Shown here: piece after piece, positions 1-39,366 of the stretch
How the letters are laid out: each line of letters opens with the position of its first letter
Numbering within the stretch: the first letter of the stretch is position 1
DNA from: an uncultured Erysipelotrichaceae bacterium
Lineage (GTDB): Bacteria; Bacillota_I; Bacilli_A; RFN20; CAG-826
NCBI GenBank assembly: GCA_902769185.1
Contig: CACXNV010000009.1
Location: forward strand, 1-39,366
Length of the DNA stretch: 39,366 nucleotides
Direction: 5' to 3'
Notes under the pieces: model-generated
What the model saw: only the letters and a program-made list of their open reading frames with translations
Told to the model about the DNA's origin: nothing
Databases searched by the model: none
Program-made: the position numbers and the translations under genes

Positions 1-206
1 TCTATATGAGTAGGGATATCATCAAAAGGATATCTTCTCCACATATAGTTAAAAGCAGTCTTTCGTTCTCCTTTAAGACATTTATCAATACTTCTTATAT
101 AAGCATGTCGAGATTTACATGCCTCTCTAGCGGAATCATATATACGAAATAAAGTTCCATCTTTTCTATACGCTACAACTTTATAGTTACGTTTGTATCT
201 ACCCAT
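1..206 (-). CDS. NUMOD-like DNA-binding protein, N-terminal part (cut by window edge)
   Basis: Reading the minus strand from ATG at 206-204 gives 68 open codons running off the window. The product starts MGRYKRNYKVVAYRKDG and contains the pattern YDSAREACKSR, then RSIDKCLKGERK and a terminal YMWRRYP. This order (short beta hairpin, 'Y-x-S-x-x-E-A', a helix with a conserved I, then 'G-x-x-x-x-x-x-Y-x-W') matches the NUMOD1-type module that follows HNH or GIY-YIG homing endonucleases and also occurs in small DNA-binding proteins. No catalytic domain lies in the visible part, and whether an HNH domain follows cannot be seen. There is no clear Shine-Dalgarno sequence. Family identification is by eye. 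Confidence 0.55.
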   Translation of the reverse strand, partial: MGRYKRNYKVVAYRKDGTLFRIYDSAREACKSRHAYIRSIDKCLKGERKTAFNYMWRRYPFDDIPTHI

Positions 207-222
207 ATATACGTAAATATAA

Positions 223-273
223 CCCTGTCGCGTATAGGCATTACCTAGGTGTCACACAGGGATTTTTTATTTT
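223..273 (+). terminator. Possible rho-independent terminator (plus strand)
   Basis: CCCTGT (223-228) can pair with ACAGGG (256-261), with a TAGG/CCTA helix inside, and a T-rich tract (ATTTTTTATTTT) follows. The plus strand has no gene upstream in view, so the fold could instead belong to the 5' leader of the minus-strand NUMOD gene. Confidence 0.3.
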
Positions 274-353
274 ATGAAAAATCGTAACAAAAAAGTATTG
301 ACAGGATGAGAATATTTTTCAGTTTTTCTTCAAAAATAGGGTAAATTTCAGGA

Positions 354-381
354 TTGCAATTTTACATATACAAAGTATATG
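354..381 (+). promoter_or_regulatory. Candidate promoter of leader RNA copy 1
   Basis: TTGCAA (354-359) and TATATG (376-381) are separated by 16 bp. Transcription would begin close to 388, at the first hairpin of the structured leader. The -10 hexamer lies in the right arm of a 23-bp dyad (362-384), so a dimeric regulator bound there would occlude the promoter. A TTGACA at 298-303 has no good -10 partner at the right distance. This is inference from short motifs. Confidence 0.35.
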
Positions 382-384
382 TAA
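362..384 (+). promoter_or_regulatory. Perfect 10-bp inverted repeat with AAA centre (operator or hairpin)
   Basis: TTACATATAC (362-371), AAA, then GTATATGTAA (375-384) form a perfect dyad. A dyad of the same design (9-bp arms, TTT centre, 3429-3449) sits at the same place before the second leader, three to four bases before AGCAC in both. The common core is ATAC-WWW-GTAT. It could be an operator over the promoter or the first helix of the leader RNA. Confidence 0.5.
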
Positions 385-386
385 TT

Positions 387-761
387 AGCACTCTACACGC
401 ACGAGTGCTTGCAAGAAGAAGAAGAAGAAGATATGCTATAGCTATGAATTAATAAGAAATCCGTATAACGGATAGACTCCCCTGGTCAAGGAGTCTAGGA
501 GTAGAAGGATTTCCGAAAAAATTCTATTAAGGACGAGCTCATTAGTTACTTAGAACAACGGTGCACATTGCTCTAAAAATAAAAATAGTTCTCCTTAATG
601 TCACTACTTAGGTTTTATTGCCTAATAAGTGACTACAACATGATAATCGGATTCTTGAAGTGGACTAGGAAACTTCAATGCTTATTTGATTATCAGATTG
701 TTCATATCCCTCACGGCTATAAATTTATGGAAAACGTAGTCGGAGGATTTAAGGAAAGGAG
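387..761 (+). ncRNA. Structured 5' leader RNA, copy 1 (upstream of surface protein gene)
   Basis: The leader before the gene at 773 can fold into these helices: 387-393/403-409 (7 bp); 456-462/507-513 (7 bp) enclosing 473-480/490-497 (8 bp, loop CCTGGTCAA); 526-533/592-599 (8 bp) enclosing 552-558/568-574 (loop CGGTGCACA); 600-605/628-633 continued by 608-612/621-625; 641-648/688-695 (8 bp) enclosing 655-661/672-678 (loop GGACTAGGAA); and 709-712 plus 714-719 with 737-742 plus 743-746 (10 bp, one bulged A). The last helix ends in GGAGG, 12 nt before the likely Shine-Dalgarno GGAG at 758-761. A second leader at 3454-3868 keeps the same order of helices with different bases. Six AAG triplets at 413-430 are unique to this copy. 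I recognise no known riboswitch class. It may be a cis-regulator, or a larger ncRNA transcribed through to the gene. Confidence 0.72.
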
Positions 762-772
762 AAATATTAAAT

Positions 773-3286
773 ATGAACAAATTATTTACAAAGATTGCTG
801 GCTTAACGTTAGGCTTAGCCATGGCAATCGGAGTGGGTGTTGCTGTTGGAAGCAAAGGTAGTGACGCTAAAGTGGCGAGTGCTGCTGACGAAACACTTAC
901 TTTCAAGGATAAGTATAATGCAAATACTAACTTGAATGGTGTCACCGTACAAGGCACCAACATCAGTGCGAAATTTGAAACAAATGGCGGAAACACTGCC
1001 CCGCAATATTACACAAATGGATATGCTGTACGTTTTTATCAAAAAAATAAAATGACAGTTAAAGCTGGTACAAACACAATGACTTCTATTGTCATAGGTT
1101 TTGGGTCAAGTGATGGTTCATTGGCTATTTCCTCGGATGTAGGCACTTATTCAAATGGAACGTGGACAGGTAGTGCGACATCTGTTGCATTTACTTGCGC
1201 TACTGGATCTGGCAATAGAAGAATTGCATCTGTGACTGTAACATATTCTGGTGGCGGAGCTACTACCTATACTGTTTCTTATGATAAAAATGATAGTGGT
1301 GCCGGCGGTACTATGACAGACACTAAATCTCCATATTCATCTGGAGCAACTGTAACAGTTTTAGCTAATAATTTTACAGCGCCTTCTGGGCATATATTTG
1401 ACCATTGGGATACCAAATCAGATGATAGTGGAACTGATTATAATGCCGATGATACATTCACCATTTCCGACAATACCACTCTTTATGCCCAATGGGCCAC
1501 AGCATTTAATGTTACTTATGTTTCTGGTGAACATAGTAGTAGCGCAAATCATGTAGTCCCAGTTAAATCTGGTTCTACACATAGCTTAATATCTTTTGCC
1601 GAATCAGGATTTGAAGCTGATTCTGGTTGGGCATTTAAAGCATGGAGTATTAATAGTGTTGAAAGAGCCCCAGACTATGAAATCACCGTAAACGCAGCCG
1701 TTACCGTTACTGCTATTTATGAGGAAATTATAGGATATACTCTTGTTACTGATGCTTCTACATTGGTTGCTGGCACAACATTTATTTTACTTCATGAAAG
1801 CGATTCTAAAGCTGCAGGAACATATAGCAATGGTATTTTTCCGCTTGTAAGTGCATCTGTATCTAACAATGTTGCAACAAGTGAAAATGCAACAGTATTT
1901 ACTCTTGGTGGTTCATCAGGAGCTTGGACTATTAAGTTTGGGAATAATTATTTGGGCAAAACTAGTTCAAGTGGTACTGGATTAGAAAACAACAATTCTG
2001 TTACTACTGGTTATCATTGGACAATCAACATTGCTGATGGAAAAGCAACAATGAAGACAGAAAGTAGCGGAAGCAGAGCTTTTGCTTATAATCTTAATTC
2101 TGGTGGAACTGATAGATTTGGTGCATATACACCAAGTAGCACTTATACTTTACCAAGAATGTTCGCAATAATTCCAATTTCCGGTCACAATATTACATTT
2201 AATGAAAATGCAGGCGGAGATACTGTTACTAACATGCCTTCGACATTAACTAATAAGTCAGGAACAGTTTCATTAGATGGCTTAAACGAGCCGAGTAGAG
2301 ACAATTACGTATTCCAAGGTTGGTCGTTAACTTCTTCTGGCGCAGTAGTAGAAAGCGTTACAGTTGGTGATAGTGATGTTGAAGTATTTGCTATTTGGGC
2401 TGTTGCGCCTACACCAGTTGCTACTGCAAAAAGATGTTATTCATTAGTGACTTCTACCGATGGCTTGGTTGCTACTGCAAAATACATTATCGTCGGTCGT
2501 ACAGCTTCTCAACCTTATAGTTATTACGCTTTATCAACCACTCAAAACGGAAACAACCGTGGGCAAGAATCTATTGATCTTTCTGGAACTGTTGCGCCAA
2601 TTACTAGCGATGGTGTTCAAGTTATTACTTTGGGTGGTTCATCAGGAGCTTGGACATTCGGGGTTTCAGGTGGTTATTTGTATGCTGCTTCAGATAGTAA
2701 AAATTATTTGAGGACTCAAGAAACAAATGATGCTAATGGTCAATGGGCAATTAGTATTACTTCTGAAGGCGTTGTTACTGCAACAGCTCAAGGAAGCAAC
2801 TCACATAACCTTCTCCAATATAATAGTTCAAGTGGTATATTTTCTGCTTATGGTAGTGCTCAACAAGATGTTTTCTTGTATAGATTGGATTTTGGAGAAA
2901 CATTATTAGGAAATATTACTTGTAGTGGTTCAGGAAGCCATACATTACCAAACAATTGGTCTTGGAATACTGATTTGCAAGGTGTTTATAACGATTTACC
3001 AGCTGGTGAAAAGACCACATTAGCAAGTGCATCAAGTGCTGGCTTAGCAAGATATGACTACATTGTAGGAAAATATAATCCAAATGGATTAACAGATTCA
3101 ACAAAAACCGATTATGTTCATTTTATAACCGGTAGAACTGTATCACCTATTGGCAATTCTAGAATAATTCTTGATGTTTTGAATGTGAAAAGATCATCAG
3201 CTGCAATTATTATCATTGCAATTTCTGCAGTGAGTTTAGCCTCTATCGGTGGATACTTCTTATTCAGAAAGAAGAAAGAAGACTAA
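773..3286 (+). CDS. Large InlB-repeat surface protein, membrane anchored
   Basis: An 837-aa secreted, membrane-anchored protein, probably an adhesin or other wall-exposed protein. Residues 1-37 are a signal peptide (MNKLFTKIAGLTLGLAMAIG, likely cleaved near VASA). A beta-rich segment follows to about 157. InlB-type repeats ending in 'LYAQWA' and 'VFAIWA' lie near 160-240 and 470-545. Two copies of a roughly 145-residue module, each with GGSSGAWT, lie near 320-465 and 556-705. A Cys-containing region comes before a C-terminal transmembrane helix (about 808-828) and an RKKKED tail. There is no LPXTG motif, so anchoring is by the helix and not by a classical sortase site. The start is fixed by GGAG at 758-761 and by identity with the paralogue at 3879. 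A structured leader precedes the gene and a terminator follows it. The ligand is unknown. Confidence 0.85.
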   Translation: MNKLFTKIAGLTLGLAMAIGVGVAVGSKGSDAKVASAADETLTFKDKYNANTNLNGVTVQGTNISAKFETNGGNTAPQYYTNGYAVRFYQKNKMTVKAGTNTMTSIVIGFGSSDGSLAISSDVGTYSNGTWTGSATSVAFTCATGSGNRRIASVTVTYSGGGATTYTVSYDKNDSGAGGTMTDTKSPYSSGATVTVLANNFTAPSGHIFDHWDTKSDDSGTDYNADDTFTISDNTTLYAQWATAFNVTYVSGEHSSSANHVVPVKSGSTHSLISFAESGFEADSGWAFKAWSINSVERAPDYEITVNAAVTVTAIYEEIIGYTLVTDASTLVAGTTFILLHESDSKAAGTYSNGIFPLVSASVSNNVATSENATVFTLGGSSGAWTIKFGNNYLGKTSSSGTGLENNNSVTTGYHWTINIADGKATMKTESSGSRAFAYNLNSGGTDRFGAYTPSSTYTLPRMFAIIPISGHNITFNENAGGDTVTNMPSTLTNKSGTVSLDGLNEPSRDNYVFQGWSLTSSGAVVESVTVGDSDVEVFAIWAVAPTPVATAKRCYSLVTSTDGLVATAKYIIVGRTASQPYSYYALSTTQNGNNRGQESIDLSGTVAPITSDGVQVITLGGSSGAWTFGVSGGYLYAASDSKNYLRTQETNDANGQWAISITSEGVVTATAQGSNSHNLLQYNSSSGIFSAYGSAQQDVFLYRLDFGETLLGNITCSGSGSHTLPNNWSWNTDLQGVYNDLPAGEKTTLASASSAGLARYDYIVGKYNPNGLTDSTKTDYVHFITGRTVSPIGNSRIILDVLNVKRSSAAIIIIAISAVSLASIGGYFLFRKKKED

Positions 3287-3328
3287 TAGATAAATATATT
3301 TCTATTTATTAAATCTATATAAAGAAAT

Positions 3329-3371
3329 AGGAATGTCCTATAGGTGACCTCTATAGGGCACTCCTTTTCTT
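3329..3371 (+). terminator. Rho-independent terminator after first surface protein gene
   Basis: CCTATAG (3337-3343) pairs with CTATAGG (3351-3357). The stem extends outward through G-U, G-C and T-A pairs and GGA/TCC to 3329/3365, with one mismatch, and is followed by TTTTCTT. It lies 43 nt after the stop codon, so the second surface gene is a separate transcription unit. Confidence 0.75.
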
Positions 3372-3428
3372 GTTATCCTTATATATATTTATTTATATAT
3401 GCGCGTACATAAATATATTAATGATATA

Positions 3429-3449
3429 TATAAATACTTTGTATTTATA
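3429..3449 (+). promoter_or_regulatory. Inverted repeat before leader copy 2 (operator or hairpin)
   Basis: TATAAATAC (3429-3437), TTT, then GTATTTATA (3441-3449) form a perfect 9-bp dyad. It occupies the same position relative to the leader as the dyad at 362-384, and a TATAAA -10-like hexamer (3446-3451) overlaps its right arm. The surroundings are very AT-rich, so either arm alone would be unremarkable. The shared placement is what supports it. Confidence 0.45.
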
Positions 3450-3453
3450 AAAA

Positions 3454-3868
3454 GCACCCCTTATAGATATATGTTGTTTATCATTCTTTTCTTTATTAAT
3501 ATAAAGTAAAGAGTGGACCTAATATTAATAGACTCTTCTGGTCAATTAGTCTAATTAAAGATAAGTATCACTCTTACTCTATATAAGTAGAAATATAGAT
3601 AATTATTATTAAGAGAATATCGATGCATAATATTCTAATAAATAAATAATTATTAGATTTTCTCCTTAATAGAGGTGTCGACATCTTTATCTTTTATATT
3701 ACCTATATATAAGGATAGATACGTTGTCGACCACAACATGTTAGTCAACATTAAATAGGGTGAATAGGAACTCTATATAATTATTGACTTAACTTAGTTG
3801 TTCATATACCTCACGGTCTTAAATTACTTTTTACTATTGAAAACGAGACCGGAGGACAAAGAAAGGAG
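3454..3868 (+). ncRNA. Structured 5' leader RNA, copy 2 (upstream of second surface protein gene)
   Basis: Helices matching copy 1 in order: 3505-3508 plus 3510-3515 with 3569-3578 (10 bp, one bulge) enclosing 3529-3534/3548-3553 (loop again contains CTGGTCAA); 3608-3613/3665-3670 enclosing 3614-3620/3630-3636 (7 bp, loop CGATGCATA); 3677-3683/3725-3731; 3740-3748 with 3784-3793 (9 bp, one bulge) enclosing 3755-3760/3771-3776 (loop TGAATAGGAA); and 3809-3812 plus 3814-3819 with 3846-3855 (10 bp, the same bulged A). Most stem bases differ from copy 1 while pairing is kept, for instance CGGCTA/TAGTCG against CGGTCT/AGACCG. Unpaired blocks are conserved: ACAACATG, GTTCATATnCCTCACGG and GAAAACG. 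The Shine-Dalgarno GGAG is at 3865-3868. Function is unknown. Confidence 0.72.
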
Positions 3869-3878
3869 AAAAATAAAT

Positions 3879-6800
3879 ATGAACAAATTATTTACAAAGA
3901 TTGCTGGCTTAACGTTAGGCTTAGCCATGGCAATCGGAGTAGGTGTCGCACTTGGAAGTAAGAGTAGTGATGTGAAAGCTGTGGAAGCTGCAGTAACAGC
4001 TGCTGGTGGTATAAATTTTAAAACAGGATCTGTTACAGCAAGCAATACAGGAACAACGATTAATGGTGGAACTATGGATGTAACTACCATCGGAACACAA
4101 ACTAATTCGGGTTATTACAATTCAAAAGTAACTGCTGCCACAAATTCTTATTATTCTGCTAGCGGCGGCGTTGGCGGAATAAGAGTTGGAAAATCTAGTG
4201 GCGCAGGAACCATTAAGTTTACATTAACAACAGCAGTTACTGATGCGGTTCGTGTAGATGTTGAGTCATACCAAACAGCTGCAAATGCAACTAAAACTCT
4301 ATGGGTAGATGAATCATCGACTGATGCTGTTACTCCTAGCGATTCAACTGCAACAATATATGAGTTTGATTTAAGTTCTGTGGCGTCACTTACAACGATT
4401 ACAATTAAGACATCATCCCAATTATGGGTTAAGAGTTTTAAATTATATGTTGGTAGGGGAAGCAGCGGACCAGCAACAAGCGGAACTGCAACCTTTACAC
4501 CGACATCAGCATCTGCCGCAACCATTGGTGGCACTTATCCAACCGATGCGTCTGTTATTTTTTCTAATACATATACTTCTACCTACACACAGATGACTAG
4601 TGGTAATTATCAAACTTACACTATCAAAAAATTTGGCGGAAAGAAATTGACTAGTATAAAGCCTTCTATTAAAAGGAACTCTGGTGGTGGCGGAACAGGT
4701 AATATAACCGTGAAAAACGGGACAACCACTTTAGTGAATGAGAGAGCTTTTACAAAAACAAGTATTGATAAGGATAATTTTAAAGATTATGAGATTTTAG
4801 GCAGCTCAGAAACGCTTTGTATTACGGGAAATAATGATTTAATTGTCATTGTTAAAGCCACAGAAAATTCTCTTCACTGCAATAAGCTATCTATCACATG
4901 GGAAAATTCTGATTCAATTACATCTTTAGCAGTAACCAATCCTAAAGTTAGTTTTACTGTTGGTCAACCATTTACCCACGTAAAAGATAATACAACAGTA
5001 GTTACTGCTACATACGCGACTGCTGGTGCTACAACAGTTAGTAGTGGTTTTACTTATACTTTAGGCGGCACAGCTGTTACTACTAGTTACACAATGGCAA
5101 AAGCAGACAATGGTAAAACTGTTGTAGTGACTTATACTGATGCAAATGGATTATCAAAAGCTGCTGACGGGTATGCTATTAGTGTTGATTATGAAGCACT
5201 AGATTCTGATCATTTGACCATGACAACAGGTCCAGTTAATGTTTCTTTAAGTGATGGAACAGTACAACTATCAGCTAGTGTAACCAACCCTAAAGCTGAT
5301 CCAACAATTACATGGAGCAGTGGTGATACTGATAAAGCAACAGTCAATAGTTCTGGCTTGGTAACACTTAAAGCTGCTGGCTCTGTAGTTATTACAGCTT
5401 CAGGCGCAAATAGTGTTTCTAAAACATGTACTGTTGTTATTTCGGCAACCCCATCAGTTACATTAGATGTTACGACTATTTCAAATAAATACACTGGTGA
5501 TCCGGATGTAACGATCACGCCTGATCCTAAGAATATTCCTAATGACGCTGTTTACATTTGGAGTTCTACAAACAATAATGTTGCTACTGTTACTAAGGGA
5601 ACAGGTAATGTTGGTATTGTTCACTTTGAAGGAACAAGCTCACAAAACGAAAGTATCACATTAACTATTAAGAATGCTGCTGAAACAGAAACTTTATGTT
5701 CTGCTTCTGCAACCTTAAGCAATATTACAAAATCTGAGGTTCTTGATTTAACTTTAAGTGAATCAGCACATACATTGTATGATGGCAAATTTGTCAACTC
5801 ATTTACATTGACCGCGACAATCGATGATGAAGATGTCATTGGTAATGCAAATAAAAACATTACTTGGACTAGTAGTGATCCAACAATTGCCGATGTTGAT
5901 AACGGAGAGGTTGTTGTTCTAGGTGAGGGAGGAGATAACGAAAACCCAGTTACAGTTACTATTACTGCAACAAGCACTTACTCTCCTTCTATCTCTAAAA
6001 CATGTACTGTTACAGTTCTTCATGATACCGTAAACAAAATTACTTGGAATGGTAAAACTACACCTGCTAGTTTCTACACAGGAGACGTTCTTGAAGATGT
6101 CTCAAACTGGACATTTGACGCTGAATGGACTAGTGGCGGAAAAGAAAACGGTTTATCATGGGGCACAGGTTCTAATGTTGTACATTTAAACAAATGCGCA
6201 GTCGGAGTTAATCCAACTCCTGAAACTGATAATCCATTAGACACAGATTATGAAGTTGTTATTGGAGATAACAATAAGAGATTAGTACCATTCTATGGTG
6301 AATTTGCTGCCACAGCAAAAACTATGAATGTCAATCAATCTGCTGTTTCAGACATTGAGATTTCACTTGACGATCGCATCGTTAATAATGAATTAGATAT
6401 GTATGATACAGAAGAATTAACATTAGATTACACTGTTACTTATGTTGGTAACGTAAACGATGGAGTTGATGTTGATGTATCTGATGACGGAAAACTAATT
6501 TATGTTGATAATGGCACTGATGGTCATGGAAACGGTACAATTACTATTTCTGGATATCCATGCAATAGTGTTACCTTAACTCTTACAAGTAAGGAGGATA
6601 GTAGTGTTGAAGAAACAATTACTATTCATATTGAAGAAGATGAAGTTCAATCATTATCTTGGACAGGAAGCGGAGTTAGTGATGTTTTAGAATATGAATC
6701 AAACACAAACACTCTTGGACAAGTTTTAGATTCATCAAATTGGACATTTACTGCAACTTGGATTAAAAAAGTTGAAAGCGATTTAACTGTGGGTTCAGGC

Positions 6801-7964
6801 GCTGATAATGTCAACTTAGGAATCTTTAATACAAATGAACCATCTGCTTATAGTGAAGGAACTGCATATAATGCCTCGAGCATATTAGATATTGAATTAA
6901 ATGGAAAATATCTAGTTGCGTTCTATAAAGGCGTTAGAGCATCAGAAACAATTAAGTTAAACATTGTAAAGACATTAGACACTATTAGTAAACCAGCTTC
7001 TTCAGCTCGAACTTATTCTTGGGTCGAGGAAGATGCTACACCTGATTTTTCAAAAGGTGATACTTCTGTTAACTTAAACGGCGTTACTTGGACTAAAAAT
7101 ACTCAAAGTCAAGATATTATTACCGCCGGAACTAAAGCAGTAAGATACAATCAAATTGGAAGAAGTAGCGCACCAGAAACTTTAACACTTACTACTAGTG
7201 GTATTAGTGGAACAATTACAAAAATTACAATTGATTGTTTTAGAGGAGCTAGTACAAATAGCAAAGTGAGTGCTACCGTTGGTGGTGATGAATTTATGGC
7301 GCCATCTAACATTCCAGCGCAATCCAGTAATATTGGTGGCGAAGTTTCTGCAACCGGTTCTAAATCTGGAACAATTGTTATTACTTTAGAAGGTAAAGGA
7401 AGTTCTGGCGCTCAGGTTGCAATTCATTCAATTGAGATTGAATACACTACAACAGTAAATACTCCTATTTCTAATGATGAAAATCATAAAGAAGCACAAT
7501 TCGCGGTCGTTGAATTTGCTCAGTATATGAACGAACAAATGAATGGCAAAAATGTTTGTACTGGCACAAGCGCTCAACGTGATGCCGCTTGGGCAAACGT
7601 CAAAGCAAAGTACAATGCTTTGTTTGGTCCAGAAAGAACTAGCACATTTGATGATACTGAATTAAATTGGGCTAAAGATTTATTGACCAATGCTCACGCC
7701 GAATGGAATGAAATTCATGATTCTGATCAAAAATACTGTTTAGAAAGAGCGTTGGCAACTTATGAATTCTGTGTTGCCCATTATTATTCTAATGATGCAT
7801 TTATGAGTGGAGTTAGAACTTTATCTAGTAATAGTGGAGCTTATCTTAATACGGTGCTTAATACGAAAAACACCTCTGCGGTAATTATTATTGTAGTTAT
7901 CTCTGCAATTAGTGTTGCGGCTATAGGCGGATACTTCTTATTCCGTAAGAAGAAAGAAAAATAA
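3879..7964 (+). CDS. Very large Ig-like (BIG2) surface protein, membrane anchored
   Basis: A 1361-aa paralogue of the protein at 773. The start at 3879 is set by GGAG at 3865-3868 and by a signal peptide identical to that paralogue over its first 20 residues; longer in-frame starts run back through the RNA leader. After the signal peptide come beta-rich segments and bacterial Ig-like units. The clearest is a BIG2-type unit near residues 450-530 with 'TITWSSGDTDKATVNSSG' and 'GSVVITASG', and similar 'TWTSSDPTIADVD' and 'IYVWSST'-like units follow. The last 170 residues are a helical domain with conserved Cys ('NVCTGTSAQRDAAW', 'KYCLERALATYEFC'), partly matched in the paralogue. A transmembrane helix and an RKKKEK tail end the protein; no LPXTG is present. 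It is probably a long extracellular stalk or adhesin, with ligand unknown. Confidence 0.85.
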   Translation: MNKLFTKIAGLTLGLAMAIGVGVALGSKSSDVKAVEAAVTAAGGINFKTGSVTASNTGTTINGGTMDVTTIGTQTNSGYYNSKVTAATNSYYSASGGVGGIRVGKSSGAGTIKFTLTTAVTDAVRVDVESYQTAANATKTLWVDESSTDAVTPSDSTATIYEFDLSSVASLTTITIKTSSQLWVKSFKLYVGRGSSGPATSGTATFTPTSASAATIGGTYPTDASVIFSNTYTSTYTQMTSGNYQTYTIKKFGGKKLTSIKPSIKRNSGGGGTGNITVKNGTTTLVNERAFTKTSIDKDNFKDYEILGSSETLCITGNNDLIVIVKATENSLHCNKLSITWENSDSITSLAVTNPKVSFTVGQPFTHVKDNTTVVTATYATAGATTVSSGFTYTLGGTAVTTSYTMAKADNGKTVVVTYTDANGLSKAADGYAISVDYEALDSDHLTMTTGPVNVSLSDGTVQLSASVTNPKADPTITWSSGDTDKATVNSSGLVTLKAAGSVVITASGANSVSKTCTVVISATPSVTLDVTTISNKYTGDPDVTITPDPKNIPNDAVYIWSSTNNNVATVTKGTGNVGIVHFEGTSSQNESITLTIKNAAETETLCSASATLSNITKSEVLDLTLSESAHTLYDGKFVNSFTLTATIDDEDVIGNANKNITWTSSDPTIADVDNGEVVVLGEGGDNENPVTVTITATSTYSPSISKTCTVTVLHDTVNKITWNGKTTPASFYTGDVLEDVSNWTFDAEWTSGGKENGLSWGTGSNVVHLNKCAVGVNPTPETDNPLDTDYEVVIGDNNKRLVPFYGEFAATAKTMNVNQSAVSDIEISLDDRIVNNELDMYDTEELTLDYTVTYVGNVNDGVDVDVSDDGKLIYVDNGTDGHGNGTITISGYPCNSVTLTLTSKEDSSVEETITIHIEEDEVQSLSWTGSGVSDVLEYESNTNTLGQVLDSSNWTFTATWIKKVESDLTVGSGADNVNLGIFNTNEPSAYSEGTAYNASSILDIELNGKYLVAFYKGVRASETIKLNIVKTLDTISKPASSARTYSWVEEDATPDFSKGDTSVNLNGVTWTKNTQSQDIITAGTKAVRYNQIGRSSAPETLTLTTSGISGTITKITIDCFRGASTNSKVSATVGGDEFMAPSNIPAQSSNIGGEVSATGSKSGTIVITLEGKGSSGAQVAIHSIEIEYTTTVNTPISNDENHKEAQFAVVEFAQYMNEQMNGKNVCTGTSAQRDAAWANVKAKYNALFGPERTSTFDDTELNWAKDLLTNAHAEWNEIHDSDQKYCLERALATYEFCVAHYYSNDAFMSGVRTLSSNSGAYLNTVLNTKNTSAVIIIVVISAISVAAIGGYFLFRKKKEK

Positions 7965-7998
7965 TATAAACTGACCAATTATATTATGAACTAGGAAA

Positions 7999-8042
7999 AA
8001 GGAATATTTTATGTAAATATACATAAAATTTCCTTCTTCCTT
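7999..8042 (+). terminator. Probable terminator after second surface protein gene
   Basis: ATTTTATGT (8006-8014) pairs with ACATAAAAT (8021-8029) over a 6-nt loop. The stem extends by AAGGAA/TTCCTT with one bulge to 7999/8035, and a pyrimidine tract (CTTCTTCCTT) follows. The uridine run is imperfect, so efficiency is uncertain. Confidence 0.55.
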
Positions 8043-8150
8043 AAAAGTCATTACAAGTTAGTGATCTTTAATGAAGAAATGTTTTTCGTAATTTATAATA
8101 TTAGTAACGTTTTAATTTAAATAGTAAGTTGAACATTTTTTGGAGAATTT

Positions 8151-8906
8151 ATGAGCAAAAAAGATACCGTTAACAATTTTGATAAGAAAGTTGTTCTTTA
8201 TGTCGATATTCTAGGATTTAAAAATAAAGTCAAAAAAAGTATTCAGGATATTGAAACATTTAATAACATTAAAAATGCTTTAATGTATATATACAATGTT
8301 CAAAGTGAAAATAGATATGGGGTACTTAATGGCAAACAACTTAATATTCAAATTTCTATTTTTTCAGACAACATTATTTATTCTCAACCATTAAAAAACG
8401 ATGGGGCTTTATTTTATACCGTTGTATCAGCATATTATCTTTCAACTGAATTAACATTACTTGGCTTTCTATTTAGAGGGGCAATTATAATTGGTGATTT
8501 ATATCACGATGAAAAAATAGTGTTTGGTCCAGCGCTCGGGAAAGCGGTGGAATTAGAAAAAGACGCCGTTTATCCAAGAATCATTTTAAGAAAAGAAGAT
8601 TATGAATATCAAATCAAAAACCCTTCTAATAGTAATACCAGCGAGGACGAAAAAAAATACTTAGATTATTTTCTTAAAAAAGATGATGATGGATTTTATC
8701 ATATAGATTTTTTATCCAAAATTCATGATTACGACGACAAAGCAACTTATATAGAGGTCTTAAAGAAAATTAAAAAAATTATAGAAGATGGATTAACTAT
8801 TACTGACGACCATATTAGAGCTAAGTACCTTTGGTTAATGAATCAATATAATTCGTTATTTGATTCGGATATGCCTGTTGAGGCACCGAGTAAAATATTA
8901 TTTTAG
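8151..8906 (+). CDS. Class III nucleotidyl cyclase-like protein (Pycsar-cyclase-like)
   Basis: A soluble 251-aa protein. Residues 15-24 read VLYVDILGFK and residues 71-78 FSDNIIYS. They supply two acidic residues (D19, D73) in the places where class III adenylate/guanylate cyclases bind metal. Residues 109-141 (RGAIIIGDLYHDEK, then VFGPALGKAVELE and A-V-Y-P) resemble the cyclase segment 'R-x-G-I-x-x-G ... G-x-x-V-N-x-A-x-x-L-E'. Small single-domain proteins of this kind are known as signal-making cyclases in Pycsar antiphage systems, usually beside a TM or TIR effector. Neither effector is seen here: the next genes encode a DUF4365-like and a dGTPase-like protein. Shine-Dalgarno TGGAG precedes the ATG. 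Product nucleotide and activity are inferred; the protein could be a catalytically inactive relative. Confidence 0.6.
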   Translation: MSKKDTVNNFDKKVVLYVDILGFKNKVKKSIQDIETFNNIKNALMYIYNVQSENRYGVLNGKQLNIQISIFSDNIIYSQPLKNDGALFYTVVSAYYLSTELTLLGFLFRGAIIIGDLYHDEKIVFGPALGKAVELEKDAVYPRIILRKEDYEYQIKNPSNSNTSEDEKKYLDYFLKKDDDGFYHIDFLSKIHDYDDKATYIEVLKKIKKIIEDGLTITDDHIRAKYLWLMNQYNSLFDSDMPVEAPSKILF

Positions 8907-8992
8907 TAAAGTACTTGCTACCATTAACAATATTGTCCCATCAATATTAACATTTGCTTTTCTTATAATAGATTATTGATTGTGAGATCTTT

Positions 8993-9022
8993 TTGTTTAA
9001 TTAGTACAACATTATTTATAAA
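8993..9022 (+). promoter_or_regulatory. Candidate promoter giving a near-leaderless mRNA for the DUF4365 gene
   Basis: TTGTTT (8993-8998) and TATAAA (9017-9022) are spaced by 18 bp. The -10 ends 10 nt before the ATG at 9033 and no Shine-Dalgarno sequence is present, so transcription would start within a few bases of the start codon. Confidence 0.4.
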
Positions 9023-9032
9023 ATAAAACTAT

Positions 9033-10571
9033 ATGAATAATTCGTTTGCGGAAAGCATTAGTACTAGTTATTTAAACATTCTTCTTTCTAAAACACACCG
9101 AATCGATACTTCTGATATTCATAGAGGTGAAAAGGGCATGTGTTGGGATGGAAGTCTAATTGTTTTTGATGATAAAGGCACTAACAAAAGAAACATTTAT
9201 GGCAAGATTCCTATTCAAATAAAATCAATCCATTCTTCATGCAAAAGCAATAAATTTTCTGTAAGAAAAGATGATTTGTTGAGTTATCAGAAAGAGGGCT
9301 GGCTTTTATATTTTTACATCAAGTTAGACAACAATGATAATGTTTCTATCTTTTATTTACCATTACAATTACTGGATATTACAAATATGCTGAAAAAGTT
9401 CGGCGATAAGAACACAAAGAGTTTTGTGTTTAAGCCGTTTCCTTGTGAAAAAGACGAAATTGTTTCGCTTATGACAAGCTTTATCGATGAAAGAAATAGA
9501 CATATGCAATTAATACCAAATGTTGCTTCCACTGATGATTTAGTAAAAATTAAAGGGAAAGACGTTAAATTGTTTTTTGATACAAAAATCAAAAGGAATG
9601 CTACTATCACAGAACTAGTTAAGGCTATTAATAATCAAAATCCATATATTAGATATCATTCAGAAGATATTAATATTGATTTTCCTGTAGATAGAATTGG
9701 GTTTATCAAAGAATTATCTTTACCAACCAGAAAGTCTATCGGTGTGAATAATAAAATATATTTTAGCAACTTAATTTTAAGTAGTGATGGAAATACATTT
9801 AGTTTATCTTATAAAAATATTTTCAAGCTCTGCTTTGTTAATAATAAGATAACAATTAATTTCAAAATTGAAGGCGATTATAGAGATAGATTAAACCTTG
9901 TATCATTTATTCATGATTTGGCAGAAAGCAAATGTTTTAGTGTTGATAAAACTGTTATTAATATTACAGAAGAAAATGCTAAAGAACTTAGCAAAAAAGT
10001 TGATAAGTTTTATAGGTTATATATAAAACTAGAATCATTATTAAAATTTCTTCATATTTTTAAGGAACCTGTTTTTGATACAAGCCTTGATGAGGATGCC
10101 AAAACAGTTATCACGCTTTATGATTCATTTATCAACAATAAAAAATGTCAACTTAACACACAAAATAATAGTGGGTTTGCAACGATTAAATTTTTAGGCT
10201 TAAGTGTATATGTTCCATACATGAAGGTTGATGATGGTTTTGTTCTTCTCGATTGGACTAAATTAAAATTAAACGCAAAAGCTGGAGATGAAGAACTTAC
10301 TATTTCTATATATTATCTATTATCAACATTTAGCAATAATCCTTTCGAATATATTGATAATATTGATTTTAATTCTCTTGCTAACGAGTTGTTTGCTGCT
10401 AACATTAATAAGGATATGAAGGAATCAATTATTATAATTTTAAATAATATGATTAGTTACTATGAAAAAACAAAGATGAAACATATTATCAATACTGCTC
10501 GTGATATTGCAAATAGACTAATTGATATGTTTCCACAAGAAAAAAACAAGATTGAAAAACTATTTGATTGA
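9033..10571 (+). CDS. DUF4365-like (PD-(D/E)XK-type) protein
   Basis: A 512-aa protein. Residues 1-110 follow the DUF4365 layout: an early acidic residue (E7), a long first helix, WDGSLIVFDD (D39), and a beta strand KIPIQIKS (Q62, K64), then a segment on a locally used 'KxxDLLSY' helix. The D...QxK arrangement is that of PD-(D/E)XK nucleases, and DUF4365 domains recur in antiphage proteins. Residues 150-512 show no recognisable motif; they are rich in Lys, Asn and Ile with an alpha-helical C-terminus. The gene lies between a cyclase-like and a dGTPase-like gene in the same direction, 126 nt from the first and 75 nt from the second. There is no Shine-Dalgarno sequence; a promoter-like pair suggests a leaderless start. 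Nuclease activity is inferred from the fold only. Confidence 0.55.
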   Translation: MNNSFAESISTSYLNILLSKTHRIDTSDIHRGEKGMCWDGSLIVFDDKGTNKRNIYGKIPIQIKSIHSSCKSNKFSVRKDDLLSYQKEGWLLYFYIKLDNNDNVSIFYLPLQLLDITNMLKKFGDKNTKSFVFKPFPCEKDEIVSLMTSFIDERNRHMQLIPNVASTDDLVKIKGKDVKLFFDTKIKRNATITELVKAINNQNPYIRYHSEDINIDFPVDRIGFIKELSLPTRKSIGVNNKIYFSNLILSSDGNTFSLSYKNIFKLCFVNNKITINFKIEGDYRDRLNLVSFIHDLAESKCFSVDKTVINITEENAKELSKKVDKFYRLYIKLESLLKFLHIFKEPVFDTSLDEDAKTVITLYDSFINNKKCQLNTQNNSGFATIKFLGLSVYVPYMKVDDGFVLLDWTKLKLNAKAGDEELTISIYYLLSTFSNNPFEYIDNIDFNSLANELFAANINKDMKESIIIILNNMISYYEKTKMKHIINTARDIANRLIDMFPQEKNKIEKLFD

Positions 10572-10623
10572 GTTGGTTAGATAACCTTGCATTAACCTTG
10601 GAAAGATATACTTTATTAAACTT

Positions 10624-10637
10624 TTAACATATGTTAA
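10624..10637 (+). promoter_or_regulatory. 14-bp perfect palindrome in front of the HD-domain gene
   Basis: TTAACATATGTTAA is a perfect palindrome ending 9 nt before the ATG at 10647. A possible -10 (TATACT, 10607-10612) lies just upstream, and TAATAT (10635-10640) overlaps its right edge, so a dimeric repressor here would block transcription in either case. It is in AT-rich DNA and unsupported by a second copy. Confidence 0.3.
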
Positions 10638-10646
10638 TATTCACAT

Positions 10647-11882
10647 ATGATTGATAAATTAGATATTTTATTTAGCAAAGTGTTTTGTCGTATGAGACAC
10701 AAAACACAACTTTTTAATGGATCTGCTGATGACCATTATCATACAAGACTTCAACACACGATTGAAGTTGAAGATATTGCTTTAAAAATGGCGTCTAAGA
10801 TAATGGCAAAATATAGTGATGTAGCCTTAGATTTAAATAAAATTAGTAAAATTGCATTACTACATGATATTGGTCATACACCTTTTGGACACGCCGGAGA
10901 AAGAGCACTTCATGAAATTGTTTCTGGCAAGTGTTGCCATCAATACGATTTGCCAAATTTTAGAAGCGCTAAATTGACAATTGGATTTAAACATAATCTG
11001 AATTCTGGGCTTTTATATTCTGAAGCAACTACTTTTTCAAATATTGATCTAGATGTGCTTGACGGGATTGTTAAACATACAAAATTAACACAAGGTAAAA
11101 GAAGCAAATTAGATTATGGGTTCGAATATATATTTTCAAATAGAAATGGCAATTACAAAATCAAAGAACCCGCTACTTCGGAGGGGCTGATTGTTGCTTT
11201 TGCTGACGAAATAGCGCAAGTCTGTTCAGATTATCTAGATATATCTCTAGATGCCGAAAGTCATAAAGGTATTGCTGTTTTTGATTGTCCTCCATTTAAT
11301 AATATTTTTGTAGCATCTTCTGAAAAAAGAGTTATTGCTAAAACGGTTGCGAATTATCTCATTGATTTATTTGCAAAGTGTTATGTTCCTAATATTAATT
11401 TAAGAAAGATTAAAAGATCTGCTTTTGGAATTCAAATTAATGATTTTGATATAGCGAGGTCTGATTATATTAGTAAAAATAGAAGAATTGCCAATTATGA
11501 TAAAAAGAAGAAAAAGGTGATTAAAACCCTCTATTCAGTTTTTTATCACTACCCAAACGAAATGAATAACGATTTTTTTGGCGATTTTTCATTTAGAGTT
11601 AAAAGAATCAAACTTATTACTGATTTCGTTGTTAATGAGGCTGCATTTAGCACATCTTGCAAAAGCGATATTTTAAATTATATTCAGTATGTTAGTGTAA
11701 TTGTTTTTAGTAAGACTCCAAAAGTATCGAAATCAAGATTAAAAGATTACCGCTCCATATTGAAATTGTATAATCGTTCAATAGCGGTTTATATTTCTAA
11801 AATGACTGATAATTATGCTGATCATAAATATCAAAAATATAAAAGAAAATACAAAAAATTATTGACATTGTTTAAGGACTAA
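10647..11882 (+). CDS. dGTPase-like HD-domain triphosphohydrolase
   Basis: A 411-aa member of the dGTPase branch of the HD superfamily. Residues 15-22 (RMRHKTQL) and DDHYHTRLQHTIEVEDIA (28-45) carry the first metal His (H38). LLHDIGHTPFGHAGE (71-85) gives the HD pair H73/D74 and the signature that distinguishes dGTPases from other HD enzymes. Later come FKHN, DGIVKHTK and IVAFADEIAQ, which supplies the last Asp. The family cleaves dGTP or other dNTPs to nucleoside and triphosphate; several members act against phage by depleting dNTPs. At 411 aa it is slightly shorter than many dGTPases and has a Lys-rich C-terminus. It follows the DUF4365 gene by 75 nt and ends at a strong terminator. The reaction is well supported by motifs; the defence role is inferred from context. 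Confidence 0.8.
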   Translation: MIDKLDILFSKVFCRMRHKTQLFNGSADDHYHTRLQHTIEVEDIALKMASKIMAKYSDVALDLNKISKIALLHDIGHTPFGHAGERALHEIVSGKCCHQYDLPNFRSAKLTIGFKHNLNSGLLYSEATTFSNIDLDVLDGIVKHTKLTQGKRSKLDYGFEYIFSNRNGNYKIKEPATSEGLIVAFADEIAQVCSDYLDISLDAESHKGIAVFDCPPFNNIFVASSEKRVIAKTVANYLIDLFAKCYVPNINLRKIKRSAFGIQINDFDIARSDYISKNRRIANYDKKKKKVIKTLYSVFYHYPNEMNNDFFGDFSFRVKRIKLITDFVVNEAAFSTSCKSDILNYIQYVSVIVFSKTPKVSKSRLKDYRSILKLYNRSIAVYISKMTDNYADHKYQKYKRKYKKLLTLFKD

Positions 11883-11929
11883 TTAAAATTAAAGTATCAA
11901 AAAAGAAGAGCTTAGTTGTTCTGCAATTG

Positions 11930-11952
11930 AATCTCAGAAATGAGATTTTTTT
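11930..11952 (+). terminator. Strong rho-independent terminator
   Basis: AATCTCA (11930-11936), loop GAAA, TGAGATT (11941-11947), with seven T residues from 11946 to 11952. It lies 48 nt after the HD-domain gene and closes the 8151-11882 block. The rest of 11953-12179 holds no gene or structure I can support. Confidence 0.88.
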
Positions 11953-12179
11953 GTATCATAAATCTTTGGCAAATCTCTATATTATTGCTATTTTCTCCGC
12001 AGAATACAAAATTATTGGATTTAAAGGAGCAAATATACAATTAATGATGCTTTAAAGAAATAGCAAATGCTTATTTGTGTCTGTAAATTATAAAAAATCG
12101 TATAAAAATATGGAAAAACAGTTAAAATACAAACAGAATCAGTTCTTATTTAAACTGGAACATTTAGTCTTTTGAAACT

Positions 12180-12413
12180 ATGTTTGTGACTCACGAATCT
12201 ATTAAACCATTTATAGATAATAATTCTTCTATATTGATATTAGGATCTTTCCCTAGCGTTAAATCTAGAGAAGAATTTTATTATGCACATAAAAGTAATA
12301 GTTCTAGACAGTGCAGTAACAGCGAATTATTGGAAAACCCGATTTTTTGGTATAAAAATAGATTGGAAAACCCGATATTTTTATATAAAATATTATTAGA
12401 AAACCCGATATAA
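12180..12413 (+). pseudogene. Truncated hypoxanthine-DNA glycosylase remnant fused to 11-aa repeats
   Basis: The first 41 codons (THESIKPFIDNN, SILILGSFPSVKSRE, FYYAH) match the start of the intact glycosylase at 15775 (THESIEPFINDD, KVLILGSFPSVKTRE, FYYGH) at roughly two of three residues. Homology then stops near 12290; the 'PQNRFYK' segment and everything after are missing. The frame continues through a short unrelated stretch and 2.5 copies of an 11-residue repeat before a stop. Roughly 120 residues are lost, including the catalytic C-terminal half, so this is a fragment. The break lies just before the AAA_14 ATPase gene, suggesting insertion or deletion there. There is no good Shine-Dalgarno sequence. 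Confidence 0.7.
12330..12409 (+). repeat. 33-bp tandem repeat (2.5 units)
   Basis: TTGGAAAACCCGAT starts at 12330 and 12363, and TTAGAAAACCCGAT at 12396, giving an exact 33-nt period. In frame with the glycosylase fragment it encodes LENPIFWYKNR, LENPIFLYKIL, LENPI. The last unit ends 19 nt before the ATG of the ATPase gene, so it also occupies the gene's 5' region. Whether it acts as peptide, DNA site or RNA is not visible. I found no further copy in the window. Confidence 0.85.
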
Positions 12414-12427
12414 TGGAGAATTAAACT

Positions 12428-13744
12428 ATGTTTAAAAGAAAAATCCAAACCGAATTAGAAAAATACTTTACGAATAAGGAAGAACAAAAAATTCTAATTA
12501 TTTATGGTGCTAGACAAGTAGGAAAGAGTTATATTATCAGAAATACAGCAAAATCATTTTTCAAGAATTATGCTGAAATAGATTTAAAAGATGACTATGA
12601 GACAAATAAATTGTTTTCAAATGTCCAAACAACAAAAGATTTTTATACATTAGTAAGCTCTCTTTTTGGCGATCTTAATAATAGCGATGACACAATTATA
12701 TTTCTTGATGAGATTCAGTTTTATCCACATCTTATGACCTTACTCAAACCTCTTGCTAAAGAGAGAAAATATCGCTATATCGTAAGTGGCTCTTTATTAG
12801 GTATCACCTTAAGACATTCTTTTATTCCAATGGGATCTATAACTGAAAAAAGAATGTTCCCAATGGATTTTGAAGAATTTTTATGGGCCAACAATTACGG
12901 AGAAAGTGCTATTGAGGAATTGAAGGATTGTTTTCTTAATCTAAAGGAAGTTAATCAAAGTGTTCATGAATACACCTTAAGATTATTTCAAGATTATCTT
13001 TTAAGTGGTGGGCTACCTGATGCAGTTAATGAATATATTATTAATCAAAATGTTTCCAAGATGAGACAAGTTCAAAACGAGATTCATACTTATTATAAGG
13101 ATGATTGCTCTAAATATGATGAAGAGCATAATCTCAAAATTAGAAGAATATTTGATTTGCTGCCATCTAATATGGCGAATAAAGTAAAACGTATTCAGTT
13201 TAAAAGTATTGAAGGAAAAGATGATTCTAACTTAGATAAATACGAAGATGAGTTTGATTATTTGTTTGATTCAGGAATATCTCTTCCTTCTAGAGCGGTA
13301 TCAAATCCTGTTTTCCCATTGGTGCAAAGCAAAAGCAAAAATTTAATTAAGGCATACTTCAATGATGTTGGTTTGTTAACTGGTATCTTATATAGAAATA
13401 ATGTGTTTGCGGTATTGAATAAAGATAGCGGAATTAATTTAGGTTCAGTATATGAAACCGCTGCCGCAATGGAATTAATAGCGCACGGACATGAATTATA
13501 TTATTTCGATAGTAAGAAAGTTGGAGAAGTTGATTTCTTGATAAATAATTACGATAGTTTATCGATTGTGCCGATTGAGATAAAGTCTGGTAACGACCAA
13601 AATAACTTTAGAGCTATCCCAAAATTAGTGGATCCAAATGGTAATTATAAACTTTCATATGGTTATATATTTGGAAATAAAAATATAGTTAAAAAAGATG
13701 GTAATCTCATCACGCTTCCTATTTATATGATTATGTTTTTATAA
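12428..13744 (+). CDS. AAA_14 / DUF4143 family ATPase
   Basis: A 438-aa ATPase of the common AAA_14 plus DUF4143 architecture. Walker A is GARQVGKS (27-34) and Walker B IIFLDEIQ (about 92-99). The sensor region IVSGSLLG and the family motif FPMDFEEFLWA follow, then YLLSGGLPDAV. The DUF4143 part contains KAYFNDVGLL, GSVYETAAAMEL, and near the end KKVGEVDFLI with IEIKSG, an E/D...E-x-K set as in restriction-like nuclease folds. These proteins are frequent on mobile and accessory DNA and their role is unresolved. The gene has a good Shine-Dalgarno (GGAG, 12414-12417). Its immediate upstream DNA is a 33-bp tandem repeat lying in a broken glycosylase gene, and it is followed after 18 nt by the next gene. 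Confidence 0.85.
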   Translation: MFKRKIQTELEKYFTNKEEQKILIIYGARQVGKSYIIRNTAKSFFKNYAEIDLKDDYETNKLFSNVQTTKDFYTLVSSLFGDLNNSDDTIIFLDEIQFYPHLMTLLKPLAKERKYRYIVSGSLLGITLRHSFIPMGSITEKRMFPMDFEEFLWANNYGESAIEELKDCFLNLKEVNQSVHEYTLRLFQDYLLSGGLPDAVNEYIINQNVSKMRQVQNEIHTYYKDDCSKYDEEHNLKIRRIFDLLPSNMANKVKRIQFKSIEGKDDSNLDKYEDEFDYLFDSGISLPSRAVSNPVFPLVQSKSKNLIKAYFNDVGLLTGILYRNNVFAVLNKDSGINLGSVYETAAAMELIAHGHELYYFDSKKVGEVDFLINNYDSLSIVPIEIKSGNDQNNFRAIPKLVDPNGNYKLSYGYIFGNKNIVKKDGNLITLPIYMIMFL

Positions 13745-13762
13745 TCAATGGAGAGACTAATT

Positions 13763-14317
13763 ATGACAAAAGAAAAGCATAGTGAAATTTTTAAAAGAAT
13801 TAACAATATTTATGAAGGCCTTAACGATAAAAAGATATCTTACGATAAAGCAGAAGTTGAGATAGTAAAGTTGAATAACTACTATTTATCAGAATTTAAG
13901 AAGGTATTAAAGTTAAACAAATTATCTGATAGAACTATCAATAGAACGATTAATTCTATAGATTTCTTTGTTAACACTTATTTATGTTATCGATTTGCTA
14001 ATACCATTTATAAAGGTTATGAGTCTTATCACGATTTCTTTACTTATTTTCTAATTTATAAATGTATCGGCTCTAATAGTGTTTCCACTGTTAAAGAACA
14101 TATCTCTTCATTTAAAAAGTTTTATAAATTCATGTATGAAAATGGATATATTAGTGAACTAGATTACATAGATAATGAAAATATAATTAAAAATACTAAA
14201 GATGAATGGATTGAGATTGCTCAAAATTATAATGACTATTTAGATAACGGAATGTATGAAGATATGAGTTTTGATGATTATCTAGATGATTTAAATGAGG
14301 ACAACAGCAATGATTAG
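13763..14317 (+). CDS. Orphan SAM-like core-binding domain protein (integrase N-terminal-like)
   Basis: A 184-aa protein. I place the start at 13763 because GGAGAG (13750-13755) sits seven bases before it; an ATG at 13748 overlaps that site. The central part (LNKLSDRTINRTINSIDFFVN, then SVSTVKEHISSFKKFYKFM and YENGYI) resembles the helical core-binding (SAM-like) domain of tyrosine recombinases. No R...H-x-x-R...Y catalytic domain follows; instead the protein ends in an acidic tail (DDYLDDLNEDNSND). It could be a DNA-binding accessory protein or an antitoxin-like partner. It overlaps the next gene by 8 nt (ATGATTAG), implying translational coupling. Confidence 0.6.
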   Translation: MTKEKHSEIFKRINNIYEGLNDKKISYDKAEVEIVKLNNYYLSEFKKVLKLNKLSDRTINRTINSIDFFVNTYLCYRFANTIYKGYESYHDFFTYFLIYKCIGSNSVSTVKEHISSFKKFYKFMYENGYISELDYIDNENIIKNTKDEWIEIAQNYNDYLDNGMYEDMSFDDYLDDLNEDNSND

Positions 14318-14621
14318 CAAAGAAGACTGGAAAGTTTATCAAACCCACATAGTTGATTGGCAAGAGAATTATATAGAGCATCTTCTAGATGAGTATAGCT
14401 CGATTATCAAAGAAAAATCATATCCTTCTAAAAGATTTTGGAGATTAATTAATAAAATTAATAAAGATAAAAAGCATCTTGGAGTTATAGTTACTCTTTC
14501 TAAGAAAGACGCAATAGATCAAATAGTGTCTTTATTATTAGAAGAAGTGATAACCGTTGATGAATTAAAAGTGTTTTCAAGCGAACTGCAATTGGAAGTT
14601 AAAAATCGAATCAGAAAATAA
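14310..14621 (+). CDS. Small protein of unknown function, coupled to the SAM-like protein
   Basis: A 103-aa product starting MISKEDWKVYQTH. I choose ATG 14310, nine bases after GAGG (14297-14300); an in-frame ATG at 14295 would overlap that site. Predicted all-helical with WKVYQ, KRFWRLINKINKD and a C-terminal LQLEVKNRIRK. No family recognised. The stop overlaps the upstream partner's reading by 8 nt at its start and directly abuts the converging DUF6933 gene at its end, leaving no room for a terminator between them. Confidence 0.6.
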   Translation: MISKEDWKVYQTHIVDWQENYIEHLLDEYSSIIKEKSYPSKRFWRLINKINKDKKHLGVIVTLSKKDAIDQIVSLLLEEVITVDELKVFSSELQLEVKNRIRK

Positions 14622-15506
14622 TTACAACTTGCTTATATATTTTTTTCCAAATTGGTTGTAATAAATAAAGAATAACTTCTTATCTAAATTGAAAAACCTT
14701 AGATAGCAAGAGCATTGTTCATCGCTACTAATTTCTTTTAAACTTATATGAGAAATAATATATTCAAAGTGGTCCTCCATGGTTGGTTGAGGATATTTTT
14801 CATAAAGACGCTTAACAAAGTGTGAGCTCGTGTAGTAATAGTGGTTTCTATTAATTCCTTTAGAATATCTATCTATTTCCTCATCACTCATTTTGGAGAA
14901 ATCCATTAGTGGTGGTAGTTTATCTTTTACTTTATCTTTATATTGATAATAAAGTGATTTATCGTCTTCTTCTATTTCTTTATCATAATAATTTGATAGT
15001 AGATAATATCCCATTTCTTCATAAGGAGATATATAAGAGTCACCTTTCTTAGATAAAGGATTTTTATATAACGTATCATTAAAGAATTCATATCTAGATA
15101 ACGTTAAAACATCAGGAACGTTATAATAACAACCATAAAAGAAATGAATGTTTTTCTTCGCAGTAGATAATCTAGCGACTATAGATTTATTATTTGTTAA
15201 AGATAATTTAATATCGCTTATGTCATTTAAATATGAACGGGCGATATATGGCTTAATGCCTTCTAATAGGAGAGTTTCATAAATGGATGCTTTAAATTCT
15301 TGAAGTGGGCATTTCTTAAAATCTTTGACTTTAGAAATACTTATCCAAGAAAATAGTGTATTAAAAAACATTATATTTTGTTGCCTATCTTTAGTGATGA
15401 TATCAGCGTAAAAATGGTTTTCTTTTGGACAATCATTTTCTAATGGTAATAATGTTAGTCCTAATTTATCACATAATTTTCTTGTTAAAGATATTTCGAT
15501 ATCCAT
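14622..15506 (-). CDS. DUF6933 family protein
   Basis: A 294-aa protein on the minus strand. Its N-terminal 65 residues fit DUF6933: ISLTRKLCDKLGL, then HFYADIITKDRQQNIMFFN (polar 'W/F-Y-A-x-x' followed by 'D-R-x-x-x-I-x-F-x-N') and TLFSWISISK. The remainder is Tyr/Lys-rich (YYYTSSHF, KRLYEKYPQP) with no known motif. DUF6933 function is not established. There is no Shine-Dalgarno sequence; GATAAT lies about 10 nt before the ATG, so the transcript may be leaderless. It converges on the small gene at 14310 with no intergenic base to spare. Confidence 0.65.
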   Translation of the reverse strand: MDIEISLTRKLCDKLGLTLLPLENDCPKENHFYADIITKDRQQNIMFFNTLFSWISISKVKDFKKCPLQEFKASIYETLLLEGIKPYIARSYLNDISDIKLSLTNNKSIVARLSTAKKNIHFFYGCYYNVPDVLTLSRYEFFNDTLYKNPLSKKGDSYISPYEEMGYYLLSNYYDKEIEEDDKSLYYQYKDKVKDKLPPLMDFSKMSDEEIDRYSKGINRNHYYYTSSHFVKRLYEKYPQPTMEDHFEYIISHISLKEISSDEQCSCYLRFFNLDKKLFFIYYNQFGKKYISKL

Positions 15507-15700
15507 ATATCAATATTATCAGCTTATTAAAGATATTGTTGAAGAAGTTGAATATTATTATCGGACAAGCGAATGATATTTAAATGTCATTAAATGAAAA
15601 CATTAGGATAATATATTGTAAAAAAATGATTAAATGCTTAAAAGAATACAAAAGATAGTACAAAAGATTATACAATTTAAGAGAATTATTTTTGAAAAAA

Positions 15701-15726
15701 CCAAACTAATGTTTATGGCAGTTTGG
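15701..15726 (+). other. Short inverted repeat before the glycosylase gene
   Basis: CCAAACT (15701-15707) and AGTTTGG (15720-15726) form a 7-bp stem with a 12-nt loop in the 268-nt divergent space between the DUF6933 and glycosylase genes. TTGGCA in its right arm could serve as a -35 with TATAAG (15749-15754), but the 20-bp spacing is long. Nothing else could be supported in 15507-15774. Confidence 0.3.
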
Positions 15727-15774
15727 CAAAAATTATTTTCCAAAGAATTATAAGAAAGAAAAAGAAATAAATAT

Positions 15775-16281
15775 ATGGGTGAATATCAACATATAACTCA
15801 TGAATCTATAGAACCATTTATTAATGATGATTCTAAAGTATTAATACTTGGTTCTTTTCCTAGTGTGAAAACTAGAGAGGTAGGGTTTTATTACGGACAT
15901 CCTCAAAATAGATTCTATAAAGTGATATCTAATATATTTAAAGAAGAATTACCAACATCTATAGAGTCTAAGAAAGAATTATTAAATAAACATCATATCG
16001 CTTTATATGATGTAATTTATTCTTGCGACATCTCTAATAGTGAGGATTCCTCTATTAGGAATGTCACCCCTATAGATATTAAAGAATTGTTACTTAAATT
16101 CCCTAATATAAATAGAATTATTGTTAATGGTAATAAGGCTAAAGAATTATTTAATAAATATCTTTTAAAAGATATAGATACTCAAAATATAGATATATAT
16201 TATGCACCTTCTACATCTCCAGCGAATGCAAAAATGTCATTAGATGTATTGGTGGAAATATATAAACAATTCATTATATAG
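15775..16281 (+). CDS. Hypoxanthine-DNA glycosylase (UDG superfamily family 6)
   Basis: A 168-aa enzyme that would remove deaminated adenine (hypoxanthine) from DNA to start base-excision repair. Visible motifs: KVLILGSFPSVKTRE (the family's variant of UDG motif 1), YGHPQNRFYKVI (the NRF-W/Y loop), LYDVIYSCDISNSEDSSIRN, IIVNGNKAKELF, and APSTSPANA, the C-terminal motif 2 position. Length is that of the complete family. It is an intact relative of the fragment at 12180, about 3.6 kb upstream in the same direction. No strong Shine-Dalgarno is present (AAGAAAG only). The substrate is inferred from family membership. Confidence 0.85.
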   Translation: MGEYQHITHESIEPFINDDSKVLILGSFPSVKTREVGFYYGHPQNRFYKVISNIFKEELPTSIESKKELLNKHHIALYDVIYSCDISNSEDSSIRNVTPIDIKELLLKFPNINRIIVNGNKAKELFNKYLLKDIDTQNIDIYYAPSTSPANAKMSLDVLVEIYKQFII

Positions 16282-16350
16282 ATAATCGTTTGTGGAATTT
16301 CTAATTTATATTAAATAAAATATAAAAGACTTGAAGAAGGCGAGTGGAAG

Positions 16351-17307
16351 ATGATTTATGTAGATTTTAACGGAAGATGCGGTGATCAATTTTTTCAGTA
16401 TGCCTTTGCGAGAAAAATTCAACTTAAAATATTAGATCAAAATCCGTTGCAGTTTAATTTCTATAATCAAGAAAGATGGAGAAAAAAATTAAACGATAAT
16501 TCTTTTAGAAACGATTTGCAGTTCTTTAATGTTGCTGATAACAATTCTTTTATAAATGAACAAACCAATTTTGAAAGACTATCGGCAAAAAAACAAAGGA
16601 AACTTTTTAAAAAATATATTTTTATAAAAAAAGTTGTCTTTAGAACCAAACTTAAATTTTTAGCTAAACACTATCAAAAAAAGATTCAAAAGAATGGTAT
16701 TTATTATGATGATGAATATTTTGAACTATATGCTTTTCCAAAAAAGAATGTTGATGTTTTCATAAGAGGTTATTTTGAAAATTATAAATATTACTACAAC
16801 GATGATGTATTAAGAATTGCACTTGCTAATGAATTGACACCTAAGAAACTCACGCTTTCAAAAGAAGATAGTTTGTTTAACTATATATTAAGTCATGAAT
16901 GCGTTTGTGTTTCTTTGCGTTCGTGGGACGAAGTCAAAGGAAATGAGGATACATTTGCTTCAAGAATGGTGTGTGGTGAAGAGTATTATAAATCTGCTTT
17001 AGAAAAGATGAATAGCTTTCATCCAGAAGCGACATTTATTATATTCTCAGACAACATTGAATGGGCAAAGAAGGTTATTGGTGACAAATATCCTGCTTTA
17101 TATGAAAGCGGAAAAAACACAATTTGTGAAAAGATAGTTTTAATGAGCAGTTGTAAGCATTTTGTTATTGCGAATAGTTCTTTTTCTTGGTGGACACAAT
17201 ATCTTTCTAATGGTCCTGACAAAGTTGTAATATCACCTAGCCGATGGTATACGGATAAAGATGACAACAGAGTAATAAATCCCGACTGGATTATTATTAA
17301 AGCATAA
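16351..17307 (+). CDS. Alpha-1,2-fucosyltransferase-like glycosyltransferase (GT11)
   Basis: A 318-aa cytoplasmic glycosyltransferase of family GT11. The N-terminal signature is present as GRCGDQFFQYAFARKI (usual form G-x-x-G-N-Q-x-F-Q-Y-A). The C-terminal part contains FIIFSDNIEWAKKVI, MSSCKHFVIANSSFSWWTQYL and VISPSRWY, as in this family. The GDP-fucose-binding motif H-x-R-R-G-D is altered to S-L-R-S-W-D (188-193): the first Arg and the Asp remain, while His, the second Arg and Gly are replaced. The donor may therefore not be GDP-fucose, and no GDP-fucose synthesis genes are in view. It is the first gene of the polysaccharide locus. Shine-Dalgarno is weak (GAAGG, then GTGGAAG next to the ATG). 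Confidence 0.78.
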   Translation: MIYVDFNGRCGDQFFQYAFARKIQLKILDQNPLQFNFYNQERWRKKLNDNSFRNDLQFFNVADNNSFINEQTNFERLSAKKQRKLFKKYIFIKKVVFRTKLKFLAKHYQKKIQKNGIYYDDEYFELYAFPKKNVDVFIRGYFENYKYYYNDDVLRIALANELTPKKLTLSKEDSLFNYILSHECVCVSLRSWDEVKGNEDTFASRMVCGEEYYKSALEKMNSFHPEATFIIFSDNIEWAKKVIGDKYPALYESGKNTICEKIVLMSSCKHFVIANSSFSWWTQYLSNGPDKVVISPSRWYTDKDDNRVINPDWIIIKA

Positions 17308-17356
17308 GGCATTTCTAATTTATATGGAATTGATTTTAAAATGTCTTTAATATACG

Positions 17357-17362
17357 TATAAT
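17357..17362 (+). promoter_or_regulatory. Consensus -10 box before the flippase gene
   Basis: TATAAT lies 14 nt upstream of the ATG at 17377, which has no Shine-Dalgarno sequence. A TTGATT at 17330-17335 is 21 bp away, too far for a normal -35. If used, it would give a 5' leader of only a few bases and a separate start for the wzx-to-24649 operon. Confidence 0.35.
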
Positions 17363-17376
17363 AAATTGCAATCACT

Positions 17377-18831
17377 ATGGGAAACAAGAAAAGCACAGTA
17401 GTAAAAGGGTTTGTTTGGAGTTTAAGCGAAAAACTTTTAATTCAAATTGTAGCTTTTATTGTTGGCATTATTTTAGCTAGAAAACTTGGTCCTCAAGCAT
17501 ATGGCGTTGTAGCGATGGTGTCGGTTATTATTACCATTATTACCGTTGTTACAAACTTATACACCGGAACATACTTAATGCGAAAAAAAGAAATTGATTC
17601 GGTAGATTTAAATACCCATTTTTATTTTTGTTTAACGGTCAATTTTGTTTGCTACTTAGTTTTGTTTTTTATTGCCCCATTAATTGCTAATTTCTACGCA
17701 ATCCCAGAGATAACTAATTTATTAAGAGTGATGGGAGTAATTTTTATTTCCTCATCTTTTTCTGGTGTTAAGTTAATTCTTGTTGTAAGAAATTATGAAT
17801 ATAAAAAACTTTTCTTTGCTAGTTTGTTTGGTACAGTTGTTGCTGGTGTTGTTGGTATTGCTTTAGCATATGCTGGATTTGGCCCTTGGGCACTTGTTGC
17901 TCAACACTGTCTAGATGAAGTTATTGATACAATTATATTGTGGATTGTTATCAAATGGAGACCAAGATTAGAGTTCTCTTTTAAAAAACTCAAGGAGATG
18001 GCTAAATTTGGTTTGCCATTATGGCTTTTTGGTATACTTGATTCTTTATCAACAAGACTTCAATCATTGATAATAGGAAAAAAATATTCATCAGAAGATC
18101 TTGCTTATTACAATAAGGGCGAATCTTTTCCGGTAATGATTGAGACTAATGCCACATCATCTTTGAATAATGTTTTATTAAGAAGAATCTCTGAAGAACA
18201 AGATAACAAAGAACGGGTTAAAGAATTATTAAATAAAATTACCAAAATTTGTCTGTATATAGCTTTTCCTGCAATGATAGGACTAGCGGCTGTTTCTACT
18301 AATGTAATTCTTGTTTTGCTGGGCAAAGATTGGCTAAGCAGTGTTATCTTCATGCAAATCTTTTGTATTGCATTAGCATTTAAACCATTAGAAATGACAT
18401 CTGATGTATCGATAAAAGCAGTTGGAAAAAGCAAAATGTTTTTTGTGTTTGGAGTTATTAAAAAATCGCTTTTCCTTATCTCGGTTATCGTGTGTGTACC
18501 AATAGGAGTTGAAGCTATAGCGATTGGTTTTGCGATTGCATCATTTTTGGCTGCTCTTGTCTCTATACTCGCTAACAGAATTATTTTTAAGCTCAGCATT
18601 TTTAAGCAATTGTCTAACATGTTAATCCCATTAGCAATTTCTATCCCTATGTTTGCGTTTGTTTATCGAATTGGTGAACAAACCTCACTACCTGTTTGGG
18701 TCACTTTAATTATTCAAGTTATCAGCGGAGTATTTATCTATTTATTTGGCTTGTTTGCTGTTGATTCTAGTACTGTCTTGCAAATAAAAAAGATCATTAA
18801 ATCATTTAAAAAAGGAAAAGCAAAACAATGA
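17377..18831 (+). CDS. wzx: Wzx-type polysaccharide flippase
   Basis: A 484-aa integral membrane protein of the MOP/polysaccharide transport superfamily that would move undecaprenyl-linked repeat units across the membrane. It begins with KGFVWSLSEKLLIQIVAFI and LARKLGPQAYGVV, the characteristic start of this family, and has 12-14 hydrophobic segments through to the end (last near ISGVFIYLFGLFAV), followed by a basic tail. Length is typical. Its stop overlaps the next start by 4 nt (ATGA). The neighbours (polymerase, priming transferase, glycosyltransferases) fit a Wzx/Wzy pathway. The gene symbol denotes the role in the pathway; sequence alone cannot give substrate specificity. Confidence 0.88.
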   Translation: MGNKKSTVVKGFVWSLSEKLLIQIVAFIVGIILARKLGPQAYGVVAMVSVIITIITVVTNLYTGTYLMRKKEIDSVDLNTHFYFCLTVNFVCYLVLFFIAPLIANFYAIPEITNLLRVMGVIFISSSFSGVKLILVVRNYEYKKLFFASLFGTVVAGVVGIALAYAGFGPWALVAQHCLDEVIDTIILWIVIKWRPRLEFSFKKLKEMAKFGLPLWLFGILDSLSTRLQSLIIGKKYSSEDLAYYNKGESFPVMIETNATSSLNNVLLRRISEEQDNKERVKELLNKITKICLYIAFPAMIGLAAVSTNVILVLLGKDWLSSVIFMQIFCIALAFKPLEMTSDVSIKAVGKSKMFFVFGVIKKSLFLISVIVCVPIGVEAIAIGFAIASFLAALVSILANRIIFKLSIFKQLSNMLIPLAISIPMFAFVYRIGEQTSLPVWVTLIIQVISGVFIYLFGLFAVDSSTVLQIKKIIKSFKKGKAKQ

Positions 18832-20003
18832 AACAAAAAAGTGAGTACCTTAGAATAAAATCAAAGTCTAAATATTTTGTTTTTATGGCTTTATATTTTG
18901 TTTTATATCCAATTTGTAAAATTTTATATGGTAGAAAAAGAAATTGGCTTGTTTGCGAAAGATCTGACGAAGCACAAGATAATGGATTTATCTTTTTTAA
19001 ATATTTAATTGAAAATCATCCTGAAATAAAGCCGGTGTATTTAATCGATAAGAAATCTAAAGAATATGAAAAGGTATCTAAAATTGGCAAAACTGTTCAA
19101 TTTGGTTCTTTTAAACACCTCTTAATAGTGATTGGATACCCTGTAAAAATTAGCACACAATTATTTGGATACGCTCATTGGGTTCAATTAAAAACATATT
19201 ATCGAAGAAACAAAACTCGTGGTGTCCATGTATTTTTACAGCACGGCATTACCAAAAACGATCACGAAGGGCTATATTCCTATACATGTAAAAGTCTCGG
19301 CTTATTCGTATGTGGATCTAAACCAGAATACGAATCAATATATAAAGATTTCCATTATTTGAATAATGTGCCTCAATATACAGGGTTTGCTAGATATGAT
19401 CTCCTATTTGATTATAAAGTCAAAAATCAACTATTATTCATGCCGACATGGAGACAAGATTTGTCAGATTGTTCTGATGAAGAATTTTTAAACACTGATT
19501 TTTACTTAAGTTGGTCTAAACTTATTAACGCGAATGAGTTAATTGAACACTGTAAAAAAAGCAACACAACTGTAAAATTTTATTTACATCATTCATTTAA
19601 AAAATTCTCTCATTTGTTTAAAGGAAATGAAGTTGTTAAAATTGTTGGTTTTTCCGAAGAATCTGTGCAAAACCTTTTGAAAGAATCAAAGCTTTTAATA
19701 ACCGACTTCTCAAGCGTGTTCTTTGATTTTGCATATATGAATAAACCAATGATTTTCTATCAGTTTGATGAAGAATCGTTTAATTCTAGACATTATCAAA
19801 AAGGATATTTTGATTATCGAAGAGATGGCTTTGGTGATGTATGTTTATCACTAGATGAAGTTTTAAAATCCTTATCAAAAATTATCGATAATAGTTATGA
19901 AGTTGAACAAAAATATGTCAGCAGAACAAACAATACATTTGTTTATCACGATCAAAACAATTGTAATCGCATATATGAGGCAATTACGAGGGCTAAAAAA
20001 TGA
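18828..20003 (+). CDS. CDP-glycerol glycerophosphotransferase family protein (TagF/TagB-like)
   Basis: A 391-aa peripheral or monotopic membrane enzyme. After a hydrophobic N-terminal segment (YFVFMALYFVLYPI, about 15-30) the family motifs appear: VHVFLQHGITKND near 135, FVCGSKPEYES, TGFARYD near 185, LLFMPTWRQDL, FYLHHSFKKF near 250, and LLITDFSSVFFDFAYMNKP near 290 with the paired Ser and Asp. Members transfer glycerol- or ribitol-phosphate from the CDP donor during teichoic acid and some capsule syntheses. This suggests that the glycan carries a polyol phosphate, although no CDP-glycerol synthase is in view. It overlaps both neighbours by 4 nt. Confidence 0.85.
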   Translation: MKQKSEYLRIKSKSKYFVFMALYFVLYPICKILYGRKRNWLVCERSDEAQDNGFIFFKYLIENHPEIKPVYLIDKKSKEYEKVSKIGKTVQFGSFKHLLIVIGYPVKISTQLFGYAHWVQLKTYYRRNKTRGVHVFLQHGITKNDHEGLYSYTCKSLGLFVCGSKPEYESIYKDFHYLNNVPQYTGFARYDLLFDYKVKNQLLFMPTWRQDLSDCSDEEFLNTDFYLSWSKLINANELIEHCKKSNTTVKFYLHHSFKKFSHLFKGNEVVKIVGFSEESVQNLLKESKLLITDFSSVFFDFAYMNKPMIFYQFDEESFNSRHYQKGYFDYRRDGFGDVCLSLDEVLKSLSKIIDNSYEVEQKYVSRTNNTFVYHDQNNCNRIYEAITRAKK

Positions 20004-20953
20004 GTAAAGCTATCACAGTTATTGTTATGACATATAATCAAAAGCAATATATCTCTAAGGCGCTTGATTCTATTCTTGCCCAAAAAGGAGACATTGATTT
20101 TGACATTATTATCCACGACGATTGCTCAAATGATGGAACCTTAGAACTGATTAGAGAATATCAAAAGAATAACCCCAACAAAATCACAATCATTGAGGAA
20201 AAGGAACGCAGATTCATTGAGGAAGGATTTAACATGATGATTTATAATCATGTGGTACCTTTTATTGATAGCAAATATGTTGCCTATTGTGATGGTGATG
20301 ACTATTGGTGCGATGATTATAAACTCCAAAAACAACTTGCATTTATGGAAGCTCATCCGGATTATTCGATGTGCTTTCATTGCTCTTATCAGCTTAAGAA
20401 TGATGTTGATTTAACAAGTATGTGGTTCGTTGATGATGAAGGCGACATTGACATGTCTTTTATAATCAGCGATGTTCCAGGAATTAAAATCGCTACTTCA
20501 TCTTTATTCGTACGAAGCGATATATTTAAGGATTTCCCTAATTGGCGAAAACTTTATCCTGTAGAAGATATACCTCTTTATATGAACGCTGCCATGAATG
20601 GAAAAATTCATCGTTTAAGTGATTTGATGTGTGTATATAGACAATTTGCTGCTGGCTCTTGGTCTAGTCAAAATAAAGATAATGCTCAAAGGACAATTGA
20701 TCATTTAGAAAAAATGAAAGCAGCGATTAACTGTTTTAATGAACAAACAGGTGGTATTTATCAGCAATTAGTTTCTAAGCAAGTGCTCAGCTTTGAATTT
20801 AGAATCGCTCTTTTAAAAAAAGACTATAAAACTATCTTCCTTAAAAAATATAAGCACCTTTATAAGAGATTATCAAAAAAAGAGAGGATTAGTTTGAAAT
20901 TGCAATATAGGCTTCCTCATTTGTATAATTTAGTTCATAGAAAGAAGAAATAA
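20000..20953 (+). CDS. GT2 family glycosyltransferase
   Basis: A 317-aa GT-A fold transferase. AITVIVMTYNQKQYISKALDS is the start of the nucleotide-binding domain, IIHDDCSNDGT (37-47) carries the acidic uridine-contacting residues, and YVAYCDGDDYWCDDYKLQKQ (90-110) includes the metal-binding D-x-D. A domain with VEDIPLYM follows, and the C-terminus is Lys/Arg-rich, consistent with membrane association. The sugar transferred is unknown. It starts 4 nt inside the previous gene and is 6 nt from the next. Confidence 0.88.
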   Translation: MSKAITVIVMTYNQKQYISKALDSILAQKGDIDFDIIIHDDCSNDGTLELIREYQKNNPNKITIIEEKERRFIEEGFNMMIYNHVVPFIDSKYVAYCDGDDYWCDDYKLQKQLAFMEAHPDYSMCFHCSYQLKNDVDLTSMWFVDDEGDIDMSFIISDVPGIKIATSSLFVRSDIFKDFPNWRKLYPVEDIPLYMNAAMNGKIHRLSDLMCVYRQFAAGSWSSQNKDNAQRTIDHLEKMKAAINCFNEQTGGIYQQLVSKQVLSFEFRIALLKKDYKTIFLKKYKHLYKRLSKKERISLKLQYRLPHLYNLVHRKKK

Positions 20954-20959
20954 TCATAT

Positions 20960-22057
20960 ATGATTCCATGTAACGACTCTATTAGAGTATTTGAACAATA
21001 TAAAGACGAATTTGAAGCTGCTGCTTTAGGCGTTTTAAGAAGCGGACGTTATGTTTTAGGTAATAATGTTAAAGAATTTGAAAAAGAATTTGCAGCCTCT
21101 GTTGGTTCTAAATTTTGTGTTGGAGTAGATAACGGCACTAACGCAATTAAAATTGGAATGCAAGCATTAGGGATTGGCAAGGGCGATGAAGTACTTGTTC
21201 AAGCTAATACGTATATCGCAACTGTATTAGGAATCACCGCAAACGGAGCAACGCCGATTTTTGTTGAACCAAACGAATTCCATAACATGGATGAAAACGA
21301 CATTGAACATAGAATAACCAATAAAACTAAAGCTATTATTGTGACTCATTTATATGGACAAGCTACTAAAATGGATAAGATTATTTCGCTATGTGAAAAA
21401 TATCATTTATATCTATTAGAAGACTGCGCTCAAGCGCATTACGCAGAGTTTAATAACAAAAAGGTTGGAACATTTGGAATTCTAGGATTCTTTAGTTTTT
21501 ATCCAACAAAAAATATCGGTGCGTTTGGCGATGGTGGTGCCGTTGTTACTGATGATGAAAAACTATATGAAAAGATTAAAATGTTAAGAAATTATGGTTC
21601 GTCCATTAGATATGATTTTGAACTAGAAAACGGACATAATTCTCGACTTGATGAGATTCAAGCAGCTCTTTTAAGAGTAAAAATTAAACATGCAGAAGAA
21701 ATTACAAATGAAAAAGTTTCAATTGCTAATATATATTTATCAGAGATTTCTAACCCATTAGTGGAACTTCCACGTGTTGATAAAGGCTGTAAGAGTGTTT
21801 GGCATTTATTTGTTTTAAAAGTTGATGATAGAGATGCATTTATTAAACATATGAATGAATGTGGGGTGCAAACTGATATTCATTACCCAATTCCTCCACA
21901 TCTATCTAAATGTTATAAATCTTTAAATCATCATGAAGGAGAATATCCAAAAGCAGAGTATTTAGCTAAACATGTTGTAGATCTTCCAATTTTTAACGGT
22001 ATGACTACTGAAGAAGTTAATTCAGTCATTAAGGCGGTAAATTCATATGGAAAATAA
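20960..22057 (+). CDS. fdtB: DegT/DnrJ/EryC1/StrS aminotransferase, FdtB-like
   Basis: A 365-aa PLP-dependent sugar aminotransferase. RSGRYVLGNNVKEFEKEFA (28-46), VDNGTNAI (57-64), the PLP-contacting ED (154-155, LLEDCAQAH) and the Schiff-base lysine K184 in FYPTKNIGAFGDGGA are all present, and the C-terminus has VQTDIHYPIPPHLS. The fingerprint and its coupling with the following ketoisomerase gene (11-nt overlap) point to FdtB or QdtB, which aminate C3 of dTDP-3-oxo-6-deoxyhexose to make the precursor of Fuc3NAc or Qui3NAc. Which epimer depends on the partner. No N-acyltransferase for this sugar lies nearby. Confidence 0.83.
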   Translation: MIPCNDSIRVFEQYKDEFEAAALGVLRSGRYVLGNNVKEFEKEFAASVGSKFCVGVDNGTNAIKIGMQALGIGKGDEVLVQANTYIATVLGITANGATPIFVEPNEFHNMDENDIEHRITNKTKAIIVTHLYGQATKMDKIISLCEKYHLYLLEDCAQAHYAEFNNKKVGTFGILGFFSFYPTKNIGAFGDGGAVVTDDEKLYEKIKMLRNYGSSIRYDFELENGHNSRLDEIQAALLRVKIKHAEEITNEKVSIANIYLSEISNPLVELPRVDKGCKSVWHLFVLKVDDRDAFIKHMNECGVQTDIHYPIPPHLSKCYKSLNHHEGEYPKAEYLAKHVVDLPIFNGMTTEEVNSVIKAVNSYGK

Positions 22058-22460
22058 AAAGCATTATTTATTTGAAATTAAACCTTTTTCTGATGAAGAT
22101 GGTTTTTTAGCAGTTATCGAAGAAGAAAAGCAAATTCCTTTTAAGATTAGAAGAATATTCTATGAATATGGTGTTGATAAAAATAGCCTTAGAGGGAAGC
22201 ACGCGAATAGAAAAAGTAGATTCTGTTTAATTGCTGTTTCTGGATCGTGTGACGTAATCGTGGAGGATGGTCTATCAAAAGTTACATACAAATTAGATAA
22301 ACCATATAAAGTACTTTATTTAGACAAAATGGTCTGGAAGACAATGACCAATTTTTCTAAAGATTGTGTTCTTCTTGTTTTATCTGATTCTTTGTATGAC
22401 AAGAACGAATATATTAGGGATTTTGAAGAGTATTTAAAAGAGAATGGGCAAAAACATTAA
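22047..22460 (+). CDS. fdtA: dTDP-4-oxo-6-deoxyglucose 3,4-ketoisomerase (FdtA/QdtA/WxcM-like)
   Basis: A 137-aa single-domain cupin. IRRIFYEYGVDKNSLRGKHANRKS holds the R-G-x-H-A motif of this family with its catalytic His, and the following strands (FCLIAVSGSCDVIVEDG, YKVLYLDKMVWKTM) match WxcM/FdtA proteins in order and length. The enzyme would shift the 4-oxo group of dTDP-4-oxo-6-deoxyglucose to C3, giving the substrate for the adjacent aminotransferase. The rmlA and rmlB genes needed to make the precursor are not in the window. It overlaps the next gene by 17 nt. Confidence 0.85.
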   Translation: MENKKHYLFEIKPFSDEDGFLAVIEEEKQIPFKIRRIFYEYGVDKNSLRGKHANRKSRFCLIAVSGSCDVIVEDGLSKVTYKLDKPYKVLYLDKMVWKTMTNFSKDCVLLVLSDSLYDKNEYIRDFEEYLKENGQKH

Positions 22461-23547
22461 TATTGTTTGTTTTTATGCATCAGAATATGCAGGGAACTTT
22501 ATTCCCTCTCTTTTACATTTTGCAGAATCTTGTGATAAGAACATCAATATAATATTCACTTTTCCAAAGGAAGCAGAGGATAGATATTGGGTAAAGTTTT
22601 TAGAAAAACGAAAATACAAAGTATTTTTCTTAAGTTCTTTTAAAGGAAAAACATTCAAAAAAGAACTCAAGAAGATTAATAAAGAAAACAACATTAATGT
22701 TTTATATTCTCACTTTGTTTCTGGACTAAAAGTCAAGGCAGTCTATCCTTTTAATAAAAAGATTAAATTAGTTATTCATGTTCATTCTGATTTCTCTGGT
22801 AGTAAAAAGGTTTCTTTTAAAAGGAGAATCAGAAGATTTTTTGAATTATCTATTTTAAGAAGAGATGCTGAATATATTTTTGTTGGAGATAATTTATCTT
22901 TTAAAAGAGGAAAGCATTTTCATTCTGTCGCCAACGCTTTATGTTTAGATAGAATTGTGAATCAAAAGTTAGATATCGAACTCTTTAAAAAAGAAAACGA
23001 TATCAAAGACAGTCATACAGTATTTTTAATGTTTGCGTGGTCACCTTATATTAAAGGTGTTGATGTTGCGGTTAAAGCATTTTTAAACTTAACCGAAGAA
23101 GAAAAAGAAAAGGTTAGATTTATTATTGTCCATGGTCGTGGAGATGGCTATTTGAAATGCATTGATTATTTAGCTGATAAACTAGGTAATAAAGATTTTT
23201 TGAATGAAAAACATATAAAATATGTTAAACCAGTAGAAGATATGTTTGCCTTATATTCTATCGCTGATGTCTTTATTTCCGCATCGAGATCAGAAGGGTT
23301 TAGCTATGCTATATTGGAGTCGATATATTTGGGACTGAATTCTATCATCAGTAATATTAAAGGTTCAATTTGGGCCGCCTCATATCCTCTAGTTGATGTC
23401 TTTGAATCTGAAAATAGTATGGAATTGTATAAACTTATTAAAAATAAGATAGGATCAAAAAATAGCAAGCATCTTAATGAAAAAGTAGCTATAGATTATG
23501 ACATTAATAGGTGGTGTGAAAGCATTAAAAAGATTGTGATTGAATAA
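22444..23547 (+). CDS. GT4 family glycosyltransferase
   Basis: A 367-aa GT-B enzyme. The N-terminal domain is divergent (NIVCFYASEYAGNF, then VLYSHFVSGLKV). The C-terminal donor domain is clear: FLMFAWSPYIKGVDVAVKAF, VRFIIVHGRGDG, ALYSIADVFISASRSEGFSYAILESIYLG, where the spaced Glu pair is the E-x7-E motif. The start at 22444 lies inside the preceding gene with AAGAG just upstream. The sugar specificity is unknown. Confidence 0.85.
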   Translation: MGKNINIVCFYASEYAGNFIPSLLHFAESCDKNINIIFTFPKEAEDRYWVKFLEKRKYKVFFLSSFKGKTFKKELKKINKENNINVLYSHFVSGLKVKAVYPFNKKIKLVIHVHSDFSGSKKVSFKRRIRRFFELSILRRDAEYIFVGDNLSFKRGKHFHSVANALCLDRIVNQKLDIELFKKENDIKDSHTVFLMFAWSPYIKGVDVAVKAFLNLTEEEKEKVRFIIVHGRGDGYLKCIDYLADKLGNKDFLNEKHIKYVKPVEDMFALYSIADVFISASRSEGFSYAILESIYLGLNSIISNIKGSIWAASYPLVDVFESENSMELYKLIKNKIGSKNSKHLNEKVAIDYDINRWCESIKKIVIE

Positions 23548-23549
23548 TT

Positions 23550-24656
23550 ATGAAAAAGAGAATCTTGTTCGTCCAAAATAGACTATCGTTTGGTGGAACT
23601 TCATCACTAATTATGTTTATTGTTAGAAATCTTTCTAACGAATATGTTTTTGATATGTTTTGTTATGAAGACGGGGCAACAGAACTTGAAAAAGAATTTA
23701 TAAAGTATGGTGGACGTATTTTTAAGGATAAGAAGCTTTACTGCTCAAGTAGTTTGCTTGGAAAATTAAAACAATATAGATTAAAACTCTTTGGTGGTAT
23801 TAAGCGAGTTTTTAAGAAGAATATAAAAAATAGAGAATATTATGGAGTTCACTGCTTTGAAGAATTCGCTAGCGCGTACTATTTACGAGTAGCTTCTAGG
23901 CTAGGAATAGAAAAAAGAATTGTTCACTTTTGTAATGACCAAAAGCAAAAAAGAAAATTGAATTTTGTTGCTAAGCATTTAAAGAATAAAGAAGCACAAA
24001 CAATTAATAAGTGTGCCACAAATATCGTTGCGGATTCATCTAATTCTTCTTCTTACTTACTTGATTCAACCAAGACTAGATTAATACTTGATCCTATTGA
24101 TAAAAGATTCATTTTTTCAAAAGCAACGCCTACAAATTTATCTCTTACTCAAGTCGGAATGATTTGTGATAACAAAAATCAATTATTTGCTTTATCTGTT
24201 TTGAATATTTTGATAAGAAAATTTGGCCTAGCTGATGCCAAATTAACAATAGTGGGGCCATCTTCTGACGCTAATTTGAGTTATAAAGAAGAAGTTGAAA
24301 GAAAAATTAGCGAACTTGGTCTAAAAGAGAATGCTTTTATTAAGCCAGCAACATTGGATTTACCTTCAATTTTTAACGAAACTAGTTATTTGGTTTTCCC
24401 TTCTAAAAAAGAATCTTTTGGTATGGTTTTAATTGAAGCACAAGCGTGCGGTTTACAATGTTTTTCTTCTTATGCTGCCGCTAAAGAAACTAACCTTGGT
24501 GGAGTTACATACCTTAGTCTTTATGATGGTCCTGAAAAATGGGCAGAATCTATCTTTAAATCATATTATTCAAATAAAGGCAAAAAAGTAGTGTTTGATG
24601 TATCTAGACATAGTTCAGAAGCAATTAGAAAAGAGTTTATAAAATTGTATGAGTAA
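23550..24656 (+). CDS. GT4 family glycosyltransferase
   Basis: A 368-aa GT-B transferase. It starts KRILFVQNRLSFGGTSSLIM, a form of the family's glycine-rich first loop. An acceptor domain with many lysines follows, then LTQVGMICDNKNQ, LTIVGPSSDAN, and the donor-site motif PSKKESFGMVLIEAQACG containing E-x7-E. It begins 2 nt after the previous stop and overlaps the next gene by 8 nt. Confidence 0.86.
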   Translation: MKKRILFVQNRLSFGGTSSLIMFIVRNLSNEYVFDMFCYEDGATELEKEFIKYGGRIFKDKKLYCSSSLLGKLKQYRLKLFGGIKRVFKKNIKNREYYGVHCFEEFASAYYLRVASRLGIEKRIVHFCNDQKQKRKLNFVAKHLKNKEAQTINKCATNIVADSSNSSSYLLDSTKTRLILDPIDKRFIFSKATPTNLSLTQVGMICDNKNQLFALSVLNILIRKFGLADAKLTIVGPSSDANLSYKEEVERKISELGLKENAFIKPATLDLPSIFNETSYLVFPSKKESFGMVLIEAQACGLQCFSSYAAAKETNLGGVTYLSLYDGPEKWAESIFKSYYSNKGKKVVFDVSRHSSEAIRKEFIKLYE

Positions 24657-25590
24657 ATGGGACAAATTATTTCATTCTTATAGATGGATGACAGCTTATC
24701 GAATTAATCCACAATACGAGCTAAACTTTTCTAATTGCAAAGAACCTTTTCATATAGTTTCAACACAAAAACACCATTGGTGTGCTGATCCATTTTTATT
24801 TGAAAAAGATAATAAAATTTATTTGTTTTGTGAATACACAAACGAGAACAAAAGCAAGTCTTATATTGCCTATAAAGAATTATACCCTGTTGAAGAAAAG
24901 AAATGGTCTTTAGCATATGAATTTTCAGGACATACATCATATCCTTGCATATTTGAGTTTAAAGATAACTTATATATGATTCCTGAGATAGTTTTTGCTA
25001 ACGAAATAGTTGTGTTGAAATTTAATTTTTCTAATGAGAAATGGGAACATTATTCAACGCTATTAACTGGAAAGAATTGCCCAGATACAACGTTCGTAGA
25101 AATTGATGGGTTGCCATATATCTTTATTTATGAAATTGAATCTCATTATAAAAGATATTTGCATTTATCTTTATTAGATGTCGAGCTAAGAAAAATAATA
25201 AACGATAGAGTTGTCGAGCAATATAATTGTCCTGATGGTAGACCTGGTGGCAACTGCATTAAAGTTGATAATAAACTTATCCGTGTTGTGCAGCCTGGAA
25301 TTAATCATTACGGAGAAAGACTTTCGTTTAGGCAATTTTCTTTTGTAGATGATAAGTATGATGAAAACGAACTATTTGTTGTAGAACCATCTGATGTTGT
25401 TATTAGCACAAAGAATAAAGTCATAGGACTTCATACATTTAACCGAGTTAATAATATAGAAGTTATTGATTTGCTTTATAAAAGCAAACTTGAAATACTT
25501 AAACCAATAAAATTATTGTTTAAAAAGCTTGGATTATTTGGCTTTGGATATTACGATTTAAAAGAAAAACGCGTTTTTAAAGATAAATAA
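24649..25590 (+). CDS. Beta-propeller protein resembling the GINT1 N-terminal / GH43-like fold
   Basis: A 313-aa cytoplasmic protein built of repeated blade-like units: HHWCADPFLFEKDNKIYLF, GHTSYPCIFEFKDNLYMIPE, CPDTTFVEIDGLPYIFIYE and CPDGRPGGNCIKVDNKLIRV. The recurring 'x-D-P-F-x-F-x-x-x-x-x-x-Y-L-F' pattern resembles the five-bladed propeller found beside formyltransferases and at the N-terminus of plant inositolphosphorylceramide glucosaminyltransferase, a GH43/GH62-like fold. Such proteins sit in polysaccharide clusters, but their reaction is not established. No signal peptide, so it would act inside the cell. It ends the first tight operon block, 90-99 nt before the next gene. Confidence 0.65.
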   Translation: MSKWDKLFHSYRWMTAYRINPQYELNFSNCKEPFHIVSTQKHHWCADPFLFEKDNKIYLFCEYTNENKSKSYIAYKELYPVEEKKWSLAYEFSGHTSYPCIFEFKDNLYMIPEIVFANEIVVLKFNFSNEKWEHYSTLLTGKNCPDTTFVEIDGLPYIFIYEIESHYKRYLHLSLLDVELRKIINDRVVEQYNCPDGRPGGNCIKVDNKLIRVVQPGINHYGERLSFRQFSFVDDKYDENELFVVEPSDVVISTKNKVIGLHTFNRVNNIEVIDLLYKSKLEILKPIKLLFKKLGLFGFGYYDLKEKRVFKDK

Positions 25591-25646
25591 ACATTAATTA
25601 TTTAATTAACAAGTTTTTAATTTTGTTTTCGTTTGTAAACTATAAA

Positions 25647-25658
25647 TGGTATTATACT
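25647..25658 (+). promoter_or_regulatory. Possible extended -10 promoter inside the polysaccharide locus
   Basis: TGGTATTATACT carries a TG-n-TATTAT extended -10 form and, three bases on, TATACT. It lies in the only sizeable gap (25591-25689) in the middle of the locus and about 30 nt before the next ATG. A -35 is unclear (TTGTAA at 25633-25638 is too close). Confidence 0.35.
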
Positions 25659-25689
25659 TTAGAATATTCTTCTGAATATATTGTGGTAT

Positions 25690-26976
25690 ATGCTTAAAAA
25701 AATCGTTGGATGGATTACCAAGAATTTCAAAAAACCGAAAGCGGTTCATTTTATTGCGATTGGATTAGTTTTTGCATCCTTGGTTGCTGCTTTATCAACT
25801 GGTTTTGTTTCTAATGGCGTGAATGCCGAAGTTCTTTCCAATGATATTTCTAATTTTGTTAAAACAAACACTACTGAATCTAGATATTTAGGTGTTGTTG
25901 TGGAAAAGAATGTTAAAAATACTGTTTATTCTATGCAAGATAACGACGCTGAGTTTAGAAGAATATTCGGAGTGTTTCGACAAGAAAGAGTTACTTTTGC
26001 TGCTGGCTTTAACTTAAATAAAGAAAGCAATATCTCTGTTGGCGAATTTGAACACAAAGAAAACGAAGATAATTACTCTATTGTTTATGTTGGTCAAACT
26101 AGGTACATCGAATATGAAGATGCCTATAAACACGACCCATATCCATTATTATTCAAATTCCCTCTAGTTAGAAAATCGTCTGAACAAGGTATTTTAGATA
26201 CGCAATTTTGTATATCTATAAGTGAATCTAGAGCAAAAGAGTTGCTTATCAAAAAGTTGCCGGACAAAGACCCCGAAGATTTTAATGATGATGATTATAT
26301 CAACAACATTATTGATAGCACTCTTACAGTTACCGTTGATGGCTATGAACAAACTTATAAGATCCAAGATATTTATTTAGAGCGGGACTACTATTATGAT
26401 TGCCTTAAAGAGACTGTTGGCGATTTTCTTGTTCTTTCTGACTATACTTATCCAAAAATCGGCCTTGATAAAAATCTTACTCAGCAACGTATTTATTTCT
26501 TTAATGAGTTTCCTTATCAAACCGAATTTTTCTTCAACTATATAAACTCTACTTATGCAGATAATAGTTACCCAATTTCGCTTGCTACATATAATTTCAT
26601 TAATAAAGAAATTGATTCCAACTTTGTTTTAGGATTTAGAGATTTGTTAACTCAGAAATCGAATATTTGGGGGACGATTCTTATCGTTTTAGCGATTGTG
26701 CTCGCATTCTTGTCTATAATCTACGCGATTTTATACGAAATCTATTTGAATAAAACGTCTTTGCTAATTTGTTTTGCCACCTTGTTTATTCCTTATCTTT
26801 TGTTTAAGGCTTTATATCTAATCATTGGTAATGTCAGATTATTTTCTAGTGTCGGCACTAAAACTAACGGCATTATTTTAATAGTGTATGCATTTATATT
26901 AATTGCGTTATTTGTATTCAGAAACAGCATTAGGAAGAGGAACTCTAAAAATGAGCCTGCAGAAGTTGATATCTAA
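25690..26976 (+). CDS. Polytopic membrane protein of unknown function in the polysaccharide locus
   Basis: A 428-aa protein from ATG 25690 (a TTG at 25681 could add three residues). No Shine-Dalgarno sequence is visible for either. Topology by hydrophobicity: one membrane segment near 19-40 (FIAIGLVFASLVAALSTGFV), an outside domain of about 280 residues rich in Tyr, Asp and Asn (YVGQTRYIEYEDAY), then three membrane segments between about 330 and 415 and a basic tail (RNSIRKRNSKNE). I recognise no family. It shares a 26-nt overlap with the polymerase gene, so a role in polymerisation, chain length or export is plausible, but it lacks the two-helix layout of Wzz co-polymerases. Confidence 0.7.
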   Translation: MLKKIVGWITKNFKKPKAVHFIAIGLVFASLVAALSTGFVSNGVNAEVLSNDISNFVKTNTTESRYLGVVVEKNVKNTVYSMQDNDAEFRRIFGVFRQERVTFAAGFNLNKESNISVGEFEHKENEDNYSIVYVGQTRYIEYEDAYKHDPYPLLFKFPLVRKSSEQGILDTQFCISISESRAKELLIKKLPDKDPEDFNDDDYINNIIDSTLTVTVDGYEQTYKIQDIYLERDYYYDCLKETVGDFLVLSDYTYPKIGLDKNLTQQRIYFFNEFPYQTEFFFNYINSTYADNSYPISLATYNFINKEIDSNFVLGFRDLLTQKSNIWGTILIVLAIVLAFLSIIYAILYEIYLNKTSLLICFATLFIPYLLFKALYLIIGNVRLFSSVGTKTNGIILIVYAFILIALFVFRNSIRKRNSKNEPAEVDI

Positions 26977-29266
26977 AATTGCGACTCAAAGAGTCAAAAA
27001 TATTCTCTTCTATGCAATCGCTTGCTTAGTGTTTTTGTACGCCTTTTCTATTCCTTCTTTTGGTGGAAGAGAAAAATGGAACTACATCATGTATGGTATA
27101 ATGATCATTCTTACTGGGTCTGTAGTTGTATATATTGTTTTATTTAAAGAGACCATTAACTTTAAAAGATGGCAGTATTATCTCATTCCTTTGTTTGCTA
27201 TTTTTGCTGCAATAGGGACTTTGATTTCTTCACATCAATATCGTGCTTGGCTATCACTTCTTATTTTGGCGGCAAGCATGTTTGTTTTGATTCAATCATT
27301 TTCAATATTAAATAACAGAAATCTTATTTTGGTTTTATTGTCCTTGGCCATTTTCTGTTTCAGCATATATTTTATATATCATTACAGAACTGATATTATA
27401 AACTTCACCGCTTTTAAAAGAGAAGGTTTTAGACTTGGTTTTGATTTCGATAACCCTAATGCAATTTCGGCTGTATGCTCTATTGGGTGCTTCTGCTGTT
27501 TATATTTAATCTTTTTTTGGAACACTAAATGGAAATATTTGTTCTTAATTCCATTCCTCGCTATTGGGCTAGCAGGTGTTTCAACAGGCAGTAGAACATT
27601 CATAGTGGCAATTGCTGTTATTGTTCTCTCTTTGTTGTTCTTCAAATTTAAGAAGCACAAATTAATGATGTTAACAGTTGCTATAGTTGTTATTGTCTTA
27701 TTCTTTATTATCATTAACTTGCCTTTTGCACAAACATTAAAAAATAGATTCGATAGATTCTTCGCTACATTCTTCTCTAATAGCGCTAGAGTAGATACTT
27801 CTGCAATTGAAAGAATGCTTTGGTTTGATTATGGCTTTGGCATGGGCTTTAAGAATTTGATTTTTGGCTTAGGTGTTGATGGCTTCTCTGTTTTCTCTGG
27901 AGTAGGAACTTATGCTCATTCAAACTTTGCTGAAGTAATATGTGATTTCGGTGTAATTGGCTTATTTATTTTTTATGCTCCATTATTTGTTGTTGTTTAT
28001 CAAACAATTAAAAATAAGAGAAGATGCACTCCATTTGTTATAACTCTCTTCATTTATTACATTGTTATTAGTTTGAGTAACGTTTTCTATTACAACAAGT
28101 TCTACTATTTGATTATGGCATTGATGTTCTATTTTGTATTCGAGATTAAAGAAGAAAATGTTCAAATCGCAGATTTAAAAGAACATGTTAAAAAAATAGT
28201 GTTTACATGTGATGGAATGGAAAGTGGTGGTGCGGAAAAGGTCATCGCTACACTCGCTAATGAGTTAGATAGACAAGGGTTTAGTGTTTCTATCATTGGT
28301 GTTTCATCATTTGTGGAAGAATCATTTTATAATTTAAATGATAACGTTTCATATGAAACACTTCATAGACATAACTCTAAGAAAATAGGATTTGTCAGAA
28401 GAGTGTTTTTACTTAATAAGACATTAAAAAGATTGAAACCTGATGTTGTAATATCATTTTTACCACACGTCATTGTTTATACGAATTTTGCAATGTTTAA
28501 CATTAATAAACCACTTATTATTTCCGAAAGAAATGATCCAAATTTAGATCCAAAAGGATCGTTACTTAGAACTTTAAAATATTATTCTTTTTCACAGGCT
28601 GATGGATGCGTTTTCCAAACTGCAGATGCAAGAAACTATTTTTCAAAATCTATACAAAAGAAGTCGATGATTATAAATAATCCATTGCAAATATCTTATA
28701 ATGGAGAATTGTTGAGCGTTAGAAAGAAAACAATCGTTAGCGTAGGCAGGTTGAACAAGCAAAAGAACTATCCAATGTTAATCGACGCTTTTAAGATTTT
28801 TAAAGAAAATAATCCTGATTACGAGTTAAAAATATATGGTTCAGGACCACTTGAAGAAGAAATCAGGAATTATATTGTAAGCAGCGGGCTAGAGGATTCT
28901 GTTTTGCTAATGGGTAACTCCTCTACATGGCATAGTGATGAACATGACGCTTCGTTATTTGTGTCTTCTAGTGATTATGAAGGAATGCCTAATGCTCTAG
29001 CGGAGGCAATTGCGCTTGGAATCCCTGTTGTATCTACTAATTGTCCAATTGGTGGACCTAAAGAATTAATATTCAATGGCATAAATGGCTATTTATGTAG
29101 CGTTGGTGACGCTAATGATATGGCGAACAAAATGGAAAAAGCCTTAACTATTAGTATTTCATCCGCTGATATTGCTTCATTTAAGAATCAAAGAACAGCT
29201 GATGCTATTGCTGGCAAATGGCTTGAATACATTAAGACTATTTTAGAGAGAAAGTTATCACAATGA
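26951..29266 (+). CDS. Wzy-like polymerase fused to a GT4 glycosyltransferase
   Basis: A 771-aa two-part protein. I use ATG 26951, nine bases after GAGGA (26937-26941). Residues 1 to about 405 have 10-12 membrane segments and O-antigen polymerase/ligase features: DFDNPNAISAVCSIG, GVSTGSRTFIVAIAV, an outside stretch with YGFGMGFKNLIFGLGVDGF, and GTYAHSNFAEVICDFGVIGL. Residues about 415-771 are a GT4 enzyme: TCDGMESGGAEKVIATLANE, RLNKQKNYPMLIDAFKIF, and SSDYEGMPNALAEAIALG with E-x7-E. No stop or frame change separates the halves, so polymerisation outside and a sugar transfer inside are joined in one chain. The fusion is unusual, since the two are normally separate genes. It overlaps both neighbours (26 and 4 nt). 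Confidence 0.82.
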   Translation: MSLQKLISKIATQRVKNILFYAIACLVFLYAFSIPSFGGREKWNYIMYGIMIILTGSVVVYIVLFKETINFKRWQYYLIPLFAIFAAIGTLISSHQYRAWLSLLILAASMFVLIQSFSILNNRNLILVLLSLAIFCFSIYFIYHYRTDIINFTAFKREGFRLGFDFDNPNAISAVCSIGCFCCLYLIFFWNTKWKYLFLIPFLAIGLAGVSTGSRTFIVAIAVIVLSLLFFKFKKHKLMMLTVAIVVIVLFFIIINLPFAQTLKNRFDRFFATFFSNSARVDTSAIERMLWFDYGFGMGFKNLIFGLGVDGFSVFSGVGTYAHSNFAEVICDFGVIGLFIFYAPLFVVVYQTIKNKRRCTPFVITLFIYYIVISLSNVFYYNKFYYLIMALMFYFVFEIKEENVQIADLKEHVKKIVFTCDGMESGGAEKVIATLANELDRQGFSVSIIGVSSFVEESFYNLNDNVSYETLHRHNSKKIGFVRRVFLLNKTLKRLKPDVVISFLPHVIVYTNFAMFNINKPLIISERNDPNLDPKGSLLRTLKYYSFSQADGCVFQTADARNYFSKSIQKKSMIINNPLQISYNGELLSVRKKTIVSVGRLNKQKNYPMLIDAFKIFKENNPDYELKIYGSGPLEEEIRNYIVSSGLEDSVLLMGNSSTWHSDEHDASLFVSSSDYEGMPNALAEAIALGIPVVSTNCPIGGPKELIFNGINGYLCSVGDANDMANKMEKALTISISSADIASFKNQRTADAIAGKWLEYIKTILERKLSQ

Positions 29267-30351
29267 GAATCTTATTAATTGGGAATTCAGGCCTTATTGC
29301 AAAATTAAGCGACGGCCAAACCGCCAAATTAAGACTATATAAGAAAAAAATGATTGATGAGGGGTGTGAGGTTGTTCATATTGACCTTGAACGTTTTTCT
29401 CGTCACCCATTTTCAATTTTAAGAAATATTAAAAAACAGATTAAACTATGTGACCGTATAGTGTTGGTGAGCGGAGAGAGGGCGTGTCGTCTTTTAATTC
29501 CTTTTATAAATAAAAAGAATAAGAAAACAAAAAGACCTTTTGTTCTTCCTCTTATCGGAGCGGGTGTTCTTCATTTTTCCATTGATCATCTATCTGATTA
29601 TGATAAAAATCGTTTTTTAGTTAACGGAGAATATGAATTAGGCAAAAAGAATAAGAAAATCACTAAAGAACTTAAGAAGATTGATTATATTCTTCCAGAA
29701 ACCGAGCTAATTAGAAAAGTGTATTCAGAATTCTATGGGCTTAGTAACTGTGTTATTTTAAATAACTTTAGAGAACAATTAGATGACAGTTTGGATTTTG
29801 CTAAAAACAATAATGGCTTCAAAATGATTTATTTGTCTAGGGTTAATGAGATTAAAGGGATTCTAGATTTAGTAAGTTGTTTAAATAAAATAGATTTAGA
29901 TTATCAACTTGATATCTATGGAGCAGTTTCTTTAAAACCTGAACAACAAATTGCTTTCAATAATTGTCTATCAGAGAAAATCCGATATTGTGGTGTTATT
30001 AATAGTGATGAAGCAGTAAAAACATTAAATAGTTATGATTTATTTGTTTTTCCAACAAGATATTTTGGAGAAGGCACTCCTGGAGTTGTTGCTGAATCTT
30101 TAATTGCAGGTACCCCGGTTTTATCTTCTAATTTTCCTCAGGCTAAATATCTTTTAAAAGATGGATATGACTCTATTTTCTTTAAGATGTTGGACACCGA
30201 CGATTTAAAAGAAAAACTTATTTATTGTATAAGCAATAAAGAATTATTGAATGATATGAGAAAGAATGCTTTAGAAAGCGGAAAAAAATATTTATATAAA
30301 AACGAAAGAGAAAAGTTCTTAAAATATGTATGTGGAGTGGAGGAAGAATAA
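29263..30351 (+). CDS. GT4 family glycosyltransferase
   Basis: A 362-aa GT-B transferase starting MRILLIGNSGLIAKLSDGQ, a form in which the N-terminal loop reads S-D-G-Q-T-A-K. The donor domain shows MIYLSRVNEIKGILDLVSCL, YQLDIYGAVS and PTRYFGEGTPGVVAESLIAG (E-x7-E). It starts in the ATGA overlap with the polymerase fusion and ends 2 nt before the dehydrogenase start. Donor and acceptor are unknown. Confidence 0.86.
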   Translation: MRILLIGNSGLIAKLSDGQTAKLRLYKKKMIDEGCEVVHIDLERFSRHPFSILRNIKKQIKLCDRIVLVSGERACRLLIPFINKKNKKTKRPFVLPLIGAGVLHFSIDHLSDYDKNRFLVNGEYELGKKNKKITKELKKIDYILPETELIRKVYSEFYGLSNCVILNNFREQLDDSLDFAKNNNGFKMIYLSRVNEIKGILDLVSCLNKIDLDYQLDIYGAVSLKPEQQIAFNNCLSEKIRYCGVINSDEAVKTLNSYDLFVFPTRYFGEGTPGVVAESLIAGTPVLSSNFPQAKYLLKDGYDSIFFKMLDTDDLKEKLIYCISNKELLNDMRKNALESGKKYLYKNEREKFLKYVCGVEEE

Positions 30352-30353
30352 TT

Positions 30354-31667
30354 ATGAATAATTATGAATCTTTATTACAAAAGAAATCAAAATTAGCAGT
30401 CATTGGATTAGGTTATGTTGGCATGCCTATTGCCGTTCAATTCGCTAAAAAGATTGACGTTATTGGCTTTGATATCAATAAGGCTAAAATTGCGGAATAT
30501 AAAAAAGGACATGACGTCACTGGTGAAGCTGGTGATGAAGAACTTAAAAAAACAAAATTGTTTTTCACTAGTGAAGAATCAGATTTAAAAAATGTTGGTT
30601 TTTATATTGTTGCTGTTCCTACTCCAGTTAATTTAGATAAAACTCCAGATTTATCTCCAGTAGTGGGAGCTTCTGAAGTTGTTGGAAGAAACATTAAAAA
30701 AGGTGCGATTGTGGCTTTTGAATCTACAGTATATCCAGGTGTTACCGAAGATGTCTGTGTTCCTATCATTGAAGAGTTGTCGGGATTAAAATGTGGCTCT
30801 GATTGGTGGATAGGATATTCACCAGAAAGAATTAATCCTGCAGATAAGGTTCATAGATTGTGGAATATTAAAAAGATTGTCTCAGGATGTACCAAAGAAG
30901 CATGCGATGAAATCGCAAAAGTATATGAATTGGTGGTGGAAGTTGGAGTGCATAAAGTATCCACAATTAAAACCGCTGAAGCAATTAAAGTTGTAGAAAA
31001 TTCTCAAAGGGATATAAATATCGCTTTCATGAATGAACTTGCGATGGTGTTCGACCGTATGGGAATTGATACCAAAGAAGTTGTAGAAGGAATGAACACT
31101 AAATGGAATGCTTTAGGCTTTATGCCTGGCTTAGTTGGTGGGCACTGTATTGGTGTTGATCCATACTATTTCACATACGAAGCCGAAAAATTAGGCTATC
31201 ATTCTCAAATCATTCTTTCAGGTAGAAAAGTTAATGATGATATGGGGAATTTTATCGCAGGCAGGACTGTTAAACAAATTATAAAGGCCGGCTTAGATTC
31301 TTCTAAAGTCAAGGTTCTTATTTTAGGTGCAACTTTTAAAGAGAATTGTCCAGATATCAGAAATTCTAAGGTGTTTGATATTTATAATGGATTAAAAGAT
31401 TTTGGAATTACTCCTTCAGTTTATGACGATAACGCGATTGATAAAGAAATAGAATATGAATATGGAGTTACTCCAATTAAAAAAGAAGAGTTACATGATT
31501 TTGACTGTGTAATTGTTGCGGTTGGTCATAACAGCTTTAAGGATTTAGATATATCCAAATTGTTTAAAAAGAATGTTGATAATTCTCAAAAAGTTATTAT
31601 TGATGTTAAGAGTGTTTTAAATAAAGATAAATATATATCTGAAGGATATTCTTTCTGGAGATTATAA
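30354..31667 (+). CDS. tviB: UDP-HexNAc 6-dehydrogenase (TviB/WbpO type)
   Basis: A 437-aa nucleotide-sugar dehydrogenase. I use ATG 30354, five bases after GGAGGAAG; an ATG at 30330 would lie inside the previous gene. LAVIGLGYVGMPIAVQFAKK (14-33) is the NAD-binding loop. FYIVAVPTPV, ESTVYPGVTED, SPERINPADK and VENSQRDINIAFMNELAMV follow, then GLVGGHCIGVDPYYF with the catalytic Cys near 265 and LGATFKENCPDIRNSK in the C-terminal domain. The RDINIAFMNE and HCIGVDPYY forms are those of VipA/TviB/WbpO, which oxidise UDP-GlcNAc or UDP-GalNAc to the uronic acid, rather than UDP-glucose dehydrogenases. The symbol follows this subgroup and the exact substrate is not certain. It overlaps the next gene by one base. 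Confidence 0.83.
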   Translation: MNNYESLLQKKSKLAVIGLGYVGMPIAVQFAKKIDVIGFDINKAKIAEYKKGHDVTGEAGDEELKKTKLFFTSEESDLKNVGFYIVAVPTPVNLDKTPDLSPVVGASEVVGRNIKKGAIVAFESTVYPGVTEDVCVPIIEELSGLKCGSDWWIGYSPERINPADKVHRLWNIKKIVSGCTKEACDEIAKVYELVVEVGVHKVSTIKTAEAIKVVENSQRDINIAFMNELAMVFDRMGIDTKEVVEGMNTKWNALGFMPGLVGGHCIGVDPYYFTYEAEKLGYHSQIILSGRKVNDDMGNFIAGRTVKQIIKAGLDSSKVKVLILGATFKENCPDIRNSKVFDIYNGLKDFGITPSVYDDNAIDKEIEYEYGVTPIKKEELHDFDCVIVAVGHNSFKDLDISKLFKKNVDNSQKVIIDVKSVLNKDKYISEGYSFWRL

Positions 31668-32422
31668 TGGAAAATAAACCACTTGTTTCAATCATTACAC
31701 CGGCTTATAACTGCGCTAAATATATTGGTGAAACAATTAGTAGTGTTATTTCACAATCCTTCAAAGATTGGGAAATGATTATTGTTGATGATTTTTCTAG
31801 TGATGATACAGTGAAGGTGGTTGAGGAATTTGTTGAACAAGACAAGCGCATAGTTTTGCTTAAACAAGAAACAAATTTAGGATGCGCAAGAGCAAGAAAC
31901 AGAGGATTAAAAGCCGCAAAAGGAAGGTATATTACATTTTTAGATGGCGATGATCTTTTAGATTCTAATTATTTAGAATCACAACTATCGTTTATCAAAA
32001 ATAATGGCCCATTAATTACTGCTTCTTATAGAAGATTAGCGCCTAATTCATCTTCAGAATTCATTGTTCCTGATTCTGCCAATTATAAGCAAACTTTAAA
32101 AGGATGTGCTTTATCATGCTTAACAACAATGTTTGATAAAGAAGTGATTGGTGAGAGATTCTTCTTAGAAAACATGAGAAAGAATGAGGATTTTGCTTTT
32201 TGGCTTTCAATATTAAAGGAAGGGTATGTCGTTAAAGGAAACAAAGACGTTTTAGCTACTTATCGTATATTAAAAACATCAAAATCTCATAATAAAATTA
32301 AATTTATTAAACATATGTGGTATGTTTATAGGAAAGTAGAACACCTAAATGTATTTTATAGTTTTCATTGCTTGATACATTGGGCATTCTATGGATTAAA
32401 AAAATATAAGACAGTGAAATAA
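31667..32422 (+). CDS. GT2 family glycosyltransferase
   Basis: A 251-aa GT-A transferase. VSIITPAYNCAKYIGETISS (6-25), MIIVDDFSSDDT (37-48), NLGCARARNRGLKAAKGRYI and FLDGDDLLD (D-x-D) are canonical, and MRKNEDFAFWLSIL carries the downstream E-D catalytic-base motif. It is short but complete for EpsE/CapG-like enzymes. Its ATG overlaps the previous stop (TAATG). Confidence 0.9.
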   Translation: MENKPLVSIITPAYNCAKYIGETISSVISQSFKDWEMIIVDDFSSDDTVKVVEEFVEQDKRIVLLKQETNLGCARARNRGLKAAKGRYITFLDGDDLLDSNYLESQLSFIKNNGPLITASYRRLAPNSSSEFIVPDSANYKQTLKGCALSCLTTMFDKEVIGERFFLENMRKNEDFAFWLSILKEGYVVKGNKDVLATYRILKTSKSHNKIKFIKHMWYVYRKVEHLNVFYSFHCLIHWAFYGLKKYKTVK

Positions 32423-32424
32423 TT

Positions 32425-33546
32425 ATGAAACACATTCCATTAGCTATTAGTCATTTAACTGGAAAAGAAGAAGAATATGTCAAATCCGCTTTTGATAGTG
32501 GATGGGTTGCTCCTTTAGGTCCGCATGTTGACGCTTTAGAAGAAACATTAGCAAAATTTCTAGGTGTTAAATGTGCCTCAGCGACTAGTAGTGGAACCGC
32601 TGCTATTCATTTAGCGTTAATCCAAGCAGGTGTCACGCCTAGCGACACTGTTATATCTAGCGATATGACTTTTGCAGCTACTTGCAATCCTGTTAAATAT
32701 ATCGGTGCCAAATTAGTGTTTGTAGATTCTAATGAAGAAACGTTTAATATGGATGTCAAATCACTAGAATTAGCGTTACAAAAACATCCAGAAGCAAGAT
32801 TTGTTTTAGTAGCCCATTTATATGGTCAATCCTGTGACATGGATCCGATTATGGAATTATGTAAGAAATATCACTGTACTTTAATTGAAGATGCTGCTGA
32901 AGCATTAGGATCAACTTATAAAGGAAAGATGTGCGGAACATTTGGTAAGTATTCTGCAATTTCATTTAATGGTAATAAGATTATTACCACCAGTGGTGGA
33001 GGCATGGTCTTATCTAATGATGAAGAAGGTATCAAACATATTAGATTTTTATCAACTCAAGCTAGAGACCCTGCTCCATGGTATCAACATTCTGAATTAG
33101 GATATAACTATAGAATGTCAAACATTTGTGCTGCTATCGGTAGAGCACAATTTACTGATATTGAAAATAGAATTGCCAAAAAAAGAGCTATATATCGTAG
33201 ATATGCAGAAGGTTTAAAAGGTACTGATGCCTATATGATGCCTTTGGCAAGTTATGGAGAGTCTAATTGTTGGTTAAGTGCTTTGTTAATTAAAAAAGGT
33301 GTTAATAAGTCGCCTTTAGATTTGATGACTTATTTAAAAGAACACGATATTGAATCTAGACCAATTTGGAAGCCTATGCATATGCAGCCATATTATAAAG
33401 ATTCGGATTTTGTTAGTATTTCTCCTGAACACCCTATGGATGAAGATATATTTGCCCGTGGTTTATGCTTACCATCTGATATTATGATGAATGTAGAAGA
33501 GCAAGACTACGTTATTAAAGTGATTAAGGATTTTTTAAGCAAATAA
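32425..33546 (+). CDS. UDP-4-amino-sugar aminotransferase (PglE/EpsN-like, DegT family)
   Basis: A 373-aa PLP enzyme. IPLAISHLTGKEEEYVKSAF, SGWVAPLGPHVDALEE (25-40), SATSSGTAAIHLAL, DMTFAATCNPV, IEDAAEALG (D156) and FNGNKIITTSGGG with Schiff-base K185 are those of PglE, EpsN and related UDP-4-oxo-sugar aminotransferases, which work on the 4-oxo product of a PglF-type dehydratase. A PglF-like protein and a PglC-like transferase are encoded 0.5-2 kb away, so this enzyme probably makes UDP-4-amino-4,6-dideoxy-GlcNAc. It is distinct from the FdtB-like enzyme at 20960, so two amino sugars are made. Confidence 0.85.
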   Translation: MKHIPLAISHLTGKEEEYVKSAFDSGWVAPLGPHVDALEETLAKFLGVKCASATSSGTAAIHLALIQAGVTPSDTVISSDMTFAATCNPVKYIGAKLVFVDSNEETFNMDVKSLELALQKHPEARFVLVAHLYGQSCDMDPIMELCKKYHCTLIEDAAEALGSTYKGKMCGTFGKYSAISFNGNKIITTSGGGMVLSNDEEGIKHIRFLSTQARDPAPWYQHSELGYNYRMSNICAAIGRAQFTDIENRIAKKRAIYRRYAEGLKGTDAYMMPLASYGESNCWLSALLIKKGVNKSPLDLMTYLKEHDIESRPIWKPMHMQPYYKDSDFVSISPEHPMDEDIFARGLCLPSDIMMNVEEQDYVIKVIKDFLSK

Positions 33547-33547
33547 T

Positions 33548-34000
33548 ATGGCAAAAAATAAGAAGAAAAAGAAAAATATCTTTCAAAAGTTTTGGGCCTT
33601 TAGACGAAAGCTCTGGTGCCAAAGAATTATTCCTAATTTAATCACTAATGGGGCTCGTATTTTCTTTTATCGTTATATTGGATTTAAACACATTGGTAAA
33701 CATGTATTTATTGGTATGAAATGTTATTTAGATGATTTAGAGCCTAAAATGCTTTTTGTCGAAGATAATGTTTCTATTTCTTATGGGGTTTATTTTGCTT
33801 GCCATGGGAAAGGGCAAGACCATCAACCAATAACTATTAAAAAAGGTGCATATATTGGTGCTAGATCAACTATTATTTCTCCTGTTCCTGGCGGTATTGA
33901 AATTGGAGAAAACGCAATAGTGGGAGCGGGATCTTTAGTAAATAGATCTATTCCTAGCGGTGAAACTTGGGCAGGCAATCCTGCTAGAAAAATTAAATAA
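33548..34000 (+). CDS. Left-handed beta-helix acyltransferase (WcaF/LacA-like)
   Basis: A 150-aa hexapeptide-repeat acyltransferase. A very basic N-terminus (MAKNKKKKKNIFQK) suggests contact with the membrane. Hexapeptide turns follow (HVFIGMKCYLDDL, VSISYGVYFACHG), and the end AYIGARSTIISPVPGGIEIG, NAIVGAGSLV, AGNPARKIK is that of the WcaF/nodulation-L group. PglD, which N-acetylates the amino sugar in bacillosamine synthesis, has an additional N-terminal Rossmann domain that is absent here. This may replace it or O-acetylate the glycan. It starts 1 nt after the aminotransferase. Confidence 0.8.
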   Translation: MAKNKKKKKNIFQKFWAFRRKLWCQRIIPNLITNGARIFFYRYIGFKHIGKHVFIGMKCYLDDLEPKMLFVEDNVSISYGVYFACHGKGQDHQPITIKKGAYIGARSTIISPVPGGIEIGENAIVGAGSLVNRSIPSGETWAGNPARKIK

Positions 34001-34001
34001 A

Positions 34002-34688
34002 ATGTATAAACATTTTTTTAAAAGAGCTTTAGATATATTATTTGCTATCTTAACACTTCTTTTTTTATGTTTGGTGTATCTAATTTTAATTATTCTTGTG
34101 AGAGTTAAATTAGGTCGCCCAGTTATATTTAAACAAGTTAGGCCTGGCAGAAGCGGCAAATTATTTAAATTATATAAATTTAGATCTATGACTAATAAAA
34201 CAGATGAAAATGGTGATTTACTACCAGATGAACAAAGATTAACTAAGTTTGGTAAAAAGCTGAGATCATCATCTTTGGATGAATTACCAGAGATAATAAA
34301 TATTTTAAAAGGCGATATGTCCTTTATTGGTCCTAGACCACAACTAGTGAAAGATTTTGTTTTCTTTAACGAAGAAGTGATGAAAAGACAATCAGTTAGA
34401 CCAGGATTATCCGGTTTAGCCCAAGTAAACGGCAGAAATAACATTTCTTGGGAAAAGAAATTTGAATACGATTTACAATACGTGAAAAGAGTCACATTCT
34501 TAAAAGATTGCGTGATTTTCTTTAAGACAATTGGCAAAGTCTTTAAAAGAAGTGATATTGATAAAGATGGTTTCGCTACAGATGAAGATTATGGTGATTA
34601 TCTATTAAGAACAAATAAAATAAACGCTGATTATTATAACCAGCGTGTATCATATTCTAAAGAGTTAGTGGATAAGTTTAACTACTAA
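34002..34688 (+). CDS. pglC: Undecaprenyl-phosphate sugar phosphotransferase, PglC-like
   Basis: A 228-aa monotopic phosphoglycosyltransferase that would load the first sugar phosphate onto undecaprenyl phosphate. The start at 34002 is 1 nt after the previous stop; an ATG at 33960 lies inside the preceding gene. A single re-entrant hydrophobic helix (KRALDILFAILTLLFLCLV, 7-30) is followed by FKQVRPGRSGKLFKLYKFRS, the catalytic Asp-Glu pair D93-E94 in LRSSSLDELPE, GDMSFIGPRPQL and RPGLSGLAQVNGRN. The small size without extra TM helices matches PglC and not WbaP. It converges on and overlaps the next gene by 11 bp. Confidence 0.87.
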   Translation: MYKHFFKRALDILFAILTLLFLCLVYLILIILVRVKLGRPVIFKQVRPGRSGKLFKLYKFRSMTNKTDENGDLLPDEQRLTKFGKKLRSSSLDELPEIINILKGDMSFIGPRPQLVKDFVFFNEEVMKRQSVRPGLSGLAQVNGRNNISWEKKFEYDLQYVKRVTFLKDCVIFFKTIGKVFKRSDIDKDGFATDEDYGDYLLRTNKINADYYNQRVSYSKELVDKFNY

Positions 34689-36534
34689 CTTTATAAGTAG
34701 ATATTATTTTGGACAATAGAGCTTTAATATCAGAATTTTCTTCCATATCGAACACTTTAACAATTTCAGATATTTCTTCCTCAATTGGGAAGATTTTTTC
34801 TTTTTGTTCGACATAGATTTTTTCATTTTCAGTTTTGGCTTGTTTTTCTTTATCTAATAAAAGCTCTTCATAAAGTTTTTCACCAGGTCTTAAACCTATT
34901 TCTTCAATTTGAATATCTTTATAAGGCACCAGTCCTAATTGGCGAATCATCTTCTCCGCTAAGTCGATAATCTTGACTGGCTTACCCATATCGAGAATAA
35001 AAATTTCTCCACCTGTAGCAAATAATCCACATTGTAATATTAAAGATACTGCTTCCGGTATAGTCATAAAATATCTAATGATATTTTTGTCGGTAATTGT
35101 GATTGGTCCACCTTCTTTGATTTGTTTTTCAAATAAAGGAATAACTGAGCCATTACTTCCTAATACATTACCAAATCTCACCGCTACATAGGCTGTGGTC
35201 TTAGATTTATCAGCGAAATATTGAATAATAGTTTCTGCAAATCTTTTTGTTGCTCCCATAACGTTTGTAGGTCTAACCGCTTTATCAGTAGATACCAAAA
35301 CCATCTTTTTAACGCCATATTTATCTGCAGCTTTAGCAACATTATATGTACCAATAACATTAGTTCTAATAGCCTCTGCAGGACTATCTTCCATTAAAGG
35401 TACATGCTTATACGCGGCCGCGTGATATATATAATTAGGTTTATATTTTTTAATAATAGAATTTACTCGTTTCTCATTATATGTTGAACCTATTAAAGTA
35501 ATGATTTCGGTTGGATGATTTTCTCTTCTCTTTCTTCTAATTAATTCTTGTTGAATCTCGTAGGTACTATTTTCGTAAATATCAAAAAGAATAAGTTTTG
35601 ATGGTTTAGTGTTAAAAATTTGTCTTACTAATTCTGAACCGATAGAGCCACCTGCTCCAGTAACTAAGACCACTTGATCTTTTAATTCAGTATTTAATTC
35701 TGAGTTATTTAGTTGAACTTGTTGTCTACCTAATAATTCGTCAATACTGATATTTAATGCTTTACCATTAGTGTCCATACCACCTTCAATAAGGAGCGGC
35801 AATCTTTTAATTCTTACCGGTGCGTTTCTAACTTTAACAATAATGTCGTGCAATGCTTCATAGTCAATGTTTGCAATAGCGATAATGACTTCTTCTGCTT
35901 TTGTTTTATTTACAATATCCACAATATTAGATATTGGTCCATAGACATGAACGCCTGCATATGACTTACCTATTTTGTTTTTATCATCATCGACAAAACC
36001 AACAATGTAGTTTTTATTTTCATAGTTTCTTCTAGTTTCATCAATAACCACTTTACCAGCAGATCCTGCTCCGATGACTAATGTTTTGGTTTTTCCCTTA
36101 GAACTTCTAAGGTTTCTAATAAGAATATAGATTCTGGTAGCAAGTCTAGAAAATGGTAGAACCAATATTAATAAAGTGGCACTTAAAAACCAGCTATAGA
36201 TAATTTTTCCAAACTCTGGCAAATATGGAATAGTTAAAATAGCGACAAACCCTAGGATTTGAATAATAAAGGTAATAATCGCCATTTTTAATGCTTCATA
36301 TAATCCAAAGTTATATGTAATGATTTTATAAACCTTAAATATAGCGAATACAGCAATAGTTATTAACCCTATCGTTAACGAATAGATGAGTCCAGGAAGA
36401 AAATTATTAGAAAAGTTAGTAATTCCTTCTTCAGCGATAAAAGCCAGCAACGCCAACGCTGATGTTGCTAAAAAATCAAATGGAATAAATAGTAGATGTA
36501 ATCTAGATGCAATCGCTTTTTTTCTACTTTTCAT
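34678..36534 (-). CDS. pglF: UDP-GlcNAc 4,6-dehydratase, PglF/CapD-like
   Basis: A 618-aa membrane-bound nucleotide-sugar dehydratase. Four membrane helices (about 14-34, 48-69, 83-105, 112-132) are followed by a Rossmann-like domain (LVIGAGSAGKVVIDE, 152-166) and an extended SDR domain (VLVTGAGGSIGSELVRQI, 289-306). HAAAYKHVPLMEDSP and STDKAVRPTNVMGATKR (415-431) carry the T-D-K set that replaces the SDR tyrosine in this group; LRPGEKLYEELL is near the end. It would make the UDP-4-oxo-6-deoxy-GlcNAc needed by the PglE-like enzyme. It is the only minus-strand gene of the locus, has its own promoter and overlaps pglC tail to tail, so the two transcripts are antisense at their ends. Confidence 0.9.
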   Translation of the reverse strand: MKSRKKAIASRLHLLFIPFDFLATSALALLAFIAEEGITNFSNNFLPGLIYSLTIGLITIAVFAIFKVYKIITYNFGLYEALKMAIITFIIQILGFVAILTIPYLPEFGKIIYSWFLSATLLILVLPFSRLATRIYILIRNLRSSKGKTKTLVIGAGSAGKVVIDETRRNYENKNYIVGFVDDDKNKIGKSYAGVHVYGPISNIVDIVNKTKAEEVIIAIANIDYEALHDIIVKVRNAPVRIKRLPLLIEGGMDTNGKALNISIDELLGRQQVQLNNSELNTELKDQVVLVTGAGGSIGSELVRQIFNTKPSKLILFDIYENSTYEIQQELIRRKRRENHPTEIITLIGSTYNEKRVNSIIKKYKPNYIYHAAAYKHVPLMEDSPAEAIRTNVIGTYNVAKAADKYGVKKMVLVSTDKAVRPTNVMGATKRFAETIIQYFADKSKTTAYVAVRFGNVLGSNGSVIPLFEKQIKEGGPITITDKNIIRYFMTIPEAVSLILQCGLFATGGEIFILDMGKPVKIIDLAEKMIRQLGLVPYKDIQIEEIGLRPGEKLYEELLLDKEKQAKTENEKIYVEQKEKIFPIEEEISEIVKVFDMEENSDIKALLSKIISTYKVSS

Positions 36535-36543
36535 AGTGAATAT

Positions 36544-36571
36544 ATTTTAACAATGTTATTGTTTATCTCAA
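36544..36571 (-). promoter_or_regulatory. Promoter of the dehydratase gene (near-leaderless)
   Basis: On the minus strand TTGAGA (36571-36566) and TAAAAT (36549-36544) are 16 bp apart. The -10 ends 9 nt before the ATG at 36534, leaving a 5' leader of about 3 nt. The gene has no Shine-Dalgarno sequence. Confidence 0.5.
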
Positions 36572-36599
36572 GCATTTATTAATGATATATAACCATTAT

Positions 36600-36627
36600 T
36601 TGACACTTAGAAGACATAAGATATAAA
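36600..36627 (+). promoter_or_regulatory. Promoter of the InlB/DUF6273 gene
   Basis: TTGACA (36600-36605) and TATAAA (36622-36627) are 16 bp apart. The predicted start is near 36634, giving a leader of about 22 nt with a weak AGAG site before the ATG at 36656. With the minus-strand promoter it makes a 121-bp divergent control region. Confidence 0.6.
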
Positions 36628-36655
36628 ATTATTAACAAGTTAATAGAGATTAACT

Positions 36656-38608
36656 ATGAACAAAAAAAGAAACATATTACTAGTATCACTTGGATTAACC
36701 TTTGCAATTGCCGTTTCAGCGGTTGTTGTTTTTGATTATGTTTCTAATAAAGATTCTGCTCCTAAAGGCAAAAGTCCATACCAGCTTTATTGTGAATCTC
36801 ACCCAGATTATAAGAAAAATGAAGATGAATGGCTTCAAGATTTAGTTAACGGAAAATTAGGTGATAAAGAAAAATATACTGTAACATTTAACTCTAATGG
36901 TGGTTCTGCTGTTGAACCGCAAGTCGTGTTAGAGGGCGATAAAATTAAAGAACCAGCAAAACCAACTAGATTAGGTTATACATTCAAGGAATGGACTTAT
37001 CAGGGCAATCCATGGATTTTCTATGGCTTTGTTGTCACTAGCAATATGCAATTAACTGCGTCATGGACAATCAATAATTACTCTATTTCTTACGATTTAG
37101 ATGGTGGAACCATCACAGAGAGTAATCCGACTAAATACACAGTTGAAAGTGAATATCAGTTATATAGCCCAGAGAAATTTGGATATTCTTTTGCTGGTTG
37201 GTATGACGCGAACAATAAGAGAGTTGAATCAATTGTTAAAGGATCGACTGGCAATTTAACTTTGACTGCACATTGGAATCCTAATAAATATAATCTTTCT
37301 GTTACAAGTGATGACCCAACAAAAGGATTAACGTCTATTGTTTCCGGTGAAGGCTATACAGGTGAAGAAATTACTATTAAGGCTATGCCTGGTTCCGAAT
37401 ATTTCTTTAAAGGCTGGTTTGTGGATGATTCTTTAGCTTCTAAAGAAGAGACATACACATTTATTATGCCTGCTAGTGATTATTCTATAGCTGCAAAATT
37501 TGACGAAAGTAGAATCCTTTCCTTGGATGTATCCGAATCAGCAAAAGGCGAAATTACTGGTGCTGGAGAATATATTATTGGCGATGAAGTTAATATTAGC
37601 TGCGAAGTAATAAGTGGTATTTTTAAAGGCTGGTATCACAACGATGAATTAGTTTCCTCATTTAAAAACTATTCATTTGAAATGCCATCTGAAAATTATG
37701 ATTTTACAGCGGTCTTTGTTCCTGATGAAGAGGAAGAAGAATATATGTGGAAGATTAATCACGGTGTTATTCCTAATTTCTCTGATGATTTGACAAGTGT
37801 GACATATGGTATGTATCCAAAATCTGTCGTGGATGACCCTGAAGTTATCGCAGAGCTAAATGAGTTAGAAGACGTTCCTGATAACACAATTGTTGAACTT
37901 CATAGAGATTATTACTTAAGAAAAAGAGTCTCTATATATAATTTTGAAAGATATATGGATGTTGAAGGTGTTGAGATACCAAAAGAGTTTGACAATGGTG
38001 AAGAAATGATTGAAAACTCTTTAAAATGGTTTAAGGTTGAACCTATTACTTGGGATATTATCAAAACAAGTAGCAATAATTTCTCTCTTATTTCTCATAG
38101 TCTATTAGAAAAAGGACAACTCCATACATCTAGTTTGATTAGAATCATTGATGGTAAGAAAGTGTATGCCAATAACTATGAATATAGCTATGTTAGAGAA
38201 TGGCTTAATGGTGATTTCTACAATCAAATCTTTAACTTAAATGGCGATTATGATTATGTTGCTACCACCGAAGTTGACAATTCTGATGTCAGCACCGGAA
38301 GTAAAGGCAACATTTATGCATGTGATGACACCGAAGACAAAATCTATTTACCAAGTGTACAAGAAATAAATAATCTCCCATCTCATATTGATAAAATATG
38401 TAAATCAACTGACTACTTACGAGCGTCAGGAGTTTATTATGATTTCCAAGACAATTTATATTGCTGTGATTATTGGACAAGATCTCCTGATGGTGACCCT
38501 GCATATAAAGATTTAACAACAAGGTTTTCCTCTAGTGGCTGGTATGGTAGATGTAGTTCATCATTAGTTCACTGCTATAGGCCTTGTTTGACAATTAACT
38601 ATAAATAA
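36656..38608 (+). CDS. InlB-repeat surface protein with C-terminal DUF6273-like domain
   Basis: A 650-aa extracytoplasmic protein. The N-terminal segment (NILLVSLGLTFAIAVSAVVVF, 6-26) is a signal anchor without an obvious cleavage site. Residues about 78-210 hold two InlB-type repeats (YTVTFNSNGGSAVEPQ, then LTASW; SISYDLDGGTITESN, then LTAHW). Three shorter units of 'F-K-G-W-x-x-D-x-x' follow (210-355). After an acidic linker (PDEEEEEY) comes a domain from about 395 with WFKVEPITWDII, YSYVREWLNGDFYNQIF and YWTRSP, ending CYRPCLTINYK, which is the DUF6273 pattern related to formylglycine-generating-enzyme/lectin-like folds. It probably binds a surface ligand. It has no C-terminal anchor and no link to the structured leaders of the other surface genes. 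Confidence 0.83.
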   Translation: MNKKRNILLVSLGLTFAIAVSAVVVFDYVSNKDSAPKGKSPYQLYCESHPDYKKNEDEWLQDLVNGKLGDKEKYTVTFNSNGGSAVEPQVVLEGDKIKEPAKPTRLGYTFKEWTYQGNPWIFYGFVVTSNMQLTASWTINNYSISYDLDGGTITESNPTKYTVESEYQLYSPEKFGYSFAGWYDANNKRVESIVKGSTGNLTLTAHWNPNKYNLSVTSDDPTKGLTSIVSGEGYTGEEITIKAMPGSEYFFKGWFVDDSLASKEETYTFIMPASDYSIAAKFDESRILSLDVSESAKGEITGAGEYIIGDEVNISCEVISGIFKGWYHNDELVSSFKNYSFEMPSENYDFTAVFVPDEEEEEYMWKINHGVIPNFSDDLTSVTYGMYPKSVVDDPEVIAELNELEDVPDNTIVELHRDYYLRKRVSIYNFERYMDVEGVEIPKEFDNGEEMIENSLKWFKVEPITWDIIKTSSNNFSLISHSLLEKGQLHTSSLIRIIDGKKVYANNYEYSYVREWLNGDFYNQIFNLNGDYDYVATTEVDNSDVSTGSKGNIYACDDTEDKIYLPSVQEINNLPSHIDKICKSTDYLRASGVYYDFQDNLYCCDYWTRSPDGDPAYKDLTTRFSSSGWYGRCSSSLVHCYRPCLTINYK

Positions 38609-38703
38609 ATATTAGTGTATTTAAACGATATCAAAATTATTTTTACCATTAATTAGTGACCTTGTGGTAGTGGATGCAAACACTAACCGAAATAGATATA
38701 GGA

Positions 38704-38722
38704 ATTAGATCTTATATCTAAT
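38704..38722 (+). other. Short inverted repeat in non-coding DNA
   Basis: ATTAGAT (38704-38710), CTTAT, ATCTAAT (38716-38722) is a perfect 7-bp dyad without a T tract. It is one of few structures in 38609-38860, where I see no gene and no convincing terminator for the gene ending at 38608. Confidence 0.3.
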
Positions 38723-38859
38723 AGTTTGAGATTTATAGATGTTAGAATGCCTATATTATTCTTTTGTAATATATAGTCGCTAATAATGAGCTATTTTTAA
38801 AGACTAGAGTAATTAGATTGGTTAACAAGCTATTAAAAGTAATATATGTAATTTGAAGA

Positions 38860-39017
38860 ACTAAATTCCGTTTTTAGAATTAAAAAAATATTTTGAAAGA
38901 CTAAATTCTATTTAGAGGCTTGTTTTCCAGTAAGAAACGGAATTAAGTGTTAAAATAGAGTTAGGAAAGCATACGAAAAGGTTACGGTAAATTCCGTTGC
39001 AAGAGTAAATTCCGTTC
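38860..39017 (+). repeat. Cluster of short AAATTCCGTT repeats beside the IS30-like transposase
   Basis: CTAAATTCCGTTTTTAGAA starts at 38861, a degenerate copy CTAAATTCTATTTAGA at 38901, exact TAAATTCCGTT at 38988 and 39006, and an inverted copy (AACGGAATTAA) near 38936. In the same stretch GGAAAGCATA (38964-38973) can pair with TATGCTTCC (39018-39026) around the last two copies. This is probably the end region of the insertion sequence, but only one end is in view, so terminal inverted repeats cannot be confirmed. Confidence 0.5.
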
Positions 39018-39054
39018 TATGCTTCCGTCATATGCTTATCCAGGTAGCTGGAAT

Positions 39055-39366
39055 CTACTTGGATTTTTTCTTTAACTCATGTTTGATCATGTCAATATTT
39101 TTGATAATCAAATCGTTTGGTTTGACATATTCGATATTTAGTTTCTTTAGAGTTTCTTCTCCTAAATAATTTCTAGCGAATTCATATGGAGTTCTATTTC
39201 CTAAACCATCTAAAGTCATATTGTTGATGTAACTAGCAATTAGATTGCAATCTTCTTGAGTAATATTTTCAACTGATTGCCCTTTAAATACGTACCGGCG
39301 GATCTCCCGATTAACTCTTTCAACAAATGGCTTTTGAGTGGATTGTCCTGAATCACAATAGAATAA
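39055..39366 (-). CDS. IS30-like transposase, C-terminal part (cut by window edge)
   Basis: The minus strand is open from the window edge to TAG at 39057-39055, giving the last 103 residues. FYCDSGQSTQKPFVERVNRE followed by IRRYVFKGQS is the end of the DDE catalytic core, with the final Glu in the E-x-x-N-R-x-I-R-x-Y helix. The following NNMTLDGLGNRTPYEFARN is the usual IS30-family ending, and a basic tail closes the protein. The first two catalytic Asp residues lie beyond the window. Confidence 0.78.
   Translation of the reverse strand, partial: LFYCDSGQSTQKPFVERVNREIRRYVFKGQSVENITQEDCNLIASYINNMTLDGLGNRTPYEFARNYLGEETLKKLNIEYVKPNDLIIKNIDMIKHELKKKSK

Follow-up and report, generated by a model that had tools for sequence, protein, structure and literature searches.

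Two tandem surface-protein genes in the window, the whole 39,366-nucleotide stretch of an uncultured Erysipelotrichaceae bacterium analysed here, are preceded by leader RNAs which, judged by comparison of their sequences, belong to an undescribed RNA family supported by covariation; the family conserves a self-pairing loop of retroviral type beside strands predicted to block the ribosome site. The leader probably acts in cis as a translational control element on mRNAs of surface proteins with MNK-type signal peptides, combining a lock on the ribosome binding site (RBS) with loop kissing and with a promoter that has HrcA control and a repeat spacer. Gene 1 (773–3286, plus strand) encodes an 837-residue surface protein with a signal peptide (MNKLFTKIAGL...), List_Bact_rpt repeats and a C-terminal membrane anchor; gene 2 (3879–7964, plus strand) encodes a 1361-residue surface protein that shares this signal peptide and has a Big_2 domain. 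The two are paralogues, and their signal-peptide DNA is nearly identical.

The preliminary description proposed that the two genes carry a duplicated, structured leader pair, and this is borne out. The conserved blocks named there do align, showing that the leaders L1 and L2 are homologous, and both fold better than dinucleotide shuffles (L1, 380–775, z = -5.0; L2, 3445–3882, z = -4.4), with shuffled sequence never matching the fold of either leader. A third copy, L3, with its own CIRCE and a CTT repeat, is present in the same genome outside the window (G000:C11). The homologue search suggested earlier yielded further relatives, with covariation, in 40 genomes of 8 genera; among the order and class genomes searched these all belong to one family, and none were found outside it. 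The hosts are uncultured Bacilli, probably in large part associated with the rumen. The distinct leaders number 60-odd; they are about 330–400 nt long, with short versions of about 100–200 nt among the relatives, and in nearly all relatives the leader lies directly 5′ of the start codon of an MNK-type signal-peptide gene. Comparison with Rfam agrees with the earlier failure to recognise a known riboswitch, T-box or large ncRNA class, as neither the window nor 20 loci containing relatives give a match at the gathering score, which places the leader in no known aptamer class; sub-threshold hits around the leaders to StyR-143 and a microRNA (E up to 5) are unrelated and were dismissed as chance. 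The leader is likewise undescribed in the open-licence papers searched. Covariation, the lack of an Rfam match and genomic position together support the earlier reading of a new structured cis-regulator of surface proteins.

The elements of the L1 leader, all on the plus strand, begin with a 5′ domain (456–513) in which the helix GAAATCC/GGATTTC (456–462/507–513) encloses a hairpin with a UGGUCAA loop (473–497; the L2 equivalent is at 3529–3553, plus strand). The stem list given earlier for L2 needs correction at its first stem, which is really AGTAAAGAGTG with a bulge and not AGTAAGAGTG. The 5′ strand of P5 in L1, ATTAAGGA (526–533), is followed by a central domain (600–697) containing a hairpin at 600–633 and a ACAACAUGAUAAUC.../GAUUAUC helix with GGACUAGGA as its apical loop, and then by a 3′ hairpin with a bulged A (709–746; CCUC-A-CGGCUA.../...UAGUCG-GAGG), whose L2 counterpart, also with a bulged A, is at 3809–3855 (plus strand). 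Because the domains vary in length, RNAalifold applied to a plain MAFFT alignment of one leader subtype gave a poor structure, and hairpins were therefore counted one by one. The AGAACAA/TTGCTCT hairpin has 92 doubly changed cells compared to 27.7 in shuffles among 35 distinct sequences, in a search that selected palindromes, a restriction which other analyses relax. The 3′ hairpin has 57 compared to 13.8, with double changes at all seven of its pairs, and as a search for pairing chose its rows, from which a few miscalls were then removed, the evidence is the variety of pair types rather than the percentage paired. Double changes thus exceed shuffles in the relatives, and the claim that compensated stems reflect selection on RNA structure is upheld.

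The blocks previously listed as unpaired are indeed preserved, but several of them are paired or form part of a defined loop. CTCACGG, with the bulged A, forms the 5′ arm of the 3′ hairpin, and GGAGG lies on the opposite arm; GTTCATAT has its complement at the start codon and hence is not unpaired; UUGUUCAUAU, complementary to AUAUGAACAA, makes up an anti-start strand. In the CGRTGCAYA block, a self-complementary 6-nt palindrome sits within a hairpin loop of 9 nt; the hairpin lies at 551–575 in L1 (loop CG-GUGCAC-A, resembling the dimerisation initiation site, DIS, of HIV-1) and at 3613–3637 in L2 (loop CG-AUGCAU-A), both on the plus strand.

Several patterns emerge from this loop. First, six palindromes occupy it across the leaders (GUGCAC, AUGCAU, UAGCUA, UGCGCA, AUCGAU and UGGCCA), and parsimony gives about 11 changes of the hexamer, every one of them palindromic. 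Secondly, the three inner pairs covary (with UA/AU/GC and GC/CG variants), and the layout of two nucleotides, a 6-nt palindrome and a purine (A or G as the last residue) is met in nearly all leaders. Thirdly, palindromic loops make up 36 of the 145 hairpins with 9-nt loops in leaders compared to 10 of 520 in the rest of the window, and 1.9 of 85 in shuffled leaders. Most short leaders retain the palindromic hairpin without the 5′ domain, and each of four short leaders has one 9-nt loop in its minimum free energy fold, palindromic in all four. Because the loop keeps the layout of the HIV-1 DIS and all of its changes are palindromic, the best reading is that it forms kissing-loop homodimers. An informal tally of two-leader genomes gives 13 with different palindromes and 5 with the same one, which lends no clear support to the idea that leaders sharing a genome differ in palindrome so as not to cross-pair.

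The strand 3′ of the palindromic hairpin is an anti-Shine-Dalgarno (anti-SD) matching its own SD. In L1 the anti-SD UUCUCCUU (589–596) is complementary to the gene 1 SD AAGGAGAA (756–763), and in L2 UUUUCUCCUU (3658–3667) is complementary to the gene 2 SD AAGGAGAAAA (3863–3872), all on the plus strand; the 5′ strand of P5 in L1 pairs with 592–599 and therefore rivals the anti-SD:SD pairing. Cognate pairs score 18.7 compared to 16.2 ± 0.5 when permuted (z about 5; none of 10,000 permutations as high), four control segments gave no signal, and inclusion of the start-codon region and short leaders gives z = 5.4 (none of 20,000) with matches of 13 bp (L177) and 16 bp (L187), these statistics being read in light of the low-complexity purine/pyrimidine runs of the SD and anti-SD and the inflation of permutation tests by relatedness. 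The anti-start strand is at 698–707 in L1, complementary to 771–780, and at 3798–3807 in L2, complementary to 3877–3886 (both plus strand). A leader base matches the wobble base of codon 2 in 40 of 40 distinct pairs (shuffle maximum 37), a covariation that goes back to just two inferred events, on a tree with weak support; position -2 is matched in 27 of 40 (15.9 ± 2.6 in shuffles), and the flanks score 4.90 compared to 3.63 ± 0.16 (none of 5,000 shuffles as high). In 18 of 27 leaders the mean predicted probability of the anti-start helix exceeds 0.5. Predicted closure of the start codon was discarded as evidence, and alone proves little, because ordinary genes of the window are also predicted to be closed in silico. 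The leaders thus carry what is expected of an RBS-sequestering element, strands that match the SD or start codon and change with it in a compensatory way, and because both strands are complementary to the downstream gene, a cis leader is favoured over the separate ncRNA offered earlier as an alternative.

By default the leader fold would lock the RBS, either at the start codon through the anti-start strand or at the SD through the anti-SD; these pairings cross, and both at once would make a pseudoknot. Two leader copies would kiss through the palindromic loop, and as the palindromic hairpin of L1 is nested in P5, the rival of anti-SD:SD pairing, dimerisation could shift the lock, and translation would then vary with the concentration of the leader or with the presence of a partner. 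We infer that dimerisation may govern the translational lock in this manner.

A different view, possible if on balance doubtful, is that the leader is a metabolite riboswitch or a protein-binding leader in which the 5′ domains (the UGGUCAA loop and the GANAUNGGA apical loop) bind the ligand or protein, the anti-SD and anti-start strands are the expression platform, and the palindrome is only a tertiary contact or an aid to folding. The leader is long and complex, a UGGUC[AG] loop is kept in most long leaders and the apical GGA loop of the central domain looks conserved, all of which would fit. This does not explain, however, why the hexamer stays self-complementary through its changes or why most short leaders dispense with the 5′ domain and not the hairpin, and the downstream surface-protein genes indicate no ligand-related pathway. 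Contact of the UGGUC loop with the apical GGACUA loop was also considered; it fits L1 and fails in the relatives by inspection.

The L1 leader had been taken to begin at 387, a span that needs trimming at its 5′ end. Positions 363–437 are promoter DNA and comprise a 21-bp DNA dyad and candidate operator, TACATATAC-AAA-GTATATGTA (363–383, assigned to neither strand), then directly a CIRCE operator or HrcA site with an exact core match, TTAGCACTC-N9-GAGTGCTTG (385–411), a predicted -35 TTGCAA abutting it (409–414), a 17-bp spacer of GAA repeats (415–431), of optimal length and predicted ON, and a predicted -10 TATGCT (432–437), the last four on the plus strand; the transcript is therefore expected to start near 443. 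Many relatives are preceded by dyads of other sequence and similar layout. Both L1 and L3 have GCACTC-N9-GAGTGC at the promoter in a genome with an HrcA gene, as members of an HrcA/CIRCE regulon would, and CIRCE-like sites lie 5′ of hrcA and of htpG. Upstream of L2 there is no CIRCE; the dyad TATAAATAC-TTT-GTATTTATA (3429–3449, neither strand) is followed by GCACCCC (3454–3460) in its place, and the promoter part of the model is thus not valid for every leader. Relatives have spacers built of GAA or CTT repeats, mostly 17 bp long, with 11, 14, 20 and 23 bp also seen, and leaders L062 and L074, from two MAGs, differ by one CTT across about 900 bp, so that a tandem repeat inside the promoter varies in number between close relatives, as in phase-variable promoters. 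Promoters joining CIRCE to a repeat spacer are not described in the open-licence papers searched.

The heat-shock operator raises the prospect of an RNA thermometer, in which heat shock would both relieve HrcA repression and melt the anti-start helix, each raising expression. The helix is AU-rich, and CIRCE occurs in one genome at this promoter and near hrcA and htpG, yet the explanation is improbable: predicted opening is gradual (mean unpaired start codon 0.24 at 37 °C, 0.28 at 42 °C and 0.35 at 48 °C), giving a sharp thermometer no clear support, and L2 and the short leaders carry the lock without CIRCE. It is very improbable that the hexamer is instead a DNA-level site for protein binding or methylation; the hexamers are DNA palindromes and further palindromic operators lie upstream, but the 2+6+1 loop offsets the hexamer axis by half a base from the stem axis, so that loop and stem together do not make a DNA dyad, the stem varies by compensation and often retains an unpaired A·C step, and one slot is filled by six unrelated hexamers. 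That these are ordinary, unregulated AU-rich 5′ UTRs, alike through recent duplication of the tandem paralogues with their nearly identical signal-peptide DNA, is hardly credible given stems that diverge by compensation while loops stay and relatives across 8 genera.

Returning to the cis-acting, kissing leader, we tentatively suggest a fuller version, which is less likely than not to hold: a class of homodimer-controlled leaders in which DIS-like kissing shifts the double anti-SD/anti-start lock, translation depends on mRNA concentration, and the lock backs up a heat-shock-linked promoter that is phase-variable by repeat slippage. Under the main reading, L1, L3 and many relatives would be transcribed from an HrcA/CIRCE-repressed promoter. 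Its GAA/CTT spacer would slip by 3 bp at a time, with the promoter ON at about 17 bp and OFF or weak when the spacer is 14 or 20 bp. Should the proposed mechanism hold, it would be a rare natural instance of bacterial gene control through dimerising mRNA, and surface proteins would come under heat-shock repression, phase variation by repeat slippage and RNA folding together.

Among known systems, translational riboswitches and other anti-SD leaders share the alternative anti-SD:SD pairing with a competing strand (P5 in L1), whereas the leader described here adds a crossing anti-start strand and a conserved self-complementary loop, and has no known aptamer. Class I heat-shock promoters have the same GCACTC-N9-GAGTGC operator, and hrcA in this genome has a CIRCE-like site upstream; the leader promoters differ in having repeat spacers and in driving surface-protein and lipoprotein genes, not only chaperones. 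In Mycoplasma gallisepticum the vlhA GAA repeat lies upstream of the -35, whereas here the repeat is itself the -35/-10 spacer beside CIRCE. A variable trinucleotide (GAA) repeat in the promoter region 5′ of surface-protein genes is common to both, as described for vlhA in PMC6258824. In nature, loops of separate RNA copies or hairpins also make contact in the oskar mRNA 3′ UTR and the guanidine-II riboswitch (PMC7357161, PMC9094411), which differ from the leader in genes, sequences and contexts. The HIV-1 DIS has the same 9-nt loop of two residues, a 6-nt palindrome and a 3′ purine, and shares the GUGCAC palindrome, which self-pairs and requires flanking purines (PMC7357161). Unlike the DIS, the leader belongs to bacterial mRNA, uses six palindromes, often has C as its first loop residue and adjoins an anti-SD, and we regard the likeness as convergence, not homology.

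The window belongs to a 1.34-Mb, 94% complete genome from an uncultured bacterium in the Bacilli, and the related records are MAGs titled uncultured Erysipelotrichaceae, Bacillales or Bacilli, several of which have a rumen, reticulum or faeces origin or carry RUG isolate names. The genes at 773–3286 and 3879–7964 encode long surface proteins with a common signal peptide (MNKLFTKIAGL), and the preliminary description, which placed a duplicated structured RNA of no known class in front of them, is borne out in that their leaders (L1 and L2) are homologous to each other, have predicted folds much better than that of shuffled sequence, and match no Rfam family. A third leader copy is on another contig, and two further genes with this signal peptide also lie outside the window's contig, one with a short leader and hairpin, the other with a very short leader and no hairpin. 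About 70 leaders were collected from upstream regions of 17 of the 19 genomes of the genus and from other genera, and an Rfam match is absent from 20 of 20 loci holding relatives. A covariance model built on the last part of the leader (the anti-start strand, 3′ hairpin and Shine-Dalgarno sequence, SD) has matches in 40 of the 279 genomes searched from the order, usually 1–3 per matching genome, in eight genera that all fall within the window's family; among 395 genomes sampled from the class it matches none outside that family. This is almost certainly a structured cis leader.

Two strands of the leader are complementary to the translation start. First, AUAUGAACAA at the start codon has its complement in the conserved UUGUUCAUAU (anti-start). 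Every one of 40 distinct pairs (30 G-C, 10 A-U; maximum in shuffles 37) shows a match between the leader base and codon 2's synonymous third base, and two bases upstream of the start codon the match holds in 27 of the 40, compared to 15.9 in shuffles. The codon-2 change occurred only about twice on the tree, so this match represents two compensated events, not dozens. Secondly, the strand directly 3′ of a palindromic hairpin (anti-SD) is complementary to the SD of the same leader. Cognate pairings score 18.7 and permuted ones 16.2 (standard deviation 0.5), with none of 10,000 permutations as high; once short leaders and the start-codon region are included, z = 5.4, with matches of 16 bp in L187 and 13 bp in L177. 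The compared sequences are related and the trees modestly supported, such that all permutation figures here are guides, not exact probabilities. Four control segments put through the same test show no cognate excess.

With coding bases included, the predicted ensembles give the middle pair of the anti-start helix a probability of 0.87 in L1 and 0.93 in L2, and make anti-SD pairing 2.7–3.5 kcal/mol costlier in these leaders. Mean predicted probability of the anti-start helix exceeds 0.5 in 18 of 27 leaders, and in several of the remainder the SD is predicted to be closed rather than the anti-start helix formed. The two pairings cross, and would therefore make a pseudoknot if both formed together. 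This lock on the ribosome-binding site probably forms.

A CIRCE element, the HrcA operator, is located at 385–411 upstream of L1; the predicted −35 of the promoter abuts its core, and the 17-bp spacer is made of GAA repeats. Spacers of relatives with CTT or GAA repeats are mostly 17 bp, next 14 and 20, then 11 and 23, and the loci L062 and L074, from two MAG records, differ by one CTT in the promoter spacer and at the alignment edge, being otherwise identical over ~900 bp. The promoter is very probably phase-variable. The window's genome contains an HrcA gene with a CIRCE-like site upstream (one mismatch), and another such site precedes its htpG. L2 is a leader lacking CIRCE, and a CIRCE with a long CT repeat (locus L138, G000:C4:101692–101712) lies 89 bp before a lipoprotein gene of this genome that has no leader; the promoter module is thus separable from the leader. 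Similar CT-repeat promoters are seen at L087, L093, L101 and L103.

Directly upstream of CIRCE or GCACCCC are dyads with 3-bp centres (363–383 and 3429–3449 in the window, and in relatives), whose arms vary between loci yet remain palindromic, each locus having its own. NUMOD1-type proteins are divergently transcribed, often with the dyad lying between them and the leader promoter. The assignment was tested on L031, where the gene at 2328–3248 (+ strand) encodes a homing-endonuclease-type DNA-binding domain (E = 4e-15); divergent genes are also present in L033, L049, L060, L062 and others. These proteins are possibly locus-specific regulators.

In nearly all leaders the palindromic hairpin has a 9-nt loop in which a 6-nt palindrome is preceded by two residues and followed by a purine; six hexamers occur, namely GUGCAC, AUGCAU, UAGCUA, UGCGCA, AUCGAU and UGGCCA. 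Among hairpins with 9-nt loops, 36/145 are palindromic in the leaders, 10/520 in the window's ordinary hairpins, and 1.9/85 in shuffled leaders. The initial search demanded a palindrome and later checks did not: the predicted MFE fold of each of four short leaders has one 9-nt loop, which is palindromic, and a loop-blind stem pattern recovers the same palindromic loops. A comparison of 35 distinct hairpins shows covariation in the stem and double changes at all three loop pairs. A rough tree puts the number of hexamer changes at ~11. Because the innermost loop pairs are impossible within one molecule, pairing between two leader copies is the natural reading, and kissing dimers are likely to form.

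We propose that transcription would be set by repeat slippage and HrcA, and that the leader would then keep translation closed as its default state. The palindromic hairpin of L1 sits inside a helix (P5) that competes with the anti-SD, and dimerisation is thus placed to shift the lock; from this arrangement we suggest, tentatively, that it might alter translation, in either direction. The layout of the loop is the same as that of the HIV-1 dimerisation initiation site, where GUGCAC pairs with itself and the flanking purines are required (PMC7357161).
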